Part shown: positions 1-64,000 of the stretch, in pieces | Numbering within the stretch: position 1 is the first letter of the stretch | Layout of the letters: each line of letters starts with the position of its first letter | Assembly: GCA_013290125.1 (NCBI GenBank) | Contig: JABCYQ010000008.1 | Location: 1-64,000 of the forward strand | From: Vulcanimicrobiota bacterium | Lineage (GTDB): Bacteria > Vulcanimicrobiota > Vulcanimicrobiia > Eremiobacterales > Eremiobacteraceae | DNA: 64,000 nt | Direction of reading: 5' to 3' | Made by a program: the position numbers and the translations under genes | The notes under the pieces: model-generated | The model's input: the letters and a program-made list of their open reading frames with translations, nothing else | Databases searched by the model: none | What the model was told of the DNA's origin: nothing

Positions 1-139
1 CGGGGGCCTCGGGGGATATCCTGCGCACGCGGCCCCATAGCCACTCGTCCAGCATCAGATCGCCCGCGACGACGATGCGCCGGCCGCGCATCGCTGCGAG
101 CAAGTCGGCGACCCAGCGGCCGTCTTCGCGAGCCGTCAT
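1..139 (-). CDS. hldE: Heptose-7-phosphate kinase (HldE/RfaE kinase domain), 5' end only
   Basis: Only the first 46 codons lie in the window; the gene runs off the left edge. The N-terminus shows the PfkB/RfaE-type start with GDLMLDEW followed by RISPEAP, the pattern that opens D-glycero-D-manno-heptose 7-phosphate kinases (HldE/HldA, ADP-heptose synthesis for LPS core). The ATG overlaps the stop of gmhB in an ATGA arrangement, so it is the downstream partner in the same operon. That neighbour catalyses the next step of the same pathway, which strengthens the call. Whether the adenylyltransferase domain is fused at the C-terminus cannot be seen. Confidence 0.82.
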   Translation of the reverse strand, partial: MTAREDGRWVADLLAAMRGRRIVVAGDLMLDEWLWGRVRRISPEAP

Positions 140-732
140 GTGCGCGCCGCGTGCCCGATGATGAATCCCGCGGCATCCACTAGATCGTGAGCGAAGTGCT
201 CCGGCTGCGACCCGTTGAGAACTTCTGCATCGTGCCGCGGCGGCGAAGGCGAAACCATCACGGTGCGGCAACCGGCCGCGATGCCGGCGACGATGTCGCG
301 CGCCCGGTCGCCGATCACCCACGACGTCGCGAGGTCGAGGTGCAGATCGCGCGCCGCGCGGAGGATGAGTCCCGGCTGCGGTTTGCGGCAGTCGCAAATC
401 TTCGCGTATGCCGCGACCGGCGCGTCCGGAAGATGCGGGCAGCGATACGAACCAGCGATGTTCACGCCTTCTTGCGCCAGCAGTTCGATCACGCGGTCGT
501 CCACCGCTTGCGCTTGCTCTTCTGTGAACAGGCCGCGCGCGATCCCGGATTGGTTGGAGACGATCACGAGCGCATAGCCCGCATTTTCGAGCATACGTGC
601 TCCGTCGGCGGCACGCGGGACCAGTTCGACGTCGTCGGGTGTGCGCACATATCGTCGATCAACATTCAGGGTTCCATCTCGATCCAAGAAGACGCTCGAG
701 CGGGCACGGCCGTCGCTCAGGTCTCGATCCAC
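136..732 (-). CDS. gmhB: D-glycero-D-manno-heptose 1,7-bisphosphate 7-phosphatase
   Basis: A 198-residue HAD-superfamily phosphatase that removes the 7-phosphate from heptose bisphosphate on the way to ADP-heptose for LPS. The catalytic DxDGT motif is visible as FLDRDGTLN (D17, D19), the second motif as VSNQSG, and a lysine/aspartate motif near GDRARD. The zinc-binding loop of GmhB is present (CPHLPD, then CDCRKP), which separates it from histidinol phosphatase. Length matches the family (about 190). It overlaps the end of accB by 16 nt if the ATG at 732 is used, and shares ATGA with hldE. The cytoplasmic heptose pathway supports a diderm cell with LPS. Confidence 0.93.
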   Translation of the reverse strand: MDRDLSDGRARSSVFLDRDGTLNVDRRYVRTPDDVELVPRAADGARMLENAGYALVIVSNQSGIARGLFTEEQAQAVDDRVIELLAQEGVNIAGSYRCPHLPDAPVAAYAKICDCRKPQPGLILRAARDLHLDLATSWVIGDRARDIVAGIAAGCRTVMVSPSPPRHDAEVLNGSQPEHFAHDLVDAAGFIIGHAART

Positions 733-1166
733 ATGAGTTCCTGATTCAGGGTGACCAGATCGCCGTCGTTGACGCAGATCTTCGCGATCGTGCCGTCATA
801 TTCACTGACGATTTCGTTCATCAATTTCATCGCTTCCAGGATGCAAAGAACCTGCCCTTCGGCGACGGCGCCGCCGGTCTCCACAAACGGTGCGATGCCG
901 GGGGCGGGCGCGCGATAGAACACGCCGACCAACGGCGCCAGTACTTTCTTGACGTTCGGCGGCGCGAGCGCGCTCGCGCGTCCGGCATCGGGCGCAAGAG
1001 GGTTGCCCGAACGAACCGACGATGGCGATTCCGAAGCGATCGCGGTGCTGGGAAGCGTCATGCGCAAGTCGATGTCCGTATCGCCGAAGCGGACGCGCAG
1101 CCGGTCCAATCCTTCGCGCTGCATCAGATCGACCAGTTTGTCGAGATCTTTCTTCTCGGGTGTCAT
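717..1166 (-). CDS. accB: Biotin carboxyl carrier protein of acetyl-CoA carboxylase
   Basis: A 149-residue BCCP. The C-terminal biotinyl/lipoyl domain carries the biotinylation motif EAMKLMNE with the target lysine at K114. It is preceded by a Pro/Ala-rich linker and an N-terminal helix (LDKLVDLMQREGL), as in AccB. It carries CO2 between biotin carboxylase and carboxyltransferase in fatty-acid synthesis. The start ATG overlaps the hisS stop (ATGA). The usual partner accC is not adjacent; gmhB follows instead, an unusual neighbour. The family assignment is secure. Confidence 0.95.
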   Translation of the reverse strand: MTPEKKDLDKLVDLMQREGLDRLRVRFGDTDIDLRMTLPSTAIASESPSSVRSGNPLAPDAGRASALAPPNVKKVLAPLVGVFYRAPAPGIAPFVETGGAVAEGQVLCILEAMKLMNEIVSEYDGTIAKICVNDGDLVTLNQELMWIET

Positions 1167-2440
1167 GCGCTCTCCCGATGCCGCAACCGGCGGACTATCT
1201 CATCTTCGACTTTCGCGATCGCGACGCGCGCGCGCTCGCGGGTGACAAGGTCTTGGATCGTCGCTTCGCCCGCGGACAGTTCGTCGCTGCCGACGATCAC
1301 CGCCAACGGTGCGCCGCGCGCAGCTGCGCCCTTGAGCTGTTTATCCATCTTGCGCAGCGTGTAGTCGACGTCGGCGCGAAATCCCGCGGTGCGTGTCGCA
1401 TAGAGCAACGGAACGAGCGCAGCGAGGCCCGCCGCGTCGAGCGCCACGAATGCGACGTCGAGTTGCCGCTCGTCGCCGGCCGATGAACCAGCTGCGTGGG
1501 CGGCGATGATCAAGCGGTCCATCCCCATGCCGAATCCCACGCCGGGCGTCGGCGGACCGCCCATGGATTCGACAAGACCGTCGTATCGTCCGCCGCCGGC
1601 GACCGCGCTCTGTGCGCCGAGCGCCGGCGACGTGATCTCAAAGACCGTCCGCGTGTAGTAGTCCAAGCCGCGGACGATGTTCGGATTGATGGAGAACTCG
1701 ATGCTCATCGCCCGCAAGCTCGACTTCACGCCGTCGAAGTGCGCCGTGCACCCGGCGCAAAGAAAGTCCAGCACGCGCGGTGCCGTCGCGATCAGCCGCT
1801 GATCCGCTTCGTCTTTCGAGTCGAGGATGCGCATGGGATTCGTCTGGAGGCGCACGCGGCTCTGCTCGGATAAGGTCGCGATGTTCTTTTCGAAATACTC
1901 GACCAGCGCTTTGCGGTAGACCGAGCGGCACGCCGGACAACCGATGGAGTTCAGATCGAGATGCCGGTCGCGGATGCCGGCACCGGCTACGACGTCCAAC
2001 GCCAGCGCGATGACTTCAGCGTCCGCTTCCGGAGCCGCGGTGCCGAAACACTCGACGCCGACCTGATGGGCCTGCCGGAACCGGCCGCGCTGCGGCCGTT
2101 CGTAGCGGAAGAACGGACCGCGGTAGTACAGCTTGAGCGGCAGCGATTGCAGCATCGAGTGCTCGAGTACCGCGCGCACGACTGGAGCCGTGAGCTCGGG
2201 CCGCAGCGTGATGCTGCGACCGCCGCGATCGGTGAACGTGTACATCTCTTTGTCGACGATGTCGGTGCCTTCCCCGATCGTGCGGATGAAGACTTCGGTA
2301 CTCTCGAACTGCGGCGTGCGGATCTCGCCGTAGCAGTACCGCGCGCAGACGCCGTCGATGACGGCCTCGAGCGCTTGCCAGCGCCGCGAGTCATCGGGAA
2401 GGATATCGTATGTGCCGCGAGGCGCCGTCAGGTTTTTCAC
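1163..2440 (-). CDS. hisS: Histidyl-tRNA synthetase
   Basis: A class II aminoacyl-tRNA synthetase of 425 residues charging tRNA-His. It begins with PRGTYDILPDD and contains TLRPELTAPVVRAV, motif 2 FFRYERPQRGRFRQ, the histidine-binding region GLDYYTRTVFE and motif 3 GVGFGMGMDRL. The C-terminal anticodon-binding domain (about 330-420) is complete. Length is typical. It starts at GTG 2440 and overlaps accB by 4 nt, heading the hisS-accB-gmhB-hldE operon. It diverges from the permease gene on the other strand, so the gap 2441-2545 probably holds both promoters. Confidence 0.97.
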   Translation of the reverse strand: MKNLTAPRGTYDILPDDSRRWQALEAVIDGVCARYCYGEIRTPQFESTEVFIRTIGEGTDIVDKEMYTFTDRGGRSITLRPELTAPVVRAVLEHSMLQSLPLKLYYRGPFFRYERPQRGRFRQAHQVGVECFGTAAPEADAEVIALALDVVAGAGIRDRHLDLNSIGCPACRSVYRKALVEYFEKNIATLSEQSRVRLQTNPMRILDSKDEADQRLIATAPRVLDFLCAGCTAHFDGVKSSLRAMSIEFSINPNIVRGLDYYTRTVFEITSPALGAQSAVAGGGRYDGLVESMGGPPTPGVGFGMGMDRLIIAAHAAGSSAGDERQLDVAFVALDAAGLAALVPLLYATRTAGFRADVDYTLRKMDKQLKGAAARGAPLAVIVGSDELSAGEATIQDLVTRERARVAIAKVEDEIVRRLRHRESA

Positions 2441-2545
2441 GTCGCGCGTTTTTCGGTCAGCCTAATGGAAGAAAGATGGCGATGCGCCGAGCGTTCGCGC
2501 TGCCGGCGTAAGCGTCCCGCGCCTTATCAAAAGACGGGAGTAGCG

Positions 2546-3394
2546 GTGCACGTTCGGCCTCGCCGATTTCCGTCCCCCCGTGAGCTCGTTCTCCGCGCAG
2601 GCCCACTGGCTGCGATCTGTGTGTTGTGTGCGACCACGCCCGCGGATACGCCGCAGCTGCTGGCGATGCTCGCCGATTGGGCTTCGGTGGTCGTGGCTGC
2701 GCTTCCGTATGTCGTCTTGGGTACGCTTACGGCCATGACACTGCGCAGGTTTCACGCGCGCGGTCACCTCGCTGTCTGTATGCTCGCCATTTGCAATCCG
2801 GGCTGCGATTGCGCGCTCAACGGTTTTGCCGATGCGCTCTCGCACGCGGATCCATCGCTTGCCGGATTTGTTCTGACGTTTGCCGCGATCGCATCGCCGG
2901 TTTCGCTTGCCGTCACATACGCCGCGCTCGGACCGCACATGACCGTCATCAGGCTTTTCGGTGCCGCAGTCGCCGCAGCGCTGACGGCGCTGGCATGGCG
3001 CGTCATGCCGACGCGCGCAATGCAAGGTCATCACGCGTGCGATGTCGCCGCAGATCCGCCGCACGTGCTCGCGACTGCGCTCGTCGGGGTGCTGTGCGCC
3101 GCGGCGGCAGCGGCCGCCGGCAAACAGCTGCTGCCGCCGCAGTTCTTTTTGCACGTCTCGGCGGCGGCCATCGCCGCGACCGGCGCTCTGCTCTCGCCGT
3201 GTTCGACCGCCGATCCGTTCATGGCCGCTTCTCTGCTTCGCGATGCGCGCGACCAAGCGGCGTTCGTCGTCGCCGCGCAGGGCGCGAGCGTGCGACAGAT
3301 TCTTCTCCTGGGCCGGAGTTTCGGCGTTGCGCGATCCATCGTGGCCACGTTGAGTTGCGCGATCGCGTGCGCTGCAGCGGTTTGCGTCGCGTGA
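2546..3394 (+). CDS. YraQ/DUF318-type permease
   Basis: A 282-residue multi-pass membrane protein resembling the YraQ (DUF318) permease family. Two half-repeats carry signature loops: ICNPGCDC (about 82-89), with TFAAIASPVS further on, and LLSPCSTADPFMAASL in the second half, like the conserved Cys/Ser/Pro motifs of the family. I chose GTG 2546 because GGGAG lies 5 nt upstream; an in-frame ATG at 2465 has no ribosome-binding site and almost touches hisS. The stop overlaps the GTG of the next gene, a DUF1980 protein, reproducing the ycgR-ycgQ pairing known in Bacillus. Substrate unknown; cysteine-rich loops are seen, a metal role is inference. Confidence 0.72.
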   Translation: MHVRPRRFPSPRELVLRAGPLAAICVLCATTPADTPQLLAMLADWASVVVAALPYVVLGTLTAMTLRRFHARGHLAVCMLAICNPGCDCALNGFADALSHADPSLAGFVLTFAAIASPVSLAVTYAALGPHMTVIRLFGAAVAAALTALAWRVMPTRAMQGHHACDVAADPPHVLATALVGVLCAAAAAAAGKQLLPPQFFLHVSAAAIAATGALLSPCSTADPFMAASLLRDARDQAAFVVAAQGASVRQILLLGRSFGVARSIVATLSCAIACAAAVCVA

Positions 3395-3957
3395 CCGCTC
3401 GTTCTCTTCTCGGCTTTGTCGGCGCGATGACCGGAGCGATCGCGTTCGAGCCGCACGGCCACATGCTGGTGGCTGCTCCCGCGCCGGTCACGGCCTGCAC
3501 CGCTGCAATCTTGATCGTGGTGGCGTTTCGCGGCGCTCCGGCGCGCTCGATCCAGTTTGCTCTCGTCTGCGGCGCGCTCGCCGGATCGTGCGTCGTCTCA
3601 GCCGGCGCTCCGGCGGTGCGCGATGTCGCGGCCCATGCGCCGCGCGGTCACGCGGCAGACGACCTCTTCGATGCGCTCGATGCGCTCGATGCCGATCCGC
3701 GGGCGGTCGAACATCGCGAGATCTCGGTCAGCGGAACGTGGCTCCCGCCGCGCGGCGGTTGGCCGGCAGCGGTGTCGCGCCGCATCATGACGTGCTGCGC
3801 CGCGGATGCGGTCGACATCGGCTTCGATGTAGTGCCGCGCGGCGAAGTCCACCTGCGCGCCGGATCGTGGGTGCGCGTGACCGGCCTCGTACACGTGACG
3901 CTGCGCGACGGCGACATCCGCTACGAGATCGCCGGCGCGACGGTCACCCCGCCTTGA
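3391..3957 (+). CDS. DUF1980 (YcgQ/TIGR03943-like) membrane protein
   Basis: A 188-residue protein translated from a GTG that overlaps the permease stop (GTGA). It has two N-terminal hydrophobic segments (about 4-20 and 28-65) and a soluble C-terminal half with RIMTCCAADAVDIGFDV, the diagnostic CC motif of the DUF1980/TIGR03943 family, which is normally encoded beside a DUF318 permease. The two probably form one complex in the envelope. The last part (GSWVRVTGLVHV) looks like a small OB-like fold. Function of the pair is not established; the pairing itself is the best evidence for the call. Confidence 0.75.
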   Translation: MTARSLLGFVGAMTGAIAFEPHGHMLVAAPAPVTACTAAILIVVAFRGAPARSIQFALVCGALAGSCVVSAGAPAVRDVAAHAPRGHAADDLFDALDALDADPRAVEHREISVSGTWLPPRGGWPAAVSRRIMTCCAADAVDIGFDVVPRGEVHLRAGSWVRVTGLVHVTLRDGDIRYEIAGATVTPP

Positions 3958-3979
3958 TTCCTTGAAGGGGCCGCGTGAT

Positions 3980-5371
3980 TTAGGAAAGCTCGACCTGCAC
4001 GCCGCCCTGCATCACGAACTTCGGGCGCGTCATCGCATCCATCTCATTGACCGGATCGCCGTGCATGGCGACAACGTCGGCCAGCAATCCTGGTGCGAGA
4101 CGACCGCGATCGCTCACGCCGATCAAATCGGCCGCCGAAGAAGTCGCCGAACGCAGCAAATCGACCGGATCCATGCCGAGCTTGTGGAGCAAGGCGAAGT
4201 CCAAGTTATTCTGCTCGTGCGGGAAAACGCCGGCGTCGGTGCCGTATGCGAACTTCACGCCTGTTCCGAGCGCCCGATGCACACCGGCATTGCGCAAGTC
4301 GCTCATCATCTTCGCCTTGTCGAGGCTGTTCTGCGGGATGTGATTCGGGTTTCCGGGCTGGATGATGGAGTCGAGCGCCCAGATCGTCGGGACGAGATAC
4401 GTGCCGCGATCCTTCATGTTCCGCGCTGTGCTCTCGGAAACTCCCGTGCAGTGGTCGATCGAATCGCAGCCGCCCTCGACCGCGAGCGCGATGCCGGGAT
4501 CTCCATGACAATGCGCGCTGACTTTGCGCTGGAACTTGTGCGCCTCATCCACAGTAGCCTGGATCTCATCGAGATTCATCTGCGGGATGTTCCACACGTC
4601 GCCGTACGATAGCACGCCGCCGGTGGCGAGGATCTTGATGAGATCGACGTGGTTCTTCACGTTTTCACGTACGACTTCGCGAAAACCGTAGGGACCGAAG
4701 GCGACACCCGTCGGGCGGTTGACGATGACATCGCTCGGCACGTCATTCGCGTCACCGTGACCGCCGGTGATCGTGAGCGGCAGACCGGCGACGAGCATCC
4801 TCGGGCCTTGGATCTCACCGAGCGCGATCGAGTCGCGAACCGCGAGGTCGATGCCGCTGCCGCCGCCGACGTCGCGAATCGTGGTGAAACCGTTGTGCAA
4901 CATCGAGGCGGCGTTTTTGACGCTGAAGATCGCGGCTTCGGCGACACTGTCGCCGGATTCGTCGCGCGTGCCGAACCCTTCGAGGTAGATCGATGTGACG
5001 ACGCGCGCAGCGACGTGCGTATGACAGTCGATCAGACCCGGCATTATCGTTGCGTCGCCGAGATCCACCACGTGCGCATCGGCGCCCGCGTCGCCCGCCA
5101 TCATCGAGACGATGCGGTCGCCTTTGATCACGAGCACGCCCGGTGTCCGCATCGCCATTCCGTCGAACAGTCGCGCCGCGCGAAGCACGACGGCTTGCGT
5201 CGCGCCGAGAGCGCGGCGGGGCCAAAGCGCAACGCCCGCACCGAGCGCGCCGAGACCGGCGAGAAACGAACGCCGGCCTAAGACCGCAGACGCGCGCTGA
5301 TGGATCGTCGCTGAATACGGCGTGTGCGGACAGTTGCAGTTGAAGTGAGTGGCCCGTGTGTCGTCTGTCAC
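3980..5371 (-). CDS. Tat-exported metal-dependent amidohydrolase
   Basis: A 463-residue amidohydrolase of the imidazolonepropionase/prolidase-like group. GTG 5371 is preferred because GGAG lies 8 nt upstream; a longer reading to 5446 lacks this. The N-terminus carries a twin-arginine signal (RRSFLAGLGALGAG, ending near ALGA), so the enzyme is exported folded. Metal ligands are visible as CHTHV, HCHGD, IDHCTG and the aspartate in YGTDAGVFP; VVAMHGDPV is the C-terminal beta-sandwich strand. Likely hydrolyses a cyclic imide or Xaa-Pro-type substrate; specificity cannot be read. It converges on the DUF1980 gene with 22 bp between, and diverges from the SitI6-like gene. Confidence 0.87.
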   Translation of the reverse strand: MTDDTRATHFNCNCPHTPYSATIHQRASAVLGRRSFLAGLGALGAGVALWPRRALGATQAVVLRAARLFDGMAMRTPGVLVIKGDRIVSMMAGDAGADAHVVDLGDATIMPGLIDCHTHVAARVVTSIYLEGFGTRDESGDSVAEAAIFSVKNAASMLHNGFTTIRDVGGGSGIDLAVRDSIALGEIQGPRMLVAGLPLTITGGHGDANDVPSDVIVNRPTGVAFGPYGFREVVRENVKNHVDLIKILATGGVLSYGDVWNIPQMNLDEIQATVDEAHKFQRKVSAHCHGDPGIALAVEGGCDSIDHCTGVSESTARNMKDRGTYLVPTIWALDSIIQPGNPNHIPQNSLDKAKMMSDLRNAGVHRALGTGVKFAYGTDAGVFPHEQNNLDFALLHKLGMDPVDLLRSATSSAADLIGVSDRGRLAPGLLADVVAMHGDPVNEMDAMTRPKFVMQGGVQVELS

Positions 5372-5508
5372 TTTTGTGCTCCAATGCCGGTGATGCGCGT
5401 CGTGTGCGCGCACCGTTCGCAGGTACGCGCCGCAGGATTCAAGCAAAGAGCATGCGGCTCATCCGCGATCGTGCGCGCGACTGCGCACACCAGTCGAAGG
5501 ATTCAACA

Positions 5509-6270
5509 GTGCGCTTATTTCGCGTCAGCCGTGATCTTACATCAGCCGATCGGTTGATCGCAAATGAGATCATCGCTGCGCACACGTGGGCTTTGCCGGG
5601 CATCCAGAACTGTCCCCGCTGTTACGAGACATGGGCGTCGTGCGTCGCATATCCGGACGTCGACCTTTCGGCGTTGCAAGGCCAAGAGCGTTACCGGATC
5701 CGCCGGCCGCAATCGCTTTATGTCGTGCACCGCATGCGAGAGGCGGTCCGACCGTTCGTCGCTCCCGGAACGGCGCTGCCGCCGGGCGCGGAGTTCGGTC
5801 CGCTGGTCGGACATGGAAAGGGAACGTTCGGCGATTTCGGCTGGCCGGCGTGGCCGGGCGTTATGCTCGTGCGGCCCGACGTGGCGCTGCGCCTTGAAGC
5901 GGCAGGCATCACCGGCCTCCGCGCGGTTCCGACCCGGATCACGTACTGGGGCAGTGAGGATCCGCTCTACCGCGAGGTCGTGTTCGGCTATGAGGGCCGC
6001 GTCTTCGATGAATCGCTGCCGCCGGGCGGCGCGCCGGCGTGCGCAGCGTGCGGCCATCGCGATCTTCCGAGCGGGCGGCGAGCGGCCATCGATCCGCACA
6101 CGGTGAGCGGCACGCTGGACGTCTTCCGCAGCATCGACGTGCCGTCGTGCATCTATGCCACGTCGGCATTCGTGGAGGCCGCGCAAGCATTGAGGCTCAC
6201 CGACATCTCGTTCGCGGAAGTGCCGACGACAAGATCGCGGACGACCCGCCGCGTTACGTATAGGTTATGA
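5509..6270 (+). CDS. Orphan SitI6-type double-CXXCG immunity-like protein
   Basis: A 253-residue soluble protein matching the myxobacterial double-CXXCG paralog family (Gmx_para_CXXCG, now associated with SitI6 immunity proteins). Seen features: an opening AHTWALPG followed by NCPRC (C35, C38) and YPDVDLS, a second knuckle CAACGHRDLP (C178, C181), and an ending DVFRS...DISFAEVP, all in the family order. In Myxococcus, SitI proteins protect against SitA toxins passed between kin cells; here no toxin gene adjoins. I chose GTG 5509 (GAAGG 8 nt upstream), which puts the family start MRLFR at residue 1. A composite palindromic element follows at once. Function as immunity protein is inference from family only. 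Confidence 0.75.
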   Translation: MRLFRVSRDLTSADRLIANEIIAAHTWALPGIQNCPRCYETWASCVAYPDVDLSALQGQERYRIRRPQSLYVVHRMREAVRPFVAPGTALPPGAEFGPLVGHGKGTFGDFGWPAWPGVMLVRPDVALRLEAAGITGLRAVPTRITYWGSEDPLYREVVFGYEGRVFDESLPPGGAPACAACGHRDLPSGRRAAIDPHTVSGTLDVFRSIDVPSCIYATSAFVEAAQALRLTDISFAEVPTTRSRTTRRVTYRL

Positions 6271-6336
6271 AGGGGCCGATTTTATATCGGCCCACGTTTT
6301 GTTCGCCCGGGCCGACATAAAGTCGGCCCCGTCGAT
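6270..6336. repeat. Composite palindromic element, copy 1
   Basis: Two hairpin units, GGGGCCGATTTTATATCGG and GGGCCGACATAAAGTCGG, are separated by about 15 bp. Read on the minus strand it matches the element at 38518-38585 almost base for base. It lies between the SitI6-like gene and the 3' end of purH, where it could also act as a two-way terminator. Confidence 0.85.
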
Positions 6337-6369
6337 AAATCGGCGCGGTCGGTCGAACGGCGCGATCGG

Positions 6370-7932
6370 TTAGTGCAAGAAGTAGCGGCGGGCGGCGAAG
6401 ACGAGCGCTATGTCGGCGTTGCGCGCCGCCTCGATGACCTCGGCGTCGCGCACGGAACCGCTTGGCGCGATCACAGCAGAGATGCCGGCCCGAATGGCTG
6501 CCTCAAGTCCGTCCGCGAACGGAAAGAATCCGTCCGTGGCAAGAACTGCCCCGCGCACGCCGTCGCCGGCGCGCTCGCAGGCGAGCTCAACCGCAGCGAC
6601 GCGGTTTGTCTGACCACCGCAGACGCCGAGCGTCACCTCATCGCTGATCACGACCGCCGCATTGGATTTCACTTGGCGAACGGCGCCGAATCCGAACAAG
6701 AGATCGCGCCATTGCTCCCTGGTCGGCGCGATCTCAGTCATGACCGTCCACGCATCGGGCGGCGCGGACGGATCCGGATGTTCCACCAAGATGCCGCCGA
6801 GCGCCGAGCGAACTTTCCCGGCTTCCAGGAGTGCGGTCGGCAGCGACGCATCGAACTCCAGAAGACGAAGGTTCTTCTTCTTTTGCAGCCGTTCCAGTGC
6901 GGCCGGCGAGAACGACGGCGCCGCGACGACTTCCAAGAAGCGCGACGCCAAGACGTCGGCGGTAGCTTCATCCACCTCAGCCCCGCACGCCACGATGCCG
7001 CCGAACGCCGAGATCGGATCTGCGCCGAGCGCGGCAACTACCGCGTCGTGCACGTTCGCGCGAGCCGCTAACCCGCAGGGAACGGTGTGTTTGACGATCG
7101 CCGCCGCGACGGCGTGCCGTACGACGCCCGCCGGAAAACCGAGCGGCGCTTCGATCGGCGCAAGCAACCGCAGACACGAGTCGAGGTCGAGCAGGTTGTT
7201 GTAAGAAAGCGTCTTGCCGGAGAGCTGCTTCGGCAACCGCATCGCGTTGGGGCCGAGGTAAAACGCAGCGCGTGTCTGCGGATTCTCTCCGTAGCGCAGT
7301 CGTGCGGCGCGCGTCAGCTGCATGCGCAGCGTGTCCGGGAGATCAAGATCAGCCGCTCCCGCGAAGTGCGCCGCGATAGCGGCGTCGTAGCGTTCGCATC
7401 GCGCGAAGGCCGCCGTGGCCCAGACCCTTCGCTCTTCGAGCGAAGACCCGCCGCGCGCCAAGGCTGTTGTGTAGCCCGCGTACTGCTGCGGATCGGAAAG
7501 CACGGCGACGTGCGCGTAGTTCTTCGCCGCGGCGCGCAACAACGTCACCCCGCCGATGTCGATCTGCTCGACGATTTCAGCTTCGGACGCGCCCGGTCGC
7601 CGTACCGCCTCTTCGAATGGATACAGGTTCACGGCCACGACGGCGAACGGCGGGATGTCGTACTGCGCGAGATCGGCGAGATGCTGCGCGCGCGTCCGAT
7701 CAGCGAGAATGCCGGCGAAGATCTTCGGATGAAGCGTCTTGACGCGGCCGTCGCACAGCGGCGGAAAGCCGGTGAGGGCCTCTACATCTTCACACGGCAG
7801 GCCCGCGGCGCGAAGATGCGCGGCGGTACCGGACGTTCCGTATAGCGCGTAGCCGTACTGCTGCAGTGCTGAGGCGAGCGATTCGATGCCCGTCCGGTCC
7901 GACACGGACAGCAGTGCGGCGGGCCCAGCCAC
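6370..7932 (-). CDS. purH: Bifunctional AICAR formyltransferase/IMP cyclohydrolase
   Basis: A 520-residue PurH carrying out the last two steps of de novo purine synthesis. The N-terminal MGS-like cyclohydrolase domain shows LLSVSDRTGIESLA, GTSGTAAHL, GRVKTLHPKIFAG and IDIGGVTLLRAAAKN. The C-terminal formyltransferase domain shows LRYGENPQTRAAFY, IVKHTVPCGLA (the Lys-His pair), QVKSNAAVV and GGQTNRVAAVELA, ending FFPFADGLE...FAARRYFLH. It starts with GTG 2 nt after the smc stop, so it is the last gene of fabF-rnc-smc-purH. A Val replaces the usual Asn in KHxNPCG, a small variation. Confidence 0.96.
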   Translation of the reverse strand: MAGPAALLSVSDRTGIESLASALQQYGYALYGTSGTAAHLRAAGLPCEDVEALTGFPPLCDGRVKTLHPKIFAGILADRTRAQHLADLAQYDIPPFAVVAVNLYPFEEAVRRPGASEAEIVEQIDIGGVTLLRAAAKNYAHVAVLSDPQQYAGYTTALARGGSSLEERRVWATAAFARCERYDAAIAAHFAGAADLDLPDTLRMQLTRAARLRYGENPQTRAAFYLGPNAMRLPKQLSGKTLSYNNLLDLDSCLRLLAPIEAPLGFPAGVVRHAVAAAIVKHTVPCGLAARANVHDAVVAALGADPISAFGGIVACGAEVDEATADVLASRFLEVVAAPSFSPAALERLQKKKNLRLLEFDASLPTALLEAGKVRSALGGILVEHPDPSAPPDAWTVMTEIAPTREQWRDLLFGFGAVRQVKSNAAVVISDEVTLGVCGGQTNRVAAVELACERAGDGVRGAVLATDGFFPFADGLEAAIRAGISAVIAPSGSVRDAEVIEAARNADIALVFAARRYFLH

Positions 7933-7934
7933 GG

Positions 7935-10900
7935 TCAGGCCCCGATTTTTTCCAGCGCGAGCGAGAGCACGCTCGACGAGCCCGGCTCGCCCATCGTGAT
8001 GCCGTAGATGCGGTCCGCAAGCGTCATCGTGGCCTTGTTGTGCGTGATGATGATCGTCTGCGCATCGCGCGCGACGTCGGCAAGCGCCGAGCCGAAGCGG
8101 CCGACGTTGGCTTCGTCAAGTGCGGCGTCGATCTCGTCGAAGATGTAGAACGGGCTCGGCCGGACGCTCAAGATGGCGAAGATGAGCGCGACCGCCGTCA
8201 TCGCTCGTTCGCCGCCCGAAAGCAGGTTCAAGCTCGTCATCTTCTTGCCGGGCGGCTGCGCGGCGACTTCGATGCCAGCCTGCGTCGGATCGTCCGAATC
8301 CGCCAGCCAGATCTTGCCGATGCCGCCGTTGAACAGTCGCGAGAACGTCGCGCCGAACGCGGCGGCGATGCGCTCGAACGTCGCATTGAATTGGCGAACC
8401 GATTCCGCGTCGATGTCCGCGATGACGGAAAGGATGCTCGCGCGCGCCGATTCGAGGTCGGCGAGCTGCCGAAGAAGGAACTCGCGGCGCTCTTCCAGCG
8501 CTGCCTGATCTTCCAGTGCGTTGAGATTCACGTTCCCGAGCCGCGCGAGCTCGTCGCGCAGGCGCCGGATCTCGGCGTCCGCGTCGCCGTCGTACTCGGC
8601 GTAACGGGCGGCCACGGCATCGCATTCCTCTTGCGTCGCCGGATTCTGGGCGAAGGACTCGGCGAGCATCGCAATCTCGGCGTCGATCTCGGCCAAGCGT
8701 ATGCGGTGACGTTCCGATTCGAGCGAGCGCGCCTGACGCTGGGCCGACTGCGCGTTGACCTGTTCTTCGAGCGCGCGAGCCCGAGCCGTCAGCCTGTCGC
8801 GCTCTGCCCGTGCGGCGTCGGCCTCCGCCTGGAGCGCCGCAAGCGCTGCGTCGGATTCAGATCGCCGCCGCGAGATCTGTGTCAGCTCTTCTTTGTTCTG
8901 CTCGCGCTCACCACGCGCCGCGCCCAGCGCTTCGATGCGCTCTTCGCGATGGGTCCGCGCGGCTATCACGTCGGAGCGCGCGGATTCCACGTCGTCGCCG
9001 GCCTGTGCGACGCGCTCGACGAGGCCGGCGGCTTCGGCTGCCGCGCGGCGGTGCGCGTCGCGCAAGCCGCTGACCGTGGATTGAAGTTCGTCCGCGCGAG
9101 TCGCCGAAGCGCGGCGCTCGTCTTCGAGCGCGTTCGCCGCTGCTCGGCTCGCCGAAGCCGTGGATGCGACGCGCTCTAGAACCTCCTCAGCCGCACGTAC
9201 CTCGCGCGCCGAGCGTTCCCGTTCGCCGGCCGTGGCCTCGATCTGTTGGTGGTAACGCGCGGCTTCGACCTCGGCGCGCTCGCGCGCCGCGATGTCGTCT
9301 CGGCGCCTGAGCTGGGCTTCGATATGCGAGTCGGCTGCGCGCTCCGCGGCGGCCGACGCTTGCGCCGCCGCCTTTCGCGCTTCGCCCCACGCACTTTCTG
9401 CGGCGTGGACGGCTTCTTCGGCAGTCGTGCTCGCTTGAGAGAGCTGGACGATTTGCGCGCGCCGCGCGAGCGGCCCGGTATCGGCTTCGCTTGCGCCGCC
9501 GGTGATTGAAGCATTGCGGACGACTTCGCCCGCAAGCGTGACGATTGTCGCCGGAAGCAGCGTGGGCGCGAGGCGCAGCGCGGTATCCAGCGTGTCCACG
9601 ACGACGACGTCGCGCAAGAGATGATCGAGCGCGCCGCGCACGCTGTCGTCGCACGCGACCAGATCCGCTGCGCGGCCGACAAATCCGGCCGAGGCAGAGG
9701 CATCTCGAACGAGCGGCAGCGCGACCTGGCGCGCGAGATCCAACGGCAAAAATGTGGCGCGGCCCGACTTCGTCGCGTCGAGCATCGCGATCGCCGCCTG
9801 TGCGTCGGCGGCCGTCTCTGTGACGACGTCGTGCACGCGCGCGCCGAGCGCCATGTCGATCGCCGCGGCGTACCGCGCGTCCACGCGGATAAGATCCGAC
9901 ACGACGCCTACGATCCCGCCCAGACGCGATGACGCTTGCCCGGCCACTACGGCGTTGACGCCCGCTGGAACTCCCAGTCTCTGCTGCTCGATCTCGCTCA
10001 GCGCGGTCAACCGAGCTCTGATCTCGACCGCGCGTCCGCGCGCCGCTTCGAGCGCGGTGCGCGAATTCTCGAGTTCTGCGCCGGCGTGCTCGCGGACGCG
10101 ATCCGCGGCCGCCGCATCACGGCGCAACTGCTCGATCGACGCATCCAGCGCCGAGACGTTTGCCGCGAGCGTGCGCGCCGATTCCGATCGAGACTCGGCC
10201 GCTTCGCGATCCGCGACCAACGCAGCTTCGAGCGATTCGACGATCCGCGTCAGACGGTCGCGCTCCGCTCGCGCGGTGGCACACGCCGCATCGCTCTCCG
10301 CGGCCTTCGCGGCCGCCGTCGCGCGAGAATCTTCAAGAGCGCGAAGCTCGGCATAGGCGATCTCCCATTTGGCGGTTCCGTCGGCTTCGGCGCGGGCGGC
10401 GGATTCGGCTCGCTGCAGCGCCGCATCGCGTGCTTCGCGAGCTGCAGCCATCTCTGACGAGAGCCGCGTGACACGCGCTTCTTCGTCGGCTACGGCGCGC
10501 GTGGCCGCTTCGACGTCGCGCTCGCCCTCGGAGCAGCGCCGTTCGCTCTCTTGCAGCCGCACGTCCGCACCGGCCTGCGCGGCCGCAAGATCCTGGACTT
10601 CGTGGGCGGCATTCGTACACGCGGCGTTGCGCTCGTCGAGCGCCATCGTCGACTGATATTCTTCGTAACGGGCCGCCGACGATTCGGCCTGGAGTTTGGC
10701 GGTCGCCGCGTCGGCACCGGCTCGCTCAGCCTCTTCCTCGCCGAGCACTTCAACGAGCGTCGCACGCTCTTCTCGGCGCTCCGCGGTTTTACGCACGTGC
10801 GAATAGATCTCAAGCTCGCGCAGCCGCGCGCTCACTTTCTTGTGGCGCTTCGCACGCCGCACCGCCTGCTCCATGGCAGGCAGCGCCTTGCCCAGCTCGA

Positions 10901-11486
10901 CGATCACGTCGTTGACGCGCACCGCATTCGCGTCCGTCTGTTCGAGGCGCCGCTGCGCCTCGCGTTTGCGCGATTGATATTTGCTCGTGCCGGCGGCTTC
11001 TTCGAAGATCTCCCGCCGTATCTCGGGTTTGGCCGAGAGGATCGCATCGATCTGACCTTGCGATATGATCGCCGAAGCATCGGGACCCAGTCCCGTGCCG
11101 AGCAGCAGATCCATGATGTCGCGCAGCCGCACTTGGGTCTTATTGAGGAAGTACTCGCCCTCACCGCTGCGGTAAGCGCGCCGGGTCACGGCCACTTCGG
11201 AATACGGCAGCGCGAGTGCACCGTCGGCATTGTCGAACGTCAGGGTGACTTCAGCCATGCCCATCGGGCGGCGGTGGCTGTTGCCGGCGAAGATCACTTC
11301 GTCCATGCGCGCACCGCGCAACTGCTTTGCGCTCTGCTCGCCGAGCACCCAGCGGACGGCGTCGACGAAATTCGATTTACCAGAGCCGTTCGGACCGACG
11401 ATAGCGGATATGCCGGGTTCGAACAGCAGCCGCGTGCGATCCGCAAACGTCTTGAACCCGAAGATGTCTATGCTCTTGAGGTAGAT
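7935..11486 (-). CDS. smc: Chromosome segregation SMC ATPase (apparent ATC start)
   Basis: An SMC protein of about 1183 residues, the condensin ATPase that organises and segregates chromosomes together with ScpAB. The N-terminal head reads YLKSIDIFGFKTFADRT then Walker A GPNGSGKSN; the C-terminal head has the signature LLSGGERAMTAVA and Walker B YIFDEIDAALDEANV. Between are long Ala/Glu/Arg coiled coils and a hinge near residues 510-660 (GGIVGVVSDLIRV...). No ATG, GTG or TTG exists at the conserved N-terminus; homology places the start at ATC 11486, with GGAGG 9 nt upstream. The first GTG (11348) would delete Walker A. The 5' end overlaps rnc by 19 nt. Confidence 0.95.
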   Translation of the reverse strand: MYLKSIDIFGFKTFADRTRLLFEPGISAIVGPNGSGKSNFVDAVRWVLGEQSAKQLRGARMDEVIFAGNSHRRPMGMAEVTLTFDNADGALALPYSEVAVTRRAYRSGEGEYFLNKTQVRLRDIMDLLLGTGLGPDASAIISQGQIDAILSAKPEIRREIFEEAAGTSKYQSRKREAQRRLEQTDANAVRVNDVIVELGKALPAMEQAVRRAKRHKKVSARLRELEIYSHVRKTAERREERATLVEVLGEEEAERAGADAATAKLQAESSAARYEEYQSTMALDERNAACTNAAHEVQDLAAAQAGADVRLQESERRCSEGERDVEAATRAVADEEARVTRLSSEMAAAREARDAALQRAESAARAEADGTAKWEIAYAELRALEDSRATAAAKAAESDAACATARAERDRLTRIVESLEAALVADREAAESRSESARTLAANVSALDASIEQLRRDAAAADRVREHAGAELENSRTALEAARGRAVEIRARLTALSEIEQQRLGVPAGVNAVVAGQASSRLGGIVGVVSDLIRVDARYAAAIDMALGARVHDVVTETAADAQAAIAMLDATKSGRATFLPLDLARQVALPLVRDASASAGFVGRAADLVACDDSVRGALDHLLRDVVVVDTLDTALRLAPTLLPATIVTLAGEVVRNASITGGASEADTGPLARRAQIVQLSQASTTAEEAVHAAESAWGEARKAAAQASAAAERAADSHIEAQLRRRDDIAARERAEVEAARYHQQIEATAGERERSAREVRAAEEVLERVASTASASRAAANALEDERRASATRADELQSTVSGLRDAHRRAAAEAAGLVERVAQAGDDVESARSDVIAARTHREERIEALGAARGEREQNKEELTQISRRRSESDAALAALQAEADAARAERDRLTARARALEEQVNAQSAQRQARSLESERHRIRLAEIDAEIAMLAESFAQNPATQEECDAVAARYAEYDGDADAEIRRLRDELARLGNVNLNALEDQAALEERREFLLRQLADLESARASILSVIADIDAESVRQFNATFERIAAAFGATFSRLFNGGIGKIWLADSDDPTQAGIEVAAQPPGKKMTSLNLLSGGERAMTAVALIFAILSVRPSPFYIFDEIDAALDEANVGRFGSALADVARDAQTIIITHNKATMTLADRIYGITMGEPGSSSVLSLALEKIGA

Positions 11487-12229
11487 GGACGAACCCCTCC
11501 GGCTGTCTGTAAAGTGTGCAGCGCATCCGCAGCGGCCGCAGTTTCCGCCAACTTCTTCGTCGGACCCGAGCCGGTTCCCAGCAAGTCGGATCCGATCGCG
11601 ACTCGGACGACAAAGACCTTGGCGTGCGCGGGGCCCGTTTCCGAAGTCACTACATATGCCGGCGCCCTCTTGAATCGGCTCTGGAGCAGCTCTTGCAGGG
11701 CGGTCTTCGGATCGGCGGTCACTCCGACGTCGGAGAACGCGAGGTGCTCGTGCGTCACGAGCCGGGCAGCGCCTGCAAATCCCTCTACCGAGAACGCCGC
11801 ACCGATGACTGCTTCAACCGCTGCGGCGAGAATTGTCGGGCGGCGCTCACCGTGGGCCGCCGCCTCGCCCTTGCCGAGCAGCAGCAGCTTCGCCACGCCC
11901 CAGCGTTCGGCAGTCGCCGCTAGCGCAGTGCGCGACACAAGCGCCGCGCGCCGGCGCGAGAGCTTCCCCTCTGACTCTTGAGGATAGCGGACGATGAGAT
12001 ATGCCGCTGTGGCGGCGCCGAGTATGGCATCGCCCAAAAATTCGAGCCGCTCGTTCGAAGTGGCGGTATTGGCGGAGCCGGCCGATGCCTTCGCCCGTGG
12101 GCCCTCGTGCGCGAACGAATCGTGGGTCAGCGCTTCGTCGTACGCGCGCCACGCGTCGTCCGGTGCGGAGACACCCAGCCGTTCGGCGAACGCGCGCACC
12201 TGACGGCGGCGGCCAACCGATCGAGACAT
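11468..12229 (-). CDS. rnc: Ribonuclease III
   Basis: A 253-residue double-strand-specific RNase that matures rRNA and regulates mRNAs. The catalytic signature is NERLEFLGDAILG; the second acidic region is AVEAVIGAAFSVEGF. A C-terminal double-stranded RNA-binding domain starts near DPKTALQELLQSR and ends GSGPTKKLAETAAAADALH. Start ATG 12229 lies 3 nt after the fabF stop. The 3' end overlaps smc, the usual rnc-smc order. The first 20 residues are rich in Arg. Confidence 0.95.
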   Translation of the reverse strand: MSRSVGRRRQVRAFAERLGVSAPDDAWRAYDEALTHDSFAHEGPRAKASAGSANTATSNERLEFLGDAILGAATAAYLIVRYPQESEGKLSRRRAALVSRTALAATAERWGVAKLLLLGKGEAAAHGERRPTILAAAVEAVIGAAFSVEGFAGAARLVTHEHLAFSDVGVTADPKTALQELLQSRFKRAPAYVVTSETGPAHAKVFVVRVAIGSDLLGTGSGPTKKLAETAAAADALHTLQTAGGVRPSTSRA

Positions 12230-12232
12230 TCT

Positions 12233-13480
12233 TTAGTCGGAGTACGCGCGGAAGACGAGCACCGCGTTATGACCGCCGAAGCCGAACGAGTTCGACAGCG
12301 CCACTTCGGGCGACGCTTTGCGCGCGACGTTCGGCACGCAATCGATGTCGCATTGCGGATCTTTCGTATGATAGTTGACCGTCGGCGGCAATACGCCGTC
12401 GCGTAGCGCCAGGACGGTGCAGATGCCTTCGAGCGCACCGGCGGCACCCAGAGCGTGGCCGAACATGGACTTGTTCGCGCTCATCGGGATCGTCTTGGCG
12501 CGCGCGCCGAACACCGCGGCGCAGGCCTGAACTTCGGCAGTGTCGCCAAGGCCGGTCGACGTGGCGTGCGCGTTGATGTAGTCGACGTCGTCCGGCACGC
12601 AGCCGGCGTCTTTCAGCGCGCGCTCGATGGCTAATCGAACACCGCGGCCCGACGGGTCAGGCGTCGCGATGTGGTGCGCATCGGACGACTGGCCATAGCC
12701 GATGATCTCGGCATAGATGTGCGCCCCGCGCTTTTTGGCGGACTCCAATTCTTCGAGCAAGAGCGCGCCGCCGCCCTCGGCGAGCACGAACCCATCGCGA
12801 TCCAGATCGAACGGCCGGCTGGCGCTCGCGGGATCGTCGTTGCGCGTGGAGAGCGCCTTCATCGAGCAAAAACCGGCGACTGCAAGCGGGGTGACGGCAG
12901 CCTCGGCGCCGCCAGAGATGACCGCATCGGCGTCGCCGTGCTCGATCAGGCGGTACGCGTCGCCGATAGCGTTGTTTGCAGACGCACACGCGGATACCGT
13001 CGTCTGGCTTGGTCCGTGCACGTCGAATACGATCGAGATCTGCCCGGGCGCGCTGTTGCCCATCAGCATCGGGATGAAAAACGGCGAAACGCGGTCGGGA
13101 CCGCGTTCGAGAAGAACGCTGTGCTGTTCCTCAAGCGTCATGATGCCGCCGATGCCCGACGCGACGATCACGCCGATACGGTCGCGGTTCTCGTCTGTGA
13201 TCTGCAGACCGGATTCGGTCACCGCTTCGCGCGCCGCCACGACGGCGAACTGCGCGAAGCGATCCATCCTGCGCGCATCCTTTTTGCCGACGAGTACGCT
13301 CGGGTCGAAGTTCCGAACTTCGCCCGCGAACCGAGTCGGAAGATCGCGTGGGTCGAAGTGTGTGATCGGCCCGATGCCGTTCTTGCCGGCGATCGCGTTT
13401 GCCCAGAATTCGGGGACAGTGTTGCCGAGCGGGCTGACCGCGCCGAGGCCAGTCACGACCACGCGCCTGGATGAACCCAT
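12233..13480 (-). CDS. fabF: 3-oxoacyl-ACP synthase II
   Basis: A 415-residue condensing enzyme elongating fatty-acyl-ACP with malonyl-ACP. It starts RRVVVTGLGAVSPLGN and has the active-site cysteine in TVSACASANNAIGDA, the histidines in INAHATSTGLGDTAE and NKSMFGHALGAAGALEG, and the end NSFGFGGHNAVLVFR. Length is typical of FabF. It heads the operon fabF-rnc-smc-purH. The acpP gene that normally precedes fabF is absent; the divergent neighbour is an exported OB-like protein, so the accessory island begins right here. Confidence 0.96.
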   Translation of the reverse strand: MGSSRRVVVTGLGAVSPLGNTVPEFWANAIAGKNGIGPITHFDPRDLPTRFAGEVRNFDPSVLVGKKDARRMDRFAQFAVVAAREAVTESGLQITDENRDRIGVIVASGIGGIMTLEEQHSVLLERGPDRVSPFFIPMLMGNSAPGQISIVFDVHGPSQTTVSACASANNAIGDAYRLIEHGDADAVISGGAEAAVTPLAVAGFCSMKALSTRNDDPASASRPFDLDRDGFVLAEGGGALLLEELESAKKRGAHIYAEIIGYGQSSDAHHIATPDPSGRGVRLAIERALKDAGCVPDDVDYINAHATSTGLGDTAEVQACAAVFGARAKTIPMSANKSMFGHALGAAGALEGICTVLALRDGVLPPTVNYHTKDPQCDIDCVPNVARKASPEVALSNSFGFGGHNAVLVFRAYSD

Positions 13481-13627
13481 ACGTTCGGGTTAATGGTCTT
13501 AGGCCGCGCGCTGTTCCTGCCCGTGGGTCGGTTGGGAAACGCTTCTGCGTGACCATTCGTTCTACAGTATATGGGTGCGCAACAGCAACGCGATTTTGAA
13601 CGCGATTTTATTCGGAGGAAGGATACT

Positions 13628-14389
13628 ATGCGCGCGTACCTTGCGGCCCTCTTGGCCGCCGCGGGCGTCTTCGCCCCACTTATCACGATCGGCGCCGCTC
13701 CGGCGCTCGCCGCGCCCCCATCCTGGTATAGCGGAAACCAAGCCGGCGGCAACTATAACAACAATAATGACGGCGACGACAATCGCCAAGCCTCGCTCAC
13801 CGGTTGCGTGTTGCGCGTGGACAACGACCGCCGATTTGCGATCGAGACGCAACGCGGGACCGTCGAAGTCCGATTGAACGGACAAGGTCGCTACAACCGC
13901 GAGAACCGCGATCTCGACGATGTGCTGCAGCGCGGCGCAGAAGTGCGGCTGAACGGTCGCTACAACGGCAACGGCGTCTATGTGGCTGATGACGTGCAGC
14001 GGATCGGAAACGGAAACCTCGACCGCGACGACAACGGCTGCGGTTATGTCAACAACAAGTACAATCCGCCATACGTGCCGCAACGTCCGGTCGTTCCATA
14101 TCCGAACGGCCAATACCCGAACGGCCAGTATCCGGTCAATGGGGCCACAAAGGTTCTCATGGGAACGCTGCTCTCCGTCAACGGCGGTTCGCTTGCGATG
14201 CGCAGCGCGGCCGGCTACACGTGGACTGTCTACTTCACAAGCGGCATGCGAGTGATGGACGCCAATTCGAACGCAGTTGGAACAGGGAGCTTGCGGGCCG
14301 GAGAGGCGATCACCGTCGCGGGCGTGACGCCATCATCGGCGATACTCTATGCATCGTCCATACGAATCCGCTCGTATCTCGGCTATTAA
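13628..14389 (+). CDS. Exported protein with two OB-like (DUF5666-type) domains
   Basis: A 253-residue secreted protein. ATG 13628 is chosen because a strong AGGAGGAAGGA lies just upstream; the signal peptide is MRAYLAALLAAAGVF...ALAAP. A low-complexity Asn/Asp/Gly linker follows. The first module (about 55-130) contains GCVLRVDNDRRFAIET and GAEVRLNGRYNGNGVYVADDV, an OB-like beta-barrel pattern. A Pro/Tyr/Asn-rich linker with repeated YPNGQ precedes a second module (VLMGTLLSVNGGSLAMRS...SSIRIRS) that closely resembles both modules of the next gene. No enzymatic motif; probably an envelope nucleic-acid, sugar or metal-binding protein. Function unknown. Confidence 0.75.
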   Translation: MRAYLAALLAAAGVFAPLITIGAAPALAAPPSWYSGNQAGGNYNNNNDGDDNRQASLTGCVLRVDNDRRFAIETQRGTVEVRLNGQGRYNRENRDLDDVLQRGAEVRLNGRYNGNGVYVADDVQRIGNGNLDRDDNGCGYVNNKYNPPYVPQRPVVPYPNGQYPNGQYPVNGATKVLMGTLLSVNGGSLAMRSAAGYTWTVYFTSGMRVMDANSNAVGTGSLRAGEAITVAGVTPSSAILYASSIRIRSYLGY

Positions 14390-14405
14390 GATACGCTGAC
14401 GCGCG

Positions 14406-14473
14406 CGGCGCATCCCAGGGAACGCTCGCTCGCTCGAGCGAACCGTGAGGATGCGTCGCTTTTTCTTTTTTTT
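14406..14473 (+). terminator. Intrinsic terminator after the OB-like gene
   Basis: Stem GGCGCATCC pairing with GGATGCGTC, with an inner CTCG-rich hairpin, followed by TTTTTCTTTTTTTT. It ends transcription of the 13628 gene and separates it from the next. Confidence 0.8.
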
Positions 14474-14507
14474 CGGCGCTGTCCGGATATGCTTGAGGAG
14501 GCACATC

Positions 14508-15062
14508 ATGCTCCGTCGGGCTGCACACGTCTTGCTCATTCTCACTATCGCGTACACGGCGGTAAGCGCCCCGAATAGCGCCACGGCCGCCACCACACAG
14601 GTCATCATGGGCAAGGTCACAGCGATGAATGGGAATAGTTTCCAAATGCGCAGCGATGCCGGCAACGTGCTTACCGTGCGTCGCGCGAATGCCATCGTAT
14701 TCGACCTCTCCGATCGGCCGCTCCCGTGGGGCACCATTCGCGGCGGCGATACGATCACGGTATACGGCGCCGTCGTGGCTCCCGGCACGGTCAACGCGAT
14801 CAACGTCAGAATCCGTACCGGTCCGATTCCTGAGGGCAAGCGCGTCGTCATGGGCGTTGTGGTAAGCGTCTCGCGCGATTCTCTGCGGATGCGCAGCAAT
14901 GCCGGCTATATGAACACCGTCAATCGCAAGCGCGCCAACGTTTTCAACTTGTCCGGCGCGGCGAGTTCGTGGGAAGCGCTGCGCGCCGGTCGAGCGATCA
15001 CGGTCTACGGCGATATCGTCGCCGACGGCGTGCTGAACGCGATCAACATCCGCATTCGATGA
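14508..15062 (+). CDS. Exported protein with two tandem OB-like (DUF5666-type) repeats
   Basis: A 184-residue secreted protein. ATG 14508 follows GAGGAGG; the signal peptide is about 25-30 residues, ending near ATAAT. The mature part is two copies of one roughly 75-residue module: VIMGKVTAMNGNSFQMRSDAG...NAINVRIR and VVMGVVVSVSRDSLRMRSNAG...NAINIRIR. The same module closes the preceding gene, so both arose by duplication of one domain. The pattern G-V(x)6-S-(x)2-MRS-AG and TVYG fits a small OB barrel as in DUF5666. Role unknown; extracytoplasmic location is well supported. Confidence 0.75.
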   Translation: MLRRAAHVLLILTIAYTAVSAPNSATAATTQVIMGKVTAMNGNSFQMRSDAGNVLTVRRANAIVFDLSDRPLPWGTIRGGDTITVYGAVVAPGTVNAINVRIRTGPIPEGKRVVMGVVVSVSRDSLRMRSNAGYMNTVNRKRANVFNLSGAASSWEALRAGRAITVYGDIVADGVLNAINIRIR

Positions 15063-15295
15063 CGCCGATGATCCGCGATTTGCATGCGCTAATGTCTCGC
15101 GAGTGAGGTGCCGATGACGAGAAGGAGGACGTTCTCCAAGTAAGAAGCGTCCGTATGTGGACCCTAAGAGTCTCCGCACTCTCCGTCCGCAAGCGATACG
15201 CGCCGAAGTGTGAAAACAGAAAGCGCAAAATAGTAGAGGCGTACAGCAACGCCCCGCATGCGATGGAAGACCAGGGGGGAGGTGACCTGCACACC
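15063..15295. other. Intergenic leader region before the Lys-rich peptide
   Basis: A 233-bp stretch with only a 9-codon ORF (MTRRRTFSK, 15114-15143) and no recognisable structured RNA. It probably carries the promoter of the 19-residue gene. Confidence 0.4.
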
Positions 15296-15355
15296 ATGGC
15301 CACGAAGAAGAAGGCGAAGAAGCCGGCAAAGAAGGCGGCGAAGAAGAAGAAATAA
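15296..15355 (+). CDS. 19-residue lysine/alanine-rich basic peptide
   Basis: The reading MATKKKAKKPAKKAAKKKK is preceded by GGGGGAGGTGA about 10 nt upstream of ATG 15296 and followed by a hairpin terminator, so it looks like a complete small gene. Eleven of 19 residues are lysine. The composition resembles the tails of bacterial histone H1-like proteins (Hc1, AlgP), so nucleic-acid binding is likely, but a 19-residue peptide has no family to test. An in-frame longer reading from 15155 is less likely because its N-terminal part has ordinary intergenic composition. Confidence 0.55.
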   Translation: MATKKKAKKPAKKAAKKKK

Positions 15356-15391
15356 CCGCCTACAAGCGGATATTTCTATCGGTAAAGATCC

Positions 15392-15424
15392 GGGGGTGTC
15401 GCAAACGCGAGGCCCCTTCTTTAT
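15392..15424 (+). terminator. Probable terminator after the Lys-rich peptide
   Basis: Arms GGGG...TCGC and GCGA...CCCC around an AAAC loop, followed by TTCTTTATT. The stem has a small asymmetric bulge. Confidence 0.5.
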
Positions 15425-15466
15425 TCAGAGGATAGACCGGTACGCGGGTCGCACACGATTCGCGCG

Positions 15467-16024
15467 ATGTCGAACACCGCTCGCCAGCATGCTTTTAAGC
15501 CTTATCCTGTATGGCCTGGCTTCGCCTTGATCATCGTGCTTGCCGGCGTCGAGCTCAAAGACACGGCCGACGAGGAGACCGTCAATCTCCTCACCCACGT
15601 CAAGGCGACGCTTCCGCCTTCGGATGCGTATGTGATTCTCACGATCCTGATCTTCATCTACTATCTCATGTGCGTGTATCGATTTCACAGCGTGCTTCGC
15701 CAACAGACCGACGGCGACTATCCAGTGAAACCGCCGGAGGCAGCCTTCTACCATCTCGTGCCGCTGTTCAATTTCTACTGGGTCTTCGCGTGGCCAAGCC
15801 GATTCGCGGGCTATGTCAATGCAGAGCGCGCGATCAAGGTGGTCCCCGGGGTGGTCTGCGGCTTGGCGCTGATCCTTTCTGCGCTGACCAGCAAGTACTT
15901 CGACACTGCGGTGGGTTTGGCCGGGCTTTTCCTCGTCACCGCCTACCTGACCAATCGCCTGCGCCACTATGTCGGCTACCGGGAGCTCGACCGGGCTGCG
16001 GCGGCGCTGGAAAATCCGGTCTAA
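15467..16024 (+). CDS. Small multi-pass membrane protein of unknown function
   Basis: A 185-residue protein with hydrophobic segments near 17-28, 56-70 (VILTILIFIYYLMCVY), 92-110 (LVPLFNFYWVFAWPS) and 127-160. The order of segments, with VPLFNFYWVF before a conserved PxRFAGY, recalls DUF4328-type membrane proteins, but I cannot confirm the family. Start at ATG 15467 has no strong ribosome-binding site. No neighbour indicates a role. Confidence 0.55.
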   Translation: MSNTARQHAFKPYPVWPGFALIIVLAGVELKDTADEETVNLLTHVKATLPPSDAYVILTILIFIYYLMCVYRFHSVLRQQTDGDYPVKPPEAAFYHLVPLFNFYWVFAWPSRFAGYVNAERAIKVVPGVVCGLALILSALTSKYFDTAVGLAGLFLVTAYLTNRLRHYVGYRELDRAAAALENPV

Positions 16025-16109
16025 CCTCCCGGTCAACCATCGCTTGCACGGTTTCGGTCGGTCATCGTCGGGTATACGGTGTGAGCGTTGTAAAAAGGGG
16101 GCGCTTACC

Positions 16110-16325
16110 ATGACAGACGATCTCAAGAAAGCCGTGGAGAACACGAAAGACGCGGCACATGAATTGGAGCATAGGACGAAGGCCGGTTTCGAACACGCGA
16201 AGCGCGACATCGCGGGTGACGCGATGACGACCGGCGACAAGGTCAAGTCATTTGTGAATGAAGATGTCGAGAAGACCAAGGCCGACATAGACGAGGCGAA
16301 GCGAAAGCTGCGCGAAAAGACCTAA
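16110..16325 (+). CDS. 71-residue charged amphipathic helical protein
   Basis: A short, highly charged protein (MTDDLKKAVENTKDAAHELE...) made of predicted amphipathic helices with 11-residue-like periodicity, as in CsbD, YtxH or LEA-like stress proteins. ATG 16110 has AAAAAGGGGG about 10 nt upstream. A near-perfect terminator hairpin follows the stop. No signal peptide. A stress-protective or membrane-associated role would fit, but this is inference from composition. Confidence 0.6.
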   Translation: MTDDLKKAVENTKDAAHELEHRTKAGFEHAKRDIAGDAMTTGDKVKSFVNEDVEKTKADIDEAKRKLREKT

Positions 16326-16349
16326 GCTCGAGTTTTCTACGCGGCGTAT

Positions 16350-16384
16350 ACGATGCGAGGCTCTGACCAGAGTCCTCGCATCGT
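16350..16384 (+). terminator. Terminator hairpin after the helical protein
   Basis: Arms ACGATGCGAGG (16350-16360) and CCTCGCATCGT (16374-16384) are perfect complements, with inner CTCT/AGAG, followed by CTATTTC. Confidence 0.75.
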
Positions 16385-16580
16385 CTATTTCAGCGGACCG
16401 CGCGGGCGCCTGGGCCATTAGTGAACAGCCCAAGCGAGCGTGAAACCGTCGGGTGTAGGGCTTACGAATCAATTGTCCCCGCTCGGGTGGTGACGGTTGG
16501 TGATTCGCGTAATTACACTCGGTTCGACGATTCGGCGAAGCGCTTTAGCTCAAGCGCTGCTATTCATTGAAGGAGTGTTC

Positions 16581-17627
16581 ATGTCTCGTAGAAATTCTGC
16601 GCTCTCCACTTGGGGATCGGCGATCGGCGCCGCTGCCGTTTGCTTGGCCGTCGCTGCCTGCGGCGGCGGTTCAACCTCTGTCGTGCCTCGTTCCGTCGGC
16701 GAGGGTCAGCCGGCACTGCAGCGCGTCTCCTCAACGAATTTCGCTCGCTCCGCAACCAGCAACACGTGGAGCACCGGTGCGACGGCGCCGACAAAGCGGT
16801 ATGCTGGTGGCGCCGCGGTAGTCGGAACGGATATCTACGTGGTGGGCGGATTCGATCCGCTCGGCGTGCTCGGTAAGAACGAGATCTACGACACCGCGAC
16901 CAACACCTGGAAGACCGGTGCGTCGATGCCGACGAAACGCTACGCGCTTGCGGCGGCGGCCGTCAACGGCATCGTGTACGCGATCGGCGGAGCCGACGTG
17001 GCCAACAATACATTGAACACCGTGGAAGCTTATGATCCGGTGGCCAACACCTGGTCGACAAAGGCGCCGCTTCCGACCGCCGTGGACAGCATCATCGCGA
17101 CCGTCGACAAGGGACTTATCTACATCGTCGGCGGCTTCAACACGGGCATCGGAAGATTCAACGGCGTGCAGGTCTACAACCCAGCGACGAACGTCTGGGC
17201 GAGCGCAGCGCCGCTGAACTTGGGCAAATCGTACGCTTATGTGGGAACTGTCGGCACGTCCATCGTCGCAGCGGGCGGACTTCTGAATTCCGGCAGCACG
17301 ACCGAAGACAACGAAGTCTACAGTCCGCATACGAACTCGTGGGCGACGAAGTTGCATATGGTGTCGCCGCGCCAAGCCGGCTGCGCAGGCGGTATCGGTA
17401 ACTTGCTGTACGCCGCCGGTGGCACGAAGAAAACGACGCCGCTCAATCACCTCGACGGTTACGATGCCAGGCTGAACACATGGACGAGTCTTGCGCCGAT
17501 GCCATTTGCGGTCATCGGACCGGAATCGGCGACAGTGAACGGCCTGCTCTACTGCATCGGGGGATCGAATAACGGCACGGCGGGCCACATCCAATATTAT
17601 GACTACGTGCAGATCTATCAGCCGTAG
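16581..17627 (+). CDS. Kelch-repeat lipoprotein (copy 1)
   Basis: A 348-residue lipoprotein with a Kelch beta-propeller. ATG 16581 follows GAAGGAG. The lipobox is VAAC|GGGS near residue 27, so the mature protein is lipid-anchored. About six Kelch blades follow, each with a double-glycine strand (YVVGG, YAIGG, YIVGG, YAAGG, YCIGG) and a TxxW tail (NTWST, NTWKT, NVWAS, NSWAT, NTWTS). The end YDYVQIYQP is shared with the next gene, a tandem paralog 28 bp downstream. Likely an extracytoplasmic binding scaffold; ligand unknown. Confidence 0.87.
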   Translation: MSRRNSALSTWGSAIGAAAVCLAVAACGGGSTSVVPRSVGEGQPALQRVSSTNFARSATSNTWSTGATAPTKRYAGGAAVVGTDIYVVGGFDPLGVLGKNEIYDTATNTWKTGASMPTKRYALAAAAVNGIVYAIGGADVANNTLNTVEAYDPVANTWSTKAPLPTAVDSIIATVDKGLIYIVGGFNTGIGRFNGVQVYNPATNVWASAAPLNLGKSYAYVGTVGTSIVAAGGLLNSGSTTEDNEVYSPHTNSWATKLHMVSPRQAGCAGGIGNLLYAAGGTKKTTPLNHLDGYDARLNTWTSLAPMPFAVIGPESATVNGLLYCIGGSNNGTAGHIQYYDYVQIYQP

Positions 17628-17655
17628 CATTCTGCTATCATCGGAAGGACGGGCC

Positions 17656-18699
17656 ATGTTCTCAGTGCATCCTCAGCGAAGGCTCTGGTCAACATCGGCG
17701 TGCGCGATCGCCGCAAGCATTTCGCTCGCCGCGTGCGGCGGCGGATCAAACGCGATACTACCTCACGCTGCAGGGCAGGGCGCCGCGGCGTCGCAACGCT
17801 CGTCGTCCGAAACTGTTGTTCGGTCCGCGACCAGCAACACGTGGAGCGCGGGCGCGCCGCTCCCCACGCGACGATACGGAGCGGCGGCGGCCGTTATTGG
17901 AACGAAAATCTACGTCATCGGCGGATTCTCCACACACGGAGACTTGGGAAAGAACGAAATCTACGACACGACGACCAATACGTGGAAGAGCGGTGCGCCG
18001 ATGCCGACGAAGCGAGCTGGATTGGCGCTCTCGGCGGTCAACGGCATCGTGTACGCGATAGGTGGCTCCAATGCGGGCGCGTCGCTCACAACGGTGGAGG
18101 CGTACGACCCGGTTCACGATACGTGGTCCGCAAAGGCTTCGCTTCCTACAGCGGTCGATAGCGCGGACGCTGCTGTCGACAACGGACTCATCTACGTGGT
18201 CGGCGGTTTTAGTAGCGTAACCGGGATGCGGCTGAGCACCGTTGAGACGTACAACGCGACGACGAACGTCTGGGGAACCGTGACGCCGTTGACGGTCGCG
18301 AAATCGGGCTCCTTTTCAGCTACGGTCGGCGCGAATATCGTGTCGGCTGGCGGCTTTTCCAGTGCCGGCCACGCGACGGATGACAACGAACTCTACAAAG
18401 TGACGAGGAACTCGTGGACGACCGAGAGGATCATGCCGTCGACGCGGTCGTCCGGATGCGCTGCCGGAATCGGCGGATCATTGTACGCGGCGGGCGGCGT
18501 GAAGACCAACACTTCGACATCCAATGCCCTTGCCGCGTTCGACGTAACGACAGACACGTGGTCCACTCTCGCGCCGATGCCGTTTGCTGTCGTCGCACCC
18601 GCGTCGGCAACGGTCAACGGCTTGCTTTACTGCTTCGGCGGTGCGAACAAGACGCCGCCGACATCGTACTTCAACTACGTGCAGATCTATCAGCCGTAA
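17656..18699 (+). CDS. Kelch-repeat lipoprotein (copy 2)
   Basis: A 347-residue tandem paralog of the preceding gene. ATG 17656 follows GGAAGGAC. The lipobox is SLAAC|GGGS. Kelch blades contain YVIGGF, YAIGGS, YVVGGF, YAAGGV and YCFGGA with TxxW tails (NTWSA, NTWKS, DTWSA, NVWGT, NSWTT, DTWST). It ends FNYVQIYQP like copy 1. Divergence of the two is moderate, so duplication is not recent. Spacing of 28 bp suggests co-transcription. Confidence 0.87.
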   Translation: MFSVHPQRRLWSTSACAIAASISLAACGGGSNAILPHAAGQGAAASQRSSSETVVRSATSNTWSAGAPLPTRRYGAAAAVIGTKIYVIGGFSTHGDLGKNEIYDTTTNTWKSGAPMPTKRAGLALSAVNGIVYAIGGSNAGASLTTVEAYDPVHDTWSAKASLPTAVDSADAAVDNGLIYVVGGFSSVTGMRLSTVETYNATTNVWGTVTPLTVAKSGSFSATVGANIVSAGGFSSAGHATDDNELYKVTRNSWTTERIMPSTRSSGCAAGIGGSLYAAGGVKTNTSTSNALAAFDVTTDTWSTLAPMPFAVVAPASATVNGLLYCFGGANKTPPTSYFNYVQIYQP

Positions 18700-18754
18700 T
18701 CCGGCTGTCAAATGTTGGTGCGCCGGAGAGGCAGTCTAAAGGCCGAGGAATGAT

Positions 18755-19900
18755 ATGTCCATAGTGGTGCACGGTTATCCAACCCGTCGTTCGAGCGCGA
18801 AGAAGATCTATATCGCCCTCGCGGTTGCCTGTCTCGCGCTACTGGTTCCCGCATTCTCCCGCGAACAACCGGAGGGGAGCATTGCGTGCGGATGGCAAGC
18901 AACAACTATCCCAAATGGAATTCCGCATCTGAATGCCATTGCTGGGACGTCGTCATCGAATGTGTGGGCGGTGGGGCCGGGGACGCCAACTCTCCACTTT
19001 GATGGTTTCTCGTGGTCGAGCGTATTTACTAAGAACTCAAGCGAAACGCAGGTGCTGAACGGCGTCTCCGCGCTGAACACGATAGATGCCTGGGCCGTTG
19101 GCTCGAGCTCTCCCCCAATGCACGATCTGAAGCCCCTGGTATTCCACTGGGATGGATCGACATGGGTCGAGGTGGCAGACCATATTTCCGGAGGCGCTCA
19201 GGGCAAGAGCCTTGATGGGGTCGCGGACATAAGCACTTCGGATGTCTGGGCTGTGGGTTCCATCTGCGCAGTCGGAGTGTGTCAACCTCTGGCAGAAATG
19301 TTCGACGGGACGCAGTTTGTGATTCACAACGGTCCGGAGCAGGGGAAGTATGCGAGCTACTACAGCGTTTCGGGAGATGCACCAACCGATGTCTGGGCAG
19401 TTGGATCTGTCTCGTCGTCGTCACCCCAAGGCTTTGTAAATAGACCGATTGCCGATCGTTGGGATGGTACCCATTGGATCGCAAGTCGATTGCCAGCCGA
19501 CCTCGGAATACTTCTTTCGGTCAAAGTTAACAGCTCGACGGACGTTTGGGCGGCTGGCCAGGACGACATCAACGGCCGTTCACGTGCGCTTATCGAACAT
19601 TGGAATGGAAGTTCTTGGTCGATTGTCCGCAATCCAGTACAAAGCAGTTATTCATTCTTGACAAGTATCTCGGGCACGGGACCAAACGACATGTGGGTCT
19701 CCGGGATCCGCACACCGACGCCGAGCCTGTACCACCCCATCACCGAACATTGGAATGGCTCGCGTTGGAATGAGGTCGACCCGAACCAGCCGACGATTGC
19801 GTCAAGCATTGCGATATTAGATCTAGGCCATCAAATCGTTTTTCTCGTGGGAACCGTTTACGGCGGAGGCGCATTTGTCGATCAGTATACTTGTAACTAG
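18755..19900 (+). CDS. Exported beta-propeller protein with DVWAVG repeats
   Basis: A 381-residue secreted protein. ATG 18755 follows GAGGAATGAT. The signal peptide covers KKIYIALAVACLALLVPAFS. At least five repeats pair S/TDVWAVG or DAWAVG strands with H/RWDGT/SxW or HWNGSSW strands, typical of a WD/Asp-box-like propeller. It lies directly after the two Kelch lipoproteins and so extends a run of propeller genes. Base composition and codon choice look less GC-rich than the neighbours, which hints at separate acquisition. No catalytic motif. Confidence 0.72.
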   Translation: MSIVVHGYPTRRSSAKKIYIALAVACLALLVPAFSREQPEGSIACGWQATTIPNGIPHLNAIAGTSSSNVWAVGPGTPTLHFDGFSWSSVFTKNSSETQVLNGVSALNTIDAWAVGSSSPPMHDLKPLVFHWDGSTWVEVADHISGGAQGKSLDGVADISTSDVWAVGSICAVGVCQPLAEMFDGTQFVIHNGPEQGKYASYYSVSGDAPTDVWAVGSVSSSSPQGFVNRPIADRWDGTHWIASRLPADLGILLSVKVNSSTDVWAAGQDDINGRSRALIEHWNGSSWSIVRNPVQSSYSFLTSISGTGPNDMWVSGIRTPTPSLYHPITEHWNGSRWNEVDPNQPTIASSIAILDLGHQIVFLVGTVYGGGAFVDQYTCN

Positions 19901-19920
19901 CCAACGGCCGTTTCCGCGCG

Positions 19921-19990
19921 CTCATCTCTTACCCCAGAGTCGGTTTGACGAGATAGAAGATAAGCGCTTTGAAATGGGCATATAGGCCTT
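19921..19990. repeat. MITE-like repeat, copy A
   Basis: Contains CCCCAGAGTCGGTTTGACG followed by AGATAGAAGATAAG, shared with copies B and C. The ends are degenerate and no inverted repeat survives intact. Confidence 0.55.
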
Positions 19991-20304
19991 CCAAGCGGTA
20001 TTTGTCCGAGGTATCAAGGACGGTGTGGCGAGGCCTTAAGCCGGGAGCCGATCTGTGAAACCTGTCGATTTGATACCAAGCCTGCTCGATCGGTGTTGAA
20101 CGAAACTCCATCAGATTCTGATCTTGCGGGGCTCATCGTAGTCGGAATCCTAGAAGGCATCTACTTGCAGATGTCGTCGAGGATTGGCGAAAGCAATCTG
20201 TGCGAGCTCAAGCGAACTTCGGCCGACAAGGAAATCTCTCGCCGAGGTAATCGAGGCGGAAATCCGTCCAGACGATGGCTAGATCGCCCCGCTTGGAATG
20301 CTAT

Positions 20305-20380
20305 AGGCCGGTTTCAAAGCTCCTATCTACTGTCCCCAGAGTCGGTTGACGGGATAGGAGATAAGAGCGCAAACCGGCCT
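20305..20380. repeat. MITE-like repeat, copy B, with inverted ends
   Basis: A 76-bp unit bounded by AGGCCGGTTT and AAACCGGCCT (10-bp inverted repeats), with a nested pair CTCCTATC/GATAGGAG. The core CCCCAGAGTCGGTTGACG is shared with copy A at 19921 and copy C at 22721. Confidence 0.7.
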
Positions 20381-20427
20381 AAACCGAACTGAGCGCCGCA
20401 GCTTATTTCTCGTCGGGTGGTGTTCCG

Positions 20428-20476
20428 CCCCGTGACTTCAGGGCGCGCCTTTACGGCGCGCCCTGAAGTCACGGGG
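20428..20476. repeat. Perfect 22-bp palindrome with 5-nt loop
   Basis: Left arm 20428-20449 and right arm 20455-20476 are perfectly complementary (starting CCCCGTGACTTCAGGG), with loop TTTAC. It lies 14 bp beyond the stop of the glycine-rich surface protein. No poly-T follows on either strand, so a simple intrinsic terminator is not the whole explanation. Confidence 0.9.
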
Positions 20477-20490
20477 CTGTTGACCAGCTG

Positions 20491-22218
20491 CTACGGGAGC
20501 TGGTGCGGCTGCGTTCCACCCGGGTGCAACACGCCGTTCGCATCCGGCCGGGGCAGACGGCTGGTCATGAGTTGACGCGCCAGCATCTGCGCTTTGAAGC
20601 GCGCGAGCAGCTCCTGCGCTTTCGCCAGTCCAACCTGATGAACGAGACGCGTGTACGGGCTCAGCGAACTGAAGTTCGCGCGACGGCCCGTCATCGGCCG
20701 GTCTGGGCCGATCAGTTGCGCGACCGACGGCACGACCGCGAGACGCGCACCCTCAACGCCGAACGGTTTCGCAACGATGCGATAAGAGAACGCGAGCGTA
20801 TGATGGCCGCCGGCGTTCTCCCGAACCTGGAAGCCGTTGCCAGTCTTGGCCGTCACGTAGAGGCCATTGCTATCGCCTTCGGGTGTGATGAAGACCAAGT
20901 AACTGCTGCGATGGTCGATCGCGTTGGAGAGCGACGCATCGATCGATACGTACCCTGCGCCGTTCGTCAGTTGCGCCTCGCCGAAGTCTTCGAGATCAGG
21001 CACAGTCGAGCGAGCGCCGTACGACTGCATGGTTTGACCATTCCCCGTGCGTCCGTTGATCAAGGTTCCACCCGCCGTCGTGATGTGGCCGGTGATGATG
21101 ATGTTTGCTGTGTTATCCAACTCGAACCTGTTCGTGTTGACGGTGCCGTGTCCGCGCATGAGATCAAGGGTAGGATTGTTGCCCACGAGGATCCGCATGA
21201 TGCGGCCGTCGCCGGATCCCGTGCCGTCGCAGCACGACCCGAACGCGAACATGCCATCGGTTGTCAAGTCTTCCGCTTCGACGAATTCTGCGTCCGCTTG
21301 TGTCGAACCGAGCCCGGTGTCGGAATTTCCCATGGCGTACAGGCCGATCGGGAATCCCCCTGCGAGGCAGCAAACACCACGCGATCCAGCGATGGCGATG
21401 ACGCCTGTGCCCTGTCCGCCGTCGCCGAGCACGCCGGCATTTTCATCGGAAGTGCTCTCGCCATTTCCCGGCTGCTCGATGCCGGCGATCCCGAGCCCCG
21501 GCGAGACGCCCGGTACGCCGGCTGCAACGGTGAAGCTCAGGATGCCGTTCTGTCCGTAGACGAGTCCGCCGGTGCTCGGTGCGAACGCGGCGTTGTTTCC
21601 GTTTGCCACATATGCTAGTCCGATGCCGGCCGCCACATCGTTGGCACTTGTATGAATCGTCGTCTCGCCTTCGAGGGCGGGGCCCGTCAATGCGTCGTTC
21701 CCCGACGTGCCGAACACGCCCGCGCCACCATTGACCGCGAGCTGTCCGATTGACAGACCGTCATTCGACACGCCTTCGACTCCGATGCCGGACGCGATCT
21801 CCGATTGGCCTTCTACGCCGACTCCACTCGTGGATGTTCCAAGGAGTCCGACGCTCGGATGGGTCCCATCGGTGTTCTTCAGAGCTTGACCGTACAACCC
21901 GGTCGAGCTCGCGCCCCACACGAGTCCTTCCATTCCTACGCCGTTGCTCGTCGTGCTGTCTTGAAAGCCGAGCATCCCGATCGAACCATTGGTGTTGCCG
22001 ACGATGCCTTCCATGGCCACGCCGCTGCCGTTTTGTATTCCCGAAACGACGGCACCCGTCGTGTTATCTGTGTAGCTCACGCTCGTGAACGGATTGACGA
22101 AGCGCCGATGCGAGGCACCGAGCGCAAGCGTGGTTGCGGTCAAACCGAGTAATAACGTCGCCGATGCGATAATCGCGAATTTCTTCCGCGGTGCACGCGT
22201 CCAGATTGAGCGGATCAT
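20491..22218 (-). CDS. Exported glycine-rich repeat surface protein
   Basis: A 575-residue exported protein. ATG 22218 is chosen because GGAGAGGAGA lies 9-14 nt upstream; a longer reading begins in the intergenic region. Residues 12-35 form a signal or anchor segment (KKFAIIASATLLLGLTA). The body is a run of short Gly-rich turns (GVGMEGLV, GVGVEG, GIGVEG, GVLGDG, GVIAIAG), as in tail-fibre-like and adhesin proteins. The C-terminal domain YLVFITPEGDSNGLYV...NGFQVRENAGG...FSYRIVAKP matches a C-terminal module seen in such proteins. Two Cys pairs occur in the body (GVCCLAG, GSCCDG). An extracellular fibre or adhesin is likely; not proven. Confidence 0.65.
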   Translation of the reverse strand: MIRSIWTRAPRKKFAIIASATLLLGLTATTLALGASHRRFVNPFTSVSYTDNTTGAVVSGIQNGSGVAMEGIVGNTNGSIGMLGFQDSTTSNGVGMEGLVWGASSTGLYGQALKNTDGTHPSVGLLGTSTSGVGVEGQSEIASGIGVEGVSNDGLSIGQLAVNGGAGVFGTSGNDALTGPALEGETTIHTSANDVAAGIGLAYVANGNNAAFAPSTGGLVYGQNGILSFTVAAGVPGVSPGLGIAGIEQPGNGESTSDENAGVLGDGGQGTGVIAIAGSRGVCCLAGGFPIGLYAMGNSDTGLGSTQADAEFVEAEDLTTDGMFAFGSCCDGTGSGDGRIMRILVGNNPTLDLMRGHGTVNTNRFELDNTANIIITGHITTAGGTLINGRTGNGQTMQSYGARSTVPDLEDFGEAQLTNGAGYVSIDASLSNAIDHRSSYLVFITPEGDSNGLYVTAKTGNGFQVRENAGGHHTLAFSYRIVAKPFGVEGARLAVVPSVAQLIGPDRPMTGRRANFSSLSPYTRLVHQVGLAKAQELLARFKAQMLARQLMTSRLPRPDANGVLHPGGTQPHQLP

Positions 22219-22761
22219 GTGTAAGATCTCCTCTCCCGATGGAGGCAGCGCAAAATGACAAGAAACGCCAACTGCAAAGCGTCGGACGTATTCGGCCGAG
22301 TTTATGAACGGATGCACCAACTCCTTTGGATGAGGGAAATGTGGCGTCAACGTTTGATGACGCCCGGACCTCAATTCGAACCTGCGTTGCTGACAACGAG
22401 CTGGTTCAGGACGCTAAGGGCTGGCGCTATCGTTTGATTGCGCCAGCTCGTCGAGGTCAAGCTGTCATCATCATTTTTGCAACAACTGCGTCTTCGACTG
22501 GTAACGCAGTTGGAATGGATATCGAACTGCTTGGCAAACTCGGCGCCCTGCGACGCCCTTGAGTGCCTCGCGCGCTGGACTCCAACGTTACGACGTTGTT
22601 CCAGCGATCAATGGGCAAGCGACAATCGGACTCTCACAAGTTAAAATCAATAGCCTTTATGGCACATCAGTTTGAATCTGAAGACATTGGCCGGTACTTA
22701 GCGCTTCCGCTGAAGGACGAGGGCCGGATTCAAGGCCATTATCTCCTATCCCAGAGTAGGT
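22219..22761. other. Intergenic region upstream of rpmA
   Basis: About 540 bp with no recognisable gene; the open frames present have no family-like features. rplU, the usual partner of rpmA, is absent. The right end holds repeat copy C. Confidence 0.5.
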
Positions 22762-22767
22762 TTGACC
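22721..22767. repeat. MITE-like repeat, copy C
   Basis: GGGCCGGATTCAAGGCC then CTCCTATCCCAGAGTAGG and TTTGACC, aligning with the left half and core of copy B. The right half is lost and replaced by the rpmA promoter spacer. Confidence 0.5.
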
Positions 22768-22790
22768 CGTCGCGCCGCGTTTGGTATACT
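22762..22790 (+). promoter_or_regulatory. Sigma70-type promoter of rpmA
   Basis: TTGACC (22762-22767), a 17-nt spacer and TATACT (22785-22790): a near-consensus housekeeping promoter, about 70 bp upstream of the rpmA start. The -35 box lies in repeat copy C. Confidence 0.8.
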
Positions 22791-22858
22791 ACCGGGGCGT
22801 TTGCAACGGAGCGGCGCCGTGCCGCTGTCCCGAACACTGAACTGGAGAACCCATCGAA

Positions 22859-23143
22859 GTGCCTATCTACATTAACCTTCAGCGTTTTGCCCACAAGAAG
22901 GGTTTGGGATCCTCGCGCAACGGTCGCGACTCCAATTCCCAGCGCCTCGGCGTCAAGAAGTTCGGCGGCGAAAAAGTCGGCGCCGGCAACATCATCTTGC
23001 GCCAGCGCGGCACGCGCTACTATCCCGGCGAAAATGTCGGCATGGGAAAAGACAACACGCTGTTCGCCTTGACGGCCGGTGTCGTCAAGTTCGTGCGCCG
23101 CGGCCGCGACCAGCAGGTCGTGGCGGTCGCATCCGAGGCTTGA
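22859..23143 (+). CDS. rpmA: 50S ribosomal protein L27 with N-terminal leader
   Basis: A 94-residue L27, which sits near the peptidyl-transferase centre. The core [21 protein letters not shown] and [19 protein letters not shown] is unmistakable. The protein starts [10 protein letters not shown] before AHKKG, a leader of the type (LNLQFF|A) that Prp protease removes from L27 in Staphylococcus and other Firmicutes. GTG 22859 is the start; GGAGA lies about 10 nt upstream, and the leader cannot be avoided without losing the ribosome-binding site. rplU and prp are not adjacent. A terminator follows at 23177. Confidence 0.96.
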
Positions 23144-23176
23144 CCCGCGCCGCGCAGCTCGTGCCATTGACCGCTC

Positions 23177-23207
23177 GGCCCGCACGACGTTGCGGGCCTC
23201 TGTGTTT
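23177..23207 (+). terminator. Terminator after rpmA
   Basis: GGCCCGCA / TGCGGGCC with loop CGACGT, followed by TCTGTGTTTCT. It lies 34 bp after the rpmA stop and before obg. Confidence 0.65.
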
Positions 23208-23240
23208 CTCAGGCCCTGGCCGACCCCGTAGCGATAACCG

Positions 23241-24503
23241 ATGTTCGTAGACGAAGCGCATATCTCGGTACATGCCGGGGGCGGCGGCAACGGACTCGTC
23301 TCATTTCGGCGCGAGAAGTTCGTGCCGCGCGGCGGACCCAACGGCGGCGATGGCGGCCGTGGCGGATCGGTATACGTCCAAGCCGACGCGCAACGAACGA
23401 CGCTGATCGATTTCCGTCACAAGCGCTCGTTCAAGGCGCAGCACGGAGAGCACGGCGGCGGAGACAATTGCCACGGCAAAGACGGCGCTGACGTCGTCAT
23501 CAACGTGCCGCTCGGCACGCTCGTCCATCGCGATGGGCTGCTCATCGCAGATCTGAGCGATCCGGGTTCGCGAGAACTCGTCGCACGCGGCGGCCGCGGC
23601 GGTCTCGGCAATCAGCATTTCGCGACGCCGACCCGGCAGACGCCGCGTTTCGCTCAGAAGGGTGAACCGGGCGAAGAACACGAGCTCGACTTGCAGCTCA
23701 AACTTTTGGCCGACGCGGGTATCGTCGGCGCGCCGAATGCCGGAAAATCCACCCTGCTCGCATCCGTCTCGGCCGCGCGCCCGAAGATCGCCGACTATCC
23801 TTTCACCACGCTCGAACCGCAGCTCGGCGTCGTGCAGATCGACGTCGACGCAAATTTCGTCCTTGTCGACGTGCCCGGGTTGATCGAAGGCGCAAGCCAC
23901 GGCGCCGGCTTGGGTGATAAATTTCTGCGGCACGTCGAGCGTACGCGCGTACTGATCCATCTGGTAGACGGCGGACTGGCGCCGGAGGAAGCGCTCGCGC
24001 AGATGGAGATGATCGAACGCGAACTCGCGGCGTGGAACCCACTGCTCGCGGCCAAGCCGCGCATCGTCGCCGTCTCAAAACAAGATCTTCCCGATGCGGC
24101 GGCGACGCTCCAAGCGGTGCGGCGCACCACATCGGCGCACGTCTTCGGGATATCGGCCGCCACCGGTCTCGGCGTGCGAGATCTCATGGGTGCGGCTTAT
24201 GCGGCGATCGTCGCCGCGCGCAGCGCCGCCGGACCAACCGACGTCGCAAACGCGACAACGCTCCATCCAAAACCGAAAACGCCGAGTGCGCGCGTCGAGG
24301 TGCGCAAAGAGAACGGCGGCTATCGGATCGTCGGCGCGAAGATCGAGCGTCTCGCCGCGATGACCGAATTTGATTCCGAGGACGGGCGCGCGTACTTCGA
24401 GCGCGTACTGCAGCGCTGCGGCGCGCAGCGCAAACTAGAAAAACTCGGTGCTCGGCCGGGCGACGCCGTTCGCGTCGGCTCGATCGAGTACACGCTATCG
24501 TAG
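23241..24503 (+). CDS. obg: GTPase Obg/CgtA
   Basis: A 420-residue essential GTPase acting in 50S ribosome maturation and stress control. The glycine-rich Obg fold (VHAGGGGNGLVSFRREK, GGPNGGDGGRGGSVYV) fills residues 1-160. The G domain has G1 GAPNAGKST, switch DYPFTTLEP, G3 DVPGLIEGA and G4 SKQD. A C-terminal OCT domain follows (NGGYRIVGAKIERLAAMTEF...GDAVRVGSIEYTL), as in Firmicutes and other Terrabacteria. It starts at ATG 23241; nadD follows after 5 nt. Confidence 0.96.
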   Translation: MFVDEAHISVHAGGGGNGLVSFRREKFVPRGGPNGGDGGRGGSVYVQADAQRTTLIDFRHKRSFKAQHGEHGGGDNCHGKDGADVVINVPLGTLVHRDGLLIADLSDPGSRELVARGGRGGLGNQHFATPTRQTPRFAQKGEPGEEHELDLQLKLLADAGIVGAPNAGKSTLLASVSAARPKIADYPFTTLEPQLGVVQIDVDANFVLVDVPGLIEGASHGAGLGDKFLRHVERTRVLIHLVDGGLAPEEALAQMEMIERELAAWNPLLAAKPRIVAVSKQDLPDAAATLQAVRRTTSAHVFGISAATGLGVRDLMGAAYAAIVAARSAAGPTDVANATTLHPKPKTPSARVEVRKENGGYRIVGAKIERLAAMTEFDSEDGRAYFERVLQRCGAQRKLEKLGARPGDAVRVGSIEYTLS

Positions 24504-24508
24504 GCGCG

Positions 24509-25120
24509 GTGACCGGCCGCTTGCGCACCGGCGTCTTCGGCGGCACGTTCGATCCTGTGCACATCGGTCACACCGCGATCGCTCGGGGTTCGCTTTTCGC
24601 AGCGCAGCTCGATCGCGTGCTCGTGGTGCCGGTCGGCACTCCGGCGCACCGCGCCACGCATGCGTCCGCGCAAGATCGCGCGACGATGTTGCGGCTCGCG
24701 CTTGCAGGCGAGGATTCGCGCATTCAGTTCGACGCGACCGCACTCGATCAAACCGGCCCAGTCTATACGGCGGATACGTTGGCGCTCGTCCGCGCGGCGC
24801 ATCCAAACGATGTATTGTTCTTCATCGCCGGCGCCGATTCGCTCGCGCGCAGCGTGTGGCGACGGCTTGACGAAGTCGCGCTTGCGGTCGAGCGCTTCTA
24901 CGTCGTGCCGCGGCGCGGCTGCGATTGGCCGGACGTTCAGGCGGTCATCGCGCACCTCGCGCCGGATCTGCAAGCCCGCTTTGAACGGCTCGACGTGATC
25001 GCACCGGATGTCGAGGCGAGTGAGATCAGAGCACGCGTCAAGGCCGGCGAATCTATAAATGGCTTCGTCGCGGAGCCGGTGGCGAGTTATATCGTGGAGC
25101 GTGGGTTATATCGGAATTGA
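24509..25120 (+). CDS. nadD: Nicotinate-nucleotide adenylyltransferase
   Basis: A 203-residue nucleotidyltransferase making deamido-NAD from nicotinate mononucleotide and ATP. The HxGH motif is GGTFDPVHIGHTAIA; FFIAGADSL and the C-terminal SEIRARVKAG (the ISSTxIR position) are also seen. Start GTG 24509 lies 5 nt after the obg stop, so the two are co-transcribed, as in many bacteria (obg-nadD-rsfS). rsfS is not the next gene here. Confidence 0.93.
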   Translation: MTGRLRTGVFGGTFDPVHIGHTAIARGSLFAAQLDRVLVVPVGTPAHRATHASAQDRATMLRLALAGEDSRIQFDATALDQTGPVYTADTLALVRAAHPNDVLFFIAGADSLARSVWRRLDEVALAVERFYVVPRRGCDWPDVQAVIAHLAPDLQARFERLDVIAPDVEASEIRARVKAGESINGFVAEPVASYIVERGLYRN

Positions 25121-25324
25121 ACGAGGCGAGCCTAGTTCGCGCCGAAGGCGGGGAATGCGAATCGCCCCGTCGCAATCGGTCGGGTTCGCTTCCGCGCTGC
25201 CGACGTGCCGAACCAGCCAAGCATCAGTATTCGGCATTGGCCAGCGATGCGTAGCCGATATTTTCGCGGCCACGAATCTGACGACGGTGTATCGAACGGC
25301 ACGTCTGCCATTATAGTAGGACCA

Positions 25325-25774
25325 ATGGTTCCCCACAATTCCGAACGTGTGGTCGCAGTGACGAGCGGCACACCGTTCGCCGTCATCGCCGGCCTCGCGC
25401 TATGCGGCTGCGCGCTCAACGGCGGAAACGCGGACAATGCCGGCGCGCGCAACTTGATCGCGCAGGGCCGGACGGGCGCCGAAGTCATCGTGGAAGGCAG
25501 CGTTCTGCGCGTGCTCCACACGAGCGATAGCGACAGCGGCGCACACGAGCGATTCGTCGTCGCGGTCAAGTCGGGCCGCGACGAGCAAGATATCTTGGTC
25601 GCCGACAATATCTCGATCGCGCGCGCTGCGCCCGTTCGCGCCGGCGACGACGTGACCGTGAAAGGCGAACTCGCAATCGATCCGACCGGACCGGTCATCC
25701 ATTGGACGCATCACGATCCGCGTGGGCGGCACGTTGCCGGGTTTATCCGCGACCACGGCGTGATCTACGATTGA
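25325..25774 (+). CDS. DUF3465 lipoprotein
   Basis: A 149-residue exported protein. ATG 25325 is chosen because it begins a short signal ending in the lipobox-like LALCGC. The mature part matches DUF3465: VIVEGSVLRVLHTSD, HERFVVAVKSG, GDDVTVKGE, and VIHWTHHDPRGRHVAGFI near the end. The family is a small OB-like domain of unknown function, often in lipoproteins. The ribosome-binding site (TAGGA) is close to the start. It stands 25 bp before maf. Confidence 0.82.
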   Translation: MVPHNSERVVAVTSGTPFAVIAGLALCGCALNGGNADNAGARNLIAQGRTGAEVIVEGSVLRVLHTSDSDSGAHERFVVAVKSGRDEQDILVADNISIARAAPVRAGDDVTVKGELAIDPTGPVIHWTHHDPRGRHVAGFIRDHGVIYD

Positions 25775-25799
25775 GCGCCGCCCGTGCATGAACGAGTGA

Positions 25800-26399
25800 G
25801 TGCCGAGCGTGGCTGAGCAACTGAGAGCCGTCACGCTGGCTTCCGCGTCGCCGCGGCGACTCGATCTGCTGCGCGGCCTCGGACTCGAAGTCACGGTCGT
25901 GCGCAGTTCTTATGAAGAAGACAACACGCTCGGCCCGGGCATGGGTCCAGCGGCGCTAGCGAAATGCCATGCCGAAGGCAAAGCCGCCGCCGCCCAAACG
26001 CACGGCCCGCCCTTGCTCGTCGCCGCGGATACGGTCGTCGACGTCGACGGAGTCCTGTTGGGCAAGCCGCGCGACGCCGCCGACGCGCGCCGTATGCTCG
26101 CTCTCCTATCGGGCCGGGAACACCAAGTGCACACAGGCTTTGCGGTCGTCGACAGAGGGCGAATGCGTCTTTACAGCGGCGTCGAATCCGCGCGAGTACG
26201 GTTTCTGCCGCTCTCCGCTGCGCGCATCAGCTCGTACGTCGACGGCGGCGAGCCTATGGACAAAGCCGGCGCGTATGGCATCCAAGGCCAAGGCGCGCTC
26301 AACGTCGCATCGGTCAATGGCGATTTCTATGCGGTCATGGGGCTGCCGCTCGCGCGGCTCGGTCTCGTGTTCGCCGAACTCGGTTACGAAGTAGCGTGA
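25800..26399 (+). CDS. maf: Maf-like nucleotide pyrophosphatase
   Basis: A 199-residue house-cleaning NTP pyrophosphatase. The family start LASASPRRLDLLRGLG, AADTVVDVDG, GKPRDAADARRML and the C-terminal KAGAYGIQGQGAL with SVNGDFYAVMGLP are all present. It removes modified or non-canonical nucleotides and is linked to septum control. The GTG at 25800 gives MPSVAEQL; a GTG four codons later is an alternative. mreB follows after 6 nt, the classical maf-mreB order. Confidence 0.93.
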   Translation: MPSVAEQLRAVTLASASPRRLDLLRGLGLEVTVVRSSYEEDNTLGPGMGPAALAKCHAEGKAAAAQTHGPPLLVAADTVVDVDGVLLGKPRDAADARRMLALLSGREHQVHTGFAVVDRGRMRLYSGVESARVRFLPLSAARISSYVDGGEPMDKAGAYGIQGQGALNVASVNGDFYAVMGLPLARLGLVFAELGYEVA

Positions 26400-26405
26400 G
26401 GACGG

Positions 26406-27512
26406 ATGAGCGGACTCTTCGATCGGCTGTATGCGCACTTCGCTCCGGAGGTCGGCGTCGATCTCGGCACGGCTAATACGCCCGTGTTCGTGCGCGGTGA
26501 AGGCATCCGTTTTTCTGAGCCGAGCATGGTCGCGGTGGACACGGACACCGGCGAGATCATCACGGTCGGGGAAGGCGCGCGTCAGATGCTCGGCCGCACG
26601 CCGCGCAACATCACGGTCGTCCGACCGATGCGCAACGGCGTCGTCTCGAACTTCACTTATACTGAGGCGCTCGTCAGGCGCTTGCTCGAACGCGCGCTGC
26701 GCGGCAGGCCGCTGATCCCGCCGCGCGTGATGATCGGCGTGCCCGGTTCCGCGACCATCGTCGAGAAAAAGGCCGTCACACAGGCTGCGCTCGGTGCCGG
26801 GGCAGGCCGCGTCTACTTCGTCGAGCAGGCCATGGCGGCCGCCGTCGGCGCCGGACTTCCGGTGCTCGAGCCCAACGCGTCCGGCATCGCCGACATCGGC
26901 GGCGGCACAACCGAGATCGCGATCATCGCGCTCGGCGGCATCGTCGTCGGTTCGTCCATAAAACTAGGCGGCGACAAACTCGACGAGGCGATCACCGCAC
27001 GGTTGCGCTCGTCGCGCGGCTTTGTGATCGGCGAGCGGACGGCCGAACAGTTGAAGATCACGTTAGGATACTACGGGCGCCCGCTCGGACGGAAGCCGGT
27101 GGCGGTGGTCGGTCAATACATACGCGAGCGGCGGCCGGGAACGCTCGAGGTTCGCGAGGAAGAAATCGGCGCGGCGATCGCCGAGCCGCTCGGTGAGATC
27201 GTGGACGCGATCCGCGCCGTCGTCGAACGGACGCCGCCGGAGCTCGTGCGCGATCTTTCAGAGCGCGGGTTCGTGCTGGCGGGCGGCGGTTCGCAGATCG
27301 CGGGACTCGCGGAAACGCTGGGTCTCGTTCTGCGGCTGCCCGTGCGTCTCGCAGACCGGCCGCTCTCGTGCGTGGCGCTCGGCACCGGCGAGATCCTGCG
27401 CGATCGCGTTTTGTTCGATACGCTCTTCCCGGCGTCCGTTTCGCTGATCGGCAGGTGGTGGCGATTCCTTCGTTCTGGGATGAAAGAAAGCTCCTCGTTT
27501 TCCTCGCGCTGA
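26406..27512 (+). CDS. mreB: Rod-shape actin homolog MreB
   Basis: A 368-residue actin-family protein that orients the elongation machinery. Phosphate-1 region is VGVDLGTANT; the phosphate-2 and connect regions ADIGGGTTEIAIIALGG and VLAGGGSQIAGL are clear. It is about 20 residues longer than usual: an extra C-terminal tail (WWRFLRSGMKESSSFSSR) extends into the overlap with mreC. First gene of mreB-mreC-mreD-mrdA. PVFV replaces the usual LVYV after GTAN. Confidence 0.96.
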   Translation: MSGLFDRLYAHFAPEVGVDLGTANTPVFVRGEGIRFSEPSMVAVDTDTGEIITVGEGARQMLGRTPRNITVVRPMRNGVVSNFTYTEALVRRLLERALRGRPLIPPRVMIGVPGSATIVEKKAVTQAALGAGAGRVYFVEQAMAAAVGAGLPVLEPNASGIADIGGGTTEIAIIALGGIVVGSSIKLGGDKLDEAITARLRSSRGFVIGERTAEQLKITLGYYGRPLGRKPVAVVGQYIRERRPGTLEVREEEIGAAIAEPLGEIVDAIRAVVERTPPELVRDLSERGFVLAGGGSQIAGLAETLGLVLRLPVRLADRPLSCVALGTGEILRDRVLFDTLFPASVSLIGRWWRFLRSGMKESSSFSSR

Positions 27513-28276
27513 TCATCGTCGCGTCAGTCGTCATGCTCATCGAGATCGACGCCGCGCGCCGCGGCAGCCAATCGCTCGCAGATCAATTCGCGGGAACCGT
27601 CGTCGGTCCGATCCAAGGCGCGCTCATGGTCACAGGCCGCGCGATCGCGAACGAAGCGTACGTGACGACGCACGCGCGCGTCATCGCCGAACAAGACGCC
27701 GCGCTCGCAGCCAAAGCGCGCGCGCTCGCCGCGGCCGATGAACGGCTCAAAGCGCACGGCGTCGAAAATCGCGAGCTGTTGCGCATGCTCGCCGTTCGCG
27801 CCGCCGTTCCCGGCCGCACCATCGAAGCCGACGTCGTCGGCTATGCGCCGGAAGCCGCGCGGCGCGAGCTCGAGATCGATCGTGGTTCAAGTCAGGGTAT
27901 CGCGCTCAACGACGTCGTTTTGAACGGCGACGGGCTGATCGGCCATGTGGTCGACGTGGGGCCATCGTCTGCGCACGTGCTGCTGATCGTCGATCCGACG
28001 AGCGCCGTGCCCGCGTATCTGCAACACACCCATGCGTGGGGCATCGTGACGGGCACGTGGCTTCACGCGCGGATGAAGTACATCGGACAGGACGTACATC
28101 TCACCTTCGGCGATGTCGTCGTGACGGGCTTGGGCGAGATCTACCCAGCGGGGATCCCGATCGGCACCGTGAGCCAGATCGACCGCAAGGACAACGCGCT
28201 CTATCAGGTCGCCGTGCTCCAGCCGGCCGTGAATTTCGAAGCGCTCGACCGCGTTCTGGTGTTGGTCTCGCGATGA
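27455..28276 (+). CDS. mreC: Rod-shape determining protein MreC
   Basis: A 273-residue bitopic protein. It has a short cytoplasmic start, one TM segment (LLVFLALIIVASVVMLIEI), a coiled coil (EQDAALAAKARALAAADERL) and the two beta-domains with RELEIDRGSSQGI, DGLIGHVVDVG, SSAHVLLIVDPTSAVPA and GDVVVTGLGEIYPAGIPIGTV. It links MreB to PBP2 in the periplasm. GTG 27455 or 27458 is the start, so it overlaps the mreB 3' end by nearly 60 nt. The stop overlaps mreD. Confidence 0.92.
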   Translation: MVAIPSFWDERKLLVFLALIIVASVVMLIEIDAARRGSQSLADQFAGTVVGPIQGALMVTGRAIANEAYVTTHARVIAEQDAALAAKARALAAADERLKAHGVENRELLRMLAVRAAVPGRTIEADVVGYAPEAARRELEIDRGSSQGIALNDVVLNGDGLIGHVVDVGPSSAHVLLIVDPTSAVPAYLQHTHAWGIVTGTWLHARMKYIGQDVHLTFGDVVVTGLGEIYPAGIPIGTVSQIDRKDNALYQVAVLQPAVNFEALDRVLVLVSR

Positions 28277-28857
28277 GTTCGCTCGATCCGGCGCGCGCCG
28301 ATGAGCGGCTGCGGATCGGACCGAGCGCTCCGCGCCGACGGGCGCGCGTGGACGCGGAGATCTCCGTGCCGCCGCGCTTCGGCGTTCTGGCCGTCCTCGC
28401 GCTTTGCGCGGGCATCGTACAATCCACGGTCTTGAGCGGCGTGGAATTTCGCGGTGCGCACATCTCTCTGCTCATCGTGCTCGTCGTGTGGACGGGTCTG
28501 CGCTGCGGCGTCGTCACCGGCGGCTGGTTGGGACTGCTGGCGGGGTTGATCGCTGACGCCTTAGGCGGCAACGGCGTCAATGTCCTCGGTTTCACCTTGG
28601 CCGGATTCGGCACGGGCCTGCTCGCCAGTAGATTTTTCTGGGATTCGTTCCCGGTCTTCATCGCGGCGGTCGCCGGGGCGACTGCGCTGAGCGCGCTGCT
28701 GTCGTGGGCGACACTTGCGATCGCTTTCGGTGAACGCGGTGCGTTCGTGCGAGACTCGCACACAGCCGTGTGGGCGATGATCGTGAATTGTGCCCTCGCC
28801 GCGATCGCGCTTGCGCTCGTCCGCTTCGGCCGCAGCCGCGGCATGATCCGCACGTGA
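28273..28857 (+). CDS. mreD: Rod-shape determining protein MreD
   Basis: A 194-residue membrane protein with about five hydrophobic segments after a charged Arg-rich N-terminus. The family pattern SLLIVLVVWTGLRCG with GWLGLLAGLIADALGG is present. It starts at an ATG overlapping the mreC stop (ATGA) and ends at the GTGA shared with mrdA. Its position between mreC and PBP2 is decisive, since MreD is poorly conserved. Confidence 0.87.
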   Translation: MSSLDPARADERLRIGPSAPRRRARVDAEISVPPRFGVLAVLALCAGIVQSTVLSGVEFRGAHISLLIVLVVWTGLRCGVVTGGWLGLLAGLIADALGGNGVNVLGFTLAGFGTGLLASRFFWDSFPVFIAAVAGATALSALLSWATLAIAFGERGAFVRDSHTAVWAMIVNCALAAIALALVRFGRSRGMIRT

Positions 28858-30770
28858 CGTTCGTCTCGCAGCGTCAGCGCGCGAGTGCGCCGGAAACGCC
28901 TGCGACACGGCGAGCGCGCATCGTCGCGTTCGCCGCCGGGATCGCGATCGTGTTCGTGACGCTCGTCGTCCAGCTCGCCGGCGTACAGCTGCGCGACGGC
29001 GCGCACTACGCGCATCTCGCCGACCTCAACCAGTATCGCACGATTCCCGTCGCCGCGCCGCGCGGCGTGATCTACGACCGGCGCGGAACGGTCGTCGCGC
29101 GCAATCGCCCGTCGTTCGTCATCCAGATCGTGCCCATGCAACTGGCCGATCCGTCGGCCGAGATCGACGAGCTCAGCCGCATCATCGGCGTGCCGTCGTC
29201 GGAGATATGGAAGCGGCTCCTCCATCAGAACGGTGTCGCGTACGCGAACTTCGACGAGCTGGCCAATGCGATTCCACTCGGACCGATCACGGTCGCCGAC
29301 GACCTTAGTTCGCCTGTCGTAAGCAGGTTCGCGGAACAGGCGGATCACTTGCCTGGCACGGCCGTCGAACTGATCCCGGTGCGCGACTACCCCTACGGAA
29401 CGATAGGCTCGCATATCCTCGGTGAGGTCGGCCAGATCACCGCCACAGAATATGCTGCTCGACGATCGAACGGCTATGGGCCGAACGACGTCGTCGGCAA
29501 AGACGGTTTGGAATATCAGTACGACCGCGTGCTGCGCGGCGTGCGCGGCGGCCAACAGATCAAAGTCAATTCCGCGGGTCGCTTCGTTGCGGACGGCTTT
29601 CCTTTTGCAGCGCTGCCGGGCGACAGCCTCGACCTCACCATCGACTGGCGGCTGCAGCGCGCCGCCGAGACGGCCGTGGCTGCGCAATCGCGAATCGTCT
29701 CATTGCGCACCGGGCATCCGGTCGCCGGCGCGGCGATCGTCGAAGATCCGAACACCGGCGCGGTGCTTGCCCTCGTCAGCCAGCCGAACGTCGATCCGAA
29801 CGATTTCGCGACCGGCATCAGCGAGAAGCGCTACGCAGGCTACCTCGCCGACCCGCTCAATCCGCTTTTCAATCGCGCGATCGCAGGCAAATATCCCACC
29901 GGTTCGACGTTCAAGATGATCAGCGGCTCGGCCATCCTCGCATCAGGTCTGATGAGCGGATCGGACACGAAATACTGCGGCGGCGCGTTCGACCTGAACG
30001 GCTATATCTTTAACGATGACCTCGGCGGCGGCCACGGCACGCTGAACGTGCAGCGTGCTATCTCCGTCTCGTGCGATGTCTTCTTCTATCAAGTGGGTCA
30101 CGAGCTCGGCATCGACCGGCTCGACCACTACGCATCGGCGTTCGGCATCGGTCACCAGACCGGCATCGATCTGCCCGGCGAGACGATGGGCACGTTGCCG
30201 ACGCCCGAATGGAAAAAGAAAGTCGTCGGGGATGAGTGGTACGGCGGCGATACCGTGAACATGGCGATCGGCCAGGGATACGTCGAGGCGTCGCCGATCC
30301 AGATGCTGCGTGTCGCGGCTGCGGTGGCGAATGGCGGGCGCCTTTACGCGCCCTATCTCGTGGCCGACGTGCGCAACGTGCGCGGCAGGATCATCAAGAA
30401 CTTCGGTCCCGATCTTCAGGGATCCGTGCCGGTTCCGGAAGACGACCTCGCGATCGTCCGCGCCGGCATGCTCGGTGCGATCGAAGACCCGTTTGGAACG
30501 GCGCACAACGTGATGATCCCGGGCTTCCACTTTGCCGGAAAGACCGGCACTGCCGAGAATTCGCCGACGATCGACAATCCAAAAGGCTACAACCACACGT
30601 GGTTCGTGTGCTTCGCGCCGTACGACAACCCCAAGATCGCGATCGTCGTGTTTATGGATCGCACCGGCGGCTTCGGCGCGGTGAACGCGGCGCCCGTCGC
30701 GCAAGCGATCATCGAAGCGTACTTCCATATCCGCCCGGCGGGTCCGAACGGCTCGGGCATCCGTGATTAG
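28854..30770 (+). CDS. mrdA: Penicillin-binding protein 2 (elongasome transpeptidase)
   Basis: A 638-residue class B PBP cross-linking peptidoglycan during elongation. One TM segment lies near 24-45, then the dimerisation/pedestal domain (APRGVIYDRRGTVVARN), then the transpeptidase with active-site S351-x-x-K354 (GSTFKM), SxN-type motif SVSCDVFFY and KTGT at K563. Length fits PBP2. GTG 28854 overlaps the mreD stop. No rodA follows, although RodA is the usual partner. A hairpin at 30790 ends the operon. Confidence 0.94.
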   Translation: MTFVSQRQRASAPETPATRRARIVAFAAGIAIVFVTLVVQLAGVQLRDGAHYAHLADLNQYRTIPVAAPRGVIYDRRGTVVARNRPSFVIQIVPMQLADPSAEIDELSRIIGVPSSEIWKRLLHQNGVAYANFDELANAIPLGPITVADDLSSPVVSRFAEQADHLPGTAVELIPVRDYPYGTIGSHILGEVGQITATEYAARRSNGYGPNDVVGKDGLEYQYDRVLRGVRGGQQIKVNSAGRFVADGFPFAALPGDSLDLTIDWRLQRAAETAVAAQSRIVSLRTGHPVAGAAIVEDPNTGAVLALVSQPNVDPNDFATGISEKRYAGYLADPLNPLFNRAIAGKYPTGSTFKMISGSAILASGLMSGSDTKYCGGAFDLNGYIFNDDLGGGHGTLNVQRAISVSCDVFFYQVGHELGIDRLDHYASAFGIGHQTGIDLPGETMGTLPTPEWKKKVVGDEWYGGDTVNMAIGQGYVEASPIQMLRVAAAVANGGRLYAPYLVADVRNVRGRIIKNFGPDLQGSVPVPEDDLAIVRAGMLGAIEDPFGTAHNVMIPGFHFAGKTGTAENSPTIDNPKGYNHTWFVCFAPYDNPKIAIVVFMDRTGGFGAVNAAPVAQAIIEAYFHIRPAGPNGSGIRD

Positions 30771-30789
30771 TCGCCGTCGCTCGGATACC

Positions 30790-30822
30790 GAAGGGGCCGA
30801 CTTTATGTCGGCCCCTTTTTAT
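30790..30822 (+). repeat. Composite palindromic element, left half (also terminator-like)
   Basis: GAAGGGGCCGACTTTATGTC and its complement arm form a hairpin followed by CTTTTTATAT. It matches the left half of the elements at 38518 and 55914, and may terminate the mre operon. Confidence 0.75.
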
Positions 30823-30972
30823 ATTACCCCGGCATCCCTCGGCGAAGTCTTCGCCGGGGACGCGGCGGACGTCGGGATATGATCTAATTCCGCCGCTCGA
30901 CTTCGGCGGCTCTCGCCGCCTCAGACGCCCCGGCTTTCGACATCGCCGATGATGCCGTGGCAGATCGAGAGC

Positions 30973-31131
30973 GGCCGGCACGGCATGCCCAAGCGAGGCG
31001 TTGAACAAGGAGCGGAGCCATGGATGGCGAGAGCGAGGAAGTGAACCGAACGACTGAGCGAGCTGGATGCGAGCGACTGAGCGAGCTGGATGCGAGCGAA
31101 GGAGCGTCCTCGCGGGGCATGCCGTGCGGCC
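30973..31131. repeat. MITE-like unit with 17-bp inverted ends
   Basis: GGCCGGCACGGCATGCCC (30973-30990) pairs with GGGCATGCCGTGCGGCC (31115-31131), one base gapped. Between them is a 23-bp tandem duplication, CGACTGAGCGAGCTGG..., at about 31053-31098. No transposase. It lies between the two separated halves of the composite element. Confidence 0.55.
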
Positions 31132-31151
31132 TTTGTATGTTGCGTCCAGAG

Positions 31152-31180
31152 AGGGCCGATATAAAACCGGCCCCTTCAGA
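31152..31180. repeat. Composite palindromic element, right half
   Basis: AGGGCCGATATAAAACCGG with CCCCTTCAG matches the right half of the element at 38518-38585. The left half lies 340 bp away at 30790. Confidence 0.7.
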
Positions 31181-31201
31181 AAATCGGCCAGCTGTACGCG
31201 G

Positions 31202-32557
31202 CTATTCGCGGACGGCGGTCGGGTAGCTCGCGACGCTTGCGTGCCCGGCATCGTCGACGGAGCGCACGCCGAAGATGTAGTCGTCCTTGCTGACCGGCAC
31301 GGTCGCCGTCGTCACGTTGCCCACGTTCTTAGCGAACTGCCAGTCGGCGGCATCCGTTGCCCGCCAAACGATCTCGTAGCTCGCGGCGCCTGGTACTGCA
31401 GTCCAGCGCAGCAACGTATCGTAGCCCAGATGCGCGGCGACGAGCTGCGCACCGGTCGGCCGCGGCGGCGCCGTCGCGAGCATGGCGAGAGCCGCGACGT
31501 TCGCGCGCGTCGTCTGCGCCAGGTAGTCAAAGTCCATGAACTGCGGAAGATCGCCGAACTGCACGCCGTCTTGCACGCGCACGTCTTGATGCTGATGCGT
31601 GAAGTTCTCGTTCGGCTCGACGAATCTCACCGCCGAAAAACCGTCGGCTTGAAACGATTCTTGGTCGCCGCCGCGCAAGAAGCGATCGGCGCGCCAGATC
31701 TGGCGCACCGTGAAGTCGGGCAGATATTGCGGGATCACGTCGCCCACGAAACGCGCGAGTTCGCGCGACGGAGAATCGTTTTCGGAACCGACGAGATTCA
31801 CGCGGTCGTCGACGGACCCCACCGGAAGAGCTTCGCTGAAGACGCGGACCACCTTGGGTTCGTGCGCACCGTTGCCGCCCGTGCTGTTCCCGATGATGTC
31901 GTCGTTCAGATCAGCTTCTACCGCGGTGCCGGCGGTCTTCAACTCATCGGCGTAGTGTTGCGAGCCCCATAATCCGAGTTCTTCGCCGTCAAAGCACGCG
32001 AAGACGATCGTGCCGCGGAAATGATGGGGCGCCATGATCCGCGCCGCTTCGAGCACGGCCGATGTTGCCGACCCGTTGTCGTCCGCACCCGGCGCGACCC
32101 GAGTACCGTTCGTGCAGTCGCCGTTGCAGTCGTCGAAGTGGCTCGACATGATGTACAGCGGACCGGGTGAGTCGCCGCGCAGCGTCGCGATGACACTGGA
32201 CTCCGTGACGGCGCGTGGCGTTCGCGGAGTCTTCGGCTGCAGGTACGTATCCAGCCGCACCGTCATGCGGCCGCCGCTCTGTTGAGCGCTCGCTTCGAAT
32301 TGCGCCTTGATCCAGTCGCGGGCCGCGAAGACGCCCCTCGTCGCCGTGGAGGTCGTCTCCGAGAAGTCGTTACGAGTGAAGAAATTCACCAGCGTCGTGT
32401 CGTTCGTCCGCAAGCGGTCGGCACTGACTTGGGAGACGAGCGCGGCGATCTGCGGATCGACGGGCGGCGCTGTGATGGTCGAATCGTCTGCTGCCGCGGC
32501 CGCGACGGATAAGGCGGCGACAAGGCCCAATGCAATAACGGAAGTTCGAATCTTCAT
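31202..32557 (-). CDS. Exported M28-family zinc aminopeptidase
   Basis: A 451-residue secreted peptidase. ATG 32557 begins a clear signal peptide (MKIRTSVIALGLVAALSVAAAA). Zinc-site motifs of M28 are visible: SSHFDD, GADDNGSA, the catalytic Glu pair EELGLWGS, NDDIIGN, and FTHQHQD near the end of the domain. The last 90 residues (LGYDTLLRWTAVPGAASYEIVWR...) form a fibronectin III-like domain. Likely a periplasmic or secreted aminopeptidase feeding on peptides. It diverges from a DMT transporter; the composite repeat lies behind its 3' end. Confidence 0.9.
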   Translation of the reverse strand: MKIRTSVIALGLVAALSVAAAAADDSTITAPPVDPQIAALVSQVSADRLRTNDTTLVNFFTRNDFSETTSTATRGVFAARDWIKAQFEASAQQSGGRMTVRLDTYLQPKTPRTPRAVTESSVIATLRGDSPGPLYIMSSHFDDCNGDCTNGTRVAPGADDNGSATSAVLEAARIMAPHHFRGTIVFACFDGEELGLWGSQHYADELKTAGTAVEADLNDDIIGNSTGGNGAHEPKVVRVFSEALPVGSVDDRVNLVGSENDSPSRELARFVGDVIPQYLPDFTVRQIWRADRFLRGGDQESFQADGFSAVRFVEPNENFTHQHQDVRVQDGVQFGDLPQFMDFDYLAQTTRANVAALAMLATAPPRPTGAQLVAAHLGYDTLLRWTAVPGAASYEIVWRATDAADWQFAKNVGNVTTATVPVSKDDYIFGVRSVDDAGHASVASYPTAVRE

Positions 32558-32646
32558 GGTCCCTGGATTATACGCGGCGACCGCGGTTTCCGTGCGGGAG
32601 CGGATCGTCGGAAGGCTTGGGCGCCGGTGCGTACAACCGGCGTGAC

Positions 32647-33516
32647 GTGGGCATCCTTCTCGCGCTGCTCTCCGCAGTTGCGTACGGCGCATCCGACTAC
32701 ATGGGCGGCATCGCGAGCCGGCGGGCTCGCGTGCTTGCGGTCGTGGTCCTCTCGCAGCTCGTCGGACTCGCGATTCTGTTCATGGTCCTCCCGTTCTTGC
32801 CGGGGGCCACCGTCACTCCGAGCGATTGGCTGTTCGGCGCGCTGGCCGGCGTCACGGGTTCCTGCGGGATCGCGTTTCTCTATCGCGGTCTGTCGCGCGG
32901 GCGTATGAGCGTGGTCTCGCCTGTCACCGCAGTCGTCGCCGCCATCGCGCCGCTCGTGTTCGGACTTGCAAAAGGCGAGCGGCCGTCGCTGCTCGCGCTC
33001 GCCGGTGTGGCGATCGCACTCGTCGCGATCGCGCTGGTCACCGCCGCACCGAGCCAGCAAGACGCGAACGTGCCGGCGCGCGATGCGGGCAGCCCGTGGT
33101 GGCGCGAGCCAGGCGTGATCGATGCGCTCATCTCCGGTCTGGCGATCGGCGGCTTTTACATCCTGATCGCGCAAACGAATCCGGCCTCGGGCCTCTGGCC
33201 GCTCGTCCCTTCACGACTCGTCTCAGCGCTGATCTGTGCAGCCGCCGCGCTTGTCTTTCAGCATTCGCTGCGGCCAGTGGCCGGTTCGTTCCGGCTCATC
33301 GTCGCAGCGGGCGCGGTCGACATGGCGGCAAACGCGATGTACCTAGAGGCGACGCGGTTCGGCTATCTCTCGATCGTGGCTGTGCTCGCTTCGTTGTATC
33401 CCGCAAGCACCGTGGTGCTGGCGCGCGCGCTGCTGCGCGAAAGATTCACACCGGCCCAGAGCATCGGTCTTGCGTGCGCCGCTGCAGGTGTGGCGTGCAT
33501 CGCAGCCGGGAGATAG
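32647..33516 (+). CDS. DMT-superfamily (EamA) transporter
   Basis: A 289-residue ten-segment membrane protein of two EamA repeats. TM1 starts immediately (GILLALLSAVAYGASDYMGG), and the first repeat ends with SVVSPVTAVVAAIAPLVFGL; the second repeat ends YLSIVAVLASLYPASTVVLARALLRE and ACAAAGVACIAAG. GTG 32647 is preferred over TTG 32617 because it places TM1 at the N-terminus. Substrate unknown; families of this type export amino acids or metabolites. Confidence 0.85.
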   Translation: MGILLALLSAVAYGASDYMGGIASRRARVLAVVVLSQLVGLAILFMVLPFLPGATVTPSDWLFGALAGVTGSCGIAFLYRGLSRGRMSVVSPVTAVVAAIAPLVFGLAKGERPSLLALAGVAIALVAIALVTAAPSQQDANVPARDAGSPWWREPGVIDALISGLAIGGFYILIAQTNPASGLWPLVPSRLVSALICAAAALVFQHSLRPVAGSFRLIVAAGAVDMAANAMYLEATRFGYLSIVAVLASLYPASTVVLARALLRERFTPAQSIGLACAAAGVACIAAGR

Positions 33517-33562
33517 ATCTCAAGGGGGCCCACAAGCGCGCCGCGAAATTTAGGATTGAATT

Positions 33563-33581
33563 GGGCGACCGTTGGTCGCCC
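33563..33581. repeat. Hairpin GGGCGACC-GTT-GGTCGCCC
   Basis: Perfect 8-bp arms 33563-33570 and 33574-33581 with loop GTT, 24 bp before the aminotransferase. It resembles a different palindromic family from the composite element, and may end the DMT transcript. Confidence 0.6.
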
Positions 33582-33604
33582 TACTACTACGAGGTGGACT
33601 TGCG

Positions 33605-34792
33605 ATGCAGACTGCGCCCAGATTCGCGTTAGCGGAAACGATGAGCCAACTCGGCACCGAGAGCGCGTTCGTCATGCTCGCCAAAGCGCGGGCGCTCGAG
33701 GCGCTGGGCCGCAGCATCATCCACCTCGAGGTCGGCGAGCCCGATTTCGACACGCCGGACCACGTGAAAGAAGCCGGCATCGCTGCGATTCGCAACAACC
33801 GCACGCACTACACGCCGTCGACGGGCATCGCCGAGCTCCGCGACGCCATCGCCGCCCACGTCACTCGCACCCGCGGTGTCCCCGTGACGCGCGATCAAGT
33901 CGTCGTCGGACCCGGCGGCAAGCCCATCATCGCCATGACGCTGCTGGCGATGCTCAATCGCGGCGACGAAGTGGTGATCCCGGATCCCGCCTATCCGGCT
34001 TACCGTTCGATCGTGACGTACGTCGGCGCGGTTCCGGTCTCAGTGCCGCTGCAAGAGAGCCGCGGATTCCGCTTCGATCCCGCCGATCTGGAACGCGCGG
34101 TCACGTCGAAGACGAAGATGCTTGTCGTGAACTCGCCGCACAATCCGACCGGCGGCATTCTCACGCCGGCCGACATCGCGGCCATCGCGGATATCGCTCG
34201 CCGGCACAACATCTTGGTCATGACGGACGAGATCTACAATCGTCATTCCTACGATGCTGAATTCGCTTCATACTACGGGTTGAGCGGACTGCCCGATCAG
34301 ACGATCCTGATCGACGGATTCTCCAAGGCGTGGGCCATGACCGGATGGCGGCTCGGCTTCGGCGTCTATCCGAAGTACATCGCCGACGCGGTCGGCGCGC
34401 TCATGCTTAACACCGTCTCGTGCACGACGACGTTCGTGCAAGACGCCGGCATCGCGGCGCTCAGCGGCGACGACCGGCCGGTGCAGAAGATGCGCGACGA
34501 ATTCTTGCGCCGCCGCGCGCTGCTCGTCGAAGGACTGCGCAAGATCCCGGGCGTGACGTGCGAGATGCCCGGCGGCGCCTTCTACGTCTTTCCGAATTTC
34601 TCGAAGATCGACACCGACGACGTCAAACTCGCCAATCACATCTTGGAAGAGGGCAACGTCGCCGTGCTCGGCGGCTCCACATTCGGTCCGAACGGCAAAG
34701 GCTTCATCCGGATGTCGTACGCCAATTCGGAAGAGAATCTGCGCGAGGCGCTCGCGCGCATCACCCGCGTGGTTGCCGCCTACAAGCGCTAG
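33605..34792 (+). CDS. Class I pyridoxal-phosphate aminotransferase (AspAT-like)
   Basis: A 395-residue fold-type I aminotransferase. Motifs: LEVGEPDFDTP near the N-terminus, NSPHNPTGG, TDEIYNRHSYD, the PLP lysine K241 in GFSKAWAMTGWRLGFG, and the Arg of FIRMSYANSEENL. The type resembles aspartate or broad aromatic aminotransferases of the AspC/PatA group. ATG 33605 follows GAGGTGG. It converges with trpS, 18 bp apart. Substrate specificity not determined. Confidence 0.93.
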   Translation: MQTAPRFALAETMSQLGTESAFVMLAKARALEALGRSIIHLEVGEPDFDTPDHVKEAGIAAIRNNRTHYTPSTGIAELRDAIAAHVTRTRGVPVTRDQVVVGPGGKPIIAMTLLAMLNRGDEVVIPDPAYPAYRSIVTYVGAVPVSVPLQESRGFRFDPADLERAVTSKTKMLVVNSPHNPTGGILTPADIAAIADIARRHNILVMTDEIYNRHSYDAEFASYYGLSGLPDQTILIDGFSKAWAMTGWRLGFGVYPKYIADAVGALMLNTVSCTTTFVQDAGIAALSGDDRPVQKMRDEFLRRRALLVEGLRKIPGVTCEMPGGAFYVFPNFSKIDTDDVKLANHILEEGNVAVLGGSTFGPNGKGFIRMSYANSEENLREALARITRVVAAYKR

Positions 34793-34810
34793 CTCGCGGC
34801 GTAGTCCGCC

Positions 34811-35830
34811 CTAACCCGACAGCCCCATCGCTGCTTTGACTTGCGCGAGCGTCGCCTGCGCGGTCGCGCGCGCTTTTTTCGTACCGTCCGCGAGAATTTC
34901 GTCGACGAATCGAGGCTTGGCCGCGATTGCGCGCAAGCGTTCGCGCAGCGGGGCGAGCGCAGCGTTCAGGTGACGTGCCATATCGGCTTTGTCTTCGACG
35001 CAGCCGAGCTTTCCCGCACGGCAACGGTGCGCGATGTCCGGCGCCATCGACGGATTGAACGCCGTCTGGAAGAAGAAAACCGGACAGGCCTCGGGATGGC
35101 CCGGATCGGTCTTGTGGATCTTCGTCGGATCGGTGTACATCGTCTTGATGCGGGTCAAGGTCTCGTCGTCGGTCTCGGCGAGCATGAGGCCGTTGTCGTA
35201 CGACTTGCTCATCTTGCGGCCGTCGGTTCCCGGCACGTACGGCGTCTCCGAAAGAATGGCTTCCGGTTCGAGCAGCACCGTACCATAGTGGTGATTGAAG
35301 CGCCGGACGATTTCGCGGCTGAGCTCGAGGTGCGGCAACTGGTCCTGCCCGACCGGCACGCCCTGGCCCCTCATGATCGCGATGTCCACCGTCTGCAGTA
35401 CGGGGTAGCCGAGAAAGCCGTGCGTCGCGATCTCGCTGCCGAGTTCGCCGATCTGATCCTTATAGGTAGGCACGCGTTCGAGCCACGAGACGGGCACGAC
35501 CATCGACAGCAGCGTGTAAAGCTCCGAGATCTCCGGAATGCGCGACTGCACGTAGATCGTGCACTGCTCGGGATCCAGGCCGGCGGCGAGCCAGCCCATG
35601 ACCATGGTGCGGGTGTCGGCTGCGATCTCATCGCTGCGCTCGAACTTCGTCGTGAGAGCGTGCAGATCTGCGACCTCGAAATAGCAGTCGTGGCGGCGCG
35701 AGAGATCCACAAACGTGTTGAGCGCCCCCAGCAGGTGTCCGACGTGCAACTTCCCGGTCGGACGCATGCCGGCCATGATCCGCTTTCGCGCGTTCGCGAC
35801 AGGCTTGGGCGCGCTCGAGGAATCGGTCAC
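34811..35830 (-). CDS. trpS: Tryptophanyl-tRNA synthetase
   Basis: A 339-residue class I synthetase. The HIGH equivalent is GMRPTGKLHVGHLLG and the KMSKS motif is KMSKSYDNG; FFQTAFNPSMA and the EVADLHALTT region are typical. GTG 35830 gives a slightly extended start; an internal ATG before AGMRPTG is possible. It lies 7 nt after thiD and shares its strand, probably one transcript. Confidence 0.96.
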   Translation of the reverse strand: MTDSSSAPKPVANARKRIMAGMRPTGKLHVGHLLGALNTFVDLSRRHDCYFEVADLHALTTKFERSDEIAADTRTMVMGWLAAGLDPEQCTIYVQSRIPEISELYTLLSMVVPVSWLERVPTYKDQIGELGSEIATHGFLGYPVLQTVDIAIMRGQGVPVGQDQLPHLELSREIVRRFNHHYGTVLLEPEAILSETPYVPGTDGRKMSKSYDNGLMLAETDDETLTRIKTMYTDPTKIHKTDPGHPEACPVFFFQTAFNPSMAPDIAHRCRAGKLGCVEDKADMARHLNAALAPLRERLRAIAAKPRFVDEILADGTKKARATAQATLAQVKAAMGLSG

Positions 35831-35837
35831 CGGTCGA

Positions 35838-36713
35838 TCACTCCTTGTCGCGCGTCGGGGGGCGCGCAGCGCTCATCTGTTGGCGGCTAGTCCTTGTGCT
35901 CCCCGCCGGAGTGAATTGCGGCCGGCCTCTCCCAAGCGGCGTCGCTCCGCGCATCACCTGTGCGATCACGTCGCGAGCGCGCTCGATCGCGTCGAGCAGC
36001 GGCAGTCCGTGCGCGCGATGCGCCGCGATCGCGGCGGCGAGAACGCAGCCCGTGCCGCGCATCGTCTTGCGCAGCCGCTTCGCGCCGATGTAGACGACGC
36101 CGCGCCGATCTGCAAGAACATCGAAACACGTGCCGCCGGTCAAATGCCCGCCTTTGACGAGCACCGCGCAACCGGCGCGTCGCGCGATGATTTGCGCCGC
36201 CTCGGCCGCATCCTCGACCGACCGCACTCGCATTCCGGCAAATCGTGACGCCTCATCGGCGTTGGGCGTGACGAGTTCTGCGCACTCGAAGAGCTTGGTC
36301 AGCGCGGCAATATCCTTGGGGCCGTTGAATCGACGGCCGCTCGTACTCGCAAGCACCGGATCGAGGATGATCGGCGGCAATTTTTGCGGATGTTCCGCGA
36401 AGAACGATCGGACTGCGCGAATCGCAGACGCGCCTGGGATGAGTCCGACGCGGATCGCGTCTGGTCGCGCTTCGGACCAGATCGACTCGAGCTGCAACCG
36501 GACTAACTTCGGGGCGATGGGCGCGACGCCGGTCACCGCCCGGCTGCTTTGTGCGGTCACGCCGGTGATGACTACGGCCGATCGGACGCCGAGCATCGCG
36601 TTGAGCGCGATATCCAGACCGATTCCCGCCCCGCAGGTCGGGTCGGTGCTGCCGATACTGCAAACCAGTGGATGCGCTCGGCTCACACCGTGTCTTCGTG
36701 CGCGTCGGGACAC
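35838..36713 (-). CDS. thiD: Hydroxymethylpyrimidine/phosphomethylpyrimidine kinase
   Basis: A 291-residue ribokinase-like enzyme that phosphorylates HMP and HMP-P in thiamine synthesis. The substrate motif is STDPTCGAGIGLDI (usually GSDPSGGAGI), then VITGVTAQ, LDPVLASTSG, TPNADEA, VKGGHLTG and the anion hole RGTGCVLAAAIAAH. A basic, low-complexity tail extends the C-terminus. The start GTG 36713 lies just beyond three DnaA boxes. No other thiamine gene is in view. Confidence 0.92.
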   Translation of the reverse strand: MSRRARRHGVSRAHPLVCSIGSTDPTCGAGIGLDIALNAMLGVRSAVVITGVTAQSSRAVTGVAPIAPKLVRLQLESIWSEARPDAIRVGLIPGASAIRAVRSFFAEHPQKLPPIILDPVLASTSGRRFNGPKDIAALTKLFECAELVTPNADEASRFAGMRVRSVEDAAEAAQIIARRAGCAVLVKGGHLTGGTCFDVLADRRGVVYIGAKRLRKTMRGTGCVLAAAIAAHRAHGLPLLDAIERARDVIAQVMRGATPLGRGRPQFTPAGSTRTSRQQMSAARPPTRDKE

Positions 36714-36725
36714 ATCAAACGCCTG

Positions 36726-36756
36726 TTCTCCACATATTCACAGGCCCTGTGGATAA
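36726..36756. promoter_or_regulatory. Cluster of three DnaA-box-like sites
   Basis: TTCTCCACA (36726-36734), ATATTCACA (36734-36742) and TGTGGATAA (36748-36756; the last is a perfect consensus read on the minus strand). They span the end of the GH57-like gene, which encodes SYPQGL over the perfect box, and the thiD promoter region. The main origin is about 12 kb away. Confidence 0.55.
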
Positions 36757-38462
36757 CTCTGGCTCGGCGTTGGAGCCGGAGTTGAAGCCGCGTTTGCCGG
36801 AGCGGGGCTTGGCTTTGGAGCCGAACTTGCGGGGGCCGGGCTCGGCGCGGGCGTCCGCTGCGGCGCGATGGTCGGCGGTGGTGATTTTCCGCACGCCTTA
36901 TAGACGTCGGCAAGCAGCGAGCGGAAGCGGTCGATCTGTGACTTCACCGTCTGCGGCGGAAGCGGCAGGTCTGGGGCACGGTACCACATTCCCGCCTCGG
37001 CGCGCAGGATCAAAGCGCGCGCGGTCGCGTTTTGCAGCGCGCCGCCGCCGCTCGCCGCAAAGCGCGCGGCCGCGAGCGCGGACCACAACGCTTGCTGATT
37101 CGGCGTTCCGTCGAATGCATCGAGCGAGCCGAGCGATGAACCTGCCGGAAAACCATACACCGGCGACGCTTTCTGATGCGCGTCGACATATTCGCTCGGC
37201 GTCGCGCTTGCATCGCGTGCGCCAAGAGCGCGCGCGACTTCGCTGACAACGGCCGGCGCGTCGGCGCGTTGCGCCCATGACTGATTCATTCGAACGCGCA
37301 GGACGATCATCGCTTTCGTGCCGGGCGACGCGTCGGCCGCGTACTGCGCCAACGACAAGAGTCGATTCGAAAAAGCTTGCGGCGGCGACGACGCGGCGAT
37401 CGACTCGAGCGCGCTTGACGACGCTTCGTCAACAAAAAGTACGGGCATGTGCGCGGTCTTCGACGTCTGCAGATCATAGAGCTGATATGGTGCGGCGAGT
37501 TCCGCGCCCAGCGCCGCGATGGAGCCGCCCGCCTGCGACGCGCGCACCACGCGATCGGAGAAGATCGCGAATCGAGCGCCGGCGGCAGCGATCGCCTGTG
37601 CTGCCGCGTCGTCGTATGCGCCGAAAGGTGATGCAAGACCGGCGCGCGCGCCTTGGTTCAGCGCCGCGGCGGTCGAGAGAGCGTCCGATATCAGCATCGT
37701 CGCGTCAGCGCTCGCATCGAGCGGGATGGCGGTCGGATCTGATGCCGACTTTCCGCCCGAGTCGATCAGAAGCGGAAGAATCGGGTCGCCATCCGGTGTG
37801 GCGACGACTTCGAGCGCGCCGGTCGTCAGTGCCACCTCGAGTTGCGCGGCGAGATCCCGTATGGTTTCCGCGAGCAGCGAGCCGGCCGCGGCGGATAGTG
37901 CATCGCCACCACTTGGCGGAGCATCGAGCAGCGCGCGCGCCGCCGCAGATCCCGTCATCGCAAGGCTTGCGGCGGCATGGAGCGCCGCCGCACGCTGTAT
38001 TTCGCTGCGCCGCATCGTGCAGTTCGCCGTGCCGCTGAGGTTGCATCGCGCGCGCACGGCATACGCGATGAGAGCCAGCCCTCCGTTCGATGAAGCAGTT
38101 GCCGCGTCCATCGTCGGCACGTGTGCGAGGATCTCAAGAACGTCGCGCGTGTGCTCGTCGCGCAAGGCGTCGGGCGCTTGGTCGGCCGCACCGAGCGGAT
38201 CTATCGCCGCCGCGCGGAGTGCATTTTCGTAGCCCGGCGCGAGTTCGATCGCGAATCGCGCACCTGGATGGTTGCGCAGCGCGTTGACGAGCGCGCCGAT
38301 CTCAAACGGTGCGCGCAGCGCGACGTCCATCCGGCGTACGTCCGTGTAACTCGACATCGGATCAGCGACCGACCAGACGAGCACGACCGTCGCGCGCGCC
38401 GCTTGCGCCGGCGCGGCAAGCGCGAGTGCCGTCAATAATGAGAAAAAACCGATGCGCAGCAT
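36738..38462 (-). CDS. Exported GH57-like protein with Pro/Ala-rich tail
   Basis: A 574-residue secreted protein. The signal peptide is MLRIGFFSLLTALALAAPAQA. The body has the rhythm of GH57-type glycosidase domains (VVLVWSVADPM, FEIGALVNALRNHPGARFAIELAPGYENAL, then GLASPFGAYDDAA and VLFVDEASSSALE), but catalytic residues cannot be assigned, so enzyme activity is doubtful. The last 60 residues are a Pro/Ala/Ser stalk (PAPSPAPASSAPKP). It ends in a DnaA-box cluster. No hydrolase partner nearby. Confidence 0.55.
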   Translation of the reverse strand: MLRIGFFSLLTALALAAPAQAARATVVLVWSVADPMSSYTDVRRMDVALRAPFEIGALVNALRNHPGARFAIELAPGYENALRAAAIDPLGAADQAPDALRDEHTRDVLEILAHVPTMDAATASSNGGLALIAYAVRARCNLSGTANCTMRRSEIQRAAALHAAASLAMTGSAAARALLDAPPSGGDALSAAAGSLLAETIRDLAAQLEVALTTGALEVVATPDGDPILPLLIDSGGKSASDPTAIPLDASADATMLISDALSTAAALNQGARAGLASPFGAYDDAAAQAIAAAGARFAIFSDRVVRASQAGGSIAALGAELAAPYQLYDLQTSKTAHMPVLFVDEASSSALESIAASSPPQAFSNRLLSLAQYAADASPGTKAMIVLRVRMNQSWAQRADAPAVVSEVARALGARDASATPSEYVDAHQKASPVYGFPAGSSLGSLDAFDGTPNQQALWSALAAARFAASGGGALQNATARALILRAEAGMWYRAPDLPLPPQTVKSQIDRFRSLLADVYKACGKSPPPTIAPQRTPAPSPAPASSAPKPSPAPANAASTPAPTPSQSYPQGL

Positions 38463-38517
38463 GCGTCTCCGATTGTCGCCGGTTGTCTGCCGGACCTCTT
38501 GATTGGGGCCGATTTCA

Positions 38518-38585
38518 TGAAGGGGCCGACTTTACGTCGGCCCGGGCGAAAATAACGTGGGCCGATATAAAATCGGCCCCTTCAT
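38518..38585. repeat. Composite palindromic element, full copy
   Basis: TGAAGGGGCCGACTTTACG begins one hairpin; GGGCCGATATAAAATCGG with CCCCTTCA closes the other. It is the reverse complement of the copy at 6270, and lies directly behind the parB stop. A further partial unit begins at 38505. Confidence 0.85.
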
Positions 38586-39470
38586 TCATTGTGGTGAGAG
38601 GTGATCGACGATTCGCTGCAGTTCTCGATCGTCCGCGAAGTGCACGACGATGGTGCCGCCGCGCGCGCCGACGTTCAGTGTCACGCGCGTGGCCAGCGCA
38701 TAACGCAGCCGATTCTCGACATCCGCCATATCCGGCGAGAGCGGCTTGCCGGCGCCCGGCAAGGGCGACGGTGCGGCCGGCTTTCGGCCGGTCGAGCGTG
38801 CGCGCGTCGCATCCGCGACGAGATGCTCGACATCGCGAACGCTCAAACCCTGTGCCACGATCCGCCGCGCGAAAGCTTCCGCTTGATCCGGCGGCAGGAC
38901 GGCTAACGCGCGGGCATGGCCTGCGGAAAGCGCGCCGTCGCGCACGAGAGCCTGTACGGAATCCGGCAGCGTGAGCAGTCGCAGCGCGTTTGTGATCGTG
39001 GAGCGATTCTTTCCCAACCGTTGCCCCAGCGCGTCTTGGGTGAATCCGTGTTCTTCAAGCAATTGCCGATAGCCCGAGGCTTCTTCTATCGCGTTGAGGT
39101 CGGCGCGCTGCAGATTCTCCAAAAGCGCAAGTTCGATCGACGCGCCGTCCGCGACATCGCGGACGATCGCAGGTACTTCCGACAGTCCTGCGAGTCGCGC
39201 CGCGCGCCAGCGCCGTTCGCCCGCGACGATCTCGTACTGTCCGCGCGCACCTTTGGCCGGACGCACGATGATCGGCGAGAGCAGTCCGTTCGCGCGGATG
39301 GAATCCGCGAGCGATTCGAGCGCAGCGACGTCGAACGCGCGACGCGGCTGATTTGGGTTCGCCGCGATCTCGTCCAACGCGATGCTGAGCAGACCCGGTG
39401 CTGCAGTTTCCTGCCGTCCGACCGGAAAGAACGCGCCGAGCCCTCGGCCTAAGCCACGCCGTTGCGACAT
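38586..39470 (-). CDS. parB: Chromosome-partitioning protein ParB
   Basis: A 294-residue CTPase/DNA-binding protein that loads on parS and recruits SMC. It begins RRGLGRGLGAFFP, then the nuclease-like CTP fold with PNQPRRAF, and motif GERRWRAARLAG followed by LLENLQRADLN. The HTH region FTQDALGQRLGKNRSTITNALRLL and the C-terminal dimer domain are present. It overlaps parA by 22 nt. Confidence 0.96.
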   Translation of the reverse strand: MSQRRGLGRGLGAFFPVGRQETAAPGLLSIALDEIAANPNQPRRAFDVAALESLADSIRANGLLSPIIVRPAKGARGQYEIVAGERRWRAARLAGLSEVPAIVRDVADGASIELALLENLQRADLNAIEEASGYRQLLEEHGFTQDALGQRLGKNRSTITNALRLLTLPDSVQALVRDGALSAGHARALAVLPPDQAEAFARRIVAQGLSVRDVEHLVADATRARSTGRKPAAPSPLPGAGKPLSPDMADVENRLRYALATRVTLNVGARGGTIVVHFADDRELQRIVDHLSPQ

Positions 39471-40246
39471 CGTGCAAGCACCTCTTCTGCGAGCGACGCG
39501 TATGCGAGCGCGCCCGCGCTTCGTGGATCGAACTCTGTGATCGGCGCGCCGTACGACGGCGCTTCGGAGACGCGGATGTTGCGCGGAATCCTGGTCGCGA
39601 ATACCAGGCCTGGAAAATGACGCTCGACTTCGTCGACCACTTGTTTCGCGAGATTCGTGCGCCCGTCGAACATCGTGACCACGACGCCGTGGATGCGCAG
39701 CGTCGGGTTCAAATGCGCGCGCACGAGTTCTATCACGCGCGTCAACTGACCGAGACCTTCGAGGGCGAAATACTCCGCTTGGATCGGGATCAAGAGGGCT
39801 TCAGCCGCCGTCAGCGCGTTCAGCGTCAGCAGACCGAGCGACGGCGGGCAGTCGATGAAGATGAAGTCGAAGTCCGCCGCGATCGGCTCGAGCGCCGCCT
39901 TGAGGCGTCGCTCACGCGACAGCGCGCTGACCAGTTCGAGTTCCGCGCCGGCCAGATTCAGCGTCGCGGGAAGCAGCGTCAGGTTTTGCACGGCGGTAGC
40001 ATGCAGCGCATCGCGCACGGTCGCGTCTTTGAGGAGCACATCGTACATGCACGTCTCGACGGCCGACTTTTCGATGCCGAGACCAGTCGTTGAATTGCCC
40101 TGCGGATCGATGTCGACGAGCAAGACGCGCTGACCGCGCCGCGCAAGCGCAGCGCTCACGTTGACTGCAGTGGTCGTCTTTCCGACCCCGCCCTTTTGAT
40201 TTGCGACGGCTAGGATGCGGCCGGCGCGCGCGACGGATTCGTTCAC
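39449..40246 (-). CDS. parA: Chromosome-partitioning ATPase ParA
   Basis: A 265-residue Soj/ParA ATPase. The deviant Walker A is ANQKGGVGKTTTAVNVSAAL; DIDPQGNSTTGLG and DFIFIDCPPSLGLLTLNAL are present. It dimerises on the nucleoid with ATP and moves ParB-parS. GTG 40246 overlaps the cca stop. The parA-parB pair stands next to the mnmG/rsmG block, as in many origin regions. Confidence 0.97.
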   Translation of the reverse strand: MNESVARAGRILAVANQKGGVGKTTTAVNVSAALARRGQRVLLVDIDPQGNSTTGLGIEKSAVETCMYDVLLKDATVRDALHATAVQNLTLLPATLNLAGAELELVSALSRERRLKAALEPIAADFDFIFIDCPPSLGLLTLNALTAAEALLIPIQAEYFALEGLGQLTRVIELVRAHLNPTLRIHGVVVTMFDGRTNLAKQVVDEVERHFPGLVFATRIPRNIRVSEAPSYGAPITEFDPRSAGALAYASLAEEVLARCRNGVA

Positions 40247-41625
40247 GTCGCTTTGTGTGCTCCTGCGTAGTTCGAAACGATGAAGTCGCGCGCCACGGCG
40301 TTCAGCGCGTGCCCGTCGTTGAGCGCGGGATCGTCGAGAACCTTTTCAAGACAATATGCCAGCGTTTCGCCGACGCGCTTGTCGCCGTCGAAATCCGCAT
40401 CGACGACATGTTCCGCGCGCATGATAGCGATGATGTCGCCGCCATCGATGCGCAGATCCGCAAGGCCGAAAGGCGCGCGCGCTTCGATCGTCGCTCGGAC
40501 GCGCGCTTCGAATCTGCGCGCCACATCGGGATCGCGCGGCGGTAATCCGCTCGCAGCCACATCGGCCGCGCGCAAATCGAAGAGCGCTTCGACGTGCGTC
40601 ACCCCGACGCGCCGGACGAAACGCCGAATCGCGGCGTCGGTCAGTCGATCGTCGGCGGCATACATGTGGTGCCGCACGAGGTGCGCGGCATCGCGTGCAA
40701 GATCGTTCGGAAAGGATAGACGTGCTAACGCTGAACGCGTCATCGCTTCGCCGACGATGTCGTGGCCATAGAAATGCGGGCCGTCTTTCGTTCTCGATTT
40801 TCCCACATCGTGGAAAAGCCCGGCAAGTCGGTGCGCGAGGGTTCGCTTACTTTCATCACAACATTTCACATTGTGGAAATATACGCTATACTTGTGGTAC
40901 TCATTTTGTTCCATCCCCCATCCTTCCATGAGTTCCGGAAGAATTAAGTCGAGTGCGCCGACATCGCGAAGCAACTCAAGACCGAGGCTCGGCTTTGCGG
41001 ATCGGACGAACAATTTGCTGAGCTCTTCCGAGACGCGTTGCTGGGCGACAGTCGAAACGAGCGCGATGGCATCGCGCATAGAGTTCACGGCGCGGGCCGT
41101 CGGGGTCAAATCAAAACGGGCCGTGAAGTGCGCGGCGCGCAAGATCCGCAAAGGATCTTCCACAAATGTTTCGTCACGGACGATATCCAGACGCTTAGCT
41201 TTGAGATCTGCGAGGCCATCGTAAGGGTCGACAAGTTCGCCGGTTCGGATATTCCTTGCCAGCATGTTGAGTCTGAAATCGCGCCGCCCGAGATCCTCTT
41301 CGATTGGAATCGAGGGGTCGGCGATGACCTCGAAATCGCGATGATGCGTTCCGGTCGATCGCTCGCGGCGCGGAAGCGCGATATCAGCCTTGCCAAAATC
41401 TGTTGCGAACTTGACGACACCAAACGACGCACCAACGAGTTCGGCCGTGCCCGCACGGCTGAGTGATGCGAGGAGCTCAGTCATTGGAATCCCGGTAACG
41501 AGATAGTCGAGGTCTACGTGATCGGGCTTTGGCCCGCCGAGTTCGGCTACCAATTCGTCGCGAACTCGGCCGCCAACGGCAAATACTCCGGCGCTCCCTA
41601 GGATGCGCGAGAGAAGCCGATCCAT
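40243..41625 (-). CDS. cca: CCA tRNA nucleotidyltransferase with HD domain
   Basis: About 460 residues. The nucleotidyltransferase head has AVGGRVRDELVAE and DLDYLVTG (metal Asp pair); EEDLGRRDFRLNMLA, VDPYDGLADLKAKRLD and EDPLRILRAAHFTARF are typical of the poly(A)-polymerase/CCA family. The HD phosphohydrolase domain (HRLAGLFHDVGKSRTKDG) is fused behind it. ATG 41625 is used; a GTG at 41646 lies inside parS. It sits between rsmG and parA, an unusual place for cca. The stop overlaps parA. Confidence 0.93.
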   Translation of the reverse strand: MDRLLSRILGSAGVFAVGGRVRDELVAELGGPKPDHVDLDYLVTGIPMTELLASLSRAGTAELVGASFGVVKFATDFGKADIALPRRERSTGTHHRDFEVIADPSIPIEEDLGRRDFRLNMLARNIRTGELVDPYDGLADLKAKRLDIVRDETFVEDPLRILRAAHFTARFDLTPTARAVNSMRDAIALVSTVAQQRVSEELSKLFVRSAKPSLGLELLRDVGALDLILPELMEGWGMEQNEYHKYSVYFHNVKCCDESKRTLAHRLAGLFHDVGKSRTKDGPHFYGHDIVGEAMTRSALARLSFPNDLARDAAHLVRHHMYAADDRLTDAAIRRFVRRVGVTHVEALFDLRAADVAASGLPPRDPDVARRFEARVRATIEARAPFGLADLRIDGGDIIAIMRAEHVVDADFDGDKRVGETLAYCLEKVLDDPALNDGHALNAVARDFIVSNYAGAHKAT

Positions 41626-41638
41626 GTCGGTTTGCCGA

Positions 41639-41654
41639 TGTTCCACGTGAAACG
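41639..41654. promoter_or_regulatory. parS centromere site
   Basis: TGTTCCACGTGAAACG, 14 of 16 matches to the bacterial parS consensus TGTTTCACGTGAAACA; the CACGTG core is intact. It is exactly between the rsmG stop and the cca start, about 7 kb from the origin, and is the only clear copy in the window. Confidence 0.85.
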
Positions 41655-42380
41655 TTACGCTTCTCCAGCGTGGCGACGCGGCGGCCCGCCGCTGGGATGT
41701 GGGTACCCCTCAGGTGTCTTTCTCACCTTGCGGAACACCCAGACGTGGCGCTGTGCCTCCAAATGCGGGACAGCGACTCGGCGAGTCTCCGTTAGGACCA
41801 AGCAGCACGTTTCTGCGAACGCAAGTTCCTCTGGCGACGGCGCGCTCTCTCGTCCGCGATAAAGCGTGAGATCGCCTCCGACCTTGACCAACGGCGCTCC
41901 CAGTTCAAGAGCCACGACCGGTCTCGCGACCGCTCTCATGAGTACGGTGCCGGCCTTCTCGCGCCAAGCGCTCGATCGGCCTGCCGTCTCGCACGTGCTC
42001 TTCAAAATCGTAACTCGGTCGGCAATATTGAGTCGAGCAACCGCGGACACCAAGAACTCGGCCCGCAACCTGCGCGGCTCGATCAACAGCACCCGAAGAT
42101 GCCCATCGGCCAACGCACAGGGGATGCCCGGAAGACCTGCACCGCTCCCGGCGTCCACGACTGGAGAGCGGAGTCTTGAGCCCGCGAGCGGTGCAAGGCT
42201 ATCAAGGAAATGATGCGAGACAAGATCCGCCATCGTGCGTGCGCCGGAAAGATTCGTCGAAGCATTCGCTTCCAATAGTATCTCGCCGTATCGGATCAAG
42301 CGCTGCGCGATCGACGATGCCTCGGAGAACCCGAGTTCCTGCAGCCCTTCTGTCAATGTGGCGACATCGCGTGCGCTCAC
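41655..42380 (-). CDS. rsmG: 16S rRNA (guanine527-N7)-methyltransferase
   Basis: A 241-residue SAM-dependent methyltransferase (GidB). SAM-binding loop [16 protein letters not shown] and [13 protein letters not shown] are clear, as are [20 protein letters not shown] and [18 protein letters not shown] 42380 overlaps the mnmG stop (GTGA). The C-terminal tail is Arg/Pro-rich. Loss of this modification gives low-level streptomycin resistance in other bacteria. Confidence 0.96.
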
Positions 42381-44206
42381 GCCCGCGCGCCTTCGGTCTC
42401 CACATTTTCCGCGCGCCGCGCGCTTTCGAGATAGATGGCGAGAACCGCGACGTCCGCCGGCGTCACACCGGGGATCCGGCCTGCCTGACCGATATTCGAC
42501 GGCCGCACGTCGCTGAGTTTCTCGATCGCTTCTCTCGAAAGGGCGGCGAGTTTCGCATACGCGAATCCGGTCGGAATCGTGACGTGTTCCGACCGCGACA
42601 TTTTTTCCACGAGACTGGATTGTCGCCGGATGTATCCTTCGTACTTTATCTCTACTGCCAACCGCTCGCCGAGCTCGTCATCGAGTTCGCCATCGGGGCT
42701 GACGTCGCGATAGGTCACGCCGGGGGAGCGCAGCCGCTCTGCGAGCGACTTTCCATCGCGGCGCGCGGCGCCAAGCCGGTTGCGTTCGCGTTGCAGAGCG
42801 GCCATGCGCGCTTCGAATTCTGAATAGGTTCGCTCATCGATCAGTCCGATCTCTCGGCCGAGCGGCATCAGTCGTTCGTCAGCATTGTCGAACCGCAAGA
42901 GCATTCTGTGTTCCGCGCGCGACGTGAGCATGCGATACGGTTCCGGCGCGCCTTTCGTGACGAGGTCGTCGACGAGCGTGCCGATGTACGATGACGAGCG
43001 CGAAAACGTCACGTGCTCGCGGCCCTGCGCTCGCCGCGCCGCATTGATTCCGGCGACGATGCCTTGCGCCGCGGCTTCTTCGTAACCCGACGTGCCGTTG
43101 ACCTGACCGCAATGATACAGACCGCGTACGCGCTTCGTCTCAAGGGTCGACGAGAGCTCGGTGGGCGAGACAAAATCGTACTCGACGGCGTAACCTGCGC
43201 GCAGCATCTGCGCGCATTCCAACCCTGGCAACGTGTGCAGCATCGCGAGCTGAACTTCGGCAGGCAACGAAGTCGAGAATCCGCCGACGTAGATCTCGTC
43301 GACATCCCAGCCCTCCGGCTCGAGGAAAATCTGATGCGTCGGATTGTGCGCGAACTTCATCACCTTGTCTTCGATCGACGGGCAATAGCGCGGTCCTTTC
43401 CCGACGATCAAGCCTGTGCCGTACATCGGCGAGCGATGCAGATTCGCGCGGATCAAAGCGTGCGTCGCCGCGTTCGTCTGCGTGATGTGACATGCTAGTT
43501 GCGGTCCGGGAAAACCGGGCACCGAACGATACGAAAAACAGAGCGGCACGGCACTGGGCTCTTGCGCGAGCGTGCGCGAAAAATCGACGCTCGATCTATG
43601 CACGCGCGGCGGCGTGCCCGTTTTCAACCGAGCGGTCTGAAATCCAAGCCGGCGCAGCGAACCGCTCAGCCCGACGCTCGGTGACTCCCCAACGCGTCCC
43701 CCCGGCGTCATGCGCTCGCCGGCGAACATCTTGGCGTTCATAAACGTGCCCGCGGCCATAATGACCTGACTGCTCTTCCAAAGCGTCCCGTCATGCAGGA
43801 CGACGCCACTAACACATCCGGCCGACGCGGCGATCTCCCCCACAAAGCCTTCCATCAAAGTGAGATGCGGGGTCGCTTCGACGACGCGCTGCATGCGTTT
43901 CGCGTACGCCCGCTTATCGGCTTGCGCGCGCAGCGCACGCACCGCGGGTCCGCGGCTCTCGTTCAGCCAGCGCGCGTGCAGATATGTCGCGTCGATGCAC
44001 AATCCCATCTCGCCGCCGAGCGCATCGACTTCGCGCGCAAGCTGACCTTTGGCGGGCCCGCCGATCGACGGGTTGCACGGCATCAGGCCGATCGTGGATC
44101 TGTCGCCGGTCACGAGCAGCGTTTCGACGCCCATGCGCGCGGCCGCGAGCGCTGATTCAATGCCCGCGTGCCCGCCCCCGATGACGATCACGCCAAAATC
44201 TTGCAC
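42377..44206 (-). CDS. mnmG: tRNA uridine-34 carboxymethylaminomethyl enzyme, FAD subunit
   Basis: About 609 residues. It forms the cmnm5 modification of wobble uridine together with MnmE. The FAD motif is [54 protein letters not shown] and the C-terminal [20 protein letters not shown] are conserved. GTG 44206 puts the FAD motif near the N-terminus; a TTG at 44269 would add 21 residues with no ribosome-binding site. It follows mnmE by 82 nt and overlaps rsmG. Confidence 0.95.
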
Positions 44207-44288
44207 GACGGATGCGTTCGCCGCGCCGCCGCAACGTCCATGTTCGCGAGCGGAAGAAGACGCTGACAAGAGGGTTAGGAAGCGGTCG

Positions 44289-45779
44289 TCACTTGCCGAC
44301 GCAAAACCGCGCGAAAATGCCGTCGAGCACTTCGTCCGTCACAGCGTCGCCCGTCACTTCGCCGTACGCAGCCGCAGCGGCGCGCAGATCGCCTGAGATC
44401 AGATCGAATGGCAGACCATCATCGATCGTCGCGCGTGCATGCGCAAGCGATTCCGCGGCTCGCGCGAGCGCGTCTATCTGTCGCGCGTTGACGACGAGCG
44501 CCTTGCCCGCGTCGATCAGACCGCCGCCCCAACTCAAGGTCGCGATGGAAGACCGGACGGCGTCGATCGTCGCCGCGTCGCGCACGCTGCCCCTGAGAAA
44601 CACGCTCGTGGCGGACGTTCTCGCGATTTCGGGATGCCGGCGGGCGAGCTCGTCGGCACCGGCTCCGCCGAGGTCCGCCTTATTTGCGAGCACGATCCGT
44701 GGAGCGGCGGACGTCGCCTCGAGTGCGGCGATCGCGTCGTCGTCCAGCGCTTTAGAGCCGTCGATCACGCAGATGCGCAGCGCGGCATCGCGGATCGCCG
44801 CGCGCGCGCGCAGCACGCCTTCGGCTTCGATCGGATCGGCTGTCGCTCGCAGACCCGCGGTATCGCGAGCATTGATCACGACGCCGTCGACGACAAAACG
44901 CTCCTCGACGATATCGCGAGTCGTGCCGGGTTGCGCCGAAACGATCGCGCGTTCCGAGCGGACGAGCGCATTGAGCAGCGACGATTTGCCGGCGTTCGGC
45001 GGCCCTGCGATCGTGCAGACGACGCCGTCGCGCAGCATCTTTCCCGTATCGCTGCCGGCGAGCAACTCGCGCACCGCGCTCTGTTGATCGACGATGCAGC
45101 GAGCGAGCGCGACTTGATCCGGTGCGGGAACTTCATCAGGATAGTCGACCGCCGCTTCGATCTCGACGAGCCGGCTGAGGATCTCGGCGCGCAGCGCTTT
45201 TAGCCGTTTTCCGAGTTCGCCATCCATCCGCGCTGTCGCGGCGCGCGCCGCAAGTCGCGTTTCGGCGTTGATAAGATCCGCGACCGCTTCGGCCTGTGCG
45301 AGATCCATGCGTCCGTTGCAGAACGCGCGGCGCGTGAACTCGCCCGGGGCGGCAAGCCGCGCGCCCGCGGTGAACACGGCGTGCAAACACGCTTGCGCGA
45401 GCCCGGCGCCGCCATGGACGTGCAGTTCGACGACGTCTTCGCCGGTGTACGAGCGCGGTGACCAAAAACCGACGGCAAGCGCGTCATCCAGCAGCGCTCC
45501 CGATGTCGGCTCCACGACGGACCCGCGACGCAAGCGTGCCGCAGGCCATCTATCAGCGTCGCCTAAAGAAAAGGAGAAACATGCCGCGGCACATGCACGC
45601 GCCGCGGGCCCTGACAAGCGGATGATCGCCACGGCGCCGACGCCCGGCGGCGTCGCGATGGCGGCGATGGTGTCGGAGAATCCGTTAGTCGACGTAGCGG
45701 TCGTCGCGCGGATAGTCGTCGCCTGCGGGGCGCTCGCTTTCGCGAGGCCGAGCGACTTCCGGCCCGCGGTCGCGCCCAC
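44289..45779 (-). CDS. mnmE: tRNA modification GTPase MnmE (start unclear)
   Basis: MnmE partners MnmG. The N-terminal folate domain begins [23 protein letters not shown]; the G domain has [27 protein letters not shown] and ANKADLGG; the last residues FCVGK give the C-terminal FCIGK-type Cys. No ATG, GTG or TTG stands at the conserved start (about 45680). The nearest upstream in-frame start is GTG 45779, inside jag, which would add a 33-residue unrelated extension; no ribosome-binding site is seen at either place. The gene is otherwise intact. Confidence 0.92.
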
Positions 45780-46608
45780 GCGCGGGTGACCGATCCCGGC
45801 CATCGCGATCGGGACCGTTGCGATCGGGACCATTGCGGTCGTGGCCATTGTGATCGTGGCCGTTGCGATCATGGCCGTTGCGAACGTCGCCTGAGTTCGC
45901 AGCGCGGCCAGCACGTCTCGCGAGGATCACGACGCGCCGGTCAAGGCCTGCGCCCGTGCTCTCTGTTTCGACGTCGCGATGCGCGGCAAGCGCCATGTGG
46001 ACGATGCGCCGTTCGGACGGCGGCATCGGCTCGAGTTCGACTTCCACGCCTTCATGCACCACGCGGTCCGCCGCACGCAGGGCGATGCTTCGGAGCGTCG
46101 CGCGACGACGCGCACGATAACCTTCGACGTCCACGGCGAAGAATATCTCGCGATCGCCTTCCCGATGCATCACCGCGTTGGTGACCACGGTCAGCGCGTC
46201 GAGCATGTTGCCGCGTTTGCCGATGAGCAGTCCGAGCTCTTCGTCGCGTTCGTCGTCGCGATCGTAACCGCGCGTAGGCCGCTCGCGCACGCCGCGCACG
46301 TCGATGATGATCTGGCGCCCGTCGCGCGCCTGCTCGATGCCGCCGTATGAAAGCCTCGCAGGCAAGCCGAACGTGTGGATGAGACCGGCGAGAAAATCCC
46401 GCGCGTCCTTGAACGGAGCGCGCAGATCTTGCGGGCACTCCTCGCGGCGCCGGTGGAAACCGCCGCTGCCGCGACCGCCGCCGCGACCGAATCCGCCACG
46501 GTCCGATCGGCCGGCACCGCGGCCGTAGCCGCCCGAACCATATCCGCCGCCGCGGTCCGATCGGCCCGCGCCGCGGCCGCCGCTGTATCCAGACTCAAAT
46601 CCGCTCAT
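45685..46608 (-). CDS. jag: KH-R3H RNA-binding protein Jag/KhpB with RGG and NGHDR tracts
   Basis: A 307-residue single-strand nucleic-acid-binding protein. The KH domain (ELGLLIGKRGNMLDALTVVTN) and R3H domain (ERRIVHMALAAHRDVETES) lie at about 60-230. The usual Jag_N domain is replaced by an N-terminal 50-residue Gly/Arg tract (GRGAGRSDRGG repeats), and the C-terminus has a tandem NGHDR/NGPDR pentapeptide tract coded by 15-bp repeats (about 45790-45890). Both tails look disordered. It stands in the canonical yidC-jag-mnmE order. Confidence 0.88.
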   Translation of the reverse strand: MSGFESGYSGGRGAGRSDRGGGYGSGGYGRGAGRSDRGGFGRGGGRGSGGFHRRREECPQDLRAPFKDARDFLAGLIHTFGLPARLSYGGIEQARDGRQIIIDVRGVRERPTRGYDRDDERDEELGLLIGKRGNMLDALTVVTNAVMHREGDREIFFAVDVEGYRARRRATLRSIALRAADRVVHEGVEVELEPMPPSERRIVHMALAAHRDVETESTGAGLDRRVVILARRAGRAANSGDVRNGHDRNGHDHNGHDRNGPDRNGPDRDGRDRSPARGRDRGPEVARPRESERPAGDDYPRDDRYVD

Positions 46609-46662
46609 GATGCTCTCTCCCCGCGCGCTGGCCGGCGCGCGCTCGAACGACGACGGAAGGCG

Positions 46663-47595
46663 TCAAGCAGTCGTCGCTTTCGGCTGCAATTTCTTCACCT
46701 TGGTTCCGCATTTCTGACATTTATTGTTATTGACGAGGACGAGCGTTTCGCTGCACGACGGACAGTCGTGCGGATAACCGAGTTTCATCGCGTCCGTCTC
46801 TTCGGCGGGCTTTGGAATGCGCGATGGATTCCAGCGCATGAAGAGCACGGTCTGCGCGACGGACAGCACGTTGTAAGACAGCCAGTATAAGATAAACGCC
46901 GAATGCCAGGTCCTTCCGATGAAGAACAGGATGACCGGCATGATCATCGCTTGCGTGTTTATCATCTGCAGCTGCTGCTCGTCCATCATCCCGGAATTGG
47001 TCGTGAGCTTCACCGAGAAGTACATCGAAACGGCATACAGCAAGAGCAGCGCCATGTCGGGCAGGTAGAGATTCTGCGCGAGCACTTGCGGGAACGAATG
47101 CGAGAGCGCCGAGCCGATCCACAACCACGTCGCGTGCTGGAAGTTGTCGTTGTTGCGATTGATCGCGTTGTAGACGCCGAACAGCACCGGCATCTGCAGC
47201 AGCGTCGGCAGGCAGCCGCCGAACATGTTGACGCCGTGCTCGCGGTAGAGCTTCATGGTCTCTTCGCCGAGCTTCTGCTTGTCGTTTTTGTACTTCGTCT
47301 GAATGCGTTTGAGGTAAGGTGCGAGCGCCTGCATCTCTTGCATGTTGCGCAAGCGTTGGATCGTGAGCGGCACGAGCAGCACGTTCACGACGAATGCGAG
47401 CACGATCATCGACCAGCCGTAGTTGTGCGTCACGGCCGTGTTGATCCACTGCAGCACGTCGTTGAAACCCGTGCCGAGCAGGTCGATGAGGTCGGTGAAC
47501 GGATTGGCGAACGCCGCCAACGCGAGGATCAGGTGGAACAAATCTTTCGCCGGTATCCTTTCAGGGTCAGGGCACTGGATCGAGGCCGCCGGCAT
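46663..47595 (-). CDS. yidC: Membrane insertase YidC with C-terminal zinc ribbon
   Basis: A 310-residue Oxa1/YidC insertase. The conserved core includes [20 protein letters not shown], then [35 protein letters not shown], and five TM segments. It lacks the large periplasmic P1 domain of proteobacteria. The last 35 residues form a CPSC...CQKC zinc ribbon, unusual in YidC. ATG 47595 overlaps yidD by 29 nt; a TTG at 47541 with AAAGGA 14 nt upstream is an alternative start that fits the first TM better. Confidence 0.92.
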
Positions 47596-47776
47596 GCCAC
47601 GGCGCGCAGCGAGCGAGACGTGCGGTTGTCAGTGCAAGGCCGCGCAGCGCGCCGTGTCGGCGGATCGCCTCTACGGCGTACGTCGAACACGTCGGATGGA
47701 AGCGGCAGACTTGCGGCAGCAGCGGTGCGACGAATCGTTGGTACGCGCGCAGCAGCGCGATAAGCAGCGACGCCAT
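47567..47776 (-). CDS. yidD: Membrane protein insertion efficiency factor YidD
   Basis: A 69-residue protein with the family core [34 protein letters not shown] 47776 overlaps the rnpA stop by one base (TGATG), which settles the start; a longer reading inside rnpA is ruled out. It helps YidC insert membrane proteins. Confidence 0.95.
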
Positions 47777-48114
47777 CACGACGAGGCCGCCTTCAGGGCC
47801 GGCATCAGTTGTTCGCGCAGCGCCGCGAAAGGCACGCGTGCCGCTTCGGGTTTGCACTGCACGAGAAACCATCGCGGATCGCTCGCCGACGCGAATCCGG
47901 CGAACAACGCCTTGCACCGGCGGCGGAGCAGATTGCGCACGACCGCGTTGCCGACTTTCTTCGTGATCACCACGCCGAGCTTAGGCATAGACGTGCGCGC
48001 GCGGCCGCGCGGCGCAAATGCATAAACAGTGAGAGCACGCATCGACGCGATGCGGCCCTTTCGCATCACGAGCGTGAACTCGCGGCGGCCCTTGAGGCTG
48101 TCGAACGAGGGCAC
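47776..48114 (-). CDS. rnpA: Ribonuclease P protein component
   Basis: A 112-residue RnpA with the RNA-binding signature [16 protein letters not shown] and FTLVMRKGR. It binds the RNase P RNA and processes tRNA 5' ends. GTG 48114 follows rpmH by 12 nt. The rnpB RNA gene is not in the window. Confidence 0.94.
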
Positions 48115-48126
48115 GGGTGGTAACCG

Positions 48127-48264
48127 CTAGTCGGGGGTCAGGCGCTTGCGGCCCTTGCGGCGCCGCGCCGATAAGACGCGGCGGCCGTTTTTGGTGGACA
48201 TGCGTTCGCGAAAGCCATGCGTGCGCTTGCGGCGGCGGTTATGCGGTTGAAAAGTGCGTTTCAC
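48127..48264 (-). CDS. rpmH: 50S ribosomal protein L34
   Basis: A 45-residue basic protein: [20 protein letters not shown], then [22 protein letters not shown], the whole L34 pattern. Start is GTG 48264, with AGGAG about 12 nt upstream. It is the first gene of the minus-strand origin block and faces dnaA across oriC. Confidence 0.97.
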
Positions 48265-48600
48265 TGGACGGCGGAGCTCCTAATAATGGTCTTGCGGTGT
48301 CGCGAGATGGCCGCGAACACGATGAGTGCCGCCCACGATGGCGGCACCGCCGAATGAATAATTGAGAGTCTCTTATTTTACGCCCGGCCGGGGCCCACGG
48401 TCAAGAATGGTACGGCGCGACGGGCCAAGGCGCCTGCGATGCCGGTGGGACGCCGTGCAGCCCGAGGCGAAGGCCAGCGGTCTCCCACCGAGGGAAAATA
48501 ACGAGGGGTCGGACCGCGGTGGACAGGCGGTGCATGGGCCGCAAAACTCAGCCTTTGCCGGCGCAGCCGCAACGCCAATGCCGGCGGCCGATAGCGCCGA
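48265..48600. other. Left flank of the origin
   Basis: No gene. The AT-richer stretch 48350-48382 (AATAATTGAGAGTCTCTTATTTTA) is a candidate for DNA unwinding. The rest is GC-rich without clear sites. Confidence 0.4.
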
Positions 48601-48870
48601 TTCACAACACCGAGATGGAGCGTTATTCACACCTGTGGATGAGATTGTGGATAACTTGCCCGCAGAGCCTGAAGGCCCGTGGCCACTGCGCGCACCGCGG
48701 ATAAGCCATCGTTTCGAGGGCTGGCGCGGCGTGAGCGAAAATGCGCGATCTCGGATCGCGAGGTGCTCGTGAGAGACGGCAAAGCCATACGTCGCATGGC
48801 GTCACGCGCGGCGCTCTCAAGACTATCCACACGTTCGGCGATTTCGCTGTGGATATGTGCATAAGTAAAT
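48601..48870. other. Chromosomal origin region oriC with DnaA boxes
   Basis: At least five DnaA-box matches lie here: TTATTCACA 48623-48631, TGTGGATGA 48634-48642, TGTGGATAA 48646-48654, CTATCCACA 48823-48831 and TGTGGATAT 48848-48856, with TGTGCATAA at 48856-48864. Boxes fall in two groups, about 48620-48655 and 48820-48865. The position between rpmH and dnaA is the standard origin site. Confidence 0.85.
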
Positions 48871-48873
48871 CGC

Positions 48874-48900
48874 GCAAACCCTGAAGGAATAAGGGTTTGC
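48874..48900. promoter_or_regulatory. Hairpin in the dnaA leader
   Basis: GCAAACCCT (48874-48882) and AGGGTTTGC (48892-48900) form a perfect 9-bp stem with a 9-nt loop, 83 bp before the dnaA ATG. It may be a leader structure or a divergent-transcript terminator. Confidence 0.55.
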
Positions 48901-48982
48901 GGCCCCTAAACCGCGCCGACCGCAGGCTCTCCGGTTTCAAGGCCGGGCCGGCGTACGCATTTGAATTTCGAAGGATGTCACG

Positions 48983-50383
48983 ATGAACTCAAGCGCGGTC
49001 ATCACGAACGAAGAATACCTGTGGCAGACGACCCTCGTGGGTCTCGAGTCGCGGTTCACGAAACCGATCTTCGAAACGTGGATAAAGCCGATGCGCGTGC
49101 TGAGGCTGTCGACTGACGAGATCACGCTGAGCGTGCAAAACCAGTTCGCAAAAGATTGGGCGGAAAACCGCTTCAAGGGCACCATTTCCGCCGCATTGGC
49201 CGAGACGCTCGGAGCACCGATCAGCATCCGCTTCGTGATCGACGAGCCGGCGGAAGAGACCGATTCTAGATCTCTGCCTAGCGATGCTGTCCCGGATAAC
49301 GGGGCGGGGCTTTCCGCGACGCCAACGGCATTTCGCAGCCCTGACGAGTTCCGCCACACCGGTCTGAACCCGCGCTATACGTTCGAGCAATTCGTCGTCG
49401 GCGCGACCAATCGATTCGCGCACGCCGCCGCGCAGGCGGTCGCCGATGCGCCGGCCCGCGCGTACAATCCGCTGTTCATCTACGGCGCCGTCGGTCTGGG
49501 CAAGACGCACCTCATGCATGCGATCGGGCACAAAGCGTTTCAGTCGGATCCGCGCGCTCGCGTGGTCTACGTCTCGTCGGAGACGTTCACGAACGAGTTC
49601 ATCACGGCGATCAAGAACAACCAGACCGTCGAATTCCGCAACCGCTATCGCACGGTCGACGTGCTCCTGATCGACGACATCCAATTCCTCGAAGGCAAAG
49701 AGCAGACGCAAGAAGAGTTCTTCCATACCTTCAACACGCTGCACGAAGCGCAGCGCCAACTTGTGATCTCGAGCGATCGGCCGCCGAAGGACATCCAGAC
49801 GCTGGAGAACCGTTTGCGTTCGCGATTCGAATGGGGCTTGCTCACGGATATCCAGTCGCCCGATCTCGAGACGCGCGAAGCGATCCTGCGGAAGAAGGCC
49901 GAGAGCGACGGCATCGACGTGCCCCACGAAGTGACGTCCTATATCGCGAAGATCATCCCGCTGAATATCCGTCAGCTTGAGGGCGCACTGATCAAGCTCA
50001 CCGCGTACGCGTCGCTCTACAAGAAACAGATCACGGTCGAGCTCGCCACGGAAGTGCTGCGCAACGAGATCAACGAGGTTCCGCTGCGCAAGGTGACGAT
50101 CTCGCTGATCAAAGAGAAAGTGGCGCGTTTCCACGGCATCACCGTCAAGGAGCTCGAGGGCCAGCGGCGCGATCAGCGCTTGACGGTGCCGCGCCAAATC
50201 GCGATGTACCTGGCCTGCGAATTGACCAATGCGTCGCTGCCGCAGATCGCGCGCGAGTTCGGCAAGAAAGACCACACCACGGTGATGTACGCGCGCGATA
50301 AGGTGAAGCAGCAACAGGATCGCGATCCCGAGTTCCGCAGCAAAGTGCGCTCGGTTCAGACCACGATCACGCAAGAAGGATGA
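48983..50383 (+). CDS. dnaA: Chromosomal replication initiator DnaA
   Basis: A 466-residue AAA+ protein that opens oriC. Domain I (about 1-90) is followed by a linker, then the AAA+ domain with Walker A GAVGLGKTHL (K174), Walker B LLIDDIQFL and sensor regions, and domain IV with DHTTVMYARDKV, the DnaA-box recognition helix. ATG 48983 has GAAGGA about 9 nt upstream. It begins the plus-strand replication cluster. Confidence 0.98.
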   Translation: MNSSAVITNEEYLWQTTLVGLESRFTKPIFETWIKPMRVLRLSTDEITLSVQNQFAKDWAENRFKGTISAALAETLGAPISIRFVIDEPAEETDSRSLPSDAVPDNGAGLSATPTAFRSPDEFRHTGLNPRYTFEQFVVGATNRFAHAAAQAVADAPARAYNPLFIYGAVGLGKTHLMHAIGHKAFQSDPRARVVYVSSETFTNEFITAIKNNQTVEFRNRYRTVDVLLIDDIQFLEGKEQTQEEFFHTFNTLHEAQRQLVISSDRPPKDIQTLENRLRSRFEWGLLTDIQSPDLETREAILRKKAESDGIDVPHEVTSYIAKIIPLNIRQLEGALIKLTAYASLYKKQITVELATEVLRNEINEVPLRKVTISLIKEKVARFHGITVKELEGQRRDQRLTVPRQIAMYLACELTNASLPQIAREFGKKDHTTVMYARDKVKQQQDRDPEFRSKVRSVQTTITQEG

Positions 50384-50716
50384 CGACCGGTGGATGGTCT
50401 GCGAATGATGTGGACTGTTCTGCGCGCCGCGGCGTAGAGGTGCGTCCTCTGTGAGCGACGTGGATGGATCGGGCATCTCATGCACACCGCAGCGCACATC
50501 GCAATGCGGCGCTGCGTCTCGCGTACAGACAAACTCCACAGCATACACATCACTACTGTGACGACGACCAATCGTAAAGATCTCTAATAACTTCCTGATC
50601 CGCGCAAGCCATCTGTGGATGCGGGAGAAGACGACAGTGCGACGAATCCGCGCAACGCATAGCGATCGCACAATCACCGATAGGGCGCTTTAGGCGTTCT
50701 GCCTCCCGGAGCGAGC
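50384..50716. other. dnaA-dnaN intergenic region
   Basis: A 333-bp stretch without a gene. It contains weak DnaA-box-like words (CTGTGGATG near 50615 and GTGGATG elsewhere) and the dnaN promoter presumably, but no clear box or hairpin. Confidence 0.45.
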
Positions 50717-51829
50717 ATGAAGTTCACCTGCAACACGAAGGACATAGCCGGGGCCGTCGCCGCGGCCGTGAAAGTCGTCAACGCGCACACGACTATGCCG
50801 ATCTTGGGCAATGTGCTGCTCACGGCGGGCAAGGGCCGGGTGAACGTCCGCGCGACCGACCTCGAACTCACGCTTGAGAATAATTTCGCCGCAGAGGTGA
50901 GCGAAGAAGGCGCGTGCACTGTCGGCGCGCGCTTGTTCTCCGGTTATCTCGCGAATCTGCCTGCGGCCGAACTCGTCATGCGCGGCACGCCAAGCCGCGC
51001 GACGGTCACGTGCGACCGCTCGAAATACGAATTCGTGGCGCTTCCAGCCGAGGAATTCCCGCCGCTGCCGGAAGGCAAGTCCGGCGATCAGTTCCGCATC
51101 GATGCCAAGGTGTTTCGCGAAGCCGTCAACGCGGTGACGTTCGCCGCGTCGAGCGAGGAAGCGCGCGGCGCAGTCCTCATGGGAGCGCTGCTCGAGATCG
51201 AGGATCAGCGCCTCACGATGGTCGCGACCGACGGCTATCGGCTAGCACGCCACGAGGCGCCGCTGACCGAAAAAGTTCGAGCCGGCGCTAAGTATATCGT
51301 GCCGGCACGAGCGCTCGGAGAAGTCGTACGGGCGGCGGGCAGCGGCGTGATCGAAGTGACCGCGCTCGGCGGACAGGCAAATCAACTCGTGTTCAACACC
51401 GGCGACGCGAAGATCATCGCGCGCCTGGTCGACGGTCCGTATCCCAACTACCAGCAGGTCATACCGAAAGAGTTCGAGCGAAAAGTCGTCGCCAGCACGG
51501 CGAAACTGCTGTCCGGACTGCGTCGCGCCGAAGTGGTGGCGGGCGAGCGCGCCAGCATGGTGAAGCTTGCGATGGAGGGCACGAGCCTTGTCATCACCGC
51601 CGCCTCGGACACGACCGGGAACGCGTACGAGGAGCTGGACGTCGAGCGCACCGGCGACCCGCTGACCATCGCGTTCAACGCGAAGTATCTCGTGGAGATC
51701 CTCAATCACGTCACGTCGGACACCGTCGCGCTCGAGTTCGTCGGCGCGCTTCAGCCCACCGCCATCCGCCCGAACGAAGGCGAGAATGCCGCACGGCAGC
51801 TATTCATCTTGATGCCGCTGCGCCAGTAG
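50717..51829 (+). CDS. dnaN: DNA polymerase III beta clamp
   Basis: A 370-residue sliding clamp. Domain repeats show MKFTCNTKDIAGAVAAAVKVV, ATDGYRLARHEAPL and the C-terminal peptide-binding end NAARQLFILMPLR. Start ATG 50717 has GGAG nearby. It tethers polymerase to DNA. recF follows after 4 nt. Confidence 0.97.
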   Translation: MKFTCNTKDIAGAVAAAVKVVNAHTTMPILGNVLLTAGKGRVNVRATDLELTLENNFAAEVSEEGACTVGARLFSGYLANLPAAELVMRGTPSRATVTCDRSKYEFVALPAEEFPPLPEGKSGDQFRIDAKVFREAVNAVTFAASSEEARGAVLMGALLEIEDQRLTMVATDGYRLARHEAPLTEKVRAGAKYIVPARALGEVVRAAGSGVIEVTALGGQANQLVFNTGDAKIIARLVDGPYPNYQQVIPKEFERKVVASTAKLLSGLRRAEVVAGERASMVKLAMEGTSLVITAASDTTGNAYEELDVERTGDPLTIAFNAKYLVEILNHVTSDTVALEFVGALQPTAIRPNEGENAARQLFILMPLRQ

Positions 51830-51833
51830 CGCC

Positions 51834-52955
51834 GTGCGCGTCCTCTCGCTCGAACTCGATCAATTCCGCAATTACGCCGCCCTGCGCTTCACACCGCCGA
51901 GCGGCGCATGTGTCTTCATCGGCGACAACGCCCAGGGGAAATCGAACCTCTTAGAGGCGCTCGCGCTGCTCGCCACCGGCAAATCATTCCGCGCCGCCCG
52001 CGAAGCCGATCTCATCCGCGACGATGCGCCCGCCGCGAGCGTGTCTGCGCGCGTCGCGACGCGACATGGCGAGATACAAGCCGCGTGCATCGTCGCGCGC
52101 GCGGGCGAAGGCGCTCGCAAACGCTTTTTCCGAAACGGCCGCGCGGTGCCGTACGGACAATTTCTCGGCGGCGTTATGGCGGTGACGTTCATCCCGCTCG
52201 ATCTGCAGCTCGTGATCGGTCCGGCGGGGCTTCGGCGCCGGCTGCTCAACGCCGGACTCGCGCAGACCAGCCGGGCGTACTACCGCGACCTCGCAGCGTA
52301 CGGCGCGGTCGTGACGCAGAAGAACGCGCTTCTGCGCGCGAGCGGCGCTCCCGATCGCGACCTCCTGCTCACGTATAACGAACAGATGGCGATCAGCGGC
52401 GGCCGCATCGCGAGCGCGCGCGCCGTATACGTGCGCAAGCTTGCGTCGGAAGCCACCGCCGCGCACGCGCGCTGGGTCGGTGCGTCGCCGGAGTTCGACG
52501 TCGCGTATCGACCGTCACCCGCACTGGCGGAAGAGACGCCGGAAGCGATCGAACAGGCGCTGCGTGCGGCGCTCGAGGCGAACCAGACCCTTGAGATCAA
52601 GCGGCGCAGCGCGCTATACGGGCCGCATCGAGACGATCTCGCACTCTCGCTCGGCGGGCTTCCGCTTGCGCGCTTCGGTTCGCAAGGTCAGCAGCGCACC
52701 GCGGTGCTGGCGCTCAAAGCGGCGGAATACGCGTCGCTGCACGCCGCGGCCGGAGAGCCGCCGATCCTGCTGCTCGACGACGTGCTCTCCGAATTGGATC
52801 GCGAGCGGCGACACGCGTTCTTGAGCAGCCTCGGAGATTTCGACCAAGCGTTCATCACGTCCACCGACGTGCCCGATATGCCCGCGACGTTGCGCGGCGA
52901 AGTCGTGCGCGTGCGCGCGGGATCGCTTGCGATCGAAAACGCGGCGCACGCATGA
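51834..52955 (+). CDS. recF: DNA replication and repair protein RecF
   Basis: A 373-residue SMC-like ATPase that loads RecA at gaps. Walker A is GDNAQGKSNLLEALALL (the usual GxNGxGKTN); RSALYGPHRDDLAL and the signature GSQGQQRTAVLALK with Walker B PILLLDDVLSELD are present. GTG 51834 is the start. The stop overlaps the next gene (ATGA). Confidence 0.95.
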   Translation: MRVLSLELDQFRNYAALRFTPPSGACVFIGDNAQGKSNLLEALALLATGKSFRAAREADLIRDDAPAASVSARVATRHGEIQAACIVARAGEGARKRFFRNGRAVPYGQFLGGVMAVTFIPLDLQLVIGPAGLRRRLLNAGLAQTSRAYYRDLAAYGAVVTQKNALLRASGAPDRDLLLTYNEQMAISGGRIASARAVYVRKLASEATAAHARWVGASPEFDVAYRPSPALAEETPEAIEQALRAALEANQTLEIKRRSALYGPHRDDLALSLGGLPLARFGSQGQQRTAVLALKAAEYASLHAAAGEPPILLLDDVLSELDRERRHAFLSSLGDFDQAFITSTDVPDMPATLRGEVVRVRAGSLAIENAAHA

Positions 52956-53908
52956 GCGGGCTGCGGAGCTTGCGGACTCTTGTGGCCGCATGGAAACCGG
53001 GCGGCGCAAGCGGTGCGGCGGATAGCGCCGGCGCGATCGCGGCGGCGTGGTCCGACGTCGTCGGTCCGGCGGTCGCTGCGCGCACTCGACCCGCCGGTGT
53101 GCGCAACGGGATCTTGACCATCTGGACGGCTGGGAGCGCATGGAGCGCCGAGCTCTCGTTCCTCGAGCCTTCCATTCTCGCGAACTTGCAGACGATCGTA
53201 CCCCATGCCGGCGTGACTCGCGTGCGGTTCTCGGTCGCGAGCGGGCGCACGAAACGGCTGCTCGACGGGGTGGTCACACGTTCGCCCCAGGCGGGTCGCT
53301 TTGCGCAGTCGCGGGAATCCGCATCGATTGACGACGCGGACGCGCAACGGGATGCGACGCATGAGCAGGATCCCGAAGCGATCGTCGGTCGATTGCGCGA
53401 TCGCCAGCGCTCGCTCGACGCCCGCCGCGCCCGCGAAGGATGGGCGCGATGCGCGACATGCGGCGCGTGGACGCCACCGCAAACGGCAGGAGAGCTGCGC
53501 TGCGTGCGATGCGCCGAGGAGGAGCGCCAGTCCGCAGACCGGGCGCTTGCGCGCGCACTCGCTGATGCGCCGTGGCAGACGCCGCGCGAATTCATCGCGA
53601 ACATCCCCGGAGCCGATCGCGCCGGGTATGAGCGCGTGCGGCGCCACCTGCTTGCGAGTCTCGAAGTCCAACTGGACAACTCGCGCCGGCGCTTGCGGCG
53701 CGGTTCGCTCGAAGCCGCCGATCGCGTCGCGGCATGGACGTACGTCATGTTGATCGCGCGCAAACACAAACGCGCGGTGCCGCGCGCAGTAGTCGCCGAT
53801 GTGCTCGACGAGATGTGGGCGGACGCTCTGGGATTGCGCGCAAACGCGCCGCGACGAGAGGCTCGCGCGGCGCCGTGGGAGAACAAAAAAACAGCGCGAA
53901 CACGCTGA
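52952..53908 (+). CDS. DciA-like (DUF721) protein fused to a zinc ribbon
   Basis: A 318-residue protein whose N-terminal 100 residues match DUF721/DciA, the ancestral helicase-loading factor: AAWSDVVGPAVAARTRPAGVRNGILTIW and SAWSAELSFLEPSILANL. After a charged linker comes a zinc knuckle CATCGAW...CVRC (about 168-190), then an Arg/Ala-rich helical region with a conserved-looking WTYVMLIARKHKRAVPR. DciA proteins are usually about 150 residues; this is twice that size. It stands between recF and gyrB, the usual DciA place. Confidence 0.7.
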   Translation: MSGLRSLRTLVAAWKPGGASGAADSAGAIAAAWSDVVGPAVAARTRPAGVRNGILTIWTAGSAWSAELSFLEPSILANLQTIVPHAGVTRVRFSVASGRTKRLLDGVVTRSPQAGRFAQSRESASIDDADAQRDATHEQDPEAIVGRLRDRQRSLDARRAREGWARCATCGAWTPPQTAGELRCVRCAEEERQSADRALARALADAPWQTPREFIANIPGADRAGYERVRRHLLASLEVQLDNSRRRLRRGSLEAADRVAAWTYVMLIARKHKRAVPRAVVADVLDEMWADALGLRANAPRREARAAPWENKKTARTR

Positions 53909-53920
53909 TTTCACACGTAG

Positions 53921-55900
<1,980 letters not shown>

Positions 55901-55913
55901 AGGGGCCGACTTT

Positions 55914-55983
55914 GTCTGAAGGGGCCGACTTTATGTCGGCCCCGCGAATATTACGTGTGCTGATATGAAATCGGCCCCTTCAG
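55914..55983. repeat. Composite palindromic element, full copy
   Basis: GAAGGGGCCGACTTTATGTC hairpin, a short spacer, and a second arm ATATGAAATCGGCCCCTTCAG. A truncated extra unit (GAAGGGGCCGACTTTGTC) precedes it from 55899. It lies just after the gyrB stop. Confidence 0.8.
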
Positions 55984-56037
55984 AGCAGTGACGCCGCTTG
56001 CCATGATACGCGTGCCAGATAAGGGAAGAAGAGACGC

Positions 56038-59000
56038 GTGCGCAGGCTTCGGAAACTCGCCGCGATCCTTACGGCGATCGCGCTTGTCGCCGCCCTCACG
56101 ATCTTCTTGCAGGGTCCACGGTCATTGGCGGTCCGGGTGGCGCTGCAGGTCGCGCTCGCGACGCGGGGCCTTCACCTAGACGTCCGCGCCATCGACGTCG
56201 GCAGCGACGAAACGACGATCGACGGACTAGTCATAACAGACAAGTCGGGCGCGCAATTGTTCTCCGCGAAGCACATCGCCATCACGTACGATCGCGGCGG
56301 TCCGTTCGCGCGCAGCAGCGATCGCGCATACGGACTGCGCCGCGTGGATGCCGTCCAGCCGGCCCTTCACATCACCCGCTACGAAGACGGCACGTTCAAC
56401 ATCGCGCAGTTGCTCTCGTCAGGTCCGGCCGCTCAACCGCCGGCACAGACCGGACCGCCATTTCGCGCGGTCGTGCAGATATCAGATGGCCTCGTCGTCT
56501 TCGCCGATCCGAGCTCGGTGGACCCACGCGGGCGCAAGTTCCGCGTCGTCAGCGTCAACGCGACCGTCGACATCGACAAAGGAAGAAACACGCACGGCGA
56601 CCTCACGGCACTCTTCGACGACTTCGCGGGCGGCAGCGCGGCGCACACGACGCCGATCCGCGCGAAACTCGTCGAAGACGACCGATCGCAGTTCGCGCTC
56701 GCGTCGCTCGCCGCGCCGGATCTGGATTTCGTACCGATCGTCGACGGTCTCGTGTCGACGCGCGACTTCGCGTTGCATGCAGGCACGGCTGACGTAGAGC
56801 TGCGCGCGTTCGACGCAGGGTACGATCCAGCCGTGGGTCCGCAGTGGCGGTTGAGCGGCGAAGGCGCGGTGCACGGCGCGCGGCTGACGGTCTTACCACT
56901 CGACGTGCCGCTGCGCGATGTGAACGGTCGCGTGCGGTTCGATGGCGGCCGGCTCAGCTTCGTGCAGACGAGCGGATCCGCGGCCGGCATCCCGATCGCG
57001 ATCGACGGCGGCTTGCAGTTGATCGGCGACGTGACGCTGTCGATCGGCGCGTCATTGGAGGCCGACGCCGCACAGCTTCGCCGTCTGTTCAAGGTGGCAA
57101 ACGATCTGCCGCTGCACGGCGATGTCGCGGCGCACGTCTTCGCCACCGGCCCGCCATCCGACGTCCACGTGCGCGCCGCTCTCCGCGCGCCGGACTCTGT
57201 GTCGTATCAAGACATCTCGCTCGCGGATTTCGCGGGCGACATGTACTATGCTGACGGTCATGTCACACTGACATCCATCGACGGGATCTACGACGGCGGA
57301 ACCGTTCACGGCGGCGGCGATATCGAGGTCTCCCAAGACGGATCGCCGACCGAGCTCGCGCTTGTGGGTCGCATACCGGCGGCCGGACTTCCGATCGTCG
57401 CCAATCTCAATCCGTCGGGCGACGCGAGCGCGATCGCCTCGTTCAGCGGCCCGCTCGCGAGTCTGAGCGGCGAGGGCTACGCGCAAGTGACCGGCGGTGA
57501 CGGCGTCGGAATCCGCACCGGGGTGCAGGCGGGACCACAGCGATTCTCAGCAGGCGCGCTCGTGAAGGGGGCGGACGGCGGCGAACTCATGCTCGAAGCC
57601 GGTATCGATAGACCGCCGTCGGGCCTTCGCACGATCGAAGGCGTCGCGCTGGCGCGCGGCATCGTTCTCGATCTCCGTGAAGGATCGCACGCGCTTCCCG
57701 GCGTGGGCGGTTCGATCGCGCTGCCCTCGATCGCCGCGACGCTCGACGGCGCTGCGTGGCTCGAAGGTCCCGAAGCGGCGCCGCGCCTCGGCATCGATCT
57801 ACTCGCGAATGGGCTCGTCGTCGCCGGTTACAGGCTCGGCGAAGGGCACGCGATCGCGACGGGATCAGCGGGATCGATCCGCGTCGCTCGTCTGTCATTC
57901 GATGGTCCCGACGGTTCGCTCACGGCGAGCGGCTTCGCATCTGCGTCGCCGTCCGCCGGAAAGTATGCGCTCGCGCTGCAAGGCTCCGGCTCGACGGACA
58001 TCGCGTCGCTCCCTGGTCTACCGGCCGCTCTGCGCGCGCGCGGCCGGAGCGAAGCGAGCTTTGACGGCGTCATGTCTGGCGGACGCTGGACGATGAGCGG
58101 CGACGCGAACAGCGCGGACGCGACCGTGGCCGGCGTTCCGGTGCGCACACTTGATGCGACGATGACCGGCGGCGGCGGATTGCCGACGCAGGTCTTCGCA
58201 GCGACCGCAAATGCCGCCGGCGGCGCCGTCGCGGCGACCGGCACGCTTCCGCACGGCGGCGCGAACGCGGAAACGTTGGCGGTCTGGGCCGACGCGCTGG
58301 ACCTGCGCCAGATGAAAAGCCTCGGCGTGCCGTTGTCGGCGGGATCCGCGACAGCGTTCGCGCAGATCGGCGGATCGATGAACGCGCCTAAAGCTTCGGC
58401 GCAAGCCGCCGTCAGCGGAGGCCGCTACAGATCCGTGCCGATCTCCGGCGATGTCGACGTGCAGTACGGCGGCGGCACGTTGACGGCACGCGCGGGCCGC
58501 GTCGCGTACGCGGGCAACCGCGTCGAAGTGAACGGAACCCTCGCCGACCTTGCCGGCGGCGCGCCGCTCGCATCCGACCCGCTCGACGTGCACGCGACGA
58601 TGCGCGTCGGAGATCTCGGCGGTCTATTGAACAGTTACTTGCCGCGCGCCGCGACGTTGACCGGCGTGGTCGGCGGCGCCATGCGATTGCGCGGCACGCT
58701 CGGCTCTCCGTCCGTCGACGGCGCGATCGATTCGGATGGAGGAACCGTACGCGGCGTCGCGTTCAACGATTTCCACGGCGACGTCCACCTCGAGCACGGC
58801 ATGCTCGCGCTGCAGAACGGCCAAGTCCAATTCGGATCTTCGCTCATCACGCTTTCGGGCGAGGTCTCACCGTCGGATATCCACGTCCGTTCCACGAGCC
58901 CGCACGTCGATCTATCGGATTTCAATGATTTCTTCGACGGCTACGACACGCTCGACGGCGTCGGAAGCTGGAGCATCGCATTCACATCGAGTCCGGCGAC

Positions 59001-61263
59001 GGTCGCGGCGAACGGGCGCATAGATTTCAACGGAGCCGCGCTCGCCGGTTACCCGCTCGGCGTGGTGGACGCGACGTTCGCGAGTTCGAAGAACGAGCTG
59101 CTAGCGACCTTGCGTCAACGCGGTCCGGCAGACAACGCGCAGCTGGCCGGCAGCGCATCCTTCGACGCTCGCCGCGCGGGATTGCCCGACTTGGCCGACG
59201 CCCGATTCGACGTCCACGGCGGTGCGACCGGCGTCGATCTCGGCATCGTCATGCCGTTGATCCGTCACGAAGACATCGGTTTGACCGGCAGTTTGGACAT
59301 CGCGGGTCAACTGCGCGGCCGGCTCGCGCACCCGTCGGCGATCGCGACGTTTGCGTTGCGCGACGGACATCTCGGCAAGCTGGCGATCAACGCCTTGAGC
59401 GGGTCGCTGGAGAGCGACGGCAGTTCGTTCGGTCTGACCGACGCGCATCTGCAGTTGCCGTTCGCGCAAGCCGCCGGGTCGGCGCAATTCGGTCCGGGCG
59501 ATCGCATCGTCGGGTCGGCGGGTCTCGATACCCAAGACCTCGGAAAAGTAGCCGCGGCATTCGGTCAGCCCGGCATCGTCGAAGGTGCGGCGAAGATGTC
59601 GCTGAGCGTCGGCGGCACGTATCGCAAGCCACGCGTCCAGGCCGTTGTCGCAGGCGGCGCGGGTTCGCTGCTCGGCGTTCGCTATGACAGCGTGAGCGCG
59701 AACGTCGACTTCCAACCGGGCGAGCTCGACGTGAGCGACGCGCGTCTGGCGTTCGCATCGAAACGCGGCGCGCTGACGCTTGCGGGAACGCTGCCGCTGC
59801 AGCTCAAGCCGTTGGCCCTCGGGCCGAAGAACAAACCGATCAACCTCCGCCTCACGGCGGATAACGTGGATCTCTCCGCTTTCGATCCGCTCACGAATCG
59901 TTATGCGACGCTCACCGGCACGCTCGTGGCGACGGCCTCAGCGACCGGACTCGCAGGCAATCCTGTGCTCGGCGGCTCCGCGACGTTACGCGGCGCATCC
60001 GTGCACTCGCCCCTGGAGACGGTGCCGCTGACCGACCTGGCGGCAGATCTTGCGCTCGCTCAAGATACCGTAACGCTCTCGCATTTCCGCGGATCGCTCG
60101 GCTCCGGCGACGTGGTCGCGAAGGCATCGGCGCACGTCGTGCCGGCGGTAGGTCTCCGTTCGAATCCCGGCTTTCAATACTCCGGAACGATTGCGCTCAA
60201 TAGCGCGAATGTCAACGTGCCGGGTTGGATCTCCGGCACGCTGAACGGCAATTTCAGTCTGACGAAGTCCGGTGTGAATCCGTATCTCGACGGCACGATC
60301 ACGGCAAGCGACGCGCTGGTACCATTTTCGGCGATCTACACGCTCGCCACCGCGTTCGGTCAAGGATCGTCTGCACCGAGCGCGCCCGGACCGGTACCCG
60401 GCGTTCCAAAACCGCTCCCGGGCCGCACGGTCGCGTATGCGGGCAGCATCTACGGCGGCGGTTTTCACTTGGTGTCGAGCGAGGCGCCCGCGACTCCGAA
60501 ACCATCTATACTTTCGTTGCCAACGATGCACCTCAACGTCACCGCCGCGGCGGGAAAGCGCGTCCGCATAAAAGGCGGCGCTATCGATCTCACGGCGGCG
60601 GGCAAGCTGAAGATCGGCGGTCGCTTGAGCGCGCCGACGCTTGACGGATCGTTCTCGTCCACTCGCGGTCAGGTGACGTACTTCGACACCGTGTTCCGCA
60701 TCGACAGCGGTACCGTGACGTTCGATTCGTCGCAAGGACTCTTGCCGTCACTCGATGTGAGGGCGACGACGAATACCGGCGGTTCTCAGATCACGCTTGC
60801 GATCAGCGGTCGCGTGGACCGCTTGAACACCGAGATGTCGTCCAATCCGTCGATGTCGCGCGACGAGATCGCGGCGACGCTGCTTCACGCGTCGGTCGTG
60901 ACCGGGTTGACCAGCTCGCCTTCGCAAGCGCAGTCTGTTCTCACCGGCGAGGCGCAGGCGTACTTCAACGCCCAGCTCACGCGCAGCTTGCTCTTCCCGC
61001 TTGAGTCGTATCTCGCTGAAACGCTCGACATCGAGCAGATCAATTTCATCTTCGATCAAAACGGACAACCGGCGATCGAGATCCGCAAGCTGTTCACGCC
61101 CACGATATACGGCATCTACCGTTCGACCGTGAAACTCCCGGTGACGCAGTCGTTCGGCGTCGCCTATCTCTTGCGCGACACAACATCCTTAGAATTTCTG
61201 CAGACGCAATCGCCGACCGGCGTGTCGACTGCGACGATGGACTTGAGTTTCACGTTTCATTAG
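56038..61263 (+). CDS. tamB: Outer-membrane assembly protein TamB
   Basis: A 1741-residue AsmA/TamB-family protein. The N-terminal TM anchor is LRKLAAILTAIALVAALTIFL; the rest is a long run of beta-strand, Gly-rich modules that form a hydrophobic groove for lipid or protein transport across the periplasm. The C-terminal TamB domain is recognisable (FDTVFRIDSGTVTFDS, AYFNAQLTRSLLFP, GIYRSTVKLPVTQSFGVAYLL). GTG 56038 follows AAGGGAAGAAG. bamA follows directly, the usual partner. Confidence 0.9.
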   Translation: MRRLRKLAAILTAIALVAALTIFLQGPRSLAVRVALQVALATRGLHLDVRAIDVGSDETTIDGLVITDKSGAQLFSAKHIAITYDRGGPFARSSDRAYGLRRVDAVQPALHITRYEDGTFNIAQLLSSGPAAQPPAQTGPPFRAVVQISDGLVVFADPSSVDPRGRKFRVVSVNATVDIDKGRNTHGDLTALFDDFAGGSAAHTTPIRAKLVEDDRSQFALASLAAPDLDFVPIVDGLVSTRDFALHAGTADVELRAFDAGYDPAVGPQWRLSGEGAVHGARLTVLPLDVPLRDVNGRVRFDGGRLSFVQTSGSAAGIPIAIDGGLQLIGDVTLSIGASLEADAAQLRRLFKVANDLPLHGDVAAHVFATGPPSDVHVRAALRAPDSVSYQDISLADFAGDMYYADGHVTLTSIDGIYDGGTVHGGGDIEVSQDGSPTELALVGRIPAAGLPIVANLNPSGDASAIASFSGPLASLSGEGYAQVTGGDGVGIRTGVQAGPQRFSAGALVKGADGGELMLEAGIDRPPSGLRTIEGVALARGIVLDLREGSHALPGVGGSIALPSIAATLDGAAWLEGPEAAPRLGIDLLANGLVVAGYRLGEGHAIATGSAGSIRVARLSFDGPDGSLTASGFASASPSAGKYALALQGSGSTDIASLPGLPAALRARGRSEASFDGVMSGGRWTMSGDANSADATVAGVPVRTLDATMTGGGGLPTQVFAATANAAGGAVAATGTLPHGGANAETLAVWADALDLRQMKSLGVPLSAGSATAFAQIGGSMNAPKASAQAAVSGGRYRSVPISGDVDVQYGGGTLTARAGRVAYAGNRVEVNGTLADLAGGAPLASDPLDVHATMRVGDLGGLLNSYLPRAATLTGVVGGAMRLRGTLGSPSVDGAIDSDGGTVRGVAFNDFHGDVHLEHGMLALQNGQVQFGSSLITLSGEVSPSDIHVRSTSPHVDLSDFNDFFDGYDTLDGVGSWSIAFTSSPATVAANGRIDFNGAALAGYPLGVVDATFASSKNELLATLRQRGPADNAQLAGSASFDARRAGLPDLADARFDVHGGATGVDLGIVMPLIRHEDIGLTGSLDIAGQLRGRLAHPSAIATFALRDGHLGKLAINALSGSLESDGSSFGLTDAHLQLPFAQAAGSAQFGPGDRIVGSAGLDTQDLGKVAAAFGQPGIVEGAAKMSLSVGGTYRKPRVQAVVAGGAGSLLGVRYDSVSANVDFQPGELDVSDARLAFASKRGALTLAGTLPLQLKPLALGPKNKPINLRLTADNVDLSAFDPLTNRYATLTGTLVATASATGLAGNPVLGGSATLRGASVHSPLETVPLTDLAADLALAQDTVTLSHFRGSLGSGDVVAKASAHVVPAVGLRSNPGFQYSGTIALNSANVNVPGWISGTLNGNFSLTKSGVNPYLDGTITASDALVPFSAIYTLATAFGQGSSAPSAPGPVPGVPKPLPGRTVAYAGSIYGGGFHLVSSEAPATPKPSILSLPTMHLNVTAAAGKRVRIKGGAIDLTAAGKLKIGGRLSAPTLDGSFSSTRGQVTYFDTVFRIDSGTVTFDSSQGLLPSLDVRATTNTGGSQITLAISGRVDRLNTEMSSNPSMSRDEIAATLLHASVVTGLTSSPSQAQSVLTGEAQAYFNAQLTRSLLFPLESYLAETLDIEQINFIFDQNGQPAIEIRKLFTPTIYGIYRSTVKLPVTQSFGVAYLLRDTTSLEFLQTQSPTGVSTATMDLSFTFH

Positions 61264-61320
61264 AACTTAGTCCATTCGGCGTCGGCAGGACTGCGTCCGA
61301 AGCGCTCGCGATGGAGGAAA

Positions 61321-61569
61321 ATGAGCACCTCCATGCCAACGAAGGCGCGAGTCTATCGGCTCGCAATCGCGGCCATCATGCTCCCATGGGCGGTGGAATC
61401 ACCGGCTGCAGTCGCGGCGGTCGAGCCGTCCATGCTCTCATCGACACATCGTTCAGGAGCGCACCACCCTTGGCATTTGCCCTTCGATTCGCTGGCGTCG
61501 TGCTCTTGGCCGCCGTCGTCGCGTTTGCCGCTGCTCCGCAACTCCTCACCGCGGCGCCCCAACCGATAG
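61321..61569 (+). other. Small signal-peptide-like reading frame overlapping bamA start
   Basis: A strong GGAGG stands 2-3 nt before ATG 61321, which opens an 82-codon frame with a hydrophobic leader-like segment (VYRLAIAAIMLPWAV) and Ala-rich follow-on. It ends inside bamA in another frame. It could be a leader peptide for translational coupling, or a remnant of an upstream exported gene. No family match is seen. Confidence 0.25.
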
Positions 61570-63704
61570 TCACGGCGATTAACGTGCGCGGCAACGCGCA
61601 TGTTCCGATCGACCGGATAGCCGCCGTGATCCGCTCGCAGGCCGGTCTGCCGCTCGACCCCAAACAGGTCGCCGCAGACCAAGCCGCGATCCTCAGCCTC
61701 GGCTACTTCACGGACGTCAAAAGCGACGTGCGGCCCACGCCGGGCGGCGTCAGCCTGAACTTCATCGTCATCGAAAATCCCGTCGTCTCGAAGATCGTGT
61801 TCAACGGCAACCAGCATGTGACGAACGACATCTTGAGCGCGCTCATGGACACCACGGTCGGCGCAGTGCTCAACACCAACACGCTGCGCGATGACGTCAC
61901 GAAGATCAATTCCTACTATGACAAACTCGGCTACGTCGGCACGCGGCACGTCAAGAACATCGCGATCAATCCGGGCGGCACGGTCACGCTCGACATCCAA
62001 GAAGGCGTCACCGTCACCGCGATCGTCTTGACCGGCGATTCCGTGCTGCCGCCGCCCACGATCCTGAACGTGATGAAGACCAAGCAGGGCAGCGTGTTCT
62101 CGCAGCAGACGTTCGATTCGGATCTGCAAGCGATCTCGAAGTTGTATACCGATCTCGGCCTGAACGTCACGTTCGACAGCAACACCGGGCCGGATCCAGC
62201 GAAGCCGGGCGCGGTGGATGTCTCGCTCTGTGAAGTGCGCGTCGGCGCCATCGAGATCGCCGGCAACTCCAAGACAAAAGATTTCGTCATCCGCCGGTTG
62301 CTGCGCATGCGCCCGAGCGATCTCATCACGGAGTCTCGGCTCAAGCGCGACTACGAGCTCATCAACAACACGCAGTTCTTCAAATCCGTCGACCTTTCGA
62401 CCAAACCGTTCGGCGACAAGTGCGGCTATGTGACGCTCGTCTGGACTGTCGTCGAGCAGCGCACCGGCACGGCAAGCGTCGGTGTCTCGTACGGCGGCGG
62501 CGGCCAGTACGGGCAAGGGCTCTCCGGCAACCTCGGCTATTCTGAAGCGAACATCAACGGCACGGGCAACGGCGCGCAAGTCTCGCTGCAGCGCGGACTG
62601 CACGTCAGCGATGTCACATTGTCGTTGAGCGTTCCGTACGTGCATAAGTTCAAGCCGGATTCGGCGTCGTTCAGCATCTTCAACAACGTCGTCAACGAAC
62701 AACCGTATCCCGTGTACAAGGAACCGGGAAACAATCCGTTCTTCACGATCACGCCGCAAGTCGGCGCCGTTTCGCAGAGCAGCGGCGGCACGACCGGCTC
62801 ACCGGGCGGCCCGTGCGCCGCGAACTCCTCGCCATGCACGAGTCAGTTCGCGCTCTACAGCACGCGACAAGCCGGCATCTCGATCGGGCTCGGACACCCG
62901 ATCGCCGACTACACGCGCATGTCGTACGGATTCAGCGCGACGCGGCTCTCGCAGGCCTTCGCCGCCAGCGGTTTTCCGCAGCAATTCCTCGACTTGCGCG
63001 GCGCGGTCGTCTCACCGACTCAGTCGAGCGGCATCGTCGGTGGGGCCGCAAAGCCGGGTTCGTCGCGCCTCTTCTCGTTCAACGCAGGTCTGTTCCGCGA
63101 CGACCGTGACGATCCGCTCAGCCCGCGTTACGGCGGCACGTCGAGCCTATCGTCCGAATGGTCGTCGAAGAGTTTCGGCTCCGACTTCAACTATACGAAG
63201 ACGGACTACGACCTCACGAAGTTCTTCCCGGTCCGCCATCACTCGACGCTGGCGCTGCATTTCAACTACGGGTTGTCGAGCGGCGGCGCGTCGCTGCCCT
63301 ACAACGACCTCTTCAGCTTGACCGATCAACAATTGCGCAATACGACGTTCGTCTTCTACGGCGACCGCGAGTTGCTGGGGCAAGCCGAATTGCGCATCCC
63401 GGTCACGCAAGACAGGAAATTCACGGTAGCATTTTTCGCCGATTCCGGCGACGTACCGTATGTGAGTCCGGTGGTCGGCCCGCAGCCGTCGCCCACGCCG
63501 ATACCGCGATGCGGACCTCACTGCCCGCCGGGACCGCCGCTCACTCCCACGACCACCTACGTGGAAGCTCCCTTCCACATGAAATTCGATTTCGGCTTCG
63601 GCATCCGCGTCCAGACGCCGATCGTGCCGCAGCCGATCCGGATCGACTTCGCATTCGGCCAGGGCGGCCATCACGTGTCGTTCGGCCTGAGCCAATCGTT
63701 TTGA
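61470..63704 (+). CDS. bamA: Outer-membrane assembly factor BamA
   Basis: About 744 residues from TTG 61470, chosen because AGGAG lies 10 nt upstream and it starts a clean signal peptide (MAFALRFAGVVLLAAVVAFA). Four POTRA domains follow (starting VTAINVRGNAH, VVSKIVFNGNQHV, VTAIVLTGDSVL and VGAIEIAGNSKTKDF), then a C-terminal barrel ending FGLSQSF, with a terminal aromatic residue. BamA folds outer-membrane proteins; four POTRAs, not five, is like some non-proteobacteria. A longer reading from 61311 adds 53 residues with no signal. It stands between tamB and an OmpH-like gene. Confidence 0.92.
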   Translation: MAFALRFAGVVLLAAVVAFAAAPQLLTAAPQPIVTAINVRGNAHVPIDRIAAVIRSQAGLPLDPKQVAADQAAILSLGYFTDVKSDVRPTPGGVSLNFIVIENPVVSKIVFNGNQHVTNDILSALMDTTVGAVLNTNTLRDDVTKINSYYDKLGYVGTRHVKNIAINPGGTVTLDIQEGVTVTAIVLTGDSVLPPPTILNVMKTKQGSVFSQQTFDSDLQAISKLYTDLGLNVTFDSNTGPDPAKPGAVDVSLCEVRVGAIEIAGNSKTKDFVIRRLLRMRPSDLITESRLKRDYELINNTQFFKSVDLSTKPFGDKCGYVTLVWTVVEQRTGTASVGVSYGGGGQYGQGLSGNLGYSEANINGTGNGAQVSLQRGLHVSDVTLSLSVPYVHKFKPDSASFSIFNNVVNEQPYPVYKEPGNNPFFTITPQVGAVSQSSGGTTGSPGGPCAANSSPCTSQFALYSTRQAGISIGLGHPIADYTRMSYGFSATRLSQAFAASGFPQQFLDLRGAVVSPTQSSGIVGGAAKPGSSRLFSFNAGLFRDDRDDPLSPRYGGTSSLSSEWSSKSFGSDFNYTKTDYDLTKFFPVRHHSTLALHFNYGLSSGGASLPYNDLFSLTDQQLRNTTFVFYGDRELLGQAELRIPVTQDRKFTVAFFADSGDVPYVSPVVGPQPSPTPIPRCGPHCPPGPPLTPTTTYVEAPFHMKFDFGFGIRVQTPIVPQPIRIDFAFGQGGHHVSFGLSQSF

Positions 63705-63744
63705 ACGCAACAGATCACTCATAAGGATGGGTTGAACAGAACGT

Positions 63745-64000
63745 ATGACGCACTTACGGTATGTCTGCGCCGCCGGCATCGCTGCGGCGGTCGCGCTGTT
63801 CGCAGCGCCGCAGGCGCTCGCCACCGACATCTCTGACGTCGGCTTCGTCGATCAGAGCGCCATCGGCGACTTGCCGCAGTTCCAGGCAGCGCGACAGCAA
63901 TTCACGCAATACCAACAGGCGGTGAACGCGCAGTTCCAATCTGCTATCCGCGGCAAAAATCCGTCCGATCAGCAGGCCATCTCCGCTCAGTTCCAACAGA
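63745..64000 (+). CDS. OmpH/Skp-like periplasmic chaperone (5' part)
   Basis: The reading begins MTHLRYVCAAGIAAAVALFA, a signal peptide ending near ALAT, then DVGFVDQSAIGDLPQFQAARQQFTQYQQAV, the OmpH/Skp pattern (VD-x-x-x-I-L). It runs off the right edge after 85 codons. It follows bamA by 40 nt, the classical bamA-skp order. The Gln-rich coiled coil (QYQQAVNAQFQSAI) fits the Skp tentacle. Confidence 0.8.
   Translation, partial: MTHLRYVCAAGIAAAVALFAAPQALATDISDVGFVDQSAIGDLPQFQAARQQFTQYQQAVNAQFQSAIRGKNPSDQQAISAQFQQ

Follow-up and report, generated by a model that had tools for sequence, protein, structure and literature searches.

A TwoAYGGAY-like structured element with locus-specific stems among dispersed repeats stacked between convergent genes in an Eremiobacterota genome

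The intergenic interval

In the window, the whole 64,000-nt stretch of DNA analysed here, a penicillin-binding protein gene and a convergent M28 peptidase gene are separated by a gap containing two GGGCCGA...TCGGCCC hairpins, T1 and T2, with two further units, modules A and B, between them (Table 1). The arms at 30790-30814 and 31153-31177 are 88% complementary with 338 nt in between, and T1, which carries a T-run, is terminator-like in a terminator scan. By pattern count the window holds eight T-type hairpins, all paired (four pairs), against a chance expectation of 0.58; the three other pairs are contiguous (6267-6344, 38508-38585 and 55915-55984). These figures confirm the description given in a first-pass annotation of the locus, that of a split composite element with its halves 340 bp apart and intact copies elsewhere.

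Table 1 Features of the interval and its flanking genes
Feature	Position	Strand	Basis
Upstream gene, penicillin-binding protein (PBP2 type)	28770..30770	+	Pfam Transpeptidase 6.8e-61, PBP_dimer 2e-42; context only
T1 hairpin, GAAGGGGCCGACTTTATGTCGGCCCC then T5; left half of the T pair; intrinsic-terminator-like for the + gene	30790..30820	+	Terminator scan, repeat families, pattern count
Module A, palindromic repeat, three-way-junction fold on the minus strand	30827..30960	-	Genome search, copy comparison, fold, arm control
Module B, structured element resembling TwoAYGGAY (two GGA-loop hairpins closed by a long P1 stem)	30974..31133	+	Covariance model R1, 48.1 bits, E 1.2e-9
Left P1 arm of B (inverted repeat first noted at 30973)	30973..30998	+	Arm comparison
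B core, GAGCGGAGCCATGGATGGCGAGAGCGA: P2 hairpin, AUGGAU loop, GA-rich internal loop	31010..31036	+	Folds, copy comparison
P3 hairpin (UGGAU loop), duplicated in tandem as 23-bp units	31047..31092	+	Copy comparison; one unit in most copies
Right P1 arm of B (inverted repeat first noted at 31115)	31108..31131	+	Arm comparison
T2 hairpin, in opposite orientation to T1; right half of the T pair	31153..31177	-	Repeat comparison, pattern count
Downstream convergent gene, M28-family peptidase	31202..32692	-	Pfam Peptidase_M28 1.5e-21; context only

Both parts of the gap are non-random, each recurring about 20-30 times in the genome, from which copies of A and B were collected by sequence search. Module A has about 30 copies there (search with 30820-30962); its minus strand, GGGGCGTCTGAGG...GCGTCCCC, was folded into a three-way junction resembling that of B. 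When copies are aligned, the genome is seen to hold T-T, T-A-T and T-A-B-T arrangements side by side, the T-A-T copies without B including L032, L040, L045, L047, L049 and L056, and this coexistence supports the stacking of repeat units. The interval is thus best explained as a stack of dispersed repeats between convergent genes, comprising the T1/T2 pair, the palindromic A and module B. The earlier proposal that a second element had landed in the spacer of a first is supported in so far as repeat units lie stacked between the two hairpins of a pair, and unsupported in that the insert is two modules and not a single 340-bp unit. Some copies (for example L033, L035, L036 and L039) carry a second, inverted A left arm 3′ of B, which the window copy lacks. 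In other genera of the family (L064, L065, L067 and L068; G004, G005 and G011-G013), A occurs without B in facing inverted pairs about 50-70 bp apart.

Fold and covariation of module B

The inverted repeats previously noted at 30973 and 31115 are real and form the P1 stem of B, with 13 nt matching exactly (30978-30990/31115-31127) and an imperfect extension over the arms listed in Table 1. The 23-bp tandem duplication reported between them is likewise present (31047-31069/31070-31092, 96% identical) and proves to be a doubled P3 hairpin, which is single in most copies. Single-sequence folds give an identical shape across phyla: a long P1, a three-way junction, a P2 combining an (A)NGGAY loop with a GA-rich internal loop, and a P3 whose loop is of GGA type. 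The window copy has one AUGGAU and two UGGAU loops.

Among 23 aligned B copies, 37 of 47 pairs are changed on both sides, including all 23 pairs of P1, and the covariation score of the structure is 0.489, compared with 0.153 for shuffled alignments and 0.07-0.13 for slid structures. Of 116 copies, 98 have GGA in the P3 loop and 113 have it in the P2 loop, the latter count being inflated because the retrieval pattern itself contained GGA. The GA-rich internal loops of P2 are conserved among copies and are candidates for tandem GA.

Private stems and strand asymmetry

Across 85 distinct B copies, the P1 arms are unlike one another yet self-complementary, mostly over about 33 bp and in some cases over more than 60. 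The recX-recA element of G055 has 66 matching arm bases, reaching the recX start codon. The recX-recA interval of G046 was considered as an empty site and rejected, as inverted arms there are separated by an assembly gap (NN); the other members are compact.

Mismatches within the arms, read on the core strand with the inner 20 nt omitted, comprise 79 G:T and 26 A:C (binomial p ~1e-7, a guide only, as related copies are non-independent). Per element, 31 lean towards G:T and 5 towards A:C, with 12:0 in Chromatiales. The arms of module A, treated identically as a control, give 12:11 and no strand asymmetry, and an artefact of the test was accordingly rejected as the source of the bias. An excess of G.U over A.C mismatches indicates that the core strand is the folding strand, whether in the form of RNA or, possibly, of single-stranded DNA.

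Empty and filled sites

Comparison with relatives for an empty site, proposed when the locus was first described, yields no clean one at the window locus itself and succeeds at two others. The orthologous site in G001, the nearest relative, has no T, A or B; in their place stand about six tandem 33-bp hairpin units, and in G002 and the other genera examined a different downstream gene breaks synteny, so that the window locus offers no clean empty site. The units of the G001 array (L252, G001:C23 ~87335-87542) belong to another hairpin, GCGGACCTTTATGGTCCGC.

At atpG-atpD in genus g12 (gene names assigned by eye from conserved sequence), six genomes are empty (G016, G041, G072, G071, G053 and G021) and nine are filled, with elements in both orientations. 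In the six filled sites that were parsed, a comparison that left out G067, G068 and G070, the right arm terminates in a stretch that repeats the final 12 bases of atpG in inverted orientation, matching at 12, 11, 10, 10, 10 and 9 of 12 positions; the same comparison at empty sites gives 4 to 6 of 12, with one at 9. In genus g27, B lies 3′ of a gene in G044 whose final codons reappear inverted in the right arm, and G035, G060 and G038 are empty. At two loci with empty relatives, the arms of B thus carry the end of the host gene copied in inverted orientation. No target-site duplication was noticed by eye at either, the filled sites showing the inverted gene end instead. In the neighbourhood of rnpB, a single locus, G000, the genome of the window, and G001 have collinear flanks but opposite orientations of the A-B cassette, an inversion in place. 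At the g27 locus, G108 has a half element (L280, G108:C55, 1760-1960) that keeps the left arm and half of the core, the right half being deleted.

Distribution

The window's genome has about 20 dispersed matches to B (search with 30960-31140), or 19 by the covariance model R1 when more candidates were scored. The exact B core is found in 30 of 117 genomes of the class and R1 matches in at least 84 of 117, from at least 1 to 22 per genome; these class-wide counts are lower bounds, 28 candidates having been scored per genome. When more candidates were scored, a Chromatiales MAG gave 19 matches, and 77 and 80 were found in two MAGs with the labels Planctomycetota and Kuenenia. Named records with the B core are mainly from Candidatus Eremiobacterota, the phylum of the window, and also from Chromatiales, planctomycete, Pirellulales and Kuenenia-labelled MAGs and one labelled Eisenbacteria, these names being MAG labels that may include misbinned contigs. 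The B-type fold family spans several bacterial phyla, with up to about 80 copies per genome. In the literature searched, we met no account of repeats of this kind in Eremiobacterota.

Copies of B are frequent at contig ends (L190; G034:C4, G034:C8 and G058:C72), and at one site inverted arms flank an NN gap; the palindromes seem to break assemblies, so that copy counts would be low. Elements of the B type would account for many of the intergenic repeats in Eremiobacterota genomes and of the breaks in their assemblies. In two different families (L132, element 6233-6366, minus strand; L154, 160-294, plus strand), B shares its strand with flgF-flgG and precedes these genes by about 155-160 bp, and in both genomes csrA is, by search coordinates, about 9.7 kb from B on the same contig.

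Relation to TwoAYGGAY

The fold of B recalls TwoAYGGAY (RF01731), which PMC2864571 presents as a probable RNA, not cis-regulatory, with gut, gamma-proteobacterial and Clostridiales hosts, and for which PMC4333381 describes tandem GA in one stem, an external stem that is 'not well conserved' and predicted CsrA binding. Beyond that prediction, nothing on TwoAYGGAY function was found in the literature searched. The two share an external stem, weakly conserved in sequence (P1 in B), around two hairpins with AYGGAY-type loops.

Scores set them apart. The window copy has no match to RF01731 among those listed up to E 5 and lies below the gathering score of 43 bits, the genome G000 is without any match, and an Rfam scan of the window region returned chance-level matches only. 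L122 and L134 reach 32.3 and 31.5 bits across whole elements. Among 25 genomes scanned, one copy passes (G044:C118:1315-1491, 43.6 bits, also an R1 match), and the remaining matches, many at R1 positions, score 21-33 bits. As the window copy falls below gathering, we call B TwoAYGGAY-like and not a member. Nearly all other B copies also score below gathering; the hosts of B include Eremiobacterota and planctomycete-labelled MAGs, which are not among the reported hosts of TwoAYGGAY; and B is dispersed at high copy with arms derived from its flanks, neither of which is mentioned in the accessible parts of PMC2864571 and PMC4333381.

A possible link to CsrA

Like the CsrA/RsmA-binding RNAs CsrB, RsmY and RsmZ, B has at least two hairpins with GGA in the loop per RNA, and its host has csrA: the window's genome carries a single csrA, and 93 of the 117 class genomes have the gene. 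It differs from them in having few hairpins per RNA and many loci per genome, in its conserved junction and GA internal loop, and in that CsrA binding is putative and some of its hosts are without csrA. B occurs in 73 of 93 genomes with csrA and in 11 of 24 without (odds ratio ~4.3, phylogeny ignored). At least one lineage (G054, 97% complete, and G086) has B copies and no detectable csrA, from which it follows that CsrA is not obligatory. CsrA binding by B is a hypothesis.

A model for stem growth and its alternatives

The evidence tilts, if modestly, towards B being a mobile or once-mobile TwoAYGGAY-like RNA with a stem grown and repaired by template switching, and one that probably binds CsrA. 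Under this model, copies would have spread into the 3′ regions of genes, and replication template switching at the hairpin would extend the stem into flanking DNA while also keeping the arms matched and flipping the middle; selection would hold the core strand in a form foldable as RNA. With less certainty, the paired GGA loops may bind CsrA, such that transcribed copies would act as dispersed CsrA-titrating or CsrA-responsive RNAs. Template switching can create and maintain RNA hairpins and stems (PMC8794818) and, according to PMC8604942, homogenises arms and inverts spacers, so that arm matching and the A-B inversion are among its expected products. Elements of type B resemble hairpins generated in this way (PMC8794818 and PMC8604942) in that adjacent sequence is copied as its reverse complement, arms are homogenised and spacers are inverted. 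They differ in that the process would recur at many loci, each time around the same conserved structured core. Their locus-specific stems would form a natural series for studying how template switching builds and mends RNA hairpins, which bears on the origin of compensatory changes, and an orphan Rfam family whose function is listed as unknown would emerge as an abundant repeat-like RNA of several phyla, with CsrA as a candidate partner.

A distinct proposal, which we advance tentatively, is that a conserved structured RNA of the TwoAYGGAY superfamily is itself mobile, and that insertion, or the early life of a copy after insertion, would copy adjacent host DNA in inverted form, giving each copy a private duplex stem. 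If true, bacteria would show a new way in which genomes are colonised and long hairpin RNAs are made.

REP/BIME, ERIC and MITE-type palindromes are short, dispersed and intergenic and prefer the 3′ ends of genes. B shares these properties, being also palindromic, and differs in its conserved centre, arms that vary by locus and strand-specific pairing. Selfish DNA of the REP/MITE type, in which a palindrome is moved by a transposase acting in trans on a folded single strand and template switching alone matches the arms, with no RNA function, is a possible but less likely alternative. The dispersal of B in many copies across unrelated phyla speaks for it, tolerance of G.T on one strand would equally fit folded single-stranded DNA, and module A is without strand asymmetry; the conserved features of B (its GGA loops, its junction and its GA internal loop), however, exceed the usual needs of a transposase end, and B copies have no terminal inverted repeats in common, as those of a MITE would.

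Gene setting bears on the view that B is an intergenic terminator or a stabiliser of mRNA 3′ ends, its hairpins stopping transcription of convergent genes or blocking exonucleases. By a simple ORF caller, 34 B elements lie between convergent, 31 between codirectional and 3 between divergent gene pairs, and this avoidance of divergent pairs, together with the terminator-like T1, speaks for such a role; B itself, however, has no T-run and, unlike a typical mRNA leader, no orientation bias to neighbouring genes (13 versus 18 at codirectional sites), its conserved core would be left unexplained and relatives lack it at the same sites. We regard this role as improbable. The setting fits tolerance in gene 3′ regions, from which a cis role does not follow.

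Insertion of cores into pre-existing palindromes would account for locus-specific arms, but is contradicted at two loci, where the empty orthologous sites (atpG-atpD and the G044 locus) have no such palindrome, and it retains very little credence. Scarcely credible, too, is the first-pass model of a single 340-bp MITE-like unit in the spacer of a composite element: T pairs without an insert do occur in the same genome, but the gap holds two modules, copies with A alone between T hairpins largely refute it, the arms of B are copy-specific and remain self-complementary in place of the shared MITE-like ends it supposed, and no target-site duplication was seen at the ends of the 340-bp piece, where a search for direct repeats of at least 12 nt, which very short ones may escape, found none besides the T hairpins.

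Two further features were recorded elsewhere in the window. An intergenic 32-bp inverted repeat (88%, 5-nt loop) at 20418-20486 is unrelated in sequence to T, A and B. At 16497-18699, two neighbouring ORFs share a 45-nt stretch and one of 25 nt that is identical, at a spacing of about 1075 nt, suggesting tandem gene duplication.
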